Shown piece by piece: positions 1 to 53,712 of a stretch of 53,712 nucleotides of DNA. The DNA is from Actinomycetota bacterium (lineage in GTDB: Bacteria > Actinomycetota > CADDZG01 > WHSQ01): positions 1-53,712 of the forward strand of contig WHSQ01000014.1 in NCBI GenBank assembly GCA_009380005.1, written 5' to 3'. The notes beneath the pieces are model-generated. The model worked only from the letters and a program-made list of their open reading frames with translations. It ran no database searches and was not told the DNA's origin. A program made the position numbers and the translations under genes. Every line of letters starts with the position of its first letter. Positions within the stretch are counted from its first letter, which is position 1.

Positions 1-1230
1 GACCTGTCCGACGACGGTACCTACACCAGTCCGATCGAGAACGAGACCGGTCGCTTCTTCACCATGGTAGGGACGTTGATCCAAGGACGGATCAGCGTTT
101 CCGGTGCGGCGGTCAGCGCGGCGAAGGTCGCTCTGGCGATCGCGATCCGGTACGCATCGGAGCGGCGACAGTTCAGTCCCCCGGATAGCTCCGAAGAAGT
201 TCTCTTGCTGGACTTCAGGCAGCACCAGCGACGCTTGTTGCCCGCCCTCGCCACCACCTACGCTCTCCACGCCGCTCAGGAAGAGCTGGTCTCGAACCTG
301 CACGACGCGTTCACGACGGAGAACTATCCAGAGCGCGAGCGGCGGAAACTGGAATCGTTGGCCGCGGGGATCAAGGCGCTCACCACATGGCACGCGACGA
401 GCACGATCCAGACCTGCCGCGAGGCGTGTGGAGGTGCTGGATACCTCTCGATCAACCGGTTGCCCCAGCTCAAGGCCGATACCGACGTCTTCACAACTTT
501 CGAGGGCGACAACACCGTGTTGCTCCAGCTCGTGGCGAAGGGTTTGCTCACGGACTACCGCGACGAGTTCGGGAGCCTGGACACCCTGGGGATGGTCCGT
601 TTCGTCGCCGACCAGGTCGTGGAGCGCGTTGTCGAGCGGACGTCTGCCCGGAAGCTGATCCAGACGCTGATCGATGCCGTCCCGGGGCGGGAGGAAGAGA
701 CGGACATCTTTGAACGCGGGTATCACCTCGAGCTCATCGAGTGGCGGGAGAAGCACATCATGGAAGGCGTCGCCCGCCGTCTGAAGGCGGGGATCGATGC
801 AGGGCGTGACGCGTTCGAGGTCTTCAACGACGCTCAGGACCACGTCCTCTTGGCAGCTCGGTCCCACATCGAGCGGATCGTGCTCGAATCGTTCGTCGCC
901 GCCATAGATCGTTGTGAGGATCCCGATGTGGCGTTCCTGCTCCACAGAGTGTGTGACCTGCACGCGCTGTCCACGATCGAGGCCAACCGCGGCTGGTACC
1001 TCGAGCACGGTCGCCTATCGGCGTCACGGTCGAAGGCGATCATCGCCGGGGTCAACTCCCTGTGCAGCGAGCTTCGACCGCAAGCGGGCATCCTCGTCGA
1101 CGCCTTCGGCATCCCGAACGAGGTCCTCGCAGCACCGATAGCCCTGGGAGAGGAGCAACGGCGCCAGGATGGCAAGGCGCAGACCGCCGGCGCCGAAGGG
1201 ATCCCCGGATTCGCTCCGCCGCCACCGTAG
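1..1230 (+). CDS. Acyl-CoA oxidase/dehydrogenase family protein, 5' end outside window
   Basis: The reading frame is open from base 1, so this is the C-terminal 409 residues of a longer protein; an ATG at 64 is internal. The visible part begins with an acyl-CoA-oxidase-like stretch (DGTY.SPI, then RFFTMVGTLIQGR). The GGAGYLSINRLPQL segment follows near fragment residue 144, then FEGDN with the expected catalytic glutamate near residue 168, and a long helical C-terminal region. This resembles peroxisome-type acyl-CoA oxidases (usually about 650 residues) more than short-chain dehydrogenases, because of the large C-terminal domain. It would oxidise an acyl-CoA to the trans-2-enoyl-CoA with FAD. 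The next gene is convergent. Confidence is high for the superfamily and moderate for oxidase rather than dehydrogenase. Confidence 0.85.
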   Translation, partial: DLSDDGTYTSPIENETGRFFTMVGTLIQGRISVSGAAVSAAKVALAIAIRYASERRQFSPPDSSEEVLLLDFRQHQRRLLPALATTYALHAAQEELVSNLHDAFTTENYPERERRKLESLAAGIKALTTWHATSTIQTCREACGGAGYLSINRLPQLKADTDVFTTFEGDNTVLLQLVAKGLLTDYRDEFGSLDTLGMVRFVADQVVERVVERTSARKLIQTLIDAVPGREEETDIFERGYHLELIEWREKHIMEGVARRLKAGIDAGRDAFEVFNDAQDHVLLAARSHIERIVLESFVAAIDRCEDPDVAFLLHRVCDLHALSTIEANRGWYLEHGRLSASRSKAIIAGVNSLCSELRPQAGILVDAFGIPNEVLAAPIALGEEQRRQDGKAQTAGAEGIPGFAPPPP

Positions 1231-1279
1231 CGACCACAGTTCGCGTGCCGTCGGGAGACCAGGCACCGAAAACCATCAA

Positions 1280-1297
1280 GCACGGTCCGATCCGTGC
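1280..1297 (-). terminator. Possible intrinsic terminator of the 2-hydroxyacid dehydrogenase gene
   Basis: A perfect 6-bp stem (GCACGG / CCGTGC, 6-nt loop) lies between convergent genes. On the minus strand it is followed by a T-enriched stretch (TTGATGGTTTTC). The stem is short, so this is tentative. Confidence 0.4.
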
Positions 1298-1307
1298 GAT
1301 CCCGGAA

Positions 1308-2264
1308 CTACGCCTGGTAGACCCTGATCGGAGCCCCATCCAGGTAGGCCGCGATGTCCTCGACCGCTTGGGTGAAGAAGACTTCGTAGGTCCCCTCGCT
1401 CACGTAGCCGATGTGGGGGGTGAGCACGGTATTGGGCGCCGAACGCAGCGGATGGTCGGCCGGCAAGGGTTCGATCTCGTACACGTCGATGCCGGCCCCC
1501 GCGATCGCGCCGGCCAGCAGGGCCTGGACCAGGGCGGCCTCGTCGACCAGCGGCCCACGTGACGTGTTGATGAGGTAGGCCGTCGGCTTCATCTTCGCCA
1601 GGTCCGCCGCCGAGATGATGCCGCGCGTTCGGTCGCTGAGCCTTAGATGCAAGGTCACCACATCGGCGGCGGCGAGAAGCTCGTCCTTGGAGACCGGCTC
1701 GACGCCTCGGGAACGGGCGTCGTCGGGGTTCAGGTTCTGACTCCATGAGATCACGTTCATGTCGAACGCCTTCCCGAACGATGCGACCCTGCTCCCCTGG
1801 CGGCCCAAGCCGATCACGCCGAGGGTCCTTCCCGACAGCTCGGGACCGATCGTGTGCTGCCAGCCGCCGGCACGGAGGTTCGCATCCTCCGCGCACACCT
1901 TGCGGGTGACCGAAAGGATGAGGGCCCAGGTGAGCTCGGCCGTCGGGCTGGTCGGGATGTCGGTCCCGGAGACGACGATGCCAAGGTCGATGGCGGCAGC
2001 GACGTCGATCGCTGCATTGCCTCGACCGGTGCTGACGATGAGACGCAGGCCAGGAAGCCGCTCGAGCAGGTCTCGTGGGAACGGCGTGCGCTCGCGCATC
2101 GCCATGACGATCTCCGCGTCCGCCAGCCGACTCGCCAGTTGATCGGGGTCGGGGATGTGTTCGTGGATCACATCCAGTTCGACGCGGCCCGCAAGCTCGT
2201 TCCAGGGGCCGAAACGCCGAGCCGCATCCTGGTAGTCGTCGAGGACGGCGACGCGAGGAGTCAT
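1308..2264 (-). CDS. D-2-hydroxyacid dehydrogenase family protein
   Basis: A 318-residue protein of the NAD-dependent D-isomer 2-hydroxyacid dehydrogenase family, which interconverts 2-oxo and D-2-hydroxy acids in the cytoplasm. The Rossmann motif GLGRQG is at residues 152-157. The expected active-site residues are visible: Arg236 (NTSRG), Glu265 (YEIEP) and His284 (TPHIGY). The ATG at 2264 was chosen because it gives the usual MTPRVAVLDDYQ beginning; an in-frame ATG at 2306 would add 14 unlikely residues. It follows the antiporter gene on the same strand after 84 nt and ends convergently with the acyl-CoA oxidase gene. The substrate cannot be told from sequence; phosphoglycerate, glyoxylate/hydroxypyruvate or a branched 2-oxo acid are all possible. 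Confidence 0.88.
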   Translation of the reverse strand: MTPRVAVLDDYQDAARRFGPWNELAGRVELDVIHEHIPDPDQLASRLADAEIVMAMRERTPFPRDLLERLPGLRLIVSTGRGNAAIDVAAAIDLGIVVSGTDIPTSPTAELTWALILSVTRKVCAEDANLRAGGWQHTIGPELSGRTLGVIGLGRQGSRVASFGKAFDMNVISWSQNLNPDDARSRGVEPVSKDELLAAADVVTLHLRLSDRTRGIISAADLAKMKPTAYLINTSRGPLVDEAALVQALLAGAIAGAGIDVYEIEPLPADHPLRSAPNTVLTPHIGYVSEGTYEVFFTQAVEDIAAYLDGAPIRVYQA

Positions 2265-2348
2265 GCCGGCATCTTCGCATCGCCGCCCCTCCGCCGAGTG
2301 CAACATCGGTAGCGCCGGGCGCTCGAAATGTTGTAGTCGGCCGGGAGA

Positions 2349-3530
2349 TCATGAGGCCACGACGTCCTTGGCGACACGACGCCGGGCTATGACGTCGCCG
2401 ATCGGGTCGGCCCAGCGGGCCAGTACGGGCCCTGCTATGGCGAGAACGAACACGTAGCTCACCGCCAACGCCTCGAAACGCGCCGCGACGCCGGCCGCGG
2501 TGGCGAACCCCGCTATGGCGATGGAGAACTCGCCCCGCGCCGCAAGGATCGTTCCTGCCCTAGTGCGCCCACGGATGCCGACACCCGCTCGAGCCGCGCC
2601 GATCCATCCGGTCGCGAACTTCGATCCGAACGTGATCACCCCGAGCGCGAGAGCGGGGACCAGGACGGGCGGGATCGAGGAAGGATCGAGGCTGAGCCCA
2701 ACGAAAGCGAAGAAGATCGCGGCGAAGAGGTCCCGCAAGGGCGCGAGCAAGCCTTGGGCAGCCTCGGCCGCCGGGCCCGACAGCACTATGCCGAGCAACA
2801 GCGCGACGACTGCGGCGGAGATACCGAACACCTCGGCCGCTCCCGCGACCAGGATCGTCAGACCCAAGATCGTGAGTAGCAGCGACTCGTCGGAACGGCT
2901 GAATATCAAGCGGCTCAATCCAACCTCGATCCTCGTCGCGGCGCCCAGGACCACGACCACGATCACGACGCCGATCAGCGCCGGCAACAGGCTGCCGATC
3001 GATCCTTCTCCCACGAGGAGTGCTCCGGCGACCGGGAGGTACACCGCCATGGCAAGGTCCTCGATGACCAGTGTGGCCAGGACGACGGGCGTTTCCCGGT
3101 TGCTCGTCCACCCTTGATCGGACAGGACCTTCGCGACGATGCCCGACGACGAGACGTAAGTCACCCCTCCGAGTACGACCGCCGGGACCACCCCCCACCC
3201 CAAGATCATCCCGGCGCCGAACCCCGGCGTGAAGTTCAGGATGAGGTCTATGACCGCCGTGTGCCCGTTCGTTCTCAGCGTCGAGACGAGCTCCGAAGCC
3301 GTGTACTGGAGCCCGAGCATGAACAGCAGGAGGATCAGGCCGATCTCGGCCCCAACCTCGATGAACTCGTCGGTGGTGACCAGGGGCACGAGGCCTCCCT
3401 GGCCGAACGCGAGTCCTGCCGTCAAGTACAAGGGGATCGTCGGCATGCCCAATCGCGCCGCGAGCCGCGATAACACCGCAAGTCCGACGAGGACCGCTCC
3501 TAGCTCGACCAGTAGTCCCGGATGCTCCAC
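2349..3530 (-). CDS. CPA2-type cation:proton antiporter
   Basis: A 393-residue integral membrane protein with about 12 hydrophobic segments and no cytosolic RCK domain of its own. It matches the Kef/CPA2 exchanger family, including a conserved acidic site in a helix (TLVIEDLAMAVYLP) and a unwound-helix-like GVTYVSSSGIVAKVL stretch. It is expected to exchange K+ or Na+ for H+ across the cytoplasmic membrane. The start is GTG at 3530, three bases after the stop of the TrkA-C gene, so the two genes form an operon. The pairing is like KhtT-KhtU of Bacillus, in which a separate TrkA-C subunit gates the exchanger. Ion specificity is not readable. Confidence 0.88.
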   Translation of the reverse strand: MEHPGLLVELGAVLVGLAVLSRLAARLGMPTIPLYLTAGLAFGQGGLVPLVTTDEFIEVGAEIGLILLLFMLGLQYTASELVSTLRTNGHTAVIDLILNFTPGFGAGMILGWGVVPAVVLGGVTYVSSSGIVAKVLSDQGWTSNRETPVVLATLVIEDLAMAVYLPVAGALLVGEGSIGSLLPALIGVVIVVVVLGAATRIEVGLSRLIFSRSDESLLLTILGLTILVAGAAEVFGISAAVVALLLGIVLSGPAAEAAQGLLAPLRDLFAAIFFAFVGLSLDPSSIPPVLVPALALGVITFGSKFATGWIGAARAGVGIRGRTRAGTILAARGEFSIAIAGFATAAGVAARFEALAVSYVFVLAIAGPVLARWADPIGDVIARRRVAKDVVAS

Positions 3531-3533
3531 CTA

Positions 3534-4019
3534 TCAACCGGCTCGTAGGAGCTCAACGACCTCTTCGATCCCACGCGCGGTCCCAACCACCACTAGATAG
3601 TCGCCGCTCTGGAGGAGGTCTTGAGGGCCGGGGGCCGGGACGGCATCGTCACCCCTCACGATCGCGACCACCGAGACGCCCGTGCGGGTGCGGATCCGAG
3701 CATCGCCGATGGTGCGACCGGCATAGACCGAGTTCTCTTGGATCGGAAGCCAGTCGATTGCGAGGCCTTCTATCTGCTGCTGCAGCTCCGCGAGCTCCTC
3801 CGCCACCCGCGTCGCGCCGAGCAGCTCGGCAAGCGTTCGCGCATCGTCCTGCGAGAGCCCCAGCACCCGCTGGAACTCGTCTGGATCATCGCTTCGTGAG
3901 ACGTAGATCTCTCGAAGGCCCGAACGGTGGGAGACGACGCCGATGCGCTTGCCCTCCGACGTCTCGAACTCGTAACGGATCCCGACGCCCGGCAACTTGA
4001 CCTCGTGTATATCGCTCAT
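3534..4019 (-). CDS. TrkA-C domain regulatory subunit of the cation:proton antiporter
   Basis: A 161-residue soluble protein. The N-terminal half (MSDIHEVKLPGVGIRYEFET, then a small beta-rich region) resembles KhtT-like regulators. Residues from about 75 to 155 form a TrkA-C (RCK-C) ligand-binding domain, ending in a GDYLVVVGT strand. The ATG is preceded by GGGAGG at a good distance. It is immediately upstream of the antiporter gene. By analogy with KhtT-KhtU and CpaA-type systems it should bind a small ligand, possibly a cyclic dinucleotide, and control exchanger activity. The ligand is inference; the domain call is firm. Confidence 0.85.
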   Translation of the reverse strand: MSDIHEVKLPGVGIRYEFETSEGKRIGVVSHRSGLREIYVSRSDDPDEFQRVLGLSQDDARTLAELLGATRVAEELAELQQQIEGLAIDWLPIQENSVYAGRTIGDARIRTRTGVSVVAIVRGDDAVPAPGPQDLLQSGDYLVVVGTARGIEEVVELLRAG

Positions 4020-4180
4020 TGGACGTTCCTCCCTGCAGGCTCGGGATCCGCCGTCGCGGATCGGAGGCTACCGGTCAACCGTCGATGTGTGGGCCCGCGC
4101 CCGGCCCGGCTCTCGAGCGCTCGAAGATCGCCACGACGCGCGGACGCCCCATCGATGGGGTCGTCCCCCGCGGATCCTTC

Positions 4181-4981
4181 CTAATCCGTATCCGCCCGGC
4201 CGGCTCTGGCGTCTATCTCTTTCCACAGCCGCGTCCCTATGGGGCTCTCCGCTTCTTCCGCCAGATGCCCGATGAGCCCGGCCGTCCGCGCCAGGAGGGC
4301 GAAGCCGCGCGTGAGCGCGGGCGGGAATCCAAGATCGAGCAAGGCGGCTCCCGCTACGCCGGCGCCGTTGACCGGCAGCGTCTTACCTGTCGCCGAGCCG
4401 AAGGCGACGGCGACCTGTTCCAGGAGTCTCAGATGGGGGCCCAACAGGTCGTTCTCGGCCGCGAGTTGGTACATCCGCGGGGTGCGGGGGTCGGATTCGG
4501 TGTGGATGGGATGGCCGAGGCCCGGGACCCTCTTGCCGGCATCGAGCTGTTGTTTCACGGCCCCGCCGGCAGCCGCTACGAGCGACGCATCATCGACCCC
4601 GCCGTCGGGAAGATGCGTGATGATGTCGTGCAGGAACCGAGCCGTGTCTTCTACCGGCCCCAGGAACACGCTGCCGGCTCCCAACAGACCTGCGGCTATC
4701 GCCCCCTGCAGCGACTCCGGCGCGCCGGTATAGGTGAATCGCGCGGCGAGCGCGGTAGGCGTAAGCCCATGATCCGCCAACGACGTGAGCACGGCGTCGA
4801 ACAAGAGCGCCTCTTCGTCCGAGGGAACACGTCCGGACGCCAGCAGGAAGGCTGCCTCCGAGAACGACAACTTACCCATGACATCGTCGGCGAGGTTCCG
4901 CCCCCGCACCGTTATCGACGTCGAGGTCGCTCCACCCACGGATGTGCGGAGCCAGCCACCTTCGCTCTGCCGATCAACCAT
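4181..4981 (-). CDS. Citryl-CoA lyase / citrate-synthase-fold protein
   Basis: A 266-residue short member of the citrate synthase superfamily, the size seen for citryl-CoA lyase rather than full citrate synthase (about 380-430). The diagnostic block RVPGLGHPIH followed by DPR lies at residues 151-166, with His157 and His160. A LIGHLAEE segment near the C terminus is also typical. Family members cleave 3-hydroxy-3-methyl/carboxy acyl-CoA thioesters such as citryl-CoA to an oxo acid and acetyl-CoA. The start ATG (4981) overlaps the stop of the CoA ligase gene by 8 nt, so the two are translationally coupled. It is the last gene of a four-gene operon beginning with a ring-cleaving dioxygenase. 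The physiological substrate may be a ring-cleavage product rather than citryl-CoA; this is inference. Confidence 0.82.
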   Translation of the reverse strand: MVDRQSEGGWLRTSVGGATSTSITVRGRNLADDVMGKLSFSEAAFLLASGRVPSDEEALLFDAVLTSLADHGLTPTALAARFTYTGAPESLQGAIAAGLLGAGSVFLGPVEDTARFLHDIITHLPDGGVDDASLVAAAGGAVKQQLDAGKRVPGLGHPIHTESDPRTPRMYQLAAENDLLGPHLRLLEQVAVAFGSATGKTLPVNGAGVAGAALLDLGFPPALTRGFALLARTAGLIGHLAEEAESPIGTRLWKEIDARAGRADTD

Positions 4982-6512
4982 GCGCTTCTCCCCCACTCGA
5001 CGCCCTGGTATCCAGATCTTCCTCCGCATCGTTGCGATCCCGCGCGAGTTGTGGCTTCGAGATCCGACCGGTCGGGGTATGCGGAAGCTCGTCGACCAGC
5101 TCGAAGTAACGCGGCACCTTGAACGGGGCGAGTCGCTCCGCCACGAAGTCTCTGAGTTCCACCATCTCAACCGCGTGTCCGGTCGCCAGCACGACGAACG
5201 CTTTCACGTCTTCCTCGGACAGTTCGGAAGGCACCCCGATCACGGCCGCCTCAGCTACGGCCGGGTGCACTTCCAGGGCAACCTCCACCTCCAGAGGTGA
5301 GAGATTCTCACCTCTTCGTCGTATCAGTTCCTTCTTGCGACCGACGAACGTGAACGTTTCGTCATCGTTGACCGTGACCAGGTCGCCCGTACGTAACCAC
5401 CCGTCGGCCAACACCCGCTCTGTCTCCTCCGGCATGTCGTAGTAGCCGAGCATGAGGGCCGGGTTCTTCAGCTGGAGCTCACCCGTTTCCCCAACCTCGA
5501 CCTCGCGCTCGCCATCCATCACGCGCCCGAAGCCGACTTCGCCCATGGTGGGATGTTGACGCAGGCTGCCGAGCGTGCCGTAGGGGCGGGTGCCCTTCCT
5601 CCATATCAAGCCGTAAGGACTCTCCGAGAGCGCGTAGCCGCAGATGAGCTGGAGATCGAAGCGCCGCTCGATCTCCAGCTGCCGTTCCCTCGGCGGCGTG
5701 GGTCCCGTGTAGCAGAGCCTCAGCGGGTTGTCGGTATCGTCTTCGCTTTCCGGCTGGCGCATCAGGATCTCCAACATCGCACCGATCGCGTTGAACTCGG
5801 TAGCACCGTACCGACGGGCCGAGTCCAGGAATCCGCTTCCCGAGAATCTGGATAGGAGCACGAGTCCGGCCCCAGCGGCGACGGAACCCAGGGTCGAATA
5901 CGCGGGAGCGTTGATGTGGAAGAGAGGAAGAGACGTCATGAGGCGGTCTTCCTCCGTGAGCCCCATCCAGAAAGGGAAGCCTTCTCCGGCCATCGCGTAG
6001 GCACGCTGCGTCTGCATCACGAGCTTGGAGCGGCCCGTCGTCCCCGACGTGGGGATCATCACGGAAACGTCGTCCGGCCGCGCTCCGATCGGAGGTGGCT
6101 CGCCCGAGGACGCCGTCAGCTCGTCCACCATGATCACGGTCGAGCCCGCGCCGGTCTCAGCGATGCTCTTCTCCACGACCTCTCGAAGCTCTGTATCCGT
6201 CACCGCCAGGCGGGGACGCACCTGCGCAAGGAGACCCTCAAGTTCCGATGGGCTGCTCGCCGGATTGACCGGGACGAAGATCGCACCGAGCCGCATCACC
6301 GCGAGCCACGTGAACAGGTAATCGGCAGAGTTGCGCGTCGTCGCGAAGACCATCGATTGATGCTCGATCCCGATCTGTGCAAGAGCGTCGGCTATCGACC
6401 CGATGCGACGATGAGCCTCTCCATACGTGTAGGTGTCATCCTCGTAGCTCAACCATCGCCTATCGCTCCGGCGCTCGAGCGTCCGTTCGAAGAGCTCCGG
6501 GATCGTCAGCAA
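4974..6512 (-). CDS. AMP-forming acyl-CoA synthetase (crotonobetaine/carnitine-CoA-ligase-like)
   Basis: A 512-residue ANL-superfamily ligase. The AMP-binding P-loop (IPTSGTTGRSKLVM) is near residue 150. The A8 hinge FVGRKKELIRRRGENLSP and a C-terminal TPTGRISKPQL motif are present. The A10 motif has Arg after the Gly and a Lys three residues later, a variant also seen in related CoA ligases. It would activate a carboxylic acid with ATP and CoA in the cytoplasm. The start is TTG at 6512, six bases after the HxlR stop; no ATG or GTG gives a complete N terminus. Its stop overlaps the start of the citryl-CoA-lyase-like gene. The operon context suggests an acid derived from aromatic ring cleavage, but the substrate is not readable. 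Confidence 0.87.
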   Translation of the reverse strand: MLTIPELFERTLERRSDRRWLSYEDDTYTYGEAHRRIGSIADALAQIGIEHQSMVFATTRNSADYLFTWLAVMRLGAIFVPVNPASSPSELEGLLAQVRPRLAVTDTELREVVEKSIAETGAGSTVIMVDELTASSGEPPPIGARPDDVSVMIPTSGTTGRSKLVMQTQRAYAMAGEGFPFWMGLTEEDRLMTSLPLFHINAPAYSTLGSVAAGAGLVLLSRFSGSGFLDSARRYGATEFNAIGAMLEILMRQPESEDDTDNPLRLCYTGPTPPRERQLEIERRFDLQLICGYALSESPYGLIWRKGTRPYGTLGSLRQHPTMGEVGFGRVMDGEREVEVGETGELQLKNPALMLGYYDMPEETERVLADGWLRTGDLVTVNDDETFTFVGRKKELIRRRGENLSPLEVEVALEVHPAVAEAAVIGVPSELSEEDVKAFVVLATGHAVEMVELRDFVAERLAPFKVPRYFELVDELPHTPTGRISKPQLARDRNDAEEDLDTRASSGGEAHG

Positions 6513-6518
6513 GATCGG

Positions 6519-6887
6519 TCAAGCGATGCGTGAAGCATCCGACTCGTCGGTTACGGCTTCAGAGGGGGCGACCCAATCGTGGGCCCACTGTTCGACCGCG
6601 CCGATCGCGGCCTCGAGATCGCGTCCCTTGGCGGTCAGCTCGTAGCCGACGGTGACGGGCTTCGCAGGTTCGACCTTCCTAACGACCAGCGCCTCCGCTT
6701 CCAGCTCCTTGAGCCGCAGACTCAGCGAACGGTCCGAGATGTCGGGCACTCGGGCGGATATCTCGGAGAACCGCAACGGCCGGTCCAGCAGAGCTCGGAG
6801 TATCGTTCCGCTCCACCGCTTGCCGACGAGCTCGATAGCTTTCTGGAAGTGGGGACAGAAATCGCGGTCCGGGGAATGCACGTTCAT
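6519..6887 (-). CDS. HxlR-family transcriptional regulator, YodB/CatR-like
   Basis: A 122-residue winged-helix protein of the HxlR family. Its N-terminal region, FCPHFQKAIELVGKRWSG, closely resembles the redox regulators YodB and CatR of Bacillus, which repress quinone-detoxification genes. Cys11 falls at the position of the YodB sensor Cys6 and is the only cysteine in the protein. A YodB-style intersubunit disulfide with a C-terminal cysteine is therefore impossible, and S-alkylation or a mixed thiol at Cys11 is the likely signal. It overlaps the upstream dioxygenase gene by 4 nt (ATGA) and is followed by the CoA ligase gene, so it probably autoregulates the whole operon from the box at 7847-7866. 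Confidence 0.88.
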   Translation of the reverse strand: MNVHSPDRDFCPHFQKAIELVGKRWSGTILRALLDRPLRFSEISARVPDISDRSLSLRLKELEAEALVVRKVEPAKPVTVGYELTAKGRDLEAAIGAVEQWAHDWVAPSEAVTDESDASRIA

Positions 6888-7801
6888 CTACCCAACTCAC
6901 TCATGCTCGGCAGCGGGGTCAGCTGCTTCTCCAGCTCCGCGCGCAGATACTTGTAGTTCGGCGGCAGGGCGAGGTCCTCGCCGAGCTTGTCGGGTGCCTC
7001 GTCGACGGAGAAGCCGGGTCCCTTAGTGGCGATCTCGAACAGTACGCCCGACGGCTCGCGGAAATAGATCGACTTGAAGTAGAACCGGTTGATAACCGGG
7101 GTCACGTTCGCCCCCGCCGCAGCGACACGGTCACGCCACCGCTGGTGCTCGTCCATCGAGCATGCCCACGCGACGTGATGGACGGTGCCTGCGCCTTCGA
7201 CACCCCGGCCCGGGGCTCCGTCGTAGACGAAATGCGAACCACGGCTCTCGCCCCGAACGGTCCACGACGAATCGGAGTCGCGCTCGAACCCGAGCGTCGA
7301 CTCCAGGAGATCCCTGCTGCGCTCGACGTCGTTGGTGTACACACGCACACCATCGAACCCCAGAAGGGCGTGCTCGTCCGGGACTTCGGGGTGCCGAGCC
7401 TTCAACGGCTCGTCGGCGGTCTCCACGACCGCGATCTCCAGGGCGAGCCCCTCGGGATCTTCGAACCGGAGCCGGCCGGCCTCGCGCGTCGAATCGAAGC
7501 CGTGTTCCTTCAGGCGTTGCTCCCAGAAGTCGAGCGAGGCGTCGGATGCCACCCGCCAGGTGATCAGGTGGATCATCCCGGCCCCCGCGACGCCCCTTTC
7601 CGCGCCGGGGTACTCGAAGAAGGTGATGTCAGAGCCGGCCCCGCCCTTTTCGTCGGCGTAGAACAGGTGGTAGATCGTCGGGACGTCCTGATTGACCGAC
7701 TTCTTCACCAGCCGCAACCCGAGGGTTCCGGCGTAGAAACGGACGTTAGCCGGGGCATCGCCGGTGATGCAGGTGATGTGGTGGATGCCGTCGAGCTTCA
7801 T
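6884..7801 (-). CDS. VOC-family ring-cleaving dioxygenase (MhqO-like)
   Basis: A 305-residue protein with two vicinal-oxygen-chelate domains. The metal-binding pattern is visible: His8 (GIHHITCITGD), a second His/Glu set in the first half, HHVAWA in the second half, and a late glutamate in EPSGVLFEIAT. Homologues such as MhqO/YkcA and LinE-type enzymes cleave hydroquinones or catechols with Fe(II), and they are often under quinone-responsive regulators. The ATG is preceded by GGGGAGG. It is the first gene of an operon with the HxlR regulator, the CoA ligase and the lyase-like enzyme. Extradiol-type ring cleavage is inferred from family; the natural substrate is unknown. Confidence 0.87.
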   Translation of the reverse strand: MKLDGIHHITCITGDAPANVRFYAGTLGLRLVKKSVNQDVPTIYHLFYADEKGGAGSDITFFEYPGAERGVAGAGMIHLITWRVASDASLDFWEQRLKEHGFDSTREAGRLRFEDPEGLALEIAVVETADEPLKARHPEVPDEHALLGFDGVRVYTNDVERSRDLLESTLGFERDSDSSWTVRGESRGSHFVYDGAPGRGVEGAGTVHHVAWACSMDEHQRWRDRVAAAGANVTPVINRFYFKSIYFREPSGVLFEIATKGPGFSVDEAPDKLGEDLALPPNYKYLRAELEKQLTPLPSMSELGR

Positions 7802-7846
7802 GATCCCTCCCCGGTCGAGCCGTCCGTAGATCCGTACAACCTCACT

Positions 7847-7866
7847 AACCTCTTGTAAGTAACTAT
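7847..7866. promoter_or_regulatory. Candidate HxlR (YodB/CatR-like) operator
   Basis: The AT-rich stretch AACCTCTTGTAAGTAACTAT sits in the 118-nt divergent intergenic region, 46 to 65 nt upstream of the dioxygenase start and 53 nt before the start of the mycothiol-type gene. Its core, TTGTAAGTAACTAT, resembles YodB/CatR boxes of Bacillus as I remember them; that comparison was not checked against a source. It is a clear low-GC island in GC-rich DNA. Confidence 0.5.
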
Positions 7867-7919
7867 AGCGAGTGGAAGACTATTCCCGACAGCAGGCTGT
7901 AGGGCTAGGAGGAGGGCAA

Positions 7920-8756
7920 GTGACGACAGACGTGAACCGAGCGGAATGGAACGCCATGGACTTCGCCGCGAAGGACAACCTTCTGCGGATCGTCCGGGAA
8001 GAGGCAGAGGCCTTCTTCGCTCTCGCCGAGGTTCCCGAGAACTGGCAGATGCCCACGGCTGCAGGGCACTGGCAGGTCCGGGACATCGTTGGTCACCTCG
8101 TGGATACGACCGAGGGCTACATCGACCGCTTCGAGACCACCCGCGGGGGCGCGACGGCGGAGGCCATCGCACCCATCACCGAGATGTCCCTGAACGCGGA
8201 CAAGTTCGCTCTCGAGTTCCGCAGCATGGAGCGTGAAGAGCTTCTGGCTCGCCTCCGCGACGCGTTCGGTCGCGCCATGAAGATGTTCGAGGAGGTCAGC
8301 GCCGAAGACTGGGGCACATTCATGATCACCCACGCCTACATGGGTTCCGTCCCCGCGTTCTTCTACCCGATCGGCCAGCTCATGGACTACGGCGTCCACG
8401 GTTGGGACGTGCGTGAGGGCCTGGACATGGCTCATTTCCTGAGCCCGGACGCGGCCGACATGCTCGTGCCGTTCATGTTCGTCCTGTGGCAGGCAACCAC
8501 CGACACTTCGCGACTCAAGGGGGGCGATCTCGACGTGGCCGTGCGGGTGTCGGGTCGCAACGGCGGCGTTACGCGCATAAGGGTCACTAAGGAAGGCATG
8601 ACCTACGAGCCCGGTACCGAGGAGGGCGCCCAGGTCGTCATCGACTTCGACCCGGCGAGTCTGGTTCTTACCGCCTTCGGTCGTGCTCGTTCCGGCACCC
8701 CTCTCGGCGATCAGGATGCAGCACGCCGCTTCGCGGGGTTGTTCTTCCGAATCTAG
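7920..8756 (+). CDS. Maleylpyruvate isomerase family mycothiol-dependent enzyme
   Basis: A 278-residue protein with an N-terminal DinB/MDMPI four-helix metal-binding domain (WQVRDIVGHLVD with His59; LMDYGVHGWDVRE further on). A C-terminal SCP2-like domain follows (VAVRVSGRNGG to VLTAFGRARSG). Members of this family use mycothiol as thiol cofactor in isomerisation or conjugate metabolism. The start is GTG at 7920 with AGGAGG seven bases upstream; an in-frame ATG at 7872 lacks a Shine-Dalgarno and was not used. The gene is divergent from the ring-cleaving dioxygenase and shares the candidate HxlR operator. A role in thiol-dependent quinone handling is plausible, but it rests on context only. 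Confidence 0.83.
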   Translation: MTTDVNRAEWNAMDFAAKDNLLRIVREEAEAFFALAEVPENWQMPTAAGHWQVRDIVGHLVDTTEGYIDRFETTRGGATAEAIAPITEMSLNADKFALEFRSMEREELLARLRDAFGRAMKMFEEVSAEDWGTFMITHAYMGSVPAFFYPIGQLMDYGVHGWDVREGLDMAHFLSPDAADMLVPFMFVLWQATTDTSRLKGGDLDVAVRVSGRNGGVTRIRVTKEGMTYEPGTEEGAQVVIDFDPASLVLTAFGRARSGTPLGDQDAARRFAGLFFRI

Positions 8757-8765
8757 CCGCTTGAC

Positions 8766-9821
8766 CTAGGTCCCATCACTGGCGCCGTCCGCCTCGGTTC
8801 GGAGACGGGCGGCAGCGGCCGACATGGCGCGCATCTTTCCGTCCGCCGCCTCGCGCGTGAGGTATTTCATCCCGCAGTCCGTTGCGATGACGACCTTGTC
8901 GGCGTCGACGTACGGCAACGCGCGTCGTACTCGCTCGCGAACCACCTCGGGGCTCTCGACCTCGTTGGTGGACAGGTCGATGACGCCAAGGATTATCGTC
9001 TTCCCGGTTAGGTCCGCCAGGACTCCTGGGTCCAGGTTCGACTGAGCCGTCTCGATCGAGATCTGATCGCAGCTACACGCGGCGAGCTCCGGAAGGAACG
9101 AGTAACCGGAAGGACGCTCGTGGATGATCGCCGCGTAGCCGAAGCAGATGTGTACCGCCGTCGTTCCATCGATCCCGTCCAGCGCGCGGTTCAGCGCCGC
9201 AAGACCGTAGGCACGCGCGCCTTCTGGTCGCGCCTGCATGTAGGGCTCATCGATCTGCACGATGTCTGCGCCGGCCGCGAAGAGGTCACGGATCTCCACG
9301 TTGCAAGCGTCCGCGTACGCCATCGCTACCGATTCGTCATCGGGGTAGAAGTCGTTCTGGGCCTGCTGGGACATGGTGAAGGGGCCGGGCACCGTCATCT
9401 TTATCGCTCGATCCGTCCGTGCCCTTAGGAAAGCCACCTCGTCGGCGCCGATGGAACGGGGGCGCTCGATCGGGCCCACTACCCTCGGAACGGGGTTTGG
9501 GTTACCGCTGCGATCGAGAGCGGTCCCGGGGTTGTCGACGTCGACGCCTCCCAGAGCAGTGGCGAAGTGGTTCGAATAGCTCTCACGTCTCATCTCACCA
9601 TCGGTGACGATGTCGAGCCCGGCATGAACCTGTGCGTCGATCGCCACGATCGTCGCGTCTTCCTGCGCTTGCGGGAGAAGTTCGGCGCCGACGCGCCAGA
9701 GCTCTCGGGCGCGCACCCGCGGAGGGAAACGCTCCGCCAGCTTTGCCCGGTCGATCAGCCAGTCGGGTTGGGGGTAGCTGCCGACGAGCGACGTCGGGAA
9801 CAGGGGGAGCTGATGCATCAT
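8766..9821 (-). CDS. Cobalamin-independent methionine synthase family protein (single-domain MetE-like)
   Basis: About 351 residues, corresponding to the C-terminal catalytic TIM barrel of MetE without the N-terminal half. The expected zinc ligands are present in HICFGYA (His and Cys) and ATDCGMKYL (Cys), with a conserved TDGEMRRESY region early on. Such short proteins transfer a methyl group to a thiol; some are true core-MetE methionine synthases that use methylcobalamin or another donor, while others have unknown substrates. Two adjacent ATG codons (9821, 9818) are likely starts; a GTG at 9857 would add a low-quality extension. It is convergent with the mycothiol-type gene and has no obvious operon partner. 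Confidence 0.83.
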   Translation of the reverse strand: MMHQLPLFPTSLVGSYPQPDWLIDRAKLAERFPPRVRARELWRVGAELLPQAQEDATIVAIDAQVHAGLDIVTDGEMRRESYSNHFATALGGVDVDNPGTALDRSGNPNPVPRVVGPIERPRSIGADEVAFLRARTDRAIKMTVPGPFTMSQQAQNDFYPDDESVAMAYADACNVEIRDLFAAGADIVQIDEPYMQARPEGARAYGLAALNRALDGIDGTTAVHICFGYAAIIHERPSGYSFLPELAACSCDQISIETAQSNLDPGVLADLTGKTIILGVIDLSTNEVESPEVVRERVRRALPYVDADKVVIATDCGMKYLTREAADGKMRAMSAAAARLRTEADGASDGT

Positions 9822-9985
9822 CTCATTCTGCACGCGTCGGCCTCGTCGGTCACCCACGAGGCCGGCGGCGACTCGGACGGTACATACACGTCGAGATCGT
9901 GGCGAGCTCCACCCGATCCCAGGGCGACGTCGTCGTCGGCATCTGGGACGATAGAGGCAGAAGCCCGAGGGAAGGAGTGGTCGTA

Positions 9986-10567
9986 GTGCACTACGACGCC
10001 GATACCGCCCTCATCGTGGTCGACGTTCAGAACGATTTCGCGGACCCCGGCGGTAACCTGTATGTGCGCGGCGGTGAAGAAGTGATCCCCGTGATCGATC
10101 GCGAAATCGATCGCGCGGTGGCGGCGGGCGCTCTGGTCGTCTACACGCAGGATTGGCATCCGCCCGACACGCCTCACTTCGAGAAGGACGGAGGGATCTG
10201 GCCGGTCCATTGCGTCAAGGGCACCTGGGGGGCCGAGCTCCACCCCGACCTGAAGATCGTGGGCGAGACCATCCGCAAGGGGACTCAGGGAGAAGACGGC
10301 TATTCGGGATTCACCGTGAGGGATCCCCGGAGTGGAGATGAACGAGCGACGCCGTTGGAGGATCTGCTCCGGGAGCGACACATCAAGAAGGTGGTCGTCA
10401 CCGGGCTGGCGACCGACTACTGCGTCCGGGCGACCGCTCTCGATGCAGCCGACAAGGGTTTCGCGACGACGGTACTCGCCGAAGCGGTCCGGGCCGTCGA
10501 CCTCGAGAAGGGGGACGGCGACAAGGCGCTCGATGAGGTCCGACGTGCCGGAGGCACGGTCGAGTGA
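9986..10567 (+). CDS. pncA: Nicotinamidase
   Basis: A 193-residue isochorismatase-fold amidase that hydrolyses nicotinamide to nicotinate. The catalytic triad is visible: Asp13 (VVDVQNDF), Lys98 (RKGTQ) and Cys146 (ATDYCV). The metal site is DWH (Asp56, His58) with His64. GTG at 9986 was chosen because GGAG lies eight bases upstream and it gives the usual N terminus just ahead of the first strand. An upstream GTG at 9977 overlaps that Shine-Dalgarno. The stop overlaps the pncB start by 4 nt (GTGA), so nicotinamide deamidation and nicotinate phosphoribosylation are encoded in one NAD-salvage operon. Confidence 0.94.
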   Translation: MHYDADTALIVVDVQNDFADPGGNLYVRGGEEVIPVIDREIDRAVAAGALVVYTQDWHPPDTPHFEKDGGIWPVHCVKGTWGAELHPDLKIVGETIRKGTQGEDGYSGFTVRDPRSGDERATPLEDLLRERHIKKVVVTGLATDYCVRATALDAADKGFATTVLAEAVRAVDLEKGDGDKALDEVRRAGGTVE

Positions 10568-11916
10568 GCGATTGGGTCGGCGACGACAACATCGCGCTTC
10601 TGACGGATCTTTACGAGCTGACGATGGCAGCGAGTTACTTCGAGAACGACATGCGCGATCAGGCGACGTTCGATCTCTTCATCCGGGAACTGCCCGAGCA
10701 GCGCAACTTCCTGGTCGCGTGCGGGCTCGAGCAGGCGCTCTCCTATCTCGAGAACCTGCACTTCACCGAAGATCACCTCGGATACCTACGTTCGCTCGAT
10801 CTCTTCGAGGATCGATTCCTTTCTTTCCTCGGCGACCTACGGTTCACCGGTGAGGTGTGGGCGGTGCCCGAGGGGGAGGCGATCTTCGCCTGCGAGCCCC
10901 TCGTCCGGGTGACGGCTCCATTGATCGAGGCTCAGATCGTGGAGAGCTTCCTCCTGAACTGTCTGACCTTCCAAACGATGATCGCGTCGAAGGCGGCAAG
11001 ACTCAAGATCGCGTGCGGCGACCGTGAGTTCGTCGATTACTCGCTGCGCAGAGATCATGGAGTGGATGCCGCACTGAAAGCGGCGCGCGCGTCATTCGTG
11101 GCGGGAGCCGTGGGTACCTCCAACGTCCTGGCGGGCAAGCTCTACGGGATCCCGGTGAGTGGGACGATGGCGCACTCTTACGTGATGGCGTTCGGCGACG
11201 AGATCAGCGCGTTCAGGGCCTACGCGCGCCAATTCGCCGATCGTACCGTTCTACTCATCGACACGTTCGACGTGGAGGAGGGAACCCGGAACGCCGTAAG
11301 GGTGGCCAAGGAGACGGAAGCCGCCGGCGGAAAGGTCGACGCCGTGCGCATCGACTCCGGCGATCTCGCCGACCTAACCCGGTCGGTGCGAAAGATCCTC
11401 GACGAGGACGGACTGGATCACGTGAAGATCGTCCTCTCGGGAGATCTCGACGAATATCGCATCCGTCGGTTGCTCGAGGCGAACGTTCCCGCCGACGTGT
11501 TCGGTGTAGGCACACAGCTCGGAACGAGCGGCGACGCTGCCTCGCTCGGAGGTGCCTACAAGCTCGTGCAGGACTCGAACGGGCCTCGCATCAAACTCTC
11601 GGCGGGGAAGGCAACGACCCCCGGGCGCAAGCAGGTCGTGCGCTTCGGGGACGGTAACGATGAGCGCCACGACCTGATCACGCTGGAGGACGAAGAGGTC
11701 GCCGGCGGTCGCCCTCTCCTCGAGCGCGTCATGGCGGAAGGCCATCCGACACGACCTCCCGAGCCCTTAGCCGTGCTCAAGGATCGCTGCCGGCGCGCGG
11801 TTACATCGCTGCCGGAGAGGCTGTTGACGCTGGAGGGCACGCCCGACCCCTACCAGGTACGTCTCTCGAGCCGGCTGCGGGATCTCGTCGACCAGATGCA
11901 CCGCTCGTCTCGCTGA
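10564..11916 (+). CDS. pncB: Nicotinate phosphoribosyltransferase
   Basis: A 450-residue type II phosphoribosyltransferase. The beginning (LLTDLYELTMAASY) is characteristic of the family. GTMAHSYVMAF near residue 205 carries the histidine phosphorylated in the ATP-coupled reaction, and the RIDSGDL and GVGTQLGTS stretches build the phosphoribosyl pocket. It converts nicotinate and PRPP to nicotinate mononucleotide in the Preiss-Handler pathway. The start is a GTG that overlaps the pncA stop. The length matches the longer actinobacterial form. Confidence 0.95.
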   Translation: MSDWVGDDNIALLTDLYELTMAASYFENDMRDQATFDLFIRELPEQRNFLVACGLEQALSYLENLHFTEDHLGYLRSLDLFEDRFLSFLGDLRFTGEVWAVPEGEAIFACEPLVRVTAPLIEAQIVESFLLNCLTFQTMIASKAARLKIACGDREFVDYSLRRDHGVDAALKAARASFVAGAVGTSNVLAGKLYGIPVSGTMAHSYVMAFGDEISAFRAYARQFADRTVLLIDTFDVEEGTRNAVRVAKETEAAGGKVDAVRIDSGDLADLTRSVRKILDEDGLDHVKIVLSGDLDEYRIRRLLEANVPADVFGVGTQLGTSGDAASLGGAYKLVQDSNGPRIKLSAGKATTPGRKQVVRFGDGNDERHDLITLEDEEVAGGRPLLERVMAEGHPTRPPEPLAVLKDRCRRAVTSLPERLLTLEGTPDPYQVRLSSRLRDLVDQMHRSSR

Positions 11917-11960
11917 GATCCCGGCCTCCACGGACGGCGGGGGCAGCCTGGCAGGAGGCG

Positions 11961-11966
11961 TATGTT
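11961..11966 (+). promoter_or_regulatory. Candidate -10 element for a leaderless aminopeptidase transcript
   Basis: TATGTT fits the actinobacterial TANNNT -10 pattern and ends exactly six bases before the ATG at 11973. That is the geometry expected if transcription starts at the start codon. An AGGAGG at 11953-11958 is too far upstream (14 nt) to be a good Shine-Dalgarno. Confidence 0.4.
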
Positions 11967-11972
11967 CGTCGG

Positions 11973-13193
11973 ATGGACACAGCGAAGCTGACCACGAGCT
12001 ATGCCAACCTTGCCGTGCGCGTGGGGACCAATCTGCAGCCGGGCCAGGACTTGCTTATCGATGCCTCCCTCGAGCACGTCCCGTTAGCTCGCGAATTGAC
12101 GCGTGCCGCCTTTGAAGCCGGAGCGCGCCATGTGGATGTGAGGTACGTCGATCCGCACGTACGTAGGGCCATGATCGAATATGCGGAGGATGACGTCCTT
12201 TCCTGGACGCCTCCGTACATCCTCACGCGCTTCGAGCATCTGGAGCAGCAGAGGGGCGCGGTCATATCCGTCGTTGGTGAGGCCGAACCAGAGCTGTTCG
12301 CGGATCTCGATCCTCAGAGGGTTGGCCGGGCACGGATGGTCGCTCGAGCCGAGCAATGGAATCGGCAGCTGAACGCGCGGGCGATCCCATGGGCGATCGT
12401 CGCATTCCCCAACGCCGGTTGGGCGGAGGCGGCCTTTGGGGAGCCGGATGTCGACCGGCTCTGGGACGCCGTCGCGAAAGCGACCCGCCTTTACGACCCC
12501 GATCCGATCGAGGCTTGGTGGGCACGCGTGAAGGAGCTCGGCGTCCGCGCCGGCACACTTAACGAGCAGAAGTTCGAAGCGATCCACTTCAGCGGCCCGG
12601 GGACCGATCTGCGCGTTCCGTTGAACGCCGGTTCCCGGTGGATGTCGGCCGACTTCGAAACATCATGGGGCCAGAAGCACGTGCCCAACCTTCCCACGGA
12701 AGAGGTCTTCACGACGCCGGACTACAGGGGCGTCGAGGGAGCCGTCAGATCCACAAGGCCGTTGCAACTACCGAACGAGGGAGTGACCGTTCGGGACCTG
12801 AGCATCCGGTTCGCGTCCGGCAAGGCCGTCGAGGTCCAGGCGACCGAGGGTGCCGAGGTCATCAAGGCTCAGATGGCGCTCGACGAGGGGGCTCCCTACC
12901 TCGGCGAGATCGCGCTCGTCGATGAAACTTCTGCCGTCGGAAGGACGGGAGTGTCCTTCGGGAACACGCTCTTCGATGAGAACGCCACCTGCCACATCGC
13001 CTACGGCACGGGATTCACCTTCGCCGTCGAGGGAGCGGATGGCCTTTCGATCGAGGAGCAGAAGGCTGCAGGGATCAATTACTCGCAGGTCCACACGGAC
13101 TTCATGATCGGAGGGCCCGAGGTCGACGTGGATGGGATCACCTCTAGCGGAGGGATCGTGCCGATAATCAGGGACGACGCCTGGCAGCTCTGA
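11973..13193 (+). CDS. M29 family aminopeptidase
   Basis: A 406-residue metalloaminopeptidase related to AmpS/AmpT and aminopeptidase PepS. The metal-binding signature is complete: glutamates in PTEEVFTTPDY and YLGEIALVD, His in NATCHIAYGTGF, and the VHTDFMIGG block near residue 380 that supplies His and Asp. It removes N-terminal residues from peptides in the cytoplasm. It follows pncB after 56 nt but has its own candidate -10 element directly before the ATG, so it may be transcribed as a leaderless mRNA. The next gene encodes a sigma factor. Confidence 0.92.
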   Translation: MDTAKLTTSYANLAVRVGTNLQPGQDLLIDASLEHVPLARELTRAAFEAGARHVDVRYVDPHVRRAMIEYAEDDVLSWTPPYILTRFEHLEQQRGAVISVVGEAEPELFADLDPQRVGRARMVARAEQWNRQLNARAIPWAIVAFPNAGWAEAAFGEPDVDRLWDAVAKATRLYDPDPIEAWWARVKELGVRAGTLNEQKFEAIHFSGPGTDLRVPLNAGSRWMSADFETSWGQKHVPNLPTEEVFTTPDYRGVEGAVRSTRPLQLPNEGVTVRDLSIRFASGKAVEVQATEGAEVIKAQMALDEGAPYLGEIALVDETSAVGRTGVSFGNTLFDENATCHIAYGTGFTFAVEGADGLSIEEQKAAGINYSQVHTDFMIGGPEVDVDGITSSGGIVPIIRDDAWQL

Positions 13194-13293
13194 GATCCGA
13201 TCGTCGCCCACGCTCGGCACCTCCTCGAGCGTCGATCGCCGACGAAAGTCGGCCCTCCTGCAACCTTCCGACGGAGAAGGTGGTCTCTAACGC

Positions 13294-13800
13294 GTGACAC
13301 GAAGAGCCAAGGAGAGGGACGAGCGGTTCGCAGCCTTCTTCGACGCCGAGAGCGAGAAGCTTCGACGTCTCGGGATCTTCCTCACGGGCGACCCCGAGGA
13401 GGCGGCCGAGCTGGCACAGGAGGCGCTCGCTCGCACCTACCGCCATTGGTGGCGCGTCCGCGAGGAGGATCCGGGGCCTTACGCCCGTCGCATCCTCGTG
13501 AATCTCGTCCGTAGCCGCCATCGGCGAGCGCTCCTGGAGAGACGTCACCCACAGAGGGTCCGGGACTCCGTGCCCTCGGAGGCGTGGAAGGTAGACGAGT
13601 GGCTGAGGGTGGCCGACGCCCTCGCTCAACTCACTCCCGTCCGGCGAGCGGTCGTCGTTCTGCGCTTCTACGAAGACATGAGCCAGGAGGACATCGCGCG
13701 AACGCTCGATCGGCCTCTCGGGACGGTGAAGTCGGACATGCACCGAGCGCTGGCTCAGCTCCGGCCGCTCCTGGAGAACACGGAAAGGCAGAGAGCATGA
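13294..13800 (+). CDS. SigE-type ECF RNA polymerase sigma factor
   Basis: A 168-residue sigma-70 family protein with region 2 near residues 15-80 (ILVNLVRSRHRRALLERR at its end). Region 4 is near residues 110-160, where VVLRFYEDMSQEDIA and a helix-turn-helix, RPLGTVKSDMHRAL, are clear. It directs RNA polymerase to a small regulon, probably in response to an envelope signal. The start is GTG at 13294. Its stop overlaps the start of the next gene (ATGA), which encodes a single-pass membrane protein. That arrangement suggests an anti-sigma or signal-relay partner. Confidence 0.9.
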   Translation: MTRRAKERDERFAAFFDAESEKLRRLGIFLTGDPEEAAELAQEALARTYRHWWRVREEDPGPYARRILVNLVRSRHRRALLERRHPQRVRDSVPSEAWKVDEWLRVADALAQLTPVRRAVVVLRFYEDMSQEDIARTLDRPLGTVKSDMHRALAQLRPLLENTERQRA

Positions 13801-14570
13801 GCTACGAGGATCGGCTTCGAACCCTGCTACAACAGGCGAGCGGCGCACTCCCTGATGGACCCAGGGTGGACCGGGACGACACGATCCGGAAGGCGAAACG
13901 GGACCATCACGTCAACATGGCGGTGGCGGGGATCGCCGCGGCCGCGGCGCTGGCGATCGGCGCGATCTCGGGGAGCGTTTTCCTGGGCGGGGACGACCTC
14001 CGGCCGCCACCTCCCATCGGGCCGCCCGCTCCCGAACGATCGGCCGAGCCCACCTCGACCCCGACCCCGACCCCAACCGGCCCGCCCGACGTGTCCTGCT
14101 CGGCAACGGGGATGTCTCCCGAGCCATCGGAACAGGACCTGCCCACCGCGGTCGCCCGGCTGCGTGCGCAGATCGTCGAGGCCGCGGTCCTGTGCGACTA
14201 CCGGGAGCTCGCGCGGCTCGGCACGGGCGGCGATGGGTTCAGCTATGGCGCAGGATCGGGCGATCCGGCGCGGTACTGGGAACGACTCGAACGAGATCCG
14301 GATGGCGACGAGGAGCCCATGGCCCTGCTGGTCGGGACCCTGGAGCTCCCGCATTGCGTCGAACGGGCAACCAGCGCCGGAGTCACCCTGTACGCATGGC
14401 CGGGGGTGCAATGCAGCACCTCCACCGACGAGGACTACGACAGCCTCGTCGAATCGGGCCTGTACACCGAGCAGCAGGTCCGGGCGTTCAAGGACGCCGG
14501 TGGCTTTCTCGGGTGGCGCATCGGCATCACAGAAGAGGGCGACTGGCTCTATTTCACCGCGGGTGACTGA
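13797..14570 (+). CDS. Single-pass membrane protein coupled to the sigma factor; possible anti-sigma/regulatory partner
   Basis: 257 residues: about 40 cytoplasmic residues rich in charged amino acids, a transmembrane helix at about residues 42-64, a Pro/Thr-rich linker with repeated PT steps, and an extracytoplasmic domain of about 160 residues with four cysteines (C.ATGM, LCDY, HCVE, QCST). No zinc-binding anti-sigma motif (HxxxCxxC) is present in the cytoplasmic part, so a classical ZAS-type anti-sigma factor is excluded. The 4-nt overlap with the sigma factor gene is the main evidence for a regulatory link. The function of the outer domain is not recognised. Confidence 0.7.
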   Translation: MSYEDRLRTLLQQASGALPDGPRVDRDDTIRKAKRDHHVNMAVAGIAAAAALAIGAISGSVFLGGDDLRPPPPIGPPAPERSAEPTSTPTPTPTGPPDVSCSATGMSPEPSEQDLPTAVARLRAQIVEAAVLCDYRELARLGTGGDGFSYGAGSGDPARYWERLERDPDGDEEPMALLVGTLELPHCVERATSAGVTLYAWPGVQCSTSTDEDYDSLVESGLYTEQQVRAFKDAGGFLGWRIGITEEGDWLYFTAGD

Positions 14571-14590
14571 ATCGCCCCCGCACGACCCGC

Positions 14591-14613
14591 TCCCCGTGGG
14601 CTCCCGACGGGGA
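14591..14613. terminator. Possible bidirectional terminator hairpin
   Basis: TCCCCGT and ACGGGGA form a 7-bp stem with a 9-nt loop between the convergent membrane protein and aminotransferase genes. There is no T-tract on either side, so this is tentative. Confidence 0.35.
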
Positions 14614-14643
14614 TCGAGGAGTGGGCGCCGCGACCCGGGCCTG

Positions 14644-15927
14644 CTATGCGGTCAGAGTCTGCTCGATGGCGGACGCGGCCCGATCGATCTCGTCCGCCGA
14701 GACGCTGAGCGGCGGAGCGATCCGCAGGACGTTGCCGTAAAGGCCCCCCTTGCCCACCAGCACACCGAGTGAGCGGCATCTCTCCTGCGCTGCGGTCGCC
14801 GGTTCGGGGGCCGGGTCCATGCTGCCCGGCTCCACGAACTCGACCCCGATCATCAAACCCCTGCCCCTGACCTCACCGACATGCGATGCATCCTCCGCCG
14901 CGAGCCGCAACCGCTCGATCAAACGGCGACCCATCTGCTTGGCGTTCGCCTGAAGATCTTTATCCAGGAGGTAACGAAGGTTGGCCAGACCGCCCGCCGC
15001 GGTGAGATGCGTGCCGCCGAAGGTCGAGATCGAGTTCGCAGGTACCGAATCCATGATCTCGGCACGTGCCACGACCCCGGCCAGCGGCAATCCGTTGCCG
15101 ACCCCTTTGGCGAACACCAGCGCATCGGGACGAACCCCGTGAGCGTCGATGCCCCAGAAGTGGTCCCCCGTCCGACCCCATCCCGTCTGGACCTCGTCCG
15201 AGATGAACGGGATGCCGTACTCGTCCAGCACCGATTTGAATGCGCCGAACAGTCCGTCCGGAGGTACGGCGAACCCGCCCACACCCTGGATGGGCTCGGC
15301 GATCATGCATCCGACGTCGCCTGCGGTCTGCGTGTCGATCACGTTACGCAGATCGTCGACACAAGCTGCGATGTATCGGTCGGTGGGAAGGTCGCGCCAT
15401 GGGCTCCGGAAGGGGTAGCTCCCGTGGACGTAGCTGACGGATAGGGGCGAGAAGGCGGTCGGCGACCATCCCCGATTCCCCGTCACGGCCACTGCCGTGA
15501 ACGATCGGCCGTGATAGCTGTTCCGCATCGCGAGCACCTGGTTGGAACGCCTGTAGGTGGCCGTGATCAGCAACGCGGCTTCGATGGCGTCCGTTCCCGA
15601 TGGAAGGAAGAACACCTTCGGATCGTCCACTGGTGCCAGATCGGCGATCCGTTCGGCGAGCTCGATAGCAGGCTCGACGAGGTAAGCGGTGGACGAATGC
15701 AGGATGCGACCTGCCTGCTCTCGGATCGCGTCCACGATCTCGGGCACATTATGGCCCGAGATCGTGGTCAGGATCCCGCCGAAGAAGTCGAGGTACTCGT
15801 TGCCCTCTGCGTCCCACACCCGGCAGCCTTCACCGCGCACGAGAGCGATCGGCTGCTGGTGATACAGCGACAGCCACGACGGCATGACCTGTCGGTGCCG
15901 CTTCAGCAGCGATGCATGCTCTTCCAC
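14644..15927 (-). CDS. Class III PLP-dependent aminotransferase
   Basis: A 427-residue fold-type I aminotransferase of the omega-amino/AGXT2 group. The PLP lysine is Lys274 (FAKGVGNGLPLAG) and the pyridine-ring aspartate is Asp244 (FISDEVQTGWGR). SGTDAIEAAL and NSYHGRSF are the usual phosphate and substrate-side motifs. Candidate reactions are transamination of beta-alanine, 4-aminobutyrate, ornithine or alanine/glyoxylate; the sequence does not decide. The start is GTG at 15927. No Shine-Dalgarno precedes it, but TACAGT lies exactly six bases upstream, which suggests a leaderless transcript. Confidence 0.9.
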   Translation of the reverse strand: MEEHASLLKRHRQVMPSWLSLYHQQPIALVRGEGCRVWDAEGNEYLDFFGGILTTISGHNVPEIVDAIREQAGRILHSSTAYLVEPAIELAERIADLAPVDDPKVFFLPSGTDAIEAALLITATYRRSNQVLAMRNSYHGRSFTAVAVTGNRGWSPTAFSPLSVSYVHGSYPFRSPWRDLPTDRYIAACVDDLRNVIDTQTAGDVGCMIAEPIQGVGGFAVPPDGLFGAFKSVLDEYGIPFISDEVQTGWGRTGDHFWGIDAHGVRPDALVFAKGVGNGLPLAGVVARAEIMDSVPANSISTFGGTHLTAAGGLANLRYLLDKDLQANAKQMGRRLIERLRLAAEDASHVGEVRGRGLMIGVEFVEPGSMDPAPEPATAAQERCRSLGVLVGKGGLYGNVLRIAPPLSVSADEIDRAASAIEQTLTA

Positions 15928-15933
15928 GCCGCA

Positions 15934-15939
15934 ACTGTA
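15934..15939 (-). promoter_or_regulatory. Candidate -10 element for a leaderless aminotransferase transcript
   Basis: On the minus strand TACAGT (TANNNT pattern) ends six bases before the GTG start codon at 15927, with no ribosome binding site in between. This is the spacing expected for a leaderless mRNA. Confidence 0.4.
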
Positions 15940-15975
15940 TTCGGCGCACGAGGTTTCGAAGAACGAAAGAGACGC

Positions 15976-16584
15976 CTACTTACTCGAGTACCAAGGGTCG
16001 CTTAGGTCGATGAACTTGGGCTCACCGTCGGAGATCGCTTGCCACTCGCTCATGAACTCCTCGAACTCGGGAGCAGACGCCGATTCCTTCTCGTTCACGC
16101 GCGCCTCGGCTTCGGAGGTGAAATAGATGGCGTTCGTGAAACGTCCGTTCTGCGGATGCCATGCCACGATCCCACCGATCACATCCGGCCGCATCTGACT
16201 CATCTGGTCTTGCCCGGCCCTATCGAGCTCGCGCCCCTTCTCGACGTCGGTCACCTTGCCCTGGATCACCTGGACGAACCCGGCGTCGTCGGAACCTCCA
16301 TCCTTCATAAGGTCGACCTCGGTGCAGTCGTGGAACATGGGGTCTTCGAGGTACTGCGCCGTCTCCTCCCACCACGCGGACTGCTCGGGACTCCCACTGT
16401 TGGCCTGGGCCGCTTCCTCGCTCTCGAAGCGAGCGAGGGCGATGAACTCACCCTCTGCGGAGACTCCGGCCGTACCGCCCAGGTAGCCCGTGGCCGCGGG
16501 CTTGAGCTCCTGGTCCCACCTCTCCCACTGCTTGCGCAAGCCGGAGGGGTCCTTGGCCTTGCCCTGGATCACCTGTACGAACAT
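15976..16584 (-). CDS. Tandem dimeric alpha-beta-barrel (ABM-like) protein
   Basis: A 202-residue protein made of two copies of a roughly 95-residue unit. Each copy begins with nearly the same strand (FVQVIQGKAKD at residue 2 and FVQVIQGKVTD at about residue 102), and each contains a later strand of the F.ALA/FTNAIYF type. This is the size and strand pattern of antibiotic-biosynthesis-monooxygenase-like or Dabb-like ferredoxin folds. A fused dimer could close a barrel on its own. The ATG is preceded by GGGAGG at good spacing. There is no clear operon partner. An enzymatic role is not established; heme, quinone or stress-related functions are known for relatives. Confidence 0.7.
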   Translation of the reverse strand: MFVQVIQGKAKDPSGLRKQWERWDQELKPAATGYLGGTAGVSAEGEFIALARFESEEAAQANSGSPEQSAWWEETAQYLEDPMFHDCTEVDLMKDGGSDDAGFVQVIQGKVTDVEKGRELDRAGQDQMSQMRPDVIGGIVAWHPQNGRFTNAIYFTSEAEARVNEKESASAPEFEEFMSEWQAISDGEPKFIDLSDPWYSSK

Positions 16585-16903
16585 GAGCTCCTCCCTTCCT
16601 CGGTTTCACCTCGTTCTACAACCCCTGGCGGTGGCGTCAAGTCGCAGAGCCGCGGGGCGATCGGGGGGCCGATTCGAACAATCGACGTTCCCCGACCCCC
16701 GGGCGAGATCGGCTCCCCTCAGCATCGAGGCCCTCGTCCAAACTGCAACGTTGCCCCTTTCCGTACCCTCGGCCTCTCGTCGGGGGGCCATTCGCCTCTA
16801 CCGGCCCGGACCCGGGCGGTGGACGCTCGGGCGAAGCGCCAGGGGTACAGGAGGATCTGGCACGGGCCGGGTCCGTATCCGATCAGAGAATGGAGCAGAG
16901 CCG
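16585..16903. other. Divergent intergenic region, 319 nt
   Basis: This region separates the ABM-like gene (minus) from the small cysteine-containing protein gene (plus). It holds both ribosome binding sites (GGGAGG near 16590 on the minus strand; GGAG at 16892-16895 on the plus strand) and presumably two promoters. I see no convincing small gene, tRNA or strong hairpin in it. Confidence 0.4.
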
Positions 16904-17440
16904 ATGCCGACCCTCACGAAAGCTGGTGTAGATCCCCTCGATCCGATGCCTACCACAGACTTGATGGGAAACACCCTCGATCTGTCACGTCCGGAGCTGA
17001 CGTCCTTGATAGACCGATATGTGCCCAAGTCGCCGGGGCGCCTCACCTCGCTACTTGGCCGGCCGACCGCGCTGATCGTCGAGAGGCGCAAGGGAGAAGA
17101 AGGCCCGTTGCGGCAAGCCCTCGAGGATGAGGGCTGGTTCGTCAAGACCTGCTCGGGGCCCGGGCAACATGATTGCCCGATCCTGCGCGGACGGCACTGT
17201 CCGTTGCGCGAATCGGCGGATGCCGCGATCGTCTTCGTCGAGCCGCGGGATATCCACCTCGGCCAGGTGCCTCGGTTGCGCTGCGCGGCAGACTCCTCAT
17301 CTCCAGGCGTCGTCGCCGTCGAGCGTCGGCTCGATCCACCCAGTTTCGGGAGCTCAACGGCAACCATAGGAGCGCTTCGGGGTCCCGACGGCATCCTCAG
17401 AGTCGTATCGGCGTTGCTCGGAGCAGAGCACGGTGAGTAA
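16904..17440 (+). CDS. Hypothetical protein with a receiver-like fold and cysteine cluster
   Basis: 178 residues. After about 50 variable residues, a beta-alpha unit (TALIVERRKGEEGPLRQALE) looks like the start of a response-regulator-type Rossmann domain. Instead of the acidic phosphorylation pocket there is a cysteine-rich segment with Cys83, Cys91 and Cys99 (CSGPGQHDCPILRGRHCPL), and another cysteine at 127. Its spacing, Cx7Cx7C, could bind a metal or an Fe-S cluster. The ATG was chosen because GGAG lies eight bases upstream; the frame is open further upstream without a better start. I do not recognise a characterised family. Confidence 0.6.
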   Translation: MPTLTKAGVDPLDPMPTTDLMGNTLDLSRPELTSLIDRYVPKSPGRLTSLLGRPTALIVERRKGEEGPLRQALEDEGWFVKTCSGPGQHDCPILRGRHCPLRESADAAIVFVEPRDIHLGQVPRLRCAADSSSPGVVAVERRLDPPSFGSSTATIGALRGPDGILRVVSALLGAEHGE

Positions 17441-17535
17441 CCCGGGCGCTCGTCGGAGGCCGACAGCCGCGTTCGAGCGCCTGAGCACGGTCACACTTCC
17501 GAGCCACGTGGCTGCCCGCGCGGGCGTTCGGAAAG

Positions 17536-19470
17536 TCAGGAGGGCCGGGGCGTGCTTGCCGTCGCCTCCTTCAGCTCTTGCCATGCCCGGCGGGCCTCTT
17601 CCACGGAGCCCTCGTCCTCGATCGTCGTGATGTCCCCCGGGTCCTTGTCCAGGATCACCGACCTCAGCACACGTCGCATGATCTTGCCGGAGCGGGTCTT
17701 CGGGAGCGTGTTTACGAAGTGAAGTTCGCCTATCACGGCAACCGCTCCGAGCTCATCGCGCACGGTCTCACGCAGTTCCCGCTCGAGGTCCGCCGAGGGC
17801 TCGCGGCCTTCCTTCAATACAACGAAGGCGGAGATGACCTCACCCCTGACCTCGTCGGGGCGGCCGGTGACGCCCGCTTCCGCCACCGCGGGATGCTTGA
17901 GGAAGGCGGTCTCCACCTCGATCGTTCCCATGCGATGCGCAGCTATCTTGATGACTTCGTCCGCTCGTCCCGCGAACCATACGTATCCGTCTTCGTCGAT
18001 ATGCGCCGAGTCTCCGGTGAAATAGACGCCGTTGATCCGTTCCCAGTAGTCGCGCCCGTAGCGCTCCGGCTCTCCCCATAGCGCCGGGGTAAGGCTTGGG
18101 AAGGGGCGGCGGATAACGAGCACACCTTTCTCGCCGGGCCCACATTCCCTTCCATCCGGCGTCATCACGGCGACGTCGATGCCGGGGAGCGGAAGCGTCG
18201 CGGAGCCGGGCTTAGTGGGAAGCATCGCTACCCCGTAGGGGTTCCCGATCGCAGGCCCACCGGTCTCGGTCTGCCACCAGTGGTCGATGACCGGGATCCT
18301 GTCGTCCAAGACCTGCTTCTGCAGCCACTCCCACGCAGGGGCGTTCAGCACCTCTCCCGCCGACATGATGCGTCGTAGCGAAGAGAGATCGAAGCCGCTC
18401 GCCGGCTTCTCCCCGTAGCGCATCAGAAGGCGGACCGCGGTCGGCGACGTGAAGATCCCGGTGACGCCGAACTCCTCGACGATGCTCCAGACGGCCTCCG
18501 GGCCCGGGTGATCGTAGGCCCCTTCGTATGCGATGGTCGTGCAGCCGAACAGCAACGGGGCGTAGACGATGTAGCTGTGTCCGACGACCCAACCGATGTC
18601 CGATGTAGACCACCACACGTCGGCCTCGTCCATCCCGAAGCACCATCTGCCCATGCTGTAGATGCCAACCTGGTACCCGCCGTGAGTGTGTACGGCAAGC
18701 TTCGGCTTCGCCGTAGTGCCCGAGGTGGCCAGGATGTAAGCGGGTTCGTTGGACTCCATGCGCTCGAAGGCTCCGCTCTCGCCGTCGGCCATGGAGAGGA
18801 ATTCGTTCCAGTAGAGGTCGCGGCCGGATTCCATGCTGGGTTCTTCGGCCGTCCGGCGTAGCACGACGACTCGCTCCACCGTTTCGCCCGCAGCCTTGAG
18901 AGCGGAGTCGACGATGTGCTTGAGGGCAACTTCCCCTCCCTTGCGGAAGGTGACGTCTGCCGTGAACACCAACCGGGAGCCACTGGCGGCGATACGGTCT
19001 CCAAGCGCCCCGGCACCGAACCCCGCGAACACAACGGAGTGGATCGCACCGATGCGCACGGCGGCCAGCATCAGCGTGATCGCCTCGGGACACGTCGGCA
19101 TGTATACGGTCAAGCGATCGCCCTTGCGGATCCCCATGCCGCGCAGGGCAGCCGCGGTGCGTTCAACCTCGTGGTGGAGCTGAGCATACGTAAACAACCG
19201 CCGCTCACCGCGCTCGTTCACGTATATCAACGCGGTATGTCCGGCCCGGCCCCGCGCAAGATGGTGGTCCAGGCAGCTATACGACAGGTTCGTCTCACCC
19301 CCGGTGAACCATTTGAACGTCGGGAAGTCATGTTCGAAGACGCGATCCCATGTGCGGAACCACGGTAAGTGCTGCGCGGCGCGGTCCCAAAACGTTTCTG
19401 TGTCGCGCTCGGCTTCCTGGCGTAGGTCACGAACCATCGGGTTTATCAGCTCCAGGGCAGTTTCCGTCAT
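17536..19470 (-). CDS. Acetyl-CoA-synthetase-type AMP-forming acyl-CoA ligase
   Basis: A 644-residue ANL ligase of the acetyl/propionyl-CoA synthetase group. Visible motifs are the P-loop (LATSGTTAKPKLAVHTHGG), WWQTETGG with the tryptophan that limits acyl chain length in Acs, and the C-terminal [11 protein letters not shown] with the catalytic, acetylatable lysine. The ATG at 19470 follows GAGGAG by nine bases and is preferred over a TTG nine bases upstream. It lies 79 nt downstream of a second, more canonical acs gene on the same strand. Divergence in the middle region (WWSTSDIGW in place of WWCAADIGW) suggests a different short-chain acid, but acetate is not excluded. Confidence 0.88.
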   Translation of the reverse strand: MTETALELINPMVRDLRQEAERDTETFWDRAAQHLPWFRTWDRVFEHDFPTFKWFTGGETNLSYSCLDHHLARGRAGHTALIYVNERGERRLFTYAQLHHEVERTAAALRGMGIRKGDRLTVYMPTCPEAITLMLAAVRIGAIHSVVFAGFGAGALGDRIAASGSRLVFTADVTFRKGGEVALKHIVDSALKAAGETVERVVVLRRTAEEPSMESGRDLYWNEFLSMADGESGAFERMESNEPAYILATSGTTAKPKLAVHTHGGYQVGIYSMGRWCFGMDEADVWWSTSDIGWVVGHSYIVYAPLLFGCTTIAYEGAYDHPGPEAVWSIVEEFGVTGIFTSPTAVRLLMRYGEKPASGFDLSSLRRIMSAGEVLNAPAWEWLQKQVLDDRIPVIDHWWQTETGGPAIGNPYGVAMLPTKPGSATLPLPGIDVAVMTPDGRECGPGEKGVLVIRRPFPSLTPALWGEPERYGRDYWERINGVYFTGDSAHIDEDGYVWFAGRADEVIKIAAHRMGTIEVETAFLKHPAVAEAGVTGRPDEVRGEVISAFVVLKEGREPSADLERELRETVRDELGAVAVIGELHFVNTLPKTRSGKIMRRVLRSVILDKDPGDITTIEDEGSVEEARRAWQELKEATASTPRPS

Positions 19471-19549
19471 CCCGACCAACTCCTCGACCGTTCAGCCTCG
19501 TGCAACCATCGGAAACGCCACCTCGAGCACCGCGCCCAGGTCGCCTGCG

Positions 19550-21526
19550 CTACTCCTCCTCGCCGGCCGCCTTCAGGGCATCCGATTTACCCCGTATCTC
19601 GTCCAGGATGGGCGCATTCAATAAGGTGGTGACGTCGCCCAGCTCGCGTCCCTCCGCGACGTCTCGCAAGAGCCGCCGCATTATCTTCCCCGAACGCGTT
19701 TTGGGAAGATCGTCTGTGAAGATGATGGCGTGCGGACGCGCTATCTTGCCGATCACCTCTGCAACGTGAGCGCGCAGCTCCTGCAGCAGGGTTTCGTCGC
19801 CCTCACGCCCCGCCTTGGGCGTCACGAAGGCGACGATCCTCTCCCCTTCTTTCGGATCCTGGCGGCCCACCACCGCCGACTCCGCGACCGCCTTGTGATC
19901 GACCAGAGCAGATTCCACCTCGTACGTCGAGATGCGATGGCCCGCGATGTTCATCACGTCATCCACCCGACCCAACAGCCAGAAGTCGCCGTCCTCATCG
20001 AGCTTGGCGCCGTCGCCGGGGAAGTACGTGTCTCGGCCGAATCGTGAGAAGTACGTGTCGAGATAACGCTGCTCGTCCCCCCAGATCGTGCGAAACATGG
20101 GAGGCGTCGGGCGCGTGAGCACGAGATAGCCGCCGCCGCCCTTGCCGACGGGCTTCCCCTTGTCGTCGACGACATCGGCGAAGACGCCGGGGAAGGGTTT
20201 CGTTGCCGACCCCGGCTTCAGCGTCGTGATGCCCGGCAAGGGGTTGATCATGATGGCTCCGGTCTCGGTCTGCCACCAAGTGTCCACCACCGGTGTCTTG
20301 CCTCCGCCGATGAACTCCTGATACCACACCCATGCCTCGGGATTGATCGGCTCCCCCACCGTGCCCAACAAGCGCAGGGAAGACAGATCGTGCTTAGCCG
20401 GATACTCGGTGCCCCACTTCATATGCGCCCGGATCGCGGTCGGAGCCGTGTACAGGATCGAAACGCCGTACTCCTCGACGATCGACCACCATCGGTCCTT
20501 ATCGGGCCAGTCCGGCGCGCCTTCGTAGAGGATCGAGGTACAACCGTTGGCGAGCGGACCGTAGACGATGTAGCTGTGGCCCGTGACCCAGCCGATGTCG
20601 GCGGCACACCAGTAGACGTCCCTATCCGGTTTGATGTCGAAGATGAGGCGGTGTGTCGACGACACGCCGGTCATGTAGCCGCCGGTGGTGTGGACGATGC
20701 CCTTGGGCTTGCCTGTGGTCCCCGACGTGTAGAGAAGGTAGAGGATGTCCTCCGAATCCATCGACTCCGCGTCGCGTTCCGGCGACGCATCGGCGATGAG
20801 ATCGTGATACCAGAGATCGCGACCCTCCTGCATCGAGACGTCTTCGCCGGTGCGCTTGACGACCACTACCCTTTCTATCGATGGGGACTCCGCTATCGCC
20901 TTATCGGAGTTCTGTTTGAGCGGCACGATGTCGCCCCGGCGGTAGCCGCCGTCGGCCGTGATGAGGACTTTGGCCCCCCCATCGTTCATCCGGTCGCGTA
21001 GAGAGTCCGCCGAGAATCCACCGAACACGACCGAATGAGGGGCCCCGATGCGAGCGCAAGCAAGCATCGCTACGGGAAGCTCGGGGATCATGGGCAGGTA
21101 GATCCCAACGCGATCGCCCCGGGCGACGCCAAGTTCAGTCAGCACGTTGGCCAGACGGCAGACATCTTCATACAGAGCCTTGTAGGTGATGGTCCTCTCC
21201 TCGCCGGGCTCGCCGATCCAGTGGTAGGCGACGCGGTCACCGGCCGACGCCAGATGGCGGTCCAGGCAGTTGTAAGAGGCGTTGAGCTTGCCTCCAACGA
21301 ACCACTTGTGGTGCGGGAACCCGCCCTCGAACACCGTGTCCCATTTGTGGAACCAGTCCAATTCCTCGGCCTGAGATGCCCACCAGGCATCGGGGTCCTG
21401 GTTGGCACGTTCGTAGATCGATGGATCCCCCGCGTTCGCCTGGCTCGCGAACGGACCCGGCGGTTCGAACGTGCGGCGTTCCTGCAGAAGGGCCTCTATC
21501 GTGTGCTCAACCTTCTCCTCGACCAC
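19550..21526 (-). CDS. acs: Acetyl-CoA synthetase
   Basis: A 658-residue canonical AMP-forming acetyl-CoA synthetase. It has the P-loop [17 protein letters not shown], the acetate-pocket segment [30 protein letters not shown] with the size-gating tryptophan, and [15 protein letters not shown] with the catalytic lysine that is a known acetylation site in this family. It makes acetyl-CoA from acetate, ATP and CoA. GTG at 21526 is preferred because a G-rich Shine-Dalgarno lies seven bases upstream; an extension to 21562 is possible. The gene is divergent from a DUF485/acetate symporter operon, so uptake and activation of acetate are adjacent. Confidence 0.93.
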
Positions 21527-21838
21527 GAGATCACCCCCTCGTCCCGGTGCTTCGCGCCACAAGAAACCCCCGCGATCACCTCTCGTGCCGCGCGGAGCCG
21601 ATTTTGCTCCTAGACTCTCACAACTGGTAAGTCCTCCAGACCCCGATTCGGTAGGGGGCGGGTGGCGACAGGGGAACGGTCGGACCTAAGCTCGGATGAC
21701 GGCCGCGGGCAAAGAGCGGAGCGGTCGGCCATTCATGACGCGCGAGATGCCGCTGGCGCCGCCATTTCGACCGCCGGCCTCCACCGGCGACCACTCGAAC
21801 CACACGAGGCCGTCGACGACCGATCGTTCCTGAGCGCG
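21527..21838. other. Divergent intergenic region between acs and the acetate symporter operon
   Basis: 312 nt that should contain promoters for acs (minus) and the DUF485-symporter-LytS-LytT operon (plus). If translation of the DUF485 protein starts at the GTG at 21662, part of it is coding. No convincing -35/-10 pair or operator palindrome was found by eye. Confidence 0.4.
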
Positions 21839-22183
21839 ATGGACACGATCGAATTCGACTCCATCGAAGAGGTCGATGCGGCCGCCCGCAGCATCAGGCG
21901 AGTCGCGATCGAATACGGATCGTTCTTCCTGATGGTTCTCCTGTTCGTGCCGGTTCTGTCGATGGTCGCGCCGGGGTGGTCACGGCGCCCGGTGTGGGCC
22001 GGACTCACGCCCGGCTTCCTCACTCTCGCCGTGGGGCTCCACGTTCTCTTCGTGGCAGTCGCGGTAGCCGGGGCGCGCGCTGCCGACCGCATCGAGGACG
22101 ACATGCTTGGGCGCCCGGAGGATGATTACCGACACCTCCACACCGAACCTTTAGACGAGCTAGGGCTGCGAGCAGATGGTTGA
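21839..22183 (+). CDS. DUF485-like small membrane protein, symporter partner
   Basis: 114 residues with a charged N terminus and two hydrophobic helices (about residues 26-46 and 60-81), followed by a short acidic tail. Proteins of this size and topology (DUF485, for example E. coli YjcH) are encoded directly before acetate permease ActP. The stop overlaps the symporter start by 8 nt. ATG at 21839 was chosen because the preceding in-frame region from the GTG at 21662 is low-complexity and polar; its Shine-Dalgarno is weak, so the start is uncertain. It probably assembles with or stabilises the symporter. Confidence 0.72.
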   Translation: MDTIEFDSIEEVDAAARSIRRVAIEYGSFFLMVLLFVPVLSMVAPGWSRRPVWAGLTPGFLTLAVGLHVLFVAVAVAGARAADRIEDDMLGRPEDDYRHLHTEPLDELGLRADG

Positions 22184-23960
22184 GATCACGGCGCTGTGGA
22201 TGGCGATGGGGTTGCTCGCCGTCATGCTGTTGATCTCCTGGCAATTACGACGATCCAGCTTGACGACGCTCGACTTCTATCTGGCCAATAGACAGGTCGG
22301 CACGTTCGTGAACGCCTGTGCCATCTGCGGCGATTACTTCTCGGCCGCGTCGTTCCTAGGCGTGGCGGCTGCGGTATATGCCATGGGGCTCGACGGCGTT
22401 TGGTTCGCCACGGGATTCGCAGCGGGTTTCGTGCTCGTGGGACTGTTCCTCGCCGCGCCTCTCCGCCGCGCGGGACAGTTCTCGATACCCGACTTCCTGG
22501 CGAACCGTTATTCCTCCCAAGTCGTTCGCGTAACCGCCGTCGGCGTCGTGCTCGTGGTCGTCCTCCTCTATCTGATCCCGCAGATGACCGGGGTGGGCCT
22601 GTCGTGGCAGGTCCTCGTCGGCCACGGTGCCTTCGGGCTGTCGCCGTATTCGACGGGGATCATAGTGGCGAGCGTCGCCATCGTGACTCACTCGGTCCTC
22701 GGGGGGATGCGCGCGACGACATGGAACCAGGCGTTTCAGTTCGCGTTCCTCTTCTTCACCGTGCTGTTGCTCGCTGGGATCGCGATCCATCGTGGCTTCT
22801 CCTATCCAGACGCCGCCAAGCGGCTATCGCAGGTGCCGCTCGTCGTACCCGCGACTCTGTCTCCGAAGGAACTCGTCGCGGACAGGCCGGACGGGCGCAC
22901 GAACCTCGAAGCGGCCGCGAGCGTCATGACTCCGGCAGGGTACGAGGAAGTCGTCGCCGGCTTGAACCGGGGCGAAGGATCCATGGAAGTGCTGTTGCCC
23001 ATCCCAAGCGAACTCGACTCCGAGGACATACGCTTCATGGAACCGGGTGGAGGTTACAACCGGCTACAACAGATAGCGTTGGTCATCACGCTGCTGCTCG
23101 GCACCGCCGGTCTTCCCCACATCGTGAACCGCTACTTCACCGGCACTTCAGGACGAGCAGCGCGAAGGTCGACGGTGTGGGTACTCGGACTGGCGGGAGT
23201 CTTTTATTTCGTAGCGGTCATGCTGGGGATCGCGGCGCGGGCGGAATTGCCGCGGCTCGTAGGTGCCTCCACGGTGAACGCCGACTTCGTAGACGGCATC
23301 GCTCGGGTGCCCGAGCATGCGCTTCTGCTCCTCGCCCGGGAGCTGGGCGGAGAACCGCTGCTGGGCCTCGTGGCGGCGGCCGCGCTGGCGGCGATCTTCT
23401 CAACCGTCGCTGGCCTGCTGATAGCCGCCGCCGTGTCTTGGGGGCACGATATCTACGAGCAGTTCATCAATCCACAGGCGTCCGAGCGTCACCGCATCCT
23501 GTGGGGCCGGCTGGCGGTGGTGTGCATGGCTGCGATCTCCGCGATGGTAGGGATGAGCGTCGCCGCGCTGGATCGTCGCCCGAACGTCGCCATTATGGTC
23601 ACGTGGGCGTTCGCCGTGGCGGGGTCCGGGTTCACTCCAATCTTCGTCTTGTCCGTGTGGTGGAAGCGGATGACCGCAGCCGGCGCGGTCGCGGGCATGC
23701 TGACCGGCACCGGGCTCGCATTGCTCCTGGTAATCTTCGACGTCGTGGCCCGCGCCGCGGACTGGCTTCCCGCTCCACCGTTCGGCGGCTTCGCGAGCAT
23801 CGTCGCGGCCCCCGCGGCCGCGATCGTCGGCATCACGGTGTCGTTACGTACTAGACCGTCGCCCCAGGCATCGGCGGCGTGGGTACGGATGCACGGAACC
23901 GCCCAGGAAAGGCGCGAGGCTGTGCTGGCGCGCCTCGTCCCCACTGGAGACGAGCGGTGA
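22176..23960 (+). CDS. Cation/acetate symporter (sodium:solute symporter family)
   Basis: A 594-residue SSS-family transporter with about 13 hydrophobic segments. It closely resembles ActP/MctC-type acetate permeases (DFYLANRQVGTFVNACAICGDYFSAASFLG near the start; VLGGMRATTWNQAFQF in the middle). A loop of about 90 residues between helices (residues about 210-300) is also typical of the family. It would import acetate or another short monocarboxylate with Na+ or H+. It overlaps the DUF485 gene by 8 nt and the histidine kinase gene by 4 nt (GTGA). Transport partner and sensor are thus made from one mRNA, and acs is divergent next door. Confidence 0.9.
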   Translation: MVEITALWMAMGLLAVMLLISWQLRRSSLTTLDFYLANRQVGTFVNACAICGDYFSAASFLGVAAAVYAMGLDGVWFATGFAAGFVLVGLFLAAPLRRAGQFSIPDFLANRYSSQVVRVTAVGVVLVVVLLYLIPQMTGVGLSWQVLVGHGAFGLSPYSTGIIVASVAIVTHSVLGGMRATTWNQAFQFAFLFFTVLLLAGIAIHRGFSYPDAAKRLSQVPLVVPATLSPKELVADRPDGRTNLEAAASVMTPAGYEEVVAGLNRGEGSMEVLLPIPSELDSEDIRFMEPGGGYNRLQQIALVITLLLGTAGLPHIVNRYFTGTSGRAARRSTVWVLGLAGVFYFVAVMLGIAARAELPRLVGASTVNADFVDGIARVPEHALLLLARELGGEPLLGLVAAAALAAIFSTVAGLLIAAAVSWGHDIYEQFINPQASERHRILWGRLAVVCMAAISAMVGMSVAALDRRPNVAIMVTWAFAVAGSGFTPIFVLSVWWKRMTAAGAVAGMLTGTGLALLLVIFDVVARAADWLPAPPFGGFASIVAAPAAAIVGITVSLRTRPSPQASAAWVRMHGTAQERREAVLARLVPTGDER

Positions 23961-25207
23961 TAGCGGCCATCGCGATGACGACCGCCATCGTAGTTGCCTC
24001 GGGCCTCGTCACTCTCGCCGGTCGCGATCCCATGTCGCCATGGACGGTCCTCATCCTCGCCGTCGGCGCCAACGTCGGGCTCGTCTTCGGACTGCGATTC
24101 GGGGGCGCGCGTAGCACGCCGGCGGCCGGCCAGCGGCGCATGTTGGGCCTCCTCGAGCACACCCTCCCCGACCTCCGCTTAGGTCTCAACCCCGAGACCG
24201 CTCAGCGGACGGCTCACCTTCTGCGATCGGTCTTGAAACAGGACGCCGTGGCCATCACCGACAGAGAACGGCTGCTCGCGTTCTCGGGACGAGGCACCGA
24301 CCATCACATCGAGGGAGAAGCCGTCGGCGACGGAGTCGCCCGCCGGGTCATCGACTCCGGGCGCCCACTGGTCGCGACCGCCGCCGATCTGGGCTGCGAC
24401 GGACAGACCGGCCCGTGCCCGCTGCGATCCGCCATAGTTGTGCCGCTCACCTGTGACCGTCACGTCGTGGGGTCCCTCGCGGTTTACCAGGCGAGAGATG
24501 GGTTGCCCGACCGTGGTCTCGTCGAGCTCACTCGAGGTCTCGCCGGGATCCTGTCATTACAGCTCGAGCTTTCGCAGGCGCATCGGGGAGCGCAGATCGC
24601 GGAAACGGCCAAGCTCAACGCATTGCGAGCCCAGATCAATCCGCACTTCCTCTTCAACACCCTCAACACGATCGCTATGAAAGCGCGAACGGATCCGGAG
24701 GAGGCTCGCCGGCTGCTCGTCCGTCTCTCGGATTTCTTTCGCTATGCGATGAAGAACACCGGGCACATGGCGTCTTTCGGTGAGGAGTTCTTCTTCGTTC
24801 GCACGTATCTGTTCCTCGAGAAAGCGAGGTTCGAAGATCGACTCAACGTCCGCTACGACATCGATCCCCAGTGCCTGTCGATCGGTGTTCCCGTGCTCAC
24901 CATCCAGCCGCTCATCGAGAATGCCGTCAAGCACGGGATCGCCTCTAAACCAGACGGCGGAACGGTAGAGCTCAAGGCGCGGCTCGAGCCGATAGCGCGC
25001 ACGTTACGAGTCAAGGTATGCGACAACGGCGTGGGGATAGAAGATAGACGGATCCCTTCGTTGCTAACCCCCGTCCGGTCGGAGACGAGCGCCCTCGCGA
25101 ATATCCACGAGCGATTGACGCGCCTGTATGGAGGCAGAGCGTCACTCGACGTCGACTCTCAGGCTGGTAAAGGAACCACAGTAACCGTGAGTTTGCCGCT
25201 CAGCTGA
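23957..25207 (+). CDS. LytS-type sensor histidine kinase
   Basis: 416 residues. Only two N-terminal transmembrane helices (about 1-20 and 29-47) precede a GAF-like domain (about 60-200) that contains the CDGQTGPCPLRSAIVVPL block typical of LytS/BtsS proteins. A His_kinase domain with the phospho-accepting histidine in INPHFLFNTLN (His230) and an HATPase with VCDNGVGIED follow. The usual 5TM LytS input domain is missing. The GTG start overlaps the symporter stop, and the cognate LytTR regulator follows. The likely signal is acetate or transporter state, which would be relayed to the regulator. Confidence 0.9.
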   Translation: MIAAIAMTTAIVVASGLVTLAGRDPMSPWTVLILAVGANVGLVFGLRFGGARSTPAAGQRRMLGLLEHTLPDLRLGLNPETAQRTAHLLRSVLKQDAVAITDRERLLAFSGRGTDHHIEGEAVGDGVARRVIDSGRPLVATAADLGCDGQTGPCPLRSAIVVPLTCDRHVVGSLAVYQARDGLPDRGLVELTRGLAGILSLQLELSQAHRGAQIAETAKLNALRAQINPHFLFNTLNTIAMKARTDPEEARRLLVRLSDFFRYAMKNTGHMASFGEEFFFVRTYLFLEKARFEDRLNVRYDIDPQCLSIGVPVLTIQPLIENAVKHGIASKPDGGTVELKARLEPIARTLRVKVCDNGVGIEDRRIPSLLTPVRSETSALANIHERLTRLYGGRASLDVDSQAGKGTTVTVSLPLS

Positions 25208-25229
25208 TGTTCCAAGGGTGGAGGTCAAG

Positions 25230-25997
25230 ATGATCCACGGCGAAGAGACGAACAAGCTCAGGGTACTGATAGTGGATGACGAATATCCGGCTCGTGAGGA
25301 ACTGCGCTACCTACTGCGCGCGTTCCCCGAGATAGAGGTGGTAGGTGAAGCCGCCCAAGCCGCCGAGGCGCTCGAGCTGATGCGTAACATCGATTACGAC
25401 CTGTGCTTCCTCGACGTCAAGATGCCGGGCGAGTCCGGCGTCGATCTCGTGAAACACCTAGCGGAGCTTCCTCACAACCCTGCCGTGATCTTCGTAACGG
25501 CCTACCCAGATTACGCGGTGGAAGCCTTCGATCTCGACGCGGTCGATTATCTATTGAAACCCTTCGATCAGGCGCGCCTGACTCGCGCACTCCAGAGGAT
25601 CGTAGAACGAGGGTCGGAAAGCATGGCGGAGGGCGGCCCCAGGGCCGAGACGGAGAGCATCCAGAGCGTCGACAAGATCCCCGTCCCCGACCGGGACCGG
25701 ACGGTGCTGGTAGACGCCGACGACATCTTGTACGTGACCGCGGCGCGTGGATACTCGTACCTGGTGACGGCGCAGGGACGCCACCTCGTCCCTTACTCGC
25801 TCGCCGACCTCGAGCGACGCCTCCGGGGCAAGCGATTCTTCCGGACGCACCGCGGCTACCTGATCAACCTGGAGCGCGCCATGGCCCTGGAGCCCGACTT
25901 CAACGGGGGCCTTCAGGTGTTGATGGACGACGAGCAGACGAGGGTGCCCGTCTCCCGGCGGCACGCACGCAGGCTGAAGCAGCTGCTCGGCTTGTGA
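25230..25997 (+). CDS. LytTR-family response regulator
   Basis: 255 residues: an N-terminal receiver (acidic pair VDDEYP at 16-17, phospho-acceptor Asp62 in FLDVKMPG, Lys110 in LLKPF) and a C-terminal LytTR DNA-binding domain (about 150-250, ILYVTAARGYSYLVT and FFRTHRGYLINL). ATG at 25230 follows GGAGG by five bases; an upstream in-frame GTG at 25218 overlaps that site. It lies 22 nt after the kinase gene. The regulator probably controls the symporter operon or acs; direct-repeat LytTR sites were searched for by eye in 21527-21838 without a clear hit. Confidence 0.92.
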   Translation: MIHGEETNKLRVLIVDDEYPAREELRYLLRAFPEIEVVGEAAQAAEALELMRNIDYDLCFLDVKMPGESGVDLVKHLAELPHNPAVIFVTAYPDYAVEAFDLDAVDYLLKPFDQARLTRALQRIVERGSESMAEGGPRAETESIQSVDKIPVPDRDRTVLVDADDILYVTAARGYSYLVTAQGRHLVPYSLADLERRLRGKRFFRTHRGYLINLERAMALEPDFNGGLQVLMDDEQTRVPVSRRHARRLKQLLGL

Positions 25998-26079
25998 CAC
26001 CGCCGCCTGGCGTGGTTAACGAGCGAGGATCGGACATACATATCCTTGGCGAAGCAGTCGTCACCATTGGGAGGGATGC

Positions 26080-26244
26080 ATGATGCGACGTGCAGTCGAT
26101 TGCAGCTGCGGTCACCACCTAGAAGCCGACGACAATGATGAGCTCTTCGTCGCTCTGCGGGCCCATGCAGATGTCTCCCATCCCGAGATGACCGACGACG
26201 AGATCCGCGCGATCATCAAGTCATCGGCACGAGACGCCGGCTGA
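26080..26244 (+). CDS. DUF1059-like small cysteine/histidine protein
   Basis: A 54-residue protein that resembles DUF1059 miniproteins: RAVDCSCGHHLEADDNDELF, then HADVSHPEMTDDEIRAII. Cys8, Cys10 and nearby histidines could bind a metal. GGGAGGG immediately upstream serves either of two adjacent ATGs (26080, 26083). It follows the LytTR gene after 82 nt and is closed by a strong GC palindrome at 26252-26273. It is shorter than most gene-calling cut-offs. Its function is unknown. Confidence 0.72.
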   Translation: MMRRAVDCSCGHHLEADDNDELFVALRAHADVSHPEMTDDEIRAIIKSSARDAG

Positions 26245-26251
26245 ACCACGC

Positions 26252-26273
26252 CGGCCGCCCGTACGGGCGGCCG
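26252..26273. terminator. Strong GC hairpin between convergent genes
   Basis: A perfect 9-bp stem (CGGCCGCCC / GGGCGGCCG) with loop GTAC lies eight bases after the DUF1059-like stop and between convergent transcription units. There is no T-tract, as is common for high-GC actinobacterial terminators. Confidence 0.6.
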
Positions 26274-26299
26274 ACAGGCACATCTGAGGTTGGCCTGCG

Positions 26300-26380
26300 C
26301 TACAGAACCGTATCGAGCACGACGAGCCAGATCACGATCACGACGAGAGAGACGATCAACAGTCGGTCCTCCAGTAGCAC
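26300..26380 (-). CDS. 26-residue single-helix membrane peptide downstream of the symporter
   Basis: A GTG-initiated ORF with an almost ideal ribosome binding site (GGGAGG, 7-nt spacer). It encodes a short acidic/basic head (MLLEDR) followed by one continuous hydrophobic helix rich in Leu, Val and Ile, ending LDTVL. It starts 94 nt after the symporter stop on the same strand. Very small accessory membrane peptides next to sodium:solute symporters and other transporters are known. Translation is not proven, but the combination of Shine-Dalgarno, uninterrupted transmembrane helix and position is hard to obtain by chance. Confidence 0.55.
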   Translation of the reverse strand: MLLEDRLLIVSLVVIVIWLVVLDTVL

Positions 26381-26474
26381 TACGTCACCTCCCTTTCAAC
26401 GGCCGACCGGTAGCCTGGAGCCACCGATCCACGCCACTCGAGATCGCGCAGTCTCGCCGCGACACGACCGGTCC

Positions 26475-28334
26475 TCACGACCCTCCCCCGCCGGCGGGCG
26501 TGGGCGCCTCCTTCTTCTTCCGCCTGAGACCCACCTCTGCGACGACCGGACGGGTCTCTACGATCGCCCGCTCGATCTGCTGCGGCCACGCACGGGACAA
26601 GCCGGCCTTGAAGGCGAGGCCCCACATCATGACGAACCCGATGATCCACCAGGTTATCTGCCATGACCACACCGGAGGCAGCCCGGCGATGGACAGGAAA
26701 TTGTTGCCGAGCACGATGCCGGGGCCGATGGCGAAGATGAACCACAGGGGCGTCACCACGAGGAGCACACGGCGCCATTTGCGCTCGACCGGGTTGGGGC
26801 TGTCTACGCTTGCAAGCCACTGCGTGAGCTCACGACGCACGGCGATCACTTCCGGCCGCTGCTCCTCCTCAGCCCGGCGCGTAAAGGCCGTGACCAGGAT
26901 CGCCGCCGCGAAGCCCACGATGCCGCCCCATCCGGCACTGTGTATGTTCGCCGCATACAGGAACCTCGGCACCGCGAACGTGAGGAGAACCGCCACGATG
27001 CCAAGGGCAAGCCCTACCGCAACGCCCTGGCGCGTGAACTTGTTGAGGAACAAGGTATCGACGAGCGGTACGTACAAGAGGAATCCGAACGCGGTGGCGA
27101 GTCCGCCCAGCAGCACGAGCGCCGCGGTGTTCGTCAGCGCTACCCACATGGCGACCGACACGATGACGAACACGAGGAATCGGCCCACCCACACCTGCTC
27201 GGCGTGGCCCGCGTCGGGCCGCATGTAGCGCACGTAGATGTCCCGCATCAGCATCGCTCCACCGGTTCCCATGTAGGCGGCCCCGGTCGACTGCATGGCC
27301 GCCAGAGCGCCGACGACGACGAACCCGGCGAGCGGTCCGCCGATGAGACTGTCGATGATCTGGGGCACCACCTGGGCGTCGGTATCGAAGCTGATCACTC
27401 CGTCCTCGAAGAGAGCGCGCGCGCCGAGGCCCTGGATCGCCGTGAAGAAGAAGAGAGCGAACCCGATGAAAAGCGTCGATGCGAATACCTGCTGCCACGG
27501 GAACGGTTTCGGGTCCTTGTTCGAGAACGCCCACATGTGGAACGCGGGGGACGCCATGATTCCCATCAGGGAGAACATATAAGTGAGCTGGAACATGCCG
27601 GTCCATTTCGTCTCCCCGATGAGCGTCGCCTCCCAAGCCCCGGGAACCTCGAGGTACTTATCCTCCAGGCTGTTGATACGCTCGAGGAAGGGATCCCAGC
27701 CGCCCATCTCATTGAGCACGACCGCACCGATCACGATTATGCCGATCCACAACAGGACGGCCTGGACCGAGTCCACCCACGCGACGCTGCGGATGCCTCC
27801 CGCGGCGACGTAGAAGAACACGATAGAGGCCAGGAAGATGCTTCCGAGAACGAGGGGCACGCCCGTCGTGACGTTGAAGATCGCGCCCGCGGCGACCAGT
27901 TGCACCGCCGTGTAGAAGGCGCTGTATAGGAACGCGATCACCACTATCAGCCAGCGGATCACCTCGCCCCATCCGCGCTCCGCGCCGTAGTAGTAGGAGT
28001 AGAGGTCGCCGGGGGTTATGAAGTTGTAACGTTTTCCCAGCAACCACAGGCGTTTGGCGAAGAACGTCGCGGTTATGGGGATCGTCAGCACATAGAAGGA
28101 AGCGAACGCGTATGTCAGGCCCTCGAATGCGATCAGCCCCGGGTGCCCGATGTACGTCCACCCGCTGAACGACGTAGCGGTCGCGGCGAGCAGGAACAAC
28201 CACATCGGAAGCGACCGCTCTGCTATCGACCACCGCCCCGTGGTCTTTGCCCACTGGAAGCCCTTGACGCCCCAGAAGACGCAGTACGCCCAGTAGACGA
28301 TGGCGAAGATCCATACCCAGGTACCGGTAGCCAT
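26475..28334 (-). CDS. Sodium:solute symporter family protein
   Basis: A 619-residue SSS-family transporter with about 13-14 helices, distinct from the acetate symporter at 22176. Typical elements are FSGWTYIGHPGLIAFEGLTY in helix 2 and GGIRSVAWVDSVQAVLLW in the middle. The tail after the last helix is long and basic, ending RRKKKEAPTP. The ATG follows GGGAGG by seven bases. It is convergent with the acetate/LytST operon and is followed by the small membrane peptide. Substrate is unknown; panthothenate/proline/monocarboxylate-type family members all look similar at this level. Confidence 0.87.
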   Translation of the reverse strand: MATGTWVWIFAIVYWAYCVFWGVKGFQWAKTTGRWSIAERSLPMWLFLLAATATSFSGWTYIGHPGLIAFEGLTYAFASFYVLTIPITATFFAKRLWLLGKRYNFITPGDLYSYYYGAERGWGEVIRWLIVVIAFLYSAFYTAVQLVAAGAIFNVTTGVPLVLGSIFLASIVFFYVAAGGIRSVAWVDSVQAVLLWIGIIVIGAVVLNEMGGWDPFLERINSLEDKYLEVPGAWEATLIGETKWTGMFQLTYMFSLMGIMASPAFHMWAFSNKDPKPFPWQQVFASTLFIGFALFFFTAIQGLGARALFEDGVISFDTDAQVVPQIIDSLIGGPLAGFVVVGALAAMQSTGAAYMGTGGAMLMRDIYVRYMRPDAGHAEQVWVGRFLVFVIVSVAMWVALTNTAALVLLGGLATAFGFLLYVPLVDTLFLNKFTRQGVAVGLALGIVAVLLTFAVPRFLYAANIHSAGWGGIVGFAAAILVTAFTRRAEEEQRPEVIAVRRELTQWLASVDSPNPVERKWRRVLLVVTPLWFIFAIGPGIVLGNNFLSIAGLPPVWSWQITWWIIGFVMMWGLAFKAGLSRAWPQQIERAIVETRPVVAEVGLRRKKKEAPTPAGGGGS

Positions 28335-28704
28335 GCCTAAACCTCCCGTGGTTCGACGTCGGCCGCACGTCTCAACACCGCTATCACCCTTGGATCGCGT
28401 TCACCTGCCCTCAGCACATGTGTCCACCTTTGAGGCTTGCTCGTACAGATCGAGCAGGCAAGCATCAATTCGCGGGAGGCCCATGGCCGCGTCAAGCGTT
28501 CCGTGTGTCGTCCGATAGGAGCAGCCGGCACGGCCGCTCGTCCGGCTCGACCGCTCGGGCCGCCAACCAGCCGTTCATGGTCCGTTGACAGCCGCAGGGG
28601 CACGGTGGCCCGTCCTTGGCCGCCGCTTTACCGGTCACCGCCTGGTTGCTATCCTCGATGTTCGAGATGGACGCGTGAGAAGGCCGCGTGAGGAGGCGAT
28701 GTGG
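28335..28704. other. Divergent intergenic region, about 370 nt
   Basis: This region separates the symporter (minus) from a small membrane protein gene (plus). It contains the symporter ribosome binding site, an imperfect inverted repeat at 28435-28463 (GCTTGCTCG / CGAGC..CAAGC), and the candidate promoter at 28627-28655. A minus-strand ORF ending three bases before the symporter (28337-28465, CxxC motif) lacks a ribosome binding site and has poor codon bias, and was not called. Confidence 0.4.
28627..28655 (+). promoter_or_regulatory. Possible sigma-70-type promoter for the small membrane protein gene
   Basis: TTTACC and TATCCT are separated by 17 bases and lie about 50 bases upstream of the start codon at 28705. 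Both hexamers are imperfect matches. Confidence 0.3.
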
Positions 28705-28980
28705 ATGCCGGCCACCATCGTTGGTGAACGCCTAACGGATGACGCCTTCGAGGAGGAGTTCGCTCGGCTAGCAGAGTCGATGCGAGCCGAAGGGAATGGA
28801 AGCGGTGACGGGCACGCAGACGAGCCCGGCGAGGGCGGTGAACGACCGTCGCCCGCTCGTGCCTGGCCGGTCGTCCCGGCGGTCGTAGTGACCGGGATCA
28901 TCGCGGCGCTGCTGACTGCTTTCGGTATGGTGACGCAGATCTGGGCCAACATGGCCGGGGCGCAGCTGCCGGGTTCCTAG
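28705..28980 (+). CDS. Hypothetical small membrane protein
   Basis: 91 residues: a polar, Gly/Glu-rich N-terminal half (ERLTDDAFEEEFARLAES) followed by one C-terminal transmembrane helix (PVVPAVVVTGIIAALLTAFG). ATG at 28705 is preferred because AGGAGG lies eight bases upstream; an ATG six bases earlier is too close to it. No known family is recognised. It is followed 59 nt later by another small membrane protein gene on the same strand. Confidence 0.6.
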   Translation: MPATIVGERLTDDAFEEEFARLAESMRAEGNGSGDGHADEPGEGGERPSPARAWPVVPAVVVTGIIAALLTAFGMVTQIWANMAGAQLPGS

Positions 28981-29039
28981 CGGTCTCCGCCACGGTCGCG
29001 CCGCGCCGGGCGCCCTTCGGAACGACGGAGAACCGCCGC

Positions 29040-29360
29040 GTGGGAACGAATCGCAAGCGAGCGAAGCACCCAGAGCGCTCTCCCCGCCGGGAGGGGTCGG
29101 CCACGAGCGCGGACCTCCACGACGCCTACCGGGAGTCCGCGCGCACCGCGTCGCGAAGCAGCCTCATGGGTGCGGTTGGGTTCGGTCTGGCGCTCCTGAT
29201 GCTGGCCCTCCTCGAGGGCTCGTTGCTGATTCCCGACCACACACTGGAGAGGTTCTTCTTCGTAGGGGGCCTCGTGGGTGGGATCACCTTCTCTCTGCTG
29301 GCGTGGCGCGCATCGCGCGTCGCCCGCCGATGCAAGGAACAACTCGAACGTGGCGTCTGA
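29040..29360 (+). CDS. Hypothetical two-helix membrane protein
   Basis: 106 residues: a basic N terminus of about 40 residues, two predicted transmembrane helices (about 42-62 and 72-90, GAVGFGLALLMLALLEGSLL and FFFVGGLVGGITFSLLAW), and a basic C-terminal tail. GTG start with GGAG nine bases upstream. No homology is recognised. Location after another small membrane protein gene suggests a short operon. Confidence 0.6.
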   Translation: MGTNRKRAKHPERSPRREGSATSADLHDAYRESARTASRSSLMGAVGFGLALLMLALLEGSLLIPDHTLERFFFVGGLVGGITFSLLAWRASRVARRCKEQLERGV

Positions 29361-29486
29361 GCTGTTGCGACGCGCGATTCGCGGCGAGCCGTGGCTCCAG
29401 AGCTTTTCTCATCACCGTGCGTTCCCTTCGGCTTTGGTAACCAGTCGTGAGATCCCGCCCAGACGAGATGAAAGAGAGGTGCGATC

Positions 29487-29720
29487 ATGGCGGAAACCCT
29501 GATGGTGACCTGTCACTCCTGCGGGACGACGTTCCCGAGCCCGTTACAGATGGACAACCGGGCCTTCGCGGACGCTCAACCGGGGGATTTGGCGAAGTTC
29601 CGGGAGGAGGGCAAGGACATCCCGGACGAGGTTGTGGCTTGGCACACGCTCAGAGCGGAGCTGACCTGTCCTTCCTGCGGGGAAATGGGCGCATACGAGA
29701 AGGCCGACTACTCCTTCTAG
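29487..29720 (+). CDS. Small zinc-ribbon-like protein
   Basis: 77 residues with two CxxC knuckles, Cys9/Cys12 (TCHSCGTTFPSP) and Cys61/Cys64 (TCPSCGEMGAYE), separated by about 50 residues. This is the arrangement of a four-cysteine zinc site. The ATG follows AGAGGTG by five bases. Function is unknown; possible roles include metal-dependent protein-protein interaction. Confidence 0.72.
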   Translation: MAETLMVTCHSCGTTFPSPLQMDNRAFADAQPGDLAKFREEGKDIPDEVVAWHTLRAELTCPSCGEMGAYEKADYSF

Positions 29721-29903
29721 GCGTCCTGAACCAGGCTTCGCACACCGGCAAGGCAGTGAGGTCCGGGAAAGGAACCCCGCAGAGCGTCGCCATCGATCGA
29801 GAAGACCGCACGCCCCCTAGCTCCCATCCAGCGACTGGCCCAGTAACGGAGTTGACCGTCCGCGGGGTCAAGAGGGCGCGGGCGATCGTTCTGGGGACGT
29901 TCG

Positions 29904-31511
29904 TTAAGAGCGGACGGTGATCGTGAGCGCCTTGCTCTGCGCCGATCGCCATGTCTTCGTGTAGCCGCTCACGACCGAGTATGCGGTGGTCTTCCGAGGC
30001 GACACTCTCAGTCTCGAGGCTCCCCTGACGTTGGTCCTTCGGATCGCTACCTTCGTCCACTTGGTGGATCCCCTCGGCATGGCAAACACGGTCAGCGGCA
30101 TGCCGATGATCGCTTTGCCCGTGGTCGCGTCCCTGAGCTTTACTCGAAGAATGGCCCGCCGTCCTCGCCGGATACTGGTCGTCGAGCTTCTGAGTATGGC
30201 CCTCGTCTTACGCGGTGAACCGGGGATCGCAAGTTTGTAGGTCGCGCTTGCGCTTGAAGACATGGATTGTTGGTCGGTCACCTTCGCGCTCACGCCGCCC
30301 GAGCCGCCGGCGGCGACCGGGCAGTAGGCGCTCGTCGCCAACCCCCCCACCCGAGTGAACGCACAGTCCGTACGGCTCGAGGACCAGCGGACCGAATACG
30401 AACGGCCGTCGGGCACGGAGACGGATGCCTTGACCGGGAACGCGTTGCCCGCGAACACGGAGCGCGGCACTGATATCGAGATCGTCGGCGGTGCAGGCGG
30501 AGCAGGCCCTCCCTCGAGGAAGCTGCTCCGGGACGTGTTCCAGAAGCTGTCGAGGTAGCTGCCGGCCGTGGGAGTGGCGTTGAAGTAGTCGTCGAGGCCG
30601 CAGTCGACCTCCCAGCTCGGCGCGGTGCTGCAGACCACCCTGGTCGATTTCTTCGAGGTGTCCACGTAGCACATGGTGTCGTTCTCATCGACGCAATGGC
30701 CTGCTCGCGTCGAGTTGGGCGAAGAATCTTGGACGCCCCCCAGCGTGTGGATCAGCTCGTGCACCTCTGCATAGTCCCAGCACGGGGCATCCACGCGCGC
30801 GTACATCGATCCTCGATTGTTGCGGTTGTCGCCCCCTGCTCGATCGTCGAGGTACATCTGGCCGAGACCACAGATCCCAACGGCGGCGTCCACCCAGATC
30901 AGGTACTTGCGGTCGCTTCGGTCGAAACCCTTCGCTTTGAGCTCGGAGATCATCGCCGAGAATGTGTCGACACCCGATGAGCTGAGCGTGACCTCCGGCA
31001 CCGAGAGCGAACAATCGACCTGGGTGGCGAAACGCACCCGGCGCCCGGAACCGGACTTGCCGGCGCTGACATTGATCGCGTAGTCGGCATCAGCCGCGTA
31101 GCGATGGATCAGGGGAAGTACCGCGTCGTAACGACTGCCGACATTCGAAGAGCGCGCGTACAGGGCCTGAACCCGATTGCCCGAAACCCCATCACCGATA
31201 CAGGCTATGGAGGTTCCGGCGCCGGCCGTCGAGGTTCCCGACTCCGTCTCGGCCACCTGGGCGTCTTGATGCTGTTTGCTTCGGCCGTAGCGGCGAGCCT
31301 TCAATTCGTCGAGCGTAGGACGGCGCCTGAGATCGACTCCTGGTGGGGGCTTCTCCGAACGGTGGACGCACGATCCGTCGGGCAGCTGAAGGGCGTCGTC
31401 CCCGCAGTCCTCGGGCGTCCCGGCGGCGCCGACGGACACGACGGAAGCGAGCATCACCGCGGCCACGGCCAGGCTCGTCGGCACCGACGGACCGCCGTTG
31501 GAGCCGATCAT
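29904..31511 (-). CDS. Secreted HExxH metallopeptidase-like protein with C-terminal Ig-like domains
   Basis: 535 residues. An N-terminal signal sequence (about 1-30, PTSLAVAAVMLASVVSVGAAG) leads to a cysteine-containing mature protein. The zincin motif HELIH is at 251-255, followed by a downstream GHC (His272) and DTMCY (Met280), consistent with a third ligand and a Met-turn. From about residue 380, two beta-rich regions resemble bacterial Ig-like domains, and the protein ends without a sortase signal. ATG at 31511 follows GGGGAG by five bases and overlaps the stop of the upstream gene (ATGA). An exported protease that acts on the cell surface or on external protein is likely; the substrate is unknown. 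Confidence 0.78.
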   Translation of the reverse strand: MIGSNGGPSVPTSLAVAAVMLASVVSVGAAGTPEDCGDDALQLPDGSCVHRSEKPPPGVDLRRRPTLDELKARRYGRSKQHQDAQVAETESGTSTAGAGTSIACIGDGVSGNRVQALYARSSNVGSRYDAVLPLIHRYAADADYAINVSAGKSGSGRRVRFATQVDCSLSVPEVTLSSSGVDTFSAMISELKAKGFDRSDRKYLIWVDAAVGICGLGQMYLDDRAGGDNRNNRGSMYARVDAPCWDYAEVHELIHTLGGVQDSSPNSTRAGHCVDENDTMCYVDTSKKSTRVVCSTAPSWEVDCGLDDYFNATPTAGSYLDSFWNTSRSSFLEGGPAPPAPPTISISVPRSVFAGNAFPVKASVSVPDGRSYSVRWSSSRTDCAFTRVGGLATSAYCPVAAGGSGGVSAKVTDQQSMSSSASATYKLAIPGSPRKTRAILRSSTTSIRRGRRAILRVKLRDATTGKAIIGMPLTVFAMPRGSTKWTKVAIRRTNVRGASRLRVSPRKTTAYSVVSGYTKTWRSAQSKALTITVRS

Positions 31512-32035
31512 GTTCGCTCCCCGGGGCCGCGTGGGGACGCCTTCACACTCCGAGCGGGGCCCCCACCGGCACGCGTGCCGTCGTGGGGGCAGGCGGGGTT
31601 GCTGGGACGGCGGGGCTGCTGCCTCCCGCTGGTCGTCTGCTCCTCGGCACGCGCACTGCCGCGGGGGCACCCGGCAGCCCCGACTTCGTTCGCCGCGGCC
31701 CCAGCTTCCCCCGCGGGTCCCTGGGGCGACGCCGTCGTCCCTTCGTCGGGCTCGTCCCCCGCGGCCGTTCCCCGCCGTTCAGGGATCCCGCCCGAGACCA
31801 CTGCGACCAGGGGCGCGTCCGTAGATTCCTCAACCGTGAAGGGGAATATGGGATCCAGATCGGGCCGGGCGGGCGCACCGACCGCTATCGACAGCCGCCC
31901 CTCCGTAGCCGGCGCGCGCAAGGTGCCTTTCTCGAGCGAGATATCTGGAGCGTCCCGCACGAAGATCGTCACGGCGGCCACGAGTGCGACCACCCCTGCG
32001 AGTGCCGTCAACCATCCCTGAGACGCGGTTTTCAT
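31508..32035 (-). CDS. Hypothetical membrane-anchored protein between sortase and metallopeptidase
   Basis: 175 residues with one N-terminal transmembrane segment (about 8-26, GWLTALAGVVALVAAVTIFV) and a low-complexity, Ala/Gly/Pro-rich remainder with one cysteine. There is no LPxTG-like signal. It sits 18 nt after the sortase gene and overlaps the metallopeptidase gene by 4 nt, so the three genes form an operon. The C-terminal half could be non-globular. No known family is recognised. Confidence 0.6.
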   Translation of the reverse strand: MKTASQGWLTALAGVVALVAAVTIFVRDAPDISLEKGTLRAPATEGRLSIAVGAPARPDLDPIFPFTVEESTDAPLVAVVSGGIPERRGTAAGDEPDEGTTASPQGPAGEAGAAANEVGAAGCPRGSARAEEQTTSGRQQPRRPSNPACPHDGTRAGGGPARSVKASPRGPGERT

Positions 32036-32053
32036 ATCAGAGCCTTGCGGCTC

Positions 32054-32896
32054 TTATACCCATCCATACCCGGACGAAGCGGTCGCCCGGAAACGCCACC
32101 GCTGCAACCCGCCGGCGCGCTCATCGAGGCGCGCGTGCACGATGAGTCGACGGGCCGCGGAGAACTTAGGATGGCACGTCACGAGCGCAAGCTCCCTCCT
32201 TTCGGACGGCGGCACGATGATGGTTCGGTCTGAGGGAAGCACGACCTCGAGCCGGCTTACGCGATAGATGAACCGTCCCCAGGCGGCGCGCACTACAACG
32301 CGATCGCCACGGCGCAGCTCGCCGAGGCGGAAGAAGTCTGCGTGGGCAAGGGTGCGGTGGCCACCGACCACGACGCGCCCTCGCTCTCCGGGCCAGATGT
32401 CCTTGAAGTCAGAGCAATAGGGAGGTGCGAAACCCCGGCCGCATGAGGGATAGTGACCCGGACCTCGAGCGAGCTGCGGCGCGTCGGCGCCGTGACGTAC
32501 GAGCTCGTGGAGACCGATCGCGGGGATCGAGAGCCGGAAGACCGGCTCACCCGGGCCGGGTCGGAAGGAACGAGGCGGACCGTGCGGGCGGGTGGCGTGA
32601 GCCGTGCGGTCTGTGTGCGACGACGTGCGTTCCGACGGCAGGCGCGCACCTAACTGCTCAGGCTCGTGGTGCACGGGCGCGTCTCTTCCACTGACCGCAC
32701 TGGGCAACTCGAGTTCGGTCGAAATACCCTCGCCTCTCGCGCTGAACTCAAGCGCCGGGACTACCGCTGCGGTACGGACGTATGCCCAAGCCTGCGGCAC
32801 CGTTGCGACGAGCAGCACCGCCATCGCCGTTGCCGCATGCAGTCTTCTATATGGTCGATGTCGCGCTTCGCCCATACGCGAGGAGTGCTTCCTCAT
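32054..32896 (-). CDS. Class E-like sortase
   Basis: 280 residues: a basic N terminus, one transmembrane helix (about 20-40), a linker, and a C-terminal sortase domain (about 118-257). The catalytic triad is clear: His180 (VVVGGHRTLAH), Cys241 (LALVTCHP) and Arg249/250 (AARRLIVHARL). Two extra cysteines (about 152 and 161) lie before the catalytic histidine. Sortases covalently attach surface proteins carrying an LPxTG/LAxTG-type signal. ATG at 32896 is the most plausible start (GGGGGA seven bases upstream); the frame stays open to a GTG at 33019. No substrate with a clear sorting signal is encoded nearby. Confidence 0.83.
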   Translation of the reverse strand: MRKHSSRMGEARHRPYRRLHAATAMAVLLVATVPQAWAYVRTAAVVPALEFSARGEGISTELELPSAVSGRDAPVHHEPEQLGARLPSERTSSHTDRTAHATRPHGPPRSFRPGPGEPVFRLSIPAIGLHELVRHGADAPQLARGPGHYPSCGRGFAPPYCSDFKDIWPGERGRVVVGGHRTLAHADFFRLGELRRGDRVVVRAAWGRFIYRVSRLEVVLPSDRTIIVPPSERRELALVTCHPKFSAARRLIVHARLDERAGGLQRWRFRATASSGYGWV

Positions 32897-33475
32897 CGCC
32901 CAGTCCCCCAGACGGGTTCGGACATGTCTGCCTGCCGTGAACGCCAGCCGCCGATCGATTCCCTTCCATCGGAACCCTCGCGCGCAGATTTCGCAAGCAA
33001 ATGGACCACTCTGCGTCACCCAACAACTGCGAACCGCTTGGGTTCGAAGGCGATTGGATCTCTTCGGCCGGATCCACCGCGCGTGTCCGCTGCGTGTGGA
33101 CTAGGAAAGGCGCTCGGTCTTACCGGTGACGCAAGCCCGGTCGTGTTTCGGTGAATGACGCAGGGCCACGGCAACTCCGCGCGCGCATGCCCCGGTGGCT
33201 AGTGATCGTCCCTGAGGCCACCCCAAAGGCAGATACATCCGCTTCAGCGCCGAGCCATTCCACGCCGGCCAGTTCTACCCAGATGCAGCGGGACGCCTAC
33301 GGGCGCCCCATCTGTTTGGCCGATACAGCGACGCGCTACACCCCAAAGCGGCTTCCCGAACGGCTAGGCATATGGGTGAAAGAGTCGGAGTTGTCGGCCA
33401 ACCGCTCGCGTGGGCGAGCCCGGCCGCAAGAAGCATCGGTGAGCGGCCCCGACACGGCCTCGATGGAGACATGCA
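32897..33475. other. Intergenic region of about 580 nt with no supported gene
   Basis: This stretch lies between the sortase start and the terminator of the LVIVD protein gene. An open plus-strand frame from 33151 runs into the antisense of the next gene, has no known similarity and is treated as a shadow. Two GACGCA-containing segments near 33125 and 33160 recall pieces of a c-di-GMP-I riboswitch but do not fold into one and have no gene downstream. Otherwise nothing was seen. Confidence 0.4.
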
Positions 33476-33503
33476 AGAACGGGGGCCGAACCGCCCCCGT
33501 TCT
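33476..33503 (-). terminator. Intrinsic-type terminator of the LVIVD protein gene
   Basis: A perfect 11-bp stem (AGAACGGGGGC / GCCCCCGTTCT) with a 6-nt loop lies 17 nt after the stop codon of the minus-strand gene. Only a few T residues follow on the minus strand. Confidence 0.7.
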
Positions 33504-33520
33504 CACTGGTCTCGATGTCG

Positions 33521-35398
33521 TCAGTCGGCCGCGGCCGGCCCCGTGGGTTCCACTATCCACAGCCCGGTACGCATGTCGCTCGCGTAGATGTAGCCGGTTT
33601 CGGGATCGATCGCCACACCCCACACCTCGGCCGGCCCGACGCCCTGCGAGCTCGCAAAGCGGGGGCTCGTTGGTGGGACGAACTGGCCAACCATCGAGGG
33701 GGCCGTTGGGTTCGAGACATCCAGTGCCACGATCCCATTGCTGAACCACGCGGCATAGGCGCGATCCCCGTTCACTTCGGTGTTGTGGATCGTCCACGTT
33801 CCGGCGGGCGGGGTGAGGTTGTTCGCCACGTTCGGCGCGCCATCGAACTTCCCGACCTGCGCGAACTCCTGGATGCCGTCACCGTTCGCATCAGACGTTT
33901 GGTCCTCGTCGAAGATCCGCAGATAGCCTTGAGTCGGCGGCGGCGGCGTCAAGGTAACCGTGACGGGACCCGCGGCTGCGCGGATCTCGTCCGCGAGCTC
34001 GTCGATGTCGGAGACCTGGACGACGACGAAGTTCCCGGCTTCCTTGGCGAGGGCGTTCGCCACCTGCGTTCCGGAACGGAAGAAGGGCCAAGCGTCGTCC
34101 GGACCGATGAGGTTCGACAGCATCGCGGTCGCGCCGGCCCTGATCGCGCGCAGCGCCTGGCTCCCGATCGTGCAGGGATGCGTCCACCCGTCGATGATCC
34201 CGACGTAGAAGGGATCGGTCACGTCGACGAGGGCTATCTTGCCGGCCGCGCCGGCAAAATCGCTCTGCTGACATCCGTCGCCGGCGTCGAAGACGTCACC
34301 CGATGTGGGGCCTCGCTCGGCAAGCAGCGTCGGCATCCATGGTTCCTCGATCCCCGCGTATTCGATGCTCCCCGTCGCGCTGCTCGTCACGATCGGTGAG
34401 CTCCAGGGCGCGGTGTCCTCGTCATTCGTGAGGAGATAGCGCTTCTCGCCCACGTCGAGTGGCGTCATCGAGTGGCCATCGCCGTCGTCTCCGACGTCAT
34501 AAGTCGTGTGTCCCTCCAACTGGGGATCTGTCGGGTCGCTGATGTCGAACTTCATGATGCCGCCGTCCCAGTAGGACACGTAAGCGGTGTTGCCGCCGTC
34601 CGCGGCCCGAGCGCTGTGGGCGTAATAGGCGGCGTAGTCGCCGATGCCTTGGAACGAGCTGGAGACTTCATCATTCCCGGCCACGATCTCCATTTCGCTG
34701 TCGGCGATCACTCCCCAATCCGACAGAGGAGCCGGATCGGTGGGAGTGGTGATGTCGACGATGCGGAACTCGCCTCCGAGGTTGGTGCCGAAGTACCCAT
34801 CGTAGAACTCGGTGAAAGGAACCGCGAGGAGTGCCAGGGCCTGCCCACTGCTCTTCACGACTACGTCGAGTTCGTGCACGCCGAAGGGCACCGGCAGGAA
34901 ACTCAGTTCGGAAGGTTTGCTCGGATCTGTGACGTCGAAGAGGGCGAGACCTCCGGCGCCGCCTTGCGCCTTGCAGGGCTGGACGCCTACCGCCAGTACG
35001 TCGGTAGATCCGATCCGCTGCACGACGATGTCCTCGTTAGAGACGCCGGTCCGACCGCCCGCTCGTCCCACGACGCGGGGCTGGGTTGGGTTGTTGACGT
35101 CGACGATCTTCACACCGTGCCCCGAGCACGGTGAGCTCCACGTTCCGACGTACGCGTGCTTGCCCACGTCGCCCTCGTGATCGAAGAAGTACACGTCACC
35201 ATGTGGTGACCCGCCCCCGAGGTTGTTATGCCCCAACACGTTGAAATTGTCGCTGGTGAGCGATGAAGGCGGGCCCGACGCGAGCACGTGATCCGGATGA
35301 TTTCGGCGTTTGGCTTGCGGGATGTCGTGTGCGGATGCCGACCCGACCATCGCTCCGATAAGTATCGCGATGCAACACGCAGTAAAGAAACGTTTCAC
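33521..35398 (-). CDS. Secreted LVIVD-repeat beta-propeller protein with a PA-like insert
   Basis: 625 residues. A signal peptide is at 1-23 (VKRFFTACCIAILIGAMVGSASA), followed by at least six LVIVD-type repeats, each with a strand such as VKIVDVNNP, LALFDVTDP, FRIVDITTP, MKFDISDP or ALDVSNP. These build a propeller of the kind seen in exported actinobacterial proteins. Between repeats, about residues 355-455 hold a segment (GKIALVDVTDPFYVGIID to IRAGATAMLSNLIG) that resembles a protease-associated (PA) domain. GTG at 35398 follows GGGGAGGG by about seven bases. Function is unknown; choice-of-anchor and adhesion roles have been proposed for such proteins. Confidence 0.75.
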   Translation of the reverse strand: MKRFFTACCIAILIGAMVGSASAHDIPQAKRRNHPDHVLASGPPSSLTSDNFNVLGHNNLGGGSPHGDVYFFDHEGDVGKHAYVGTWSSPCSGHGVKIVDVNNPTQPRVVGRAGGRTGVSNEDIVVQRIGSTDVLAVGVQPCKAQGGAGGLALFDVTDPSKPSELSFLPVPFGVHELDVVVKSSGQALALLAVPFTEFYDGYFGTNLGGEFRIVDITTPTDPAPLSDWGVIADSEMEIVAGNDEVSSSFQGIGDYAAYYAHSARAADGGNTAYVSYWDGGIMKFDISDPTDPQLEGHTTYDVGDDGDGHSMTPLDVGEKRYLLTNDEDTAPWSSPIVTSSATGSIEYAGIEEPWMPTLLAERGPTSGDVFDAGDGCQQSDFAGAAGKIALVDVTDPFYVGIIDGWTHPCTIGSQALRAIRAGATAMLSNLIGPDDAWPFFRSGTQVANALAKEAGNFVVVQVSDIDELADEIRAAAGPVTVTLTPPPPTQGYLRIFDEDQTSDANGDGIQEFAQVGKFDGAPNVANNLTPPAGTWTIHNTEVNGDRAYAAWFSNGIVALDVSNPTAPSMVGQFVPPTSPRFASSQGVGPAEVWGVAIDPETGYIYASDMRTGLWIVEPTGPAAAD

Positions 35399-35643
35399 TC
35401 CAGACCCTCCCCTTGGCATCGGACCACCTGCGGCACGATACCGACGTTACGCGCACCCCTGCGTGGCGTAAAGGGCCTTCGCGAGCTATTACGTCAAAGA
35501 CGCACTCCGGGAGGCCTGCTCGTCGATCCGTGTCCCGTTCGCGCTGAATGGACGCATTCCGAGGCATCTTCTTACTCGAACGACGTTCCGATCGGGACCC
35601 GAGATGCGCACTCGCAGCCAACCGACAGCGGAAAGCTCATCGG

Positions 35644-36462
35644 TCAGCGGCTCTTACGACCAACGGCCATCAGAGCGTGGAGGGTGATAGCGATCCCGTC
35701 TGCCCGTCGCATGGTTCGAACGTGCTCGAGCGCGTCTGCCTGAAACCGATCCCGAGCGTCGGCGTCGAGCTGCTCCAGCATGTAGCGAAAGCTGTAAGAC
35801 CATTTCCAGGTCCACCATTCGTCTTCGTCCGCCAGGTGAACGGTCACAGACTCCGTCCCCTTCTCGATATCTGTGACCTCTGCCGACTCGAGGAAGCCTT
35901 CCAACGCTTCGTGGTTGTCGAATGAGCCTGAGCTGACCGACTTCACCAGGAGACTGCCGACGAGTTCGTCCTCCCACGCCCAGCGATCGTCCGTCGCTCC
36001 CCACTCACTGAGCGCGATCGTCCCGCCGGGTGAGAGCACGCGCGCGAACTCAGCGGCCGCCTCGAGCGGGTTTGGGAAGAAGTGCAACGAGAATCCGCAC
36101 ACAACAGCATCGGCGCAGGCCTTGCGTAGCGCCAGCCTCTCCCCATCCATGACGGCGACGACCACATTGCTGAGACCGCGCTTTCTCGCATGCGCGCGAG
36201 CGGAACGAACCATCTCGAAAGACACGTCGACCCCAAGGACCGTCCCCTCGGTGCCTGCTCGCTCCGCGCACGGAATCAGCGTGGCACCCTTTCCACACGC
36301 GACGTCGACGATCGTTGCGCCCTCGCGAAGCTCGATCCTGTCGACGAGTCGCGGTCCCAGGATGGAGAAATAGGAGCCCGCTACGCCGTCGTAGGTGGGG
36401 GCGGCCCTATCGAAGAAGCCGGCGATAAGGCTCTTCAGCGCTCCGGGATCGCGTTCGTTCAC
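35644..36462 (-). CDS. Class I SAM-dependent methyltransferase
   Basis: 272 residues. The SAM-binding motif I is VDVACGKGATLIP, followed by GVDVSFEMVRSARAHARKRG and the motif-II/III region VVCGFSLHFFPNPLEAAAEF. It is close to UbiE/COQ5-like methyltransferases in order and spacing of motifs. GTG start with an AAGGTGAG stretch upstream. It lies 89 nt after the acyl-CoA dehydrogenase gene of the tryptophan cluster on the same strand and could be its last gene, but the gap and lack of overlap argue for independence. Substrate unknown. Confidence 0.83.
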   Translation of the reverse strand: MNERDPGALKSLIAGFFDRAAPTYDGVAGSYFSILGPRLVDRIELREGATIVDVACGKGATLIPCAERAGTEGTVLGVDVSFEMVRSARAHARKRGLSNVVVAVMDGERLALRKACADAVVCGFSLHFFPNPLEAAAEFARVLSPGGTIALSEWGATDDRWAWEDELVGSLLVKSVSSGSFDNHEALEGFLESAEVTDIEKGTESVTVHLADEDEWWTWKWSYSFRYMLEQLDADARDRFQADALEHVRTMRRADGIAITLHALMAVGRKSR

Positions 36463-36551
36463 ACGCTCACCTTAGGGAAGCGCTGGGCGCGCCGCCACCG
36501 GACCGTAGGAGACGGCGAGCGTCCCTGATGCGCGATCGTCCAGGCCCGCGA

Positions 36552-37688
36552 TCAGCTCTCCGGGATCCGCAACAGAGCGCGCGCGATGATCTCACGCTGG
36601 ATCTCGGACGCGCCCTCGTAGATGCGAAGGGCTCGCACTTCACGATACAGCTGTTCCAGCAGGTGACCTCGCTCGAGCGCCCGCGCTCCGTGCACCTGGA
36701 TGGCGACGTCGATGACCGCTTGAGCAGTCTCCGTCGCGAAGAGCTTCGCCATCGCGGCCGACTCGCTCGAGGGCCGGATCCCCTTGTCGTAAGCCGTGGC
36801 TGCGGCGTGTACGAGCAAACGGGCCGCCTGCAGACGCGTCGCTGCATCGGCCAGCTGGTGAGAGATCCCCTGGAACTCCGATAGCCGCTTACCGAAGGCT
36901 TCGCGCGTCGTCACGTGCTGGACGGCGGCGTCAAGCGCCGCCTGCGCCATACCGACCGCGGCCGCGCCTACACTGGGCCGGAAGAGGTCGAGGGTATTCA
37001 TGGCGACGCGGAATCCGTCATCCACATCTCCCAGCACGTGGCTTGCGGGGACGCGCACACCGTCGAAATGCAGCTTGCCGATGGCGTGGTCCGAAAGCAA
37101 CGGGATCGCCTCACCCCCCAGCCCCTTCGCGGTGCCCTCGACCGCGAAAGCGGTGATGCCTCGAACGCCGGCCCCGGCCGTCGTGCGAGCGAAGACCGAA
37201 TACACGTCGGCTTCGGGGGCGTTGGAGATGTACGTCTTCTCGCCGGTGAGCACGAAAACGTCTCCCTCACGTTCGGCGGTTAGCGAGATCGCTCCCACGT
37301 CCGAACCGGCCCCCGGCTCCGTCAGGGCGAAGCCCGCCACGGCGTCGCCCCCGGCCACGCGCGGCACCCAGCGTGCGGCGACGCCGCGGGTGCCGGCGAC
37401 GAGGATGGGATGGGCCCCCAGGCCCTGGAGCGCAAACGCGGTCTCGGCGTGGGTGGAACGGCGCGCGAGCGCCTCGCGGGTGACGCACAGCTCGGTCGCC
37501 GGCACGTCGTCGTTCGCCAGGATGATCGACAGCAGCCCCTCCGCGCCCAGCGCAGAGACCAGTTCACGGTTGACCCGACCTGGAGGGCCAGATCTCGCGA
37601 TCCGGCCCAATACGTCGCGCGCCAATACGTCCACACGGTCGAGCAGCGCCCGGTGCTCGTCGGAGAGATGCGCGTGATGGTCGTTCAG
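36552..37688 (-). CDS. Acyl-CoA dehydrogenase
   Basis: 378 residues if started at CTG 37688, 360 if started at GTG 37634. The N-terminal extension (LSDEHRALLDRVDVLARD) matches the usual first helix of the family, so coding must begin upstream of the GTG. The only start-like codon is the CTG that overlaps the RidA stop (CTGA). Family motifs are GFALTEPGAGSDVGAI for FAD/substrate and the catalytic glutamate near residue 358 (IYEGASEIQ). It would oxidise an acyl-CoA with an electron-transfer flavoprotein. It is the last gene of the seven-gene anthraniloyl-CoA-type operon. Confidence 0.85.
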   Translation of the reverse strand: MNDHHAHLSDEHRALLDRVDVLARDVLGRIARSGPPGRVNRELVSALGAEGLLSIILANDDVPATELCVTREALARRSTHAETAFALQGLGAHPILVAGTRGVAARWVPRVAGGDAVAGFALTEPGAGSDVGAISLTAEREGDVFVLTGEKTYISNAPEADVYSVFARTTAGAGVRGITAFAVEGTAKGLGGEAIPLLSDHAIGKLHFDGVRVPASHVLGDVDDGFRVAMNTLDLFRPSVGAAAVGMAQAALDAAVQHVTTREAFGKRLSEFQGISHQLADAATRLQAARLLVHAAATAYDKGIRPSSESAAMAKLFATETAQAVIDVAIQVHGARALERGHLLEQLYREVRALRIYEGASEIQREIIARALLRIPES

Positions 37689-38089
37689 GGGATCACCGCC
37701 GTGCCGACGAGCTCGACCATCGCGGCCTCATCTATCAGCGAGGCGACACCGAGCAACGCCACGGCGGGATATCGCCGCCCGAAATGCTTCCGCCAGACCG
37801 GGGCAAGCTCGGTCAAGGAGTCACGGTATGCCGCCACGTCCGTGACGAAGACCAGTAGCGACACGATGTGGTCGGGCGCTCCGCCCGCGGCGCGCAGCGC
37901 CGTGACGACGTTCCCGGCGGCGACATCGAACTGCTCAACCATCGTGTCTCCTCGTATGGCGCCGTCTCGCCCCTGGGCGACCTGGCCGCCGAGGAATACG
38001 GTGCGACCCGCGCTCGCGACGACGGCATGGGAGAAGCCGATGGGATCCGCCAGTTCTCGAGAGACGACGATCTCGTGGGGCTCGCTCAT
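37685..38089 (-). CDS. RidA/YjgF-family protein with substituted active-site arginine
   Basis: 134 residues of the trimeric YjgF/RidA family, with the usual VFLGGQVAQGRDG and a C-terminal strand block. In canonical RidA, Arg105 (in VARLP) is essential for imine/enamine deaminase activity. Here the aligned residue is Ser (VASLI). The ATG overlaps the enoyl-CoA hydratase stop by 4 nt, and its own stop overlaps the CTG of the acyl-CoA dehydrogenase. Context suggests action on the amino-enone product of the monooxygenase/reductase, which is a vinylogous enamine. The missing arginine makes this uncertain. Confidence 0.84.
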   Translation of the reverse strand: MSEPHEIVVSRELADPIGFSHAVVASAGRTVFLGGQVAQGRDGAIRGDTMVEQFDVAAGNVVTALRAAGGAPDHIVSLLVFVTDVAAYRDSLTELAPVWRKHFGRRYPAVALLGVASLIDEAAMVELVGTAVIP

Positions 38090-38913
38090 CGCCCCGTCCA
38101 CTCCGGCTTCCGACCTTCGACCCAGGCCTTGTAGAACTCGCGGTGATCCACGCTCTTCATCAACAAGGCTTGGGATACGGCCTCGGCCTCGATCGCGCTC
38201 CCAAGATCCATGTCGAGCTCGCGCGTCAACAGCATCTTGGTGGTGGAGTGCGCGAGGGCAGGTCCCTCGGACAGCCTCCGCGCAAGGGCGCCGGCGGTCG
38301 AACCGAGGTCGGCATCGTCCACGACCTCCGTCGCGAGGCCGATGTGTAGGGCGCGGTCCGCATCGATCGTGTCGCCGAGGATGAGTAACTCCGTGGCGCG
38401 CCCCAACCCCACGAGGCGGGGAAGCAGGTAGGCCGCTCCCATGTCTCCCCCCGAGAGGCCGACCTTCGTGAAGAGGAACGCGAACGTCGCGGAGCGGGTC
38501 AGGATCCTGAAATCGGCTGCGAGCGCGATGACGGCGCCGGCCCCTGCGGCCACTCCATTGACGGCGGCGATCACAGGCAGAGGGCACTCCCGGAGCGAAC
38601 GGACGACGGCTCCCGTCATGCGCGTGAAGTCGAGCAGTTGGGACGTGTCCATCTCCTGGAGCGGGCCGATGATCTCGTCGACATCGCCGCCCGAACAGAA
38701 CCCGCTCCCTTCACCGGTCAGCAGGACGACCCGCACGTCGCCTCGGTGTGGAAGCTCTGCCAGTAGATCGCGCAGGTCGGCGTACACGTCGAACGTCAGG
38801 GCGTTGAGCCTCTCGGGCCGCGAGAACGTGATCGTAGCTACACCGTCATCGATCGCGAAGCCGAAATGCGGCCACTCCTCGGTGAATCCGGAAGACGCCC
38901 GGAACGGAGTCAC
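38086..38913 (-). CDS. Enoyl-CoA hydratase/isomerase family protein
   Basis: 275 residues of the crotonase fold. The oxyanion-hole segments are SGFCSGGDVDEI and NGVAAGAGAVIALAADFRI. An acidic residue in TKVGLSGGDMGAAYLLPRL takes the usual position of the second catalytic acid. It could hydrate a double bond in, or cleave the ring of, an alicyclic acyl-CoA. The GTG start overlaps the stop of the CoA ligase (GTGA). Its place in the operon next to RidA and acyl-CoA dehydrogenase genes suggests a beta-oxidation-like sequence. Confidence 0.88.
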   Translation of the reverse strand: MTPFRASSGFTEEWPHFGFAIDDGVATITFSRPERLNALTFDVYADLRDLLAELPHRGDVRVVLLTGEGSGFCSGGDVDEIIGPLQEMDTSQLLDFTRMTGAVVRSLRECPLPVIAAVNGVAAGAGAVIALAADFRILTRSATFAFLFTKVGLSGGDMGAAYLLPRLVGLGRATELLILGDTIDADRALHIGLATEVVDDADLGSTAGALARRLSEGPALAHSTTKMLLTRELDMDLGSAIEAEAVSQALLMKSVDHREFYKAWVEGRKPEWTGR

Positions 38914-40496
38914 CGAGGGATCTCGGTTCGCCCGGTCGGGCGGCGCAGGGCGGTTCGATCGATCTTGCCCGAGCCCGTCCTCGGTAGCTCCGCGACGAAC
39001 TCCACCTCGCGCGGGACCTTCTGCGGAGACAGGCGCTCCCTCGCGAACGCGATGACGTCCTCTGCCGCCAGCCCGGACCCTTCACTCCGAACGACGTACG
39101 CGCACGAACGGGTCAAACCTTCGTGATCGACTGCCACGACCGCACATTCGACCACGTCGGGATGCTGGGCGAGGCAGCTTTCGATCTCGGCGGGCGCCAC
39201 CCAGATGCCGCCCACCTTGAAAAGATCGTCCGCTCTTCCCCGGTAGTAGTAGAAACCATCGGGATCGCGCTCGAAGAGGTCGGCGCTCATCACCAGGTCT
39301 CCGGCGAAGGTACGCATCGAGGCGGCCCGATCGTTCCAATACATCAGGGCCGCGGTCGGACCCCGCACCCACAGACGTCCGACCTGACCATCCGGCACCG
39401 GATTCCCGGCATCGTCGACGATGGTCGCGTCGTATCCCGGCACCTCGGAGCCCAAGCTCCCCGGTCGACCCGCGCCCGGCCGATTCGAAATGTAGATGTG
39501 ATACGCCTCGGAGGAACCGATCCCGTCGACGACCTCGACGCCGAATGTTTCCACCCATCTGCGATGGAGGAGCTCGGGAAGGGCCTCGCCGGCCGACGTG
39601 CATAAGCGCAAACAACTTAGATCCTGCCGGTCCGCGTCCGGATGGTCCAGCATCGCCCGCATCATAGTCGGAACGTTCACGAGGATCGTGGGCCGGTAAC
39701 GGGCGATGAGCTCGAATACCCGCTCGGGCGTCGTTCGGTCGGGGAACACGATGCCTGCAGCTGCTACGCCGAATGGATAGAGCGCGGTCAGGTCGCGCGC
39801 ATATCCGAAGAAGAGCTTCGGCACGGGAAGAACGACGTCGTCGGACTGCAGTTCGAGGACACCGCGAGCGTATGCGTCGAAGCTGAGTAACGGCGTGTGC
39901 ATCGCATGCACGCACGCCTTGGGCCGCCCCGTGCTGCCGGTCGTGAACTTCCAGATGGCGATGTCGTCGCGATCCGTCGGTGCCGCGTCTAGAACCTCGG
40001 GAGCTTCCTTTACCAGCTCGTCGAAGGATGCCTCTCGCCCGCTCAGTTCCTCCGGACGTACGCCGACCACGAGCAGATGCCTCAGATAGCGACTACCCGA
40101 GGCCGCTTGCCGGACCTTGCCCAGCGTCACCTGGTCGACGACGACCACTTCCGCCCGGGTGTACTCGAGGTAGTACGCGTAATCCGAGGGTTGCAGATAG
40201 GTGTAGACCTCAGCGGTGACGCAGCCCACCTTCAGCACCGCGTACCACGTGGCCACGAACGCGACCGAATCGGATAATGCTAGTAGCACGCGGCTCTCCC
40301 GTCGCACGCCGAGACTCCGCAGCACGTTCCCGACGCGATCGGTCAGTTCCGCGAGCTGCGCGTACGTACATGGGCCTTCCGGTCCAATCAACGCCGTTCG
40401 ATCCCCGTGTCCCTCATCGACGTTGCGGTCGACGAAATACGCCGTCAGATTGAAGTCGCGGGGCACATCGTCGTGTCCGAGCACCTCTCTCCTCAA
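38910..40496 (-). CDS. Benzoate/2-aminobenzoate-type AMP-forming CoA ligase
   Basis: 528 residues of the benzoate-CoA ligase group. The P-loop is FTTGSTGRPKACVHAMHT, and the catalytic C-terminal lysine is in ELPRTGSGKIDRTALRR. SSEAYHIYISN and YWNDRAASMRTFAGDL are typical of aryl-CoA ligases. It should activate an aromatic acid with ATP and CoA; given kynureninase in the divergent operon, anthranilate is the likely substrate. The start is probably TTG at 40496 in a TTGA overlap with the creatininase-family stop. A GTG at 40484 with AGGAG just upstream is an alternative and shortens the protein by four residues. Confidence 0.88.
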   Translation of the reverse strand: MRREVLGHDDVPRDFNLTAYFVDRNVDEGHGDRTALIGPEGPCTYAQLAELTDRVGNVLRSLGVRRESRVLLALSDSVAFVATWYAVLKVGCVTAEVYTYLQPSDYAYYLEYTRAEVVVVDQVTLGKVRQAASGSRYLRHLLVVGVRPEELSGREASFDELVKEAPEVLDAAPTDRDDIAIWKFTTGSTGRPKACVHAMHTPLLSFDAYARGVLELQSDDVVLPVPKLFFGYARDLTALYPFGVAAAGIVFPDRTTPERVFELIARYRPTILVNVPTMMRAMLDHPDADRQDLSCLRLCTSAGEALPELLHRRWVETFGVEVVDGIGSSEAYHIYISNRPGAGRPGSLGSEVPGYDATIVDDAGNPVPDGQVGRLWVRGPTAALMYWNDRAASMRTFAGDLVMSADLFERDPDGFYYYRGRADDLFKVGGIWVAPAEIESCLAQHPDVVECAVVAVDHEGLTRSCAYVVRSEGSGLAAEDVIAFARERLSPQKVPREVEFVAELPRTGSGKIDRTALRRPTGRTEIPR

Positions 40497-41260
40497 TCGC
40501 GGGCCAGATCGCGTACGAGATCGACGAGCATCTGCGAGAGCGTAACGAACCTCTCGTGGCCCTCTTCGGGTGTCGCCTCAGAGGGGCTTCCGCAGTAGGC
40601 ATCGGCCATCCCCATCGCGAGGAAGTCGGTGCGTCCCTCAGCGATCGCTTCGGGCATGTTCACGTGCAACGGCGGCAGGCCGGCCATCTTTGCGGTATCG
40701 ATCAGTTCCGGCCGCTCGGCGAGCACCAGCGAGGTCTCGTAGCGACCCGCATGGCAAGAGCCGTCGCGGAACTCGTTCCCGAGTCGCTCGGCATTGGCTC
40801 GTCTGGTGAGGTCGAGGTAGGCCACCTTGGCCGACCCCCCGTTGTTCAGGCCCGCCACGGCTCGCCGTAGCGTCGCGACCTGTTCCGGCTCGAAGTGGTT
40901 GTTGACGATGACGATGCGCGGAAAACCCGCCTTCATCGCGGCACTGCACACGTCCACCACGAGCGCGCCGAGGGTCTCGTCACGGACGCCGATGGCTCCG
41001 GAGAAGGAGCTTGCGTAATCCGTGATCCCGTAGGAGATGGGAGGCAGTACCAGCGCACGAAGGTTCGGGTCTTGGGCGAGGGCACGGGCGGCACGTGCAC
41101 AGGTTCCCAGCGAGATGATCGAGTCGACGTCCAGGGGCGCGTGGGGGCCGTGCGGCTCGACGACTCCCACCGGAAGGAGCAGCACGACGACCTGGGGGCC
41201 GCCCTGAAGATCGCGGACCTCCGGCCAGCTCAGCTCGGCGAAATTGATCGAGGCCGTCAT
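40493..41260 (-). CDS. Creatininase-family amidohydrolase; candidate N-formylkynurenine formamidase
   Basis: 255 residues of the creatininase family. Metal-binding residues are at the expected spacing: Glu35, His37 and Asp46 (PVGVVEPHGPHAPLDVDS), His122 and Glu124 (NNHFEPE), plus His170 and Glu175 (CHAGRYETS). The family contains creatinine amidohydrolase and the archaeal deformylase ArfB, which removes a formyl group from a pyrimidine formamide. The pathway encoded here needs a formamidase between tryptophan dioxygenase and kynureninase and no cyclase-family KynB gene is present in the window. The ATG overlaps the stop of the preceding monooxygenase (ATGA). The formamidase role is inference; ring-opening of a later intermediate is an alternative. 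Confidence 0.82.
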   Translation of the reverse strand: MTASINFAELSWPEVRDLQGGPQVVVLLLPVGVVEPHGPHAPLDVDSIISLGTCARAARALAQDPNLRALVLPPISYGITDYASSFSGAIGVRDETLGALVVDVCSAAMKAGFPRIVIVNNHFEPEQVATLRRAVAGLNNGGSAKVAYLDLTRRANAERLGNEFRDGSCHAGRYETSLVLAERPELIDTAKMAGLPPLHVNMPEAIAEGRTDFLAMGMADAYCGSPSEATPEEGHERFVTLSQMLVDLVRDLARD

Positions 41261-43416
41261 CCCGCCCCCATCGGGCGCGCGGCCCGAGGCTCTTCCGCCA
41301 TCAACGAGTCGAGGTCCGACGCGATGACCTCGAGGAGGCACAGGTCGGCGCGACCGGAGCCCACGATCGTGTTCACCTCATCCGGCGTCGTGAGGTAGCC
41401 GCCGACCAGCGTCGGCACGCCGGTTTCGGCCCGGACGCGACCGGCAAGTGAGGTGAGGAATCCCCGCCGGTACTCCGGGCGTCCGCCGGCGATCGTCTGG
41501 CCCGCTGCGACGTGGATCATCCCGGCGCCCGACGCCGACATCCGTCGAGCGATGTCGATCGCCTCGTCCGGCGCCAGGCCCCCGTCCGCCCAGTCGGTCA
41601 CCGACATCTGCACGATAAGGACCCGGTCGCCCATCGCGGCGCTCACGGCCTCGAGCACAGACAAGGGGAAACGAAGCCGCGCCTCCAACGACCCGCCGTA
41701 CGCATCCGTCCGTCGGTTGGTGAGCGGCGACAGGAAACCCCCGATGAGATAGCCATGCGCGAAGTTCAGTTCCACCGCGTCGGCACCCATCGCCACGGCG
41801 CGGGCGGCTGCGGACGCGAAGTCCTCCCGTACTCTCGCCATGTCGTCTTCATCGATCGCTCGCGGCCGGACGCTCATCGGCGTATAGCGGATCGCCGACG
41901 CGGCCAGGATCGGCCATCCGCCGGCACGAAGAGGCAGGTCGACGCCACGCTCCCGAGGTTCGGTCGCAGCCCGCCGTCCCGCGTGTCCGAGCTGGATCGC
42001 GATCCGAGCGTCGTAACCATGTACGGCGTCGATCACAGAGACCCATCGGGTCAAGTCTGCGTCGTCGTTCAATACCGGGCAGTCGGGCGTCGTGCGCCCC
42101 TCCGGCGACACCGCGGTGAGATCCGTCAGTACGAGCCCCGCGCCGGAACGGGCCGCCTCGACGAGGGCGGATTCGTCCGAGCCCTCCCGCACGATGCGAT
42201 TCCCAAGGCCGAGCGATCCGAGCGTCAGGGGGACGAACATCGGAGGAGGAGCGAGGGATCCCGGCCGTAGCTCGCCCACGCCGGCGCGCTCCGAGAACCA
42301 CGCGTCGAGCACCCGGACGAACGGCGGATCGCGCAGCATGAGATTGGCGTGGCTGATCCGACCGCTGCGCGTCACCAGGTTGAAAGCGAACTGCAGAGGC
42401 GGCATGTGCGTCTGGCGCTCGACGCGTTCGAAGTACTCGGCGCTCTCCCGAGCCGCCTGCTGGAAACGCTCAACGACTGATTGACGCTCCAACTCGTAGT
42501 CGACGAGAGCGCGCTCGAGATCCTCGCGCCTGATGAAAGCGTTGGCGAGCGCGATGGAGTCCTCCATCGCGAGCTTCGTACCCGACCCGATCGAGAAGTG
42601 GGCGGTATGCGCGGCATCGCCGATGAGAACGACGTTGCCGTGATGCCAGCTCTCATTGTGCACCTCCAAGAAGTCCATCCAGATCGATCGGTTCGACATG
42701 AGCCGGTGACCTGCCAATTCCTTGCGGAATAGGTCCTGGCAGAAGGCCATACTCTCCGCCTCGTTCGTGCCGTCGAGACCCGCTCGGCGCCAGATGTGCT
42801 CCGGACACTCGACGATCCAGGTACTGGTCGCTTCGTCGAACGGATACGCGTGGACGTGGATCAGCCCGTGATCGGTGGGCTTGAAGACGAAGGTGAACGC
42901 ATCGAGGACCAGATCCGTGCCGAACCAGACGTACTTGCATCCGAGGGGAGCGATGGAGGTGCCGAACGCTCCCTCGTCCATCCGCCTGACGACGCTGTTG
43001 ACTCCATCCGCGCCGACGAGGAGATCGGTCTCGCCGGCCAGACGCCGCGGATCGTCTATCTCGGCGCCGAACCGAAGGTCCACATCCAGGTCCCGGCACC
43101 GGCGTTGGAGGATCGCCAGCAGCGACCGGCGGGAGATGGCCGAGAAAGCGTGTCCCCGGGAGCGCATCGTCCGGCCCCCATGGTGGATGTCGATCCGATC
43201 CCAGCGAGCGAACGTATCGGTGATGTCGATGTAGCTTCGGTGATCGGCCTCTTTGAGTGCACCGAGGGTCTCTTCCGAGAACACGACGCCCCATCCGAAG
43301 GTCGCGTCTGGGGGGTTGCGTTCGAGGATCGTGACGTCGTGCGACTGGTCGATCTTCTTCAGCAGGATCGCGAGGTAGAGCCCTGCCGGTCCGGCACCGA
43401 CGATCGTTACCTTCAT
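41257..43416 (-). CDS. Fused flavin monooxygenase/OYE-type reductase (anthraniloyl-CoA monooxygenase-like)
   Basis: 719 residues. The N-terminal half (about 1-370) is a class A FAD monooxygenase with the dinucleotide fold VGAGPAGLYLAIL (residues 6-18) and the GDAAHTAHFSIGSGTKLAMED motif. The C-terminal half (about 385-719) is an old-yellow-enzyme barrel with HGYLIGGFLSPLTNRRTDAYGG. This fusion is the architecture of 2-aminobenzoyl-CoA monooxygenase/reductase of Azoarcus evansii and of proteins annotated as bifunctional salicylyl-CoA 5-hydroxylase/oxidoreductase. It would hydroxylate and reduce anthraniloyl-CoA to 2-amino-5-oxocyclohexenecarbonyl-CoA. The start of the OYE domain is shorter than usual (NRIVREGSDESALVEAARSG). 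It overlaps both neighbours by 4 nt (ATGA). Confidence 0.88.
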   Translation of the reverse strand: MKVTIVGAGPAGLYLAILLKKIDQSHDVTILERNPPDATFGWGVVFSEETLGALKEADHRSYIDITDTFARWDRIDIHHGGRTMRSRGHAFSAISRRSLLAILQRRCRDLDVDLRFGAEIDDPRRLAGETDLLVGADGVNSVVRRMDEGAFGTSIAPLGCKYVWFGTDLVLDAFTFVFKPTDHGLIHVHAYPFDEATSTWIVECPEHIWRRAGLDGTNEAESMAFCQDLFRKELAGHRLMSNRSIWMDFLEVHNESWHHGNVVLIGDAAHTAHFSIGSGTKLAMEDSIALANAFIRREDLERALVDYELERQSVVERFQQAARESAEYFERVERQTHMPPLQFAFNLVTRSGRISHANLMLRDPPFVRVLDAWFSERAGVGELRPGSLAPPPMFVPLTLGSLGLGNRIVREGSDESALVEAARSGAGLVLTDLTAVSPEGRTTPDCPVLNDDADLTRWVSVIDAVHGYDARIAIQLGHAGRRAATEPRERGVDLPLRAGGWPILAASAIRYTPMSVRPRAIDEDDMARVREDFASAAARAVAMGADAVELNFAHGYLIGGFLSPLTNRRTDAYGGSLEARLRFPLSVLEAVSAAMGDRVLIVQMSVTDWADGGLAPDEAIDIARRMSASGAGMIHVAAGQTIAGGRPEYRRGFLTSLAGRVRAETGVPTLVGGYLTTPDEVNTIVGSGRADLCLLEVIASDLDSLMAEEPRAARPMGAG

Positions 43417-44243
43417 CGCCCGATGACCTCTGCGAGCCGGTCGAGCTGGTCGATATCCCGAACGGTCGGAAGCAGGATCAATTCGTCGCAGCCGGCTTCT
43501 TCGTATCCCCGCACGAAATCCTTGATCGCGCGTGGGCTCGTCAGGTTGCCGGCGACGATCTTCTCGGCGAACGGGCCGGTGAACGAATAGTAGTCGCGCA
43601 GGTACGCGTTACCGCGCTCAACCTCGCCCAGGGCGAAGTAACCCTGTCCCCACAAACGCGGTCGCCCCGGCCGGCCAAGATCGCTCCACGCCGCGAGGGC
43701 GCGAGCCACCGCGTTCTCGAAGGCCCGGGGTGGTCCTCCTCCGTGCGCGTAACCGTCGGCGTAACGCGCGGCTCGGGCGAACGCCGAACCGCTGGCCCCA
43801 CCGACCAGGAGCTCCAAGCCCGCGCGGGCGCTGAGACCCCGGTGGCCGTCGCCACCGTTTCGCAGATAGACCAGTTGTTCGGCCAGGCGGTCGCCCCGCC
43901 GGCGGGGATCTACCCCGGCGGCTTCGTAATCGTCGCGCCGGGCACCAACCGCCAGCCCGAGCGTCAGCCGGCCGCCCGATAGCGCGTCGACCGACATGGC
44001 TTGTTTGACCAGGACGCCGGTGCTCCGCAGAGGGCCGATCGCGATCATGGTCGCCACCCGGACTCGGTCGGTCACGGCCGCGGCGACCGCCAGCGCAATG
44101 AAGGGATCGATGCCTTCGTAGGCGAGCCGATCGAGGGCGACCACGCTGGAGAAGGGGCCAACCTCGGCTCGACGAGCCCATTCGGCTATCGCATCGCCGG
44201 GAGAATCCGGGATCGTGTTCGGGAGCCCGATTCCGACGTTCAT
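43413..44243 (-). CDS. LLM-class flavin-dependent oxidoreductase
   Basis: 276 residues of the bacterial luciferase-like monooxygenase family (MNVGIGLPNTIPDSPG at the start, then a VDALSGGRLTLGLAVG turn typical of F420/FMN members). ATG at 44243 follows AAGGTG by seven bases. It is the first gene of the minus-strand operon, overlaps the fused monooxygenase by 4 nt, and faces the tryptophan dioxygenase gene. Whether it uses F420 or FMN, and which step it serves, cannot be read from the sequence; a reduction or oxidation of a pathway intermediate is plausible. Confidence 0.85.
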   Translation of the reverse strand: MNVGIGLPNTIPDSPGDAIAEWARRAEVGPFSSVVALDRLAYEGIDPFIALAVAAAVTDRVRVATMIAIGPLRSTGVLVKQAMSVDALSGGRLTLGLAVGARRDDYEAAGVDPRRRGDRLAEQLVYLRNGGDGHRGLSARAGLELLVGGASGSAFARAARYADGYAHGGGPPRAFENAVARALAAWSDLGRPGRPRLWGQGYFALGEVERGNAYLRDYYSFTGPFAEKIVAGNLTSPRAIKDFVRGYEEAGCDELILLPTVRDIDQLDRLAEVIGR

Positions 44244-44310
44244 GACCAGACACCTTACGCTTGCGGACGCTGCCGACTCTCGTTACGGAGCACCGGGATC
44301 GGGGACGAAG
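44244..44310. promoter_or_regulatory. Divergent promoter region of the tryptophan catabolic cluster
   Basis: If kynA starts at the ATG at 44311, 67 nt remain for both divergent promoters. If it started at the ATG at 44242, the two start codons would overlap within one CATG and no promoter space would exist. No convincing operator palindrome was seen, and no regulator gene is encoded in the cluster. Confidence 0.45.
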
Positions 44311-45102
44311 ATGGACGATCACAGAGCGGCTCTCACGTACACGTCCTACCTCGCGCTGGACGAGCTACTCGCGGCGCAACGGCCTCGCTCCGACGAGCAC
44401 GACGAGATGCTCTTCATCATCATCCACCAGGTCTACGAGCTGTGGTTCAAGCAGATGGCGCACGAACTCGTGTTCCTTCAGGGGCGACTGCATGACGGCG
44501 ACACGGCGCATGCCCTGGCGACGATCCGCCGGGTGCTGACGATCCTCAAGACGGTCGTCGCGCAGATCGACGTACTCGAGACCATGACCCCGCGGCAGTT
44601 CCTCTCCTTCCGAAGCCGGCTCGAGGCGGCCAGCGGCTTCCAGTCCGCTCAGTTCCGAGAGCTCGAAATGCTCCTCGGAAGCCGAAACCGTGGAGTTCTG
44701 GGGCACCACCCACCCGACAGCCCGGCCCGCGCAAGGATCGCGGAAGCGATGGAACGGCCCACGCTGTTCGACTCGTTGCTGCGATACCTGGCGACGCAGG
44801 GCTACGACCTGCCGAAGGAGGCGCTCGAGCGCGACCTGACCGCGGCGTGGGAAGCATCCGAGGATGTCCAGCGCGTCTTGCTCCAGGTGTATCGCGACGA
44901 CGGGGAACAGGCACAGGTGTGCGAGCGCTTCGTCGATCTGGACGAAGGGTTCCAGGAATGGCGTTATCGCCACGTGAAGATGATCGAGCGAACGATCGGC
45001 GATAAAAGGGGAACCGGTGGTTCGTCGGGGGCCGAGTATCTCCGTAAGACCTTGTTCAAGCCCGCCTTTCCCGACCTGTGGGCGATCCGCGAGCGGTTGT
45101 GA
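44311..45102 (+). CDS. kynA: Tryptophan 2,3-dioxygenase
   Basis: A 263-residue heme dioxygenase that converts L-tryptophan to N-formylkynurenine. Diagnostic segments are LTYTSYLALDELL, DEMLFIIIHQVYELWFK (active-site His near residue 39), FRSRLEAASGFQSAQFRELE, and EWRYRHVKMIERTIGDKRGT with the heme ligand and GTGGSSG loop. ATG at 44311 is preferred because a GGGGA lies five bases upstream and the alternative ATG at 44242 has no ribosome binding site and would overlap the opposing start codon. The stop overlaps the kynU start (GTGA). Confidence 0.93.
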   Translation: MDDHRAALTYTSYLALDELLAAQRPRSDEHDEMLFIIIHQVYELWFKQMAHELVFLQGRLHDGDTAHALATIRRVLTILKTVVAQIDVLETMTPRQFLSFRSRLEAASGFQSAQFRELEMLLGSRNRGVLGHHPPDSPARARIAEAMERPTLFDSLLRYLATQGYDLPKEALERDLTAAWEASEDVQRVLLQVYRDDGEQAQVCERFVDLDEGFQEWRYRHVKMIERTIGDKRGTGGSSGAEYLRKTLFKPAFPDLWAIRERL

Positions 45103-46265
45103 ACCCGCTCGCCCGCCACTACACGCGCTTCCGCGTGAGCGAACGACTCCTGCTGACGGGCCACTCCCACCAGGCGTGGCCCGACGTGGCCTTCGACGGT
45201 CACATCGAAGCCTTCGAGGACGCGGCCCTTCACGTCGATACCAAATGGGAACGAGCCTTCGACAAGGCCGAGCACGTACATGATGGGTTCCGCGCCCTGT
45301 TGGGCGAGCCGTCCGCGGAGATCGCTCTGGGGACGAACACGCACGAGTTGGTGGTCAGGTTCCTGTCCGCGCTCGAGCTCGGCACCCAATCGCGGCTGAT
45401 CACCACGGACGGGGAGTTCCATACCCTGCGGCGGCAGATGGCCCGTCTGCGCGATGCGGGCCTGGATGTCGTGGTGGTGGCGGCCCGCCCGGTCGGAACG
45501 CTCGCGGACAGGCTGGCGGATGCCCTCGACGACTCCACCGCGGCCGTGCTCGTTTCCGCCGTGTTGTTCGAGGACGCGCGCATCGTCCCGCATCTGGATC
45601 GGCTCGCCATCGCCTGCAGGGAGCGCCACTGTGAGCTCTTGGTTGACGCGTACCACGCGCTCGGGGTGATCCCCTTCCGGCCGGAGGAGAAGGGCCTGAA
45701 CTCAGCCTGGATCGTCGGCGGCGGTTACAAGTACCTGCAGCTGGGAGAGGGCAACTGCTTCTTGAGGATCCCGGCCCACGCCTACGAAGCGCGGCCGATC
45801 GTGACGGGCTGGTTCGCTGAGTTCGGGGATCTGACCAGCGCTCCGGGCGATCGCGTCGAGTACGGACGGGGGGCAGCGGCCTTCGGTGGCTCGACCTACG
45901 ATCCGACGAGCCACTACAGAGCTGCCCGCGTCTTCCAGTTCTTCGAGCATCAGGGGCTCACACCCGAACGTCTGCGCGAGTCCTATCTCCATCAGCTGGA
46001 CGTTCTGGCGAGCGGCTTCGACGCGCTCGACCTTCCCGAGGAGCGAGTTACCCGCGACCGAGAGACGCCGCTGGAAAGCCTCGGCGGCTTCCTCGCTCTC
46101 CGGTCCCCGCGCGCGGGAGAGCTGCAGGCAACCCTCGCGGAACGAGGCGTCCTTACGGACAGCCGCGGCGACTTCTTGCGGTTCGGTCCTGCCCCCTACC
46201 TCGACGATTCCCAGCTCGCCCGAGCGATCGGCATCCTGGGCGATGCTGTGCGGGCATCGCTCTAG
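45099..46265 (+). CDS. kynU: Kynureninase
   Basis: A 388-residue fold-type I PLP enzyme of the class V/kynureninase group. The PLP lysine is Lys211 (GGGYKYLQLGEGN) and the ring-binding aspartate is Asp183 (LVDAYHALGV). It also has TNTHELVVRFLSAL in the N-terminal half. It cleaves kynurenine to anthranilate and alanine. GTG at 45099 overlaps the kynA stop, so the two are translationally coupled. Together with the divergent CoA-ligase operon this gives a route from tryptophan to anthraniloyl-CoA. A general class V aminotransferase or desulfurase is the alternative; context favours kynureninase. Confidence 0.88.
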   Translation: MNPLARHYTRFRVSERLLLTGHSHQAWPDVAFDGHIEAFEDAALHVDTKWERAFDKAEHVHDGFRALLGEPSAEIALGTNTHELVVRFLSALELGTQSRLITTDGEFHTLRRQMARLRDAGLDVVVVAARPVGTLADRLADALDDSTAAVLVSAVLFEDARIVPHLDRLAIACRERHCELLVDAYHALGVIPFRPEEKGLNSAWIVGGGYKYLQLGEGNCFLRIPAHAYEARPIVTGWFAEFGDLTSAPGDRVEYGRGAAAFGGSTYDPTSHYRAARVFQFFEHQGLTPERLRESYLHQLDVLASGFDALDLPEERVTRDRETPLESLGGFLALRSPRAGELQATLAERGVLTDSRGDFLRFGPAPYLDDSQLARAIGILGDAVRASL

Positions 46266-46282
46266 TCATATGCACCCGGTGT

Positions 46283-46313
46283 GGCTCCCGGGGTACGCCT
46301 AGGTGGGAGAGCC
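46283..46313. terminator. Possible hairpin between convergent kynU and LLM genes
   Basis: GGCTCCC and GGGAGAGCC form an imperfect stem with a 15-nt loop in the 65-nt gap between convergent genes. It contains a two-base bulge and no T-tract. Confidence 0.25.
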
Positions 46314-46330
46314 GGGCCATGGACCGCTCC

Positions 46331-47224
46331 TCACGGCGCGCGGTGCCGCGCTACCGCAGTTCGAACTTCTGGAGCGACCTCCTCAGCGAAACGTCGGAGC
46401 TGCCCGGTCGGCTCTCCCGCCGGCCAGAAGATGAATGCGTCCATCCCGAACTCGACGACCAGACGCGTGAGCTGGTCGGCCCAGTGCGAGACGGGTCCCT
46501 CCAGGAAACCCCTGCGATCACCGTCGGTGATCGTCCCCGAGACATTGTAGATGCGGCGAACATCGCTCGGTTTGCGCCCCGCGTTCTGCGCGGCTTCATC
46601 GATGCGGTCGTGCATCTCCGGGAGTCTCTCGGGAGGCGCCCAGGGGGAGGATGGCACCCATCCGTCGGCGAGCCGCCCCACGAGCGCCAGCATGCGTGGA
46701 CCGCCGGCGCCGACCCAGATGCCGATGTCGTGGGCCGGGACCGGCCCGGAGTGGATGCCCCTGAGATGGTAATGACTGCCCTCGAAGCGCAGGTTCCTCT
46801 CGCCGCTCCAGAGAAGGCGGATCACCTCGATCGCCTCGGCCACCGACTCGACGGCCTCCGACCGGCGTCTCCGGGAACCTCCCATGGCCTCGATCGCATC
46901 CCAGAAGCCCCCGGCCCCGAGACCGAGCTCGAACCGCCCGCCGCTCATCCTGTCGATCGACGCGGCCGCCTTCGCGATGATCGATGGATGACGGAGCGGA
47001 AGGTTCGCCACGTCGGGGAAGAACCGCACGCGGCCGGTACGCGCCACGAGGTCGCCGATGAGCGAGAAGGTATCGAGGAACCGACGCTGGTAGGGATGAT
47101 CCTGGATGCCGATGAGCTCCAAGCCGGTCTCATCCGCGATCCGAGCCTGTTGGACCAGCGTCGGATAGTCAACCGCGTTCGGTACGGGGAAATATCCGAA
47201 CTCGACGTCCCGCCGGTAGTCCAT
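46331..47224 (-). CDS. LLM-class flavin-dependent oxidoreductase
   Basis: 297 residues of the luciferase-like monooxygenase superfamily, different from the one at 43413. It has VQQARIADETGLELIGIQDHPYQ near the N terminus, SIDRMSGGRFELGLGAGG, and IGIWVGAGGPRMLALVGRLADGW, typical of F420-dependent members. The ATG at 47224 shares one base with the stop of the upstream DUF5519 gene (TGATG), so the two are coupled. It is convergent with kynU. The substrate is unknown; a role in the tryptophan cluster is not indicated. Confidence 0.86.
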   Translation of the reverse strand: MDYRRDVEFGYFPVPNAVDYPTLVQQARIADETGLELIGIQDHPYQRRFLDTFSLIGDLVARTGRVRFFPDVANLPLRHPSIIAKAAASIDRMSGGRFELGLGAGGFWDAIEAMGGSRRRRSEAVESVAEAIEVIRLLWSGERNLRFEGSHYHLRGIHSGPVPAHDIGIWVGAGGPRMLALVGRLADGWVPSSPWAPPERLPEMHDRIDEAAQNAGRKPSDVRRIYNVSGTITDGDRRGFLEGPVSHWADQLTRLVVEFGMDAFIFWPAGEPTGQLRRFAEEVAPEVRTAVARHRAP

Positions 47225-47568
47225 CAAGTGGGTTCTTTCGGCACCCCGTCACGAGCGGTGATGCGCTCGTAGTTCAGGCGCATCATCTCGATCACGTCGC
47301 GGATGTCTGCGTCGTGCTCGATCCGTCGCGCGGCGAAGCCGGGCTTGCCCGGAAACACCGGATGATCGACGACTCGCCCCTCGGCTCTCAAACTCAGGCC
47401 CAGCTTCTTGGGGAAAGAGAAGTGTGCGGCGGAGTCACCGTGCAGATGACCGAGCTCCCGACCACCTACCCTGAAGCCGAACTCTCCCCGGGGCCCTGGG
47501 CCCGCCTCCACTCCGGGCCACGACCCGACTTCCTCGGTGATCTGCCGGCTCGCCGTCGACTGTGACAT
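47224..47568 (-). CDS. DUF5519 (luciferase-family) protein
   Basis: 114 residues. The segment GEFGFRVGGRELGHLHGDSAAHFSFP followed by ...GRVVDHPVFPGKPGFAARRI is characteristic of the small DUF5519 family, sometimes named luciferase family protein. It carries several conserved histidines. ATG at 47568 follows GAGGAGG by about six bases. It is translationally coupled to the LLM oxidoreductase gene. No activity is known; an accessory or ligand-binding role for the oxidoreductase is inference. Confidence 0.78.
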   Translation of the reverse strand: MSQSTASRQITEEVGSWPGVEAGPGPRGEFGFRVGGRELGHLHGDSAAHFSFPKKLGLSLRAEGRVVDHPVFPGKPGFAARRIEHDADIRDVIEMMRLNYERITARDGVPKEPT

Positions 47569-47972
47569 GAGAACCTCCTCTGACGGTGAGTTTCACGCTT
47601 GACACGTGATCGCATCACCACTCGAAGCGGCATGCACGGAGGGTTCAACGCGCGCGGCGATCCCCCATATTCCTCAGGCCACGGCACGAACCGCATCTCC
47701 CACGATCGAAGCGGGCTTCGGCCCAGACGGTGGGCACACCGTTCCGCCCGGCCCGGGGCAGCCGAAGGGGCCCGGGAGATCCAGCCGTAGCCCCAGGTCG
47801 GCTGCACGCCCGGCCGGACACTAAGTCGCCGAACCCCCTTTAACCCATGCTGAAAAGGCGCGACGGTAACGCTGCCGTAACGCTCGCCATGTGATGATCC
47901 GCGTGGGCGGGGCCCCGGGAAGGTGCAGTCCCCTCGGGCGGCAATCGTCGGACGTCCGAAGGAAGGCATCGC
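47569..47972. other. Divergent intergenic region of about 400 nt
   Basis: This region lies between the DUF5519 operon (minus) and the cupredoxin lipoprotein gene (plus). It contains a palindrome, GTGATCGCATCAC, at 47606-47618, about 40 nt before the DUF5519 start, and a tandem GTAACGCT repeat at 47866-47884. No small gene or RNA was recognised. Confidence 0.4.
47866..47884 (+). repeat. Tandem octamer GTAACGCT with 11-nt period
   Basis: GTAACGCT occurs at 47866-47873 and 47877-47884, an 11-nt register, about 90 nt upstream of the cupredoxin gene. OmpR/PhoB-type regulators bind direct repeats with this period. It is a candidate activator site. Confidence 0.45.
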
Positions 47973-49295
47973 GTGTCGAGTCGCAGGTTGATGAAGATGG
48001 CGTGGGGAGCATTAGGGCTCGGGCTGGCCCTCGTGGCGCCGGCTTGCTCGTTCGGCTCCGAGAGCGCGGCGACGATCCTCGTCGACTACGAGCACGACAC
48101 CTTTGCCACCCAGTTCAACCGGTACTTCCCCGACCGCGTCCGGGTCCACCCCGGCGACACCATCACCTTCCGGCAGACGTGGACGGGCGAACCGCACACC
48201 GTGACCCTGGGCGCGCTCGTCAACGACGTCCTCGAGGTAACCAAGCCGCTCATCGAGGAGTACGGGCACCTGCCCGATGAGGAGATCCCGCCCAAGGTCT
48301 TCGAAGAGTTCTTCGCCGCCGAGGGGCAGCTACCGACCGCGTTCGGCGATGAGGGCCCACCCGAAGGCGAGGGCCCACCCGAAGAGGGCGCGGGGCCCGA
48401 AGGCGAGGCCGCGGAAGGCGCGGCCGGTGCCGAAGAGGCCCCCGATGCCGAGGGTGAGGATGAGAGCGAGAGGCGGCTCCCCGGGACGGTCGCCCAACCG
48501 TGCGTGATCGAACAGGGTGGCGAGATCCCCGAGGACGGGGGTCTCTGTGAGGAGCGGGAGCTTCCGGAGTTCGAGGGCACCGAGCTCTACTTCAACAGCG
48601 GGATCATCCCGTTCGAAGGGCCCCGCGGAAACGTCTTCGATCTGAAGATCGCCGAGGACATCGAGCCGGGCGCCTACCAGTTCCTCTGCTCCGTCCACGG
48701 CTCGTTCCAGAACGGCACGCTGGAGGTCGTCTCCGAGGACGAGTCGGCTCCGTCTCCCGACGAGGTGAACCAGGCCACCCGCGAACAGGTCAACGAAGTC
48801 GTCCGGCCGCTCGACAAACTGTTCCGCGATGCCCAGGACGGGCGGCTCGTCTTGGGCGGCGAGACCCACACCGGCAACTTCAGCGGCCTCACCGAAGGCT
48901 TCACGTCGGGATTGGTCAACGAATTCGTCCCCAAGAGGATCGAGACCTCGGTGGAAGAGCCGGTCACCTGGCGGATGTTCGGGCCGCACACGATCAGCTT
49001 CGACGTACCCGAATACTTCCCGATCGTCGAGTTCCTCGACGACGGAACCGCCCGCTTCAACGAAGAGCTCGAACCTCCCGCGGGCGGAGCTCCCGAGGCC
49101 CCCGAGCCAGAGGATCCCTCGAAGCCGATGGTGATCGACGGTGGGACGTACGACGGGTCCGGCTTCTGGTCTTCCGGATTATTCTTCGCGGACCCGTACG
49201 TCGAGTACACGCTCCGCTTCTCGACTCCGGGAACCTACCGGTACGCCTGCCTGATCCATCCACCCATGGTCGGCACGCTCGTCGTGAAGGAGTGA
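47973..49295 (+). CDS. Lipoprotein with two cupredoxin domains
   Basis: 440 residues. A lipobox (VAPAC, Cys25) indicates a membrane-anchored lipoprotein. The first cupredoxin-like domain has His75 (GEPHTVTLG) and, after an unusual acidic Glu/Gly/Pro-rich insert (about 123-168), Cys239 and His242 (FLCSVHGSF), but no axial methionine. The second domain has His339 (FGPHTISF), Cys426, His429 and Met432 (YACLIHPPM), a complete type-1 copper site. It probably carries electrons or copper on the outer face. GTG start with GAAGG six bases upstream. It is followed eight nt later by a 7TM protein gene. Confidence 0.83.
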   Translation: MSSRRLMKMAWGALGLGLALVAPACSFGSESAATILVDYEHDTFATQFNRYFPDRVRVHPGDTITFRQTWTGEPHTVTLGALVNDVLEVTKPLIEEYGHLPDEEIPPKVFEEFFAAEGQLPTAFGDEGPPEGEGPPEEGAGPEGEAAEGAAGAEEAPDAEGEDESERRLPGTVAQPCVIEQGGEIPEDGGLCEERELPEFEGTELYFNSGIIPFEGPRGNVFDLKIAEDIEPGAYQFLCSVHGSFQNGTLEVVSEDESAPSPDEVNQATREQVNEVVRPLDKLFRDAQDGRLVLGGETHTGNFSGLTEGFTSGLVNEFVPKRIETSVEEPVTWRMFGPHTISFDVPEYFPIVEFLDDGTARFNEELEPPAGGAPEAPEPEDPSKPMVIDGGTYDGSGFWSSGLFFADPYVEYTLRFSTPGTYRYACLIHPPMVGTLVVKE

Positions 49296-49302
49296 CTACA
49301 GA

Positions 49303-50631
49303 GTGGCCGACGGACGACGTCGCCCACGCCTGGTCGATCTCGCGCTCGTGCTCGTGTTCGCGCCCTACGCGGTCGGCGCGTTGGTCGTGCTGGCGCAGGG
49401 GCTCCTTGCCGTAGCTGCATCGATCTCGGCCGACCTGCACGAAACCCTCCACATCGAGGGGCTGGGAACGGGTCCCTTCTCGCGCGTGGCGTTACGGGCC
49501 GCGGATGCCTCTCACGGCCTCCCTTCCGGACTCCAGATCGTCGTCGACTACGTCTTCAGCCTCGTTCACATCGTGCTCGCGGGCCTCCTGCTGTGGCTCC
49601 GTCCGCGCGATTGGACCGCCCGCCTGCTCGCCGTGGCACTGATCGGTGCCGCCGGCGTCTTCAATCTGACCGCCCAGGCGGTTGTCGAGCAGCTGCCCCT
49701 CTTCCCGATCGAGAACTTCCTCCAAGCGGGCGCGCACGTCGTGACCGGTCTCGCATACTTCTACGCTTTACTGCTGTTCCCCGACGGACGACCCGTCCCG
49801 CGGTGGCGAGCCGTCCCGCTGATCGCCCTGTATCTCCCCGCTACGTTGTTCGCCGTCTTCCTCTCGGTACGCGTCGAGGGACCGGCGCGGCCCGCGGCGC
49901 TGCTCCTTTTCTTCGGCCTCGTCGTGCCGGCCGCGGGGGCTGCGGCTCAGGCCTACAGGATCCGTCGAACCGATAACGTCACGGGGCAGGCCCAGGCCCG
50001 GCTGCTTTTTTGGGCACTTCTGCCTTCGGTCGCGCTGGGGATCGTGTTCCTCGCGACGCACGGCCTGACGCCCACGACCAACGTGTTCGCCGGCCGGCAC
50101 ATACCGGAGCCTCCGGTCGCTCTGTATCGCGCCTTCGAACCGGCGTTCGCACTCATTCCCCTGGCGCTCTTCGCCGGCCTCCTCAGGTTCCGACTGTGGG
50201 ACATCGAGCGGCTCGCGAACCGCACGGTGGTGTACGCCGGCGCGACGACGCTGCTGGGCGGCATCTACGTGACGTTCGTTCTCGTCACCCAATTCGCGCT
50301 CGGCTCCGTCGCCGCCTCACCCTTGATCGACTCGAAGCCTGCGGTGGCCGTAACGACACTCCTGTTGGCGTCGGCCTTCCGGCCGGTGCGCGCCCGGGTC
50401 CAGATCTTCGTCGACCGTCGCTTCAACCGCAGTCGATACGACGCGCAGCTGACGGTGGTGGAGTTCGCCGCGTGCCTGAGCGACGAGGTAGAGCTCGAAA
50501 ACATCGCCGCGCAACTCGGGCGGGTCGTGAACGAGGTCGTGGAACCGCACCATCTATCGTTGTGGGTGATCGATGGAACATCAACGGCTCGAACGACCGC
50601 GCCCTCCTCAACCGAGACCCTCCCCGCCTGA
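49303..50631 (+). CDS. Polytopic membrane protein with 7TM-histidine-kinase-like N terminus
   Basis: 442 residues with about nine hydrophobic segments. The region RFRLWDIERLANRTVVYAGATT and the later FRPVRARVQIFVDRRFNRSRYDA followed by a short GAF-like start are common in actinobacterial sensory membrane proteins and in ComP-like kinases. No HisKA or HATPase domain follows; the protein ends shortly after residue 430, so it is either a non-kinase member or a shortened form. The GTG start is eight nt after the cupredoxin gene, suggesting co-transcription. Function is unknown. Confidence 0.72.
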   Translation: MADGRRRPRLVDLALVLVFAPYAVGALVVLAQGLLAVAASISADLHETLHIEGLGTGPFSRVALRAADASHGLPSGLQIVVDYVFSLVHIVLAGLLLWLRPRDWTARLLAVALIGAAGVFNLTAQAVVEQLPLFPIENFLQAGAHVVTGLAYFYALLLFPDGRPVPRWRAVPLIALYLPATLFAVFLSVRVEGPARPAALLLFFGLVVPAAGAAAQAYRIRRTDNVTGQAQARLLFWALLPSVALGIVFLATHGLTPTTNVFAGRHIPEPPVALYRAFEPAFALIPLALFAGLLRFRLWDIERLANRTVVYAGATTLLGGIYVTFVLVTQFALGSVAASPLIDSKPAVAVTTLLLASAFRPVRARVQIFVDRRFNRSRYDAQLTVVEFAACLSDEVELENIAAQLGRVVNEVVEPHHLSLWVIDGTSTARTTAPSSTETLPA

Positions 50632-50907
50632 CGATCCTCATACGGCGACTCCACCGCCATCTCTTACACAACATGGGGCCTCACCATCTCCTGCGTCGCC
50701 TGCCGCTTGAAGACGGCATGACCGGCGTCCCTGCACCGTCGCCAGAGGCGATCGCTGCTCGAGCGCCAGCTAGAGACTCTCTCTGCGCCTAGGCCCTCGA
50801 AGGGCTCAATCGCCCCCCAAGACGGGCCCCCCCGGTCGACGATTGCGAAATCTGGCATAGTTTCCGGCGCGCGGCGCACGATGCCGCATGGCGAATGGGG
50901 GTGGGCT

Positions 50908-52440
50908 ATGGGCGACGTTGAGTCTCCAGTCGGAACTGCGGCCGAGCCGGTAAGGGGCACCTACCAGCTAGGGGTCAGCCGGCCTGATCTTGATCTTGTC
51001 GATCTTCCCGAGCCCGAGGAGGCCTTCGGCGTCCCGCGGATCGGGCCCGTCCAGGTCGTCAAGTTCGCCATAGGGCCGAGCTTGATCGCCCTGGGGATCT
51101 CGATCGGCAGCGGCGAGTGGCTGCTGGGCCCGCTCAACATCGGACAGTTCGGATTCGTCGGACTGGGCTGGGTCATCCTCATCTCGGCCCTGCTGCAGAC
51201 CTTCTTCAACATCGAGGCCTCGCGCTACGTCGTTGCCACCGGCGAGGTTCCCGTGGTCGGCTTCGGCCGGACGCCTCCAGGGGTCCTCTTCTGGGCCCCG
51301 TTCTCGGTATTCATCCTCTTCTTCGCGTTCATCTGGGGCGGCTGGGCCGCGGGCGCGGGCCAGGGGTTGTTCGCGCTCATCCACGGTGAAGTGGCCGGTG
51401 AGGGGGATCTCACCCAGGTCCGGTGGCTGGCGATCGGGCTCCTGGGCCTGGTATTCGTGATCGCCGCGCTGTCGCGCAAGGTCACCCGCGGTCTCGAGCT
51501 CGTCAACTGGGTGATCGTCGGCAGTCTCCTGATCGTGCTCTTGATCCTGGACATCGCCATCGTGCCCGCCTCCAAGTGGTGGGAAGGCATCAGGGGCTTC
51601 TTCCAGTTCAGCCGCCCGCCGTCCGGCATCAGCGCGACACAGCTCGGGGGTCTGGCCGGGTTCACGGCCCTCGCTTCCGGTCTGAACTGGTACGTCATGG
51701 CCCACTACCGGGACAAGGGCTACGGCATGGGGTTCCGCGTCGGCTTCATCGCCGGCCTCCGGGGCGAAAAGAAGGAGGTGCTGGCCACCGGCGTCACGTT
51801 CCCCGATGACGAGAAGAACCGGCGTTTGTGGAAGCGCTGGTACCGGTTCCTGCTCCTGGATATGTGGGGCGTGTTCTTCGTCGGAGCGATGCTCGGCATG
51901 CTGCTTCCCACCATCCTCATGTCGCACCTGGTCGACGTCTCGGGTCGCGCCCCGACTGAGGAGGACGTGCCGACTTTCGTGGCCGACATCCTCAGGGGCG
52001 AGTACGGCGACTTCGTGTTCTACGTCGCATTACTCGTCGGGACCTTGATCCTGTTCAGCACGCAGCTTGGCATCTTCGAGGCGCTGATCCGCAACTTCAC
52101 GGATGCCGCCCATGGGAACAGCTCGCGGTTCCGCAAGATGGTGGAGGGTGATCCGCGCAGGTTCTACTACCCCTTCATGCTCTTCGTGCTGGTCGTCATC
52201 GGCATCCTGCTGTTTCAGAACCTTCCGGTGAGGCTCATCGCGATCTCGGCGAACATGTCCAACTTCGGGGCGCTCATGTTCCCCTTCGTTCTCATCTACC
52301 TGAACCGCCGGTTGCCCCGACCTGCACGGCCGTCCTGGTACCACTACGTGATCCTGATCCTCAACTTCCTCTTCTTCGGGTTCTTCTTCATCAACTTCGT
52401 GTTCGAGCAGATAACGGGTGAAGCCCTGGTCGTCTTCTGA
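50908..52440 (+). CDS. Nramp-related transporter lacking canonical metal motifs
   Basis: 510 residues with about 11-12 transmembrane segments and the general Nramp pattern (GPSLIALGISIGSGEWLLGP in helix 1). In true Nramp proteins helix 1 carries DPGN and helix 6 MPH. Here the aligned positions read GSGE and, in helix 6, ASGLNWYVMAHYRD. Transport of Mn2+ or Fe2+ by the usual mechanism is therefore unlikely. A different cation or a small organic solute is possible. ATG at 50908 has a G-rich upstream region. The gene is convergent with malate synthase. Confidence 0.8.
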   Translation: MGDVESPVGTAAEPVRGTYQLGVSRPDLDLVDLPEPEEAFGVPRIGPVQVVKFAIGPSLIALGISIGSGEWLLGPLNIGQFGFVGLGWVILISALLQTFFNIEASRYVVATGEVPVVGFGRTPPGVLFWAPFSVFILFFAFIWGGWAAGAGQGLFALIHGEVAGEGDLTQVRWLAIGLLGLVFVIAALSRKVTRGLELVNWVIVGSLLIVLLILDIAIVPASKWWEGIRGFFQFSRPPSGISATQLGGLAGFTALASGLNWYVMAHYRDKGYGMGFRVGFIAGLRGEKKEVLATGVTFPDDEKNRRLWKRWYRFLLLDMWGVFFVGAMLGMLLPTILMSHLVDVSGRAPTEEDVPTFVADILRGEYGDFVFYVALLVGTLILFSTQLGIFEALIRNFTDAAHGNSSRFRKMVEGDPRRFYYPFMLFVLVVIGILLFQNLPVRLIAISANMSNFGALMFPFVLIYLNRRLPRPARPSWYHYVILILNFLFFGFFFINFVFEQITGEALVVF

Positions 52441-52472
52441 CCGTTCGGATGCATGACCAGGGGAGATGAAAA

Positions 52473-52502
52473 CGACTGAGGGGTAGGGGTACCCCTCAGT
52501 CG
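52473..52502 (-). terminator. Intrinsic terminator of malate synthase overlapping its stop codon
   Basis: A perfect 13-bp stem (CGACTGAGGGGTA / TACCCCTCAGTCG) with loop GGGG. Its distal arm covers the malate synthase stop codon and last codon. On the minus strand the hairpin is followed by TTTTC. It may also terminate the convergent Nramp-like gene. Confidence 0.82.
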
Positions 52503-53712
52503 ATGTGGTCGTAGGCCGGGAAGGTCAGGAACTCGACGAACTCCTCCTCGAGGGCCACCTCTGCGAACAGGTCGCGGGCCTCCTTGGCTCGGCTCTCGGC
52601 GTACACATCGTCTCCCACGGACTCTCTGATCGCGTCGGCCTCCTCCTGCTCCATGCCCTGCACCAGCCCGCGGTCGATCTCGGGGCCCCCGCTGAGACGG
52701 GCGCCGTGGCGGATCCACTGCCAGATCTGGGAGCGTGCGATCTCGGCCGTGGCCGCGTCTTCCATGAGGTTGAGGATCGCCGCCGCCCCGTTTCCCCGCA
52801 GCCACGACGATAGGTACTGGATGCAGACGTTCACGTTGTTGCGCAGACCCTCCTGGGTGATGCTGCCGTCCGGCACGTGCACGTCGAGCAAGTCTCTTGC
52901 GCTCACAGTCACGTCGTCGCGCCGACGTTCGACTTGATTCGCCCGCCGACCCAACGTCTCGTCGAACGGTTCCAGAGCGACCGGGACGAGGTCGGGATGC
53001 GCGACCCACGTGCCGTCGAAGCCGTCGGTCGCCTCACGAACCTTGTCCTCGCGCACCTTGGCGAGCGCTGTCTTCGTCACATCCTCGTCCTTGCGGCTCG
53101 GGATGAATGCGGCCATACCACCGATCGCATGCGCTCCACGCGCGTGGCACGTCTTCACGAGTAACTCGGTGTAAGCACGCATGAAGGGAACGGTCATCGT
53201 GACCTGTATGCGATCTGGCAGCACGAAGTCCTCGCGGTGACGGAACTTCTTTATGAGGCTGAAGATGTAATCCCACCGTCCTGCGTTCAGGCCGGCGGAA
53301 TGATCTCGCAGCTCGTAGAGGATCTCCTCCATCTCGAAAGCGGCGAGGATCGTCTCGATCAGTACCGTCGCCTTGATCGTGCCGCGCTCGATCCCCATGC
53401 GGTCCTGGGCGAAGTTGAAAACGTCGTTCCACAAGCGCGCCTCGCGGTGACCCTCGAGCTTCGCGAGATACAGATAGGGACCGCTCCCCCGATCGAGCAA
53501 CCGGCGTGCGTTGTGGAAGAAGTAGAGCCCGAAGTCGAACAAGCTCCCCGAGACCTGCTTGCCGTCGACCAGGACGTGCTTCTCGTTCAGGTGCCAGCCG
53601 CGCGGGCGCACGACCAGCGTTGCGGTCTCCTCATCGAGCTGGTATCGCTTGCCCTCTGGGCTCGTGAACTCGATCGTGCGCTCGATCGCGTCGATGAGGT
53701 TGGCGTGGCCGG
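52496..53712 (-). CDS. aceB: Malate synthase A, 5' end outside window
   Basis: About 404 C-terminal residues are visible; the frame is open to the right end of the window. HLNEKHV, the VRPRGW stretch before it, [40 protein letters not shown] and [19 protein letters not shown] (with the catalytic aspartate of the family) identify malate synthase, isoform A type. It condenses glyoxylate and acetyl-CoA to malate, completing the glyoxylate shunt. With acs and an acetate symporter in the same window, growth on acetate or fatty acids is likely. Isocitrate lyase is not in the window. Confidence 0.94.

Follow-up and report, generated by a model that had tools for sequence, protein, structure and literature searches.

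The window, as the whole 53,712-nucleotide stretch of Actinomycetota DNA analysed here is called, carries two divergent operons, kynA-kynU on the plus strand and a run of seven genes on the minus strand. Every gene that a preliminary description had named in the interval 36552–46265 was found, as listed below.

44311–45102, plus strand: kynA, tryptophan 2,3-dioxygenase (PF03301; 44311 is the most likely start)
45099–46265, plus strand: kynU, divergent kynureninase (family profile, Foldseek, adjacency to kynA)
43413–44243, minus strand: LLM1, LLM oxidoreductase, first gene of the minus-strand run read 5' to 3'
41257–43416, minus strand: ACMR, FAD monooxygenase/OYE fusion (PF01494 and PF00724 in one ORF)
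40493–41260, minus strand: CREA, creatininase-family amidohydrolase (PF02633)
38910–40496, minus strand: LIG, benzoate-CoA-ligase family, candidate anthranilate-CoA ligase (TIGR02262)
38086–38913, minus strand: ECH, enoyl-CoA hydratase/isomerase family (NF006107)
37685–38089, minus strand: RidA-like protein (PF01042)
36552–37634, minus strand: ACAD, acyl-CoA dehydrogenase (PF00441/PF02770)

The minus-strand order is LLM1-ACMR-CREA-LIG-ECH-RidA-ACAD, in which 4-bp overlaps couple the first six genes and a 50-bp gap separates RidA from ACAD. The genes kynA and kynU also overlap by 4 bp. A second LLM gene, LLM2 (46331–47227), is not conserved alongside the cluster and is excluded from it.

The upper pathway begins with kynA, which matches PF03301 with 211 bits (Pfam cut-off, 34.9) and aligns along its full length with the solved bacterial tryptophan 2,3-dioxygenase 2nox (E 7e-60), but remains below the cut-off of the NCBIfam equivalog TIGR03036 (295.6 vs 390.7 bits). 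For kynU, the best solved structure found with a family profile is the kynureninase 1qz9 (E 3e-17; the next, 2.8e-6). The same structure is the top Foldseek match, with close fold scores for other class V PLP enzymes, and hhalign against annotated kynureninases gives 97.9%. Moreover, kynU comes after kynA in nearly all loci. Owing to the family profile, the Foldseek match and the adjacency to kynA, kynU is on sequence grounds a kynureninase despite missing the Pfam KYNU_C cut-off (25.1 vs 27 bits); its original assignment is retained, with the correction that it belongs to a divergent clade.

Among the minus-strand genes, LIG scores 478 bits against TIGR02262 (cut-off, 375), which places it in the benzoate-CoA ligase family, and the solved structures nearest to it, 2v7b (benzoate-CoA ligase) and 4wv3 (anthranilate-CoA ligase), have similar scores. 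ECH is over the cut-off of NF006107 (399 bits) and is kept next to ACMR across clusters. The best NCBIfam relative of ACAD is cyclohexane-1-carbonyl-CoA dehydrogenase, under cut-off. The RidA-like protein is under the TIGR00004 cut-off (37.7 vs 106 bits) and has Val at the position of the canonical active-site Arg, where its cluster relatives are also non-Arg; due to the low score and the missing Arg, a canonical RidA imine deaminase was rejected. The earlier claim that dioxygenation of anthranilate to catechol is absent agrees with the genome, in which no anthranilate dioxygenase was found over the cut-off. The corresponding search of the genome for 3-hydroxyanthranilate dioxygenase had silent controls and is not evidence of absence.

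The formamidase step

Between KynA and KynU, a formamidase is lacking. No canonical KynB over the curated cut-off was found in the genome, nor was the alpha/beta-hydrolase that nine of ten other kynU genomes contain. This gap, like the link between LLM1 and OYE loss described below, had been overlooked in the preliminary description, and it gives CREA a likely role. CREA matches PF02633 with 169 bits (Pfam cut-off, 31.3), and its metal-ligand residues E35, H37, D46, and H122 are unchanged across seven relatives. It was rejected as a true creatininase (TIGR04448, 80 vs 235 bits) and as MftE (TIGR03964, 95 vs 172 bits), being under both equivalog cut-offs.

ACMR loci were gathered from genome contigs with an alignment query, a single-sequence query having given no match. 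Among the 21 loci with both kynA and kynU, 17 carry exactly one hydrolase class (KynB in 3, alpha/beta-hydrolase in 8, CREA in 6) and none carries two; the KynB of locus L180 is over the curated cut-off (287 vs 223 bits). CREA co-occurs with kynA and kynU (Fisher p 6e-5, uncorrected for kinship), and it accompanies them in two unrelated backgrounds, Actinophytocola and Gemmatimonadota. Since the Gemmatimonadota ACMR is of another type than that of the window, CREA follows kynA-kynU and not the type of ACMR. A search for CREA among 396 genomes at E 1e-40 matched no other genome, which had suggested a stray gene until the wider scan of ACMR loci overturned that reading. Plasmids searched for CREA gave no match. 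As KynB was not found, CREA accompanies kynA-kynU and the hydrolase classes are mutually exclusive, sequence and gene context indicate that CREA is probably the missing N-formylkynurenine formamidase.

Alternatively, CREA might belong to the lower pathway, with a ring-opened or cyclic amide intermediate as a possible substrate, while an unspecific amidase or another protein of the genome deformylates. Its position between ACMR and LIG, outside the kynA-kynU operon, fits such a role, and so does locus L133, an 8-kb contig with CREA from which kynA and kynU are absent. Yet CREA occurs in only 1 of 108 ACMR clusters without kynA-kynU, so the lower pathway can do without it. The one PF04199 protein encoded in the genome (contig C66) might do the deformylation, but its KynB score is 34 bits where the cut-off is 223, and the operon around it looks unrelated. 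A kynA-kynU cluster of Sagittula, in which KynB, alpha/beta-hydrolase and CREA were all not found nearby, is consistent with deformylation from elsewhere, whereas the mutual exclusivity of the three hydrolase types argues for CREA as the formamidase. On balance, a lower-pathway role for CREA is considered rather unlikely.

KynB, the bacterial kynurenine formamidase (PF04199), catalyses the same reaction as that proposed for CREA, although the two protein families are non-homologous. Removal of a formyl group has been demonstrated for BrbF, which had been annotated as a creatininase (PMC9478397). BrbF and the archaeal ArfB are formamide hydrolases of riboflavin biosynthesis with a pyrimidine nucleotide as substrate, unlike the substrate proposed for CREA. 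A literature search linking creatininase to kynurenine formamidase or formylkynurenine returned nothing relevant.

The fused monooxygenase and its neighbour LLM1

ACMR combines a FAD monooxygenase domain and an OYE domain, and scores 828 bits against the curated family NF006101, under the cut-off of 1078; scores elsewhere are 766 in Actinophytocola, 1134 in Gemmatimonadota, and 1368 in Betaproteobacteria. The fusion had been described simply as like the Azoarcus enzyme, which is not supported, its reductase half being degenerate. The reaction that defines an enzyme of the Azoarcus type is the conversion of 2-aminobenzoyl-CoA to 2-amino-5-oxocyclohex-1-ene-1-carbonyl-CoA. The FMN loop, catalytic pair, FMN Arg and phosphate motif are all altered: at the motif level, the loop and phosphate motif are lost, Arg is replaced by Gln, and the catalytic His by Asn.

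LLM1 matches PF00296 and reaches 112.6 bits against the F420 family TIGR03619, under the cut-off of 166.9. LLM1 proteins, including those of haloarchaea, are 52–66% identical to that of the window, and in every LLM1 locus the gene adjoins ACMR on the same strand. All 26 clusters in which LLM1 adjoins ACMR show FMN-motif loss in ACMR, compared with 1 of the 97 that have no adjacent LLM1, and this single exception is at a contig edge. This count leaves out locus L139, which was rejected as an LLM1 locus because the LLM encoded there lies on the opposite strand and shares just 28% identity. The variant also occurs in haloarchaea and Chloroflexota. Furthermore, conservation is lower in the OYE half than in the monooxygenase half in the LLM1 group only (0.47 vs 0.55; other groups, 0.62 vs 0.55). 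It is therefore probable, judging from these sequences, that LLM1 took over the reduction and that the OYE half has been retained as a scaffold with its FMN binding lost.

The opposing view, that ACMR works as in Azoarcus evansii with the OYE half reducing and LLM1 responsible for some other step, such as a subsequent reduction or accessory oxidation, can draw on the predicted intact barrel fold and on the remaining QLGHAGR and AHGYL motifs. It is nevertheless improbable, given that all 26 LLM1-type proteins have an altered or deleted FMN loop and a lost phosphate motif, whereas in all non-LLM1 proteins conservation is higher in the OYE half.

A quick tree had suggested that the LLM1/OYE-loss type arose twice independently. 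This was dropped, as the AU test does not reject a single LLM1-type clade (p 0.61); the change may be a single ancestral event, and independent pairs are few. Regarding the cofactor, CofD was found in the genome (291 bits, over cut-off) and CofH was not; CofH was not found in two other LLM1-bearing genomes (G278 and G385) either. Refutation of F420 dependence by the absent CofH was withdrawn once CofD turned up.

Related clusters and the proposed pathway

The union of kynA/kynU with an anthraniloyl-CoA route, which the preliminary description had made dependent on conservation in relatives, is conserved in Actinophytocola and other Actinomycetota, in Gemmatimonadota, and in Alpha- and Betaproteobacteria. 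In Actinophytocola oryzae DSM 45499 (NZ_SOCP01000031) and an Actinophytocola MAG, kynU-kynA diverges from LLM1-ACMR-CREA-LIG-SDR-ECH-RidA-ACAD. Genes and order in A. oryzae match the window, CREA and LLM1 included, and the OYE half is degenerate; the SDR and a PaaX-type regulator of this cluster are absent from the window. The clusters of Sagittula stellata E-37 (plasmid, NZ_CP155731), Thalassospira, Roseivivax, and Mitsuaria join kynA-kynU to ACMR, SDR, ECH, ACAD, ligase and RidA. Unlike the window, they have an intact OYE half and no LLM1, and KynB or an alpha/beta-hydrolase replaces CREA in the last three.

The 2-aminobenzoyl-CoA cluster of Azoarcus evansii shares the ligase, the fused monooxygenase/OYE protein and beta-oxidation-type enzymes with the window, and presumably holds a RidA-type gene. 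Compared with it, the window adds kynA, kynU and the creatininase-family gene, and couples an OYE half without FMN motifs to an LLM oxidoreductase. The first two steps of the Azoarcus-type chemistry have been reviewed (PMC4539516). The anthranilate-CoA route of Arthrobacter sp. Rue61a shares the ligase and monooxygenase/reductase genes with the window but is fed by quinaldine and anthranilate without a kyn operon; CREA and LLM1 were not found in the examined passages of its description, and the CoA esters of the route were detected by LC-MS in anthranilate-grown cells (PMC3534580).

That the aryl-CoA genes act on salicylate or benzoate beside a chance kynA-kynU neighbour, as the NCBI family name (salicylyl-CoA 5-hydroxylase/oxidoreductase) and the marginally closer relation of LIG to benzoate-CoA ligase might suggest, is very improbable in view of the repeated adjacency of kynA-kynU and ACMR in four bacterial groups with varied gene orders and kynureninase clades, the conserved RidA-type gene expected with an amino-substituted ring, and the ligases of such Arthrobacter clusters, demonstrated to be anthranilate-CoA ligases (PMC3534580).

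From the gene families, their order and overlaps, conservation, motif loss and co-occurrence, we infer all substrates and reactions of the following route, together with the role of CREA and the takeover by LLM1. KynA would open the ring of tryptophan to give N-formylkynurenine, from which CREA, as a metal-dependent hydrolase, would strip the formyl group. KynU would then release anthranilate and alanine, and LIG would convert anthranilate to anthraniloyl-CoA. The FAD half of ACMR would hydroxylate the ring, and LLM1 would supply the dearomatising reduction in place of the OYE half, a scaffold probably unable to hold FMN. Nitrogen removal, ring opening and product oxidation would fall to RidA, ECH and ACAD, the RidA-like protein hydrolysing an enamine or imine on a CoA thioester. 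It is fairly likely that the cluster constitutes a complete upper and middle aerobic tryptophan catabolism via CoA thioesters, with CREA deformylating and LLM1 reducing. More tentatively, this single pathway may combine two replacements. One would be a creatininase-family, and hence third, class of kynurenine formamidase; the other, a two-protein anthraniloyl-CoA monooxygenase of Actinomycetota, Chloroflexota and haloarchaea, in which OYE is a cofactor-less pseudoenzyme and a separate, possibly F420-dependent, LLM protein is the reductase.

Novelty of the kynurenine/anthraniloyl-CoA union itself is not supported. The route is already known but poorly described: tryptophan degradation through anthraniloyl-CoA monooxygenase/reductase is named in a 2022 paper as a pathway that an automated annotator omits because too little is known about it (PMC9007349). 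The proposed replacements of formamidase and reductase go beyond the earlier reading. The route is widespread, yet missing from that annotator. The named strain A. oryzae DSM 45499 bears the same cluster, and both proposed replacements are testable with a few purified proteins. If true, they would provide a candidate formamidase gene for pathways without KynB, as well as a clean case, in bacteria and archaea, of a fused catalytic domain whose cofactor site is lost and whose activity comes from a neighbouring gene.

Organisation and recurrence of the cluster

The window (contig C55 of a 3.8 Mb draft genome in 639 contigs) carries two divergent operons in this region. The minus-strand operon encodes, in order, LLM1 (a luciferase-like oxidoreductase), ACMR (the FAD monooxygenase/OYE fusion proposed to act on anthraniloyl-CoA), the creatininase-family protein CREA, the aryl-CoA ligase LIG, the enoyl-CoA hydratase ECH, RidA, and the acyl-CoA dehydrogenase ACAD. 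Exact 4-bp overlaps link consecutive genes from LLM1 through RidA, and ACAD follows after a 50-bp spacing without overlap. The plus-strand operon comprises kynA (tryptophan 2,3-dioxygenase) and kynU (divergent kynureninase), also with a 4-bp overlap. The family of every gene is backed by Pfam and NCBIfam, the weakest case being kynU, which scores under the Pfam cut-off. Nevertheless, a profile of its close relatives matched the solved kynureninase 1qz9 at E 3e-17, 11 orders of magnitude better than any other PLP enzyme, and profile comparison with annotated proteobacterial kynureninases gave 97.9%. Additionally, Foldseek ranked 1qz9 first for the structure model (pLDDT 77), followed closely by other class V enzymes. 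Elsewhere in the window, another LLM oxidoreductase gene shares a 4-bp overlap with that of a small 'luciferase domain' (PF17648) protein (46331-47568, minus strand), a pair showing no conservation with the cluster; two adjoining acetyl-CoA-synthetase-like genes (17536-21526, minus strand) are followed by a plus-strand sodium:solute symporter gene.

The preliminary description joined the kyn genes to the anthraniloyl-CoA genes, and this linkage proved real and recurrent in ACMR neighbourhoods within and beyond Actinomycetota. Among 396 genomes of the phylum, a sample with some Streptomyces-like members, 49 possess ACMR and 11 the window-type kynU; seven of the ten other kynU genomes also carry ACMR. 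In nearly all kynU genomes kynA precedes kynU, and several have the pair inside an ACMR cluster. Furthermore, kynA-kynU lies beside ACMR in Gemmatimonadota (L128, L135, L138, L181), Alphaproteobacteria (L149, L158, L174, L178, L199, L200, and L124 of Sagittula), and Betaproteobacteria (L156, L180, L186). The linkage probably arose more than once, since the kynureninases of both proteobacterial groups fall in another, canonical clade. Among named organisms, the cluster has its nearest relatives in actinobacteria. It was probably acquired laterally, as window-type kynU is absent from other members of the window's own family in the 396-genome search and the closest ACMR is that of Actinophytocola (57-60%). 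One Gemmatimonadota contig contains a tandem pair of overlapping ACMR reading frames of 451 and 749 aa (L181:8847-12448), either a duplication or an assembly error.

Several loci also have a TrpB2-type tryptophan synthase beta gene nearby (Fisher p 0.07, ACMR set). The enzyme might salvage indole to tryptophan, feeding the tryptophan route.

TrpB2-type genes near kynU/ACMR
L126:17621-18979
L045:4988-6130
L087:7029-8396
L092:282-1643
L119:19449-20127

The OYE half of ACMR and its proposed LLM1 partner

In the ACMR alignment, the OYE half of the window's protein lacks the FMN loop (the SPMxxY region, with a 13-residue gap after it) and the terminal GRP/ARP phosphate motif; Asn replaces the first of two substrate-binding His, and Gln the FMN Arg. 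The roles given to these residues are those customary for OYE-family enzymes. The features were scored over 123 ACMR proteins, 26 with and 97 without an adjacent LLM1. The FMN loop and phosphate motif are lost in all 26 of the former, and all four features are kept in 96 of the latter, the sole exception, L046, starting right at a contig edge, at the place expected for LLM1. LLM1-type fusions are shorter (median 718 versus 763), and their OYE half is less conserved than the monooxygenase half (mean identity 0.47 versus 0.55), the reverse of the remaining proteins (0.62 versus 0.55). An OYE barrel is still confidently predicted (pLDDT 88.8; TM 0.83 to OYE 8pun), albeit from an alignment that also contained intact OYE rows. 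LLM1 invariably lies on the same strand as ACMR, directly upstream or downstream. Loci of this type are present in Actinomycetota, Chloroflexota (L127, L140), and haloarchaea (L119, L120). Read most simply, these sequence patterns mean that LLM1 would carry out the reduction formerly done by the OYE half. Because a single origin of the LLM1 type is not rejected (AU test, p 0.61), as few as one or two events, retained over a long time, may underlie the perfect match.

F420 is a plausible cofactor of LLM1. The protein is nearest to F420-type LLM families, yet under their cut-offs, and among solved structures it best matches a putative F420-dependent enzyme. The window's genome encodes CofD, CofH was not found in the 639-contig draft, and in Natronosalvus both cofH and a gene for an NADPH-dependent F420 reductase occur alongside the cluster.

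The formamidase step

Passage from KynA to KynU requires removal of a formyl group. The cluster region holds no gene for KynB (the PF04199 kynurenine formamidase) or an alpha/beta-hydrolase formamidase, and no KynB above cut-off was found in the genome (best 34 versus 223 bits). In betaproteobacterial kynA-kynU-ACMR clusters, KynB directly adjoins kynU (287 bits, over the cut-off). Those of Alphaproteobacteria and several Actinomycetota carry an alpha/beta-hydrolase, which in Actinomycetota has the HGGxW motif, the mark of animal-type kynurenine formamidase. It occurs in nine of the ten other kynU genomes, without a match in the window's genome. The alphaproteobacterial assignment is less sure, as that hydrolase matches the actinobacterial one weakly and is classed by NCBIfam as hormone-sensitive-lipase-like.

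CREA occurs in the clusters of the window, Actinophytocola, and Gemmatimonadota. Exactly one of KynB, alpha/beta-hydrolase, and CREA is present in 17 of 21 kynA+kynU loci and two in none; three of the four hydrolase-less loci are on short contigs. Six of seven CREA loci have kynA+kynU (Fisher 6e-5, kinship ignored). Outside Actinophytocola, the nearest relatives seen for the window's CREA, KynA, and KynU are from Gemmatimonadota (35-41%, 56-60%, and 54-60% identity), where ACMR is of the other type; the trio thus moves together across ACMR backgrounds. CREA retains the creatininase metal ligands (E35, H37, D46, H122) and falls below the curated cut-offs for creatininase and MftE. BrbF, formerly annotated as a creatininase, is a proven formamidase (PMC9478397). 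This precedent, together with the mutual exclusivity, co-travel, and retained ligands, leads us to assign CREA as the probable N-formylkynurenine formamidase. No report of this role or of the LLM1 type was found in the literature searched, most subscription journals lying outside its scope. Separately, a PF04199 cyclase gene on contig C66 of the genome (L094:8802-9575) lies near aldehyde dehydrogenase, amidohydrolase, and FAD monooxygenase genes, possibly a further aromatic catabolic cluster.

Lower pathway and possible other inputs to anthranilate

After dearomatisation, RidA, ECH, and ACAD would act, joined in most relatives by an SDR; compared with the Actinophytocola cluster, the window lacks the SDR and a PaaX regulator. 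Canonical RidA has an Arg that binds a carboxylate. This residue is absent from the RidA-like proteins of ACMR clusters, which read P-A-M/V/I instead of P-A-R from haloarchaea to Burkholderia (window's RidA, 37685-38089), a loss that would fit a CoA-thioester substrate. A CoA ester whose formula matches cyclohexanedione-carboxyl-CoA was detected in anthranilate-grown Arthrobacter (PMC3534580), consistent with removal of the amino group ahead of ring opening. Among ACMR neighbourhoods from the window's family and others, L034-L042, L046, and L050 have a phenylacetate-CoA-ligase-like gene in place of the benzoate-type ligase, with a glutaryl-CoA-dehydrogenase-like gene (ACAD2) and a hotdog thioesterase added.

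The Azoarcus route and its first two enzymes are established (PMC4539516), and tryptophan degradation via anthraniloyl-CoA has been named without detail (PMC9007349). The route is also used by indole degraders (PMC6221969) and quinaldine degraders (PMC3534580). In L048, L056, L060, L064, L066, and L070, genes for a PF04199 cyclase and a TPP enzyme occur together beside ACMR. The pair might encode an isatin hydrolase and an isatinate decarboxylase supplying anthranilate; if so, it would be a further upper module plugging into the shared lower pathway.
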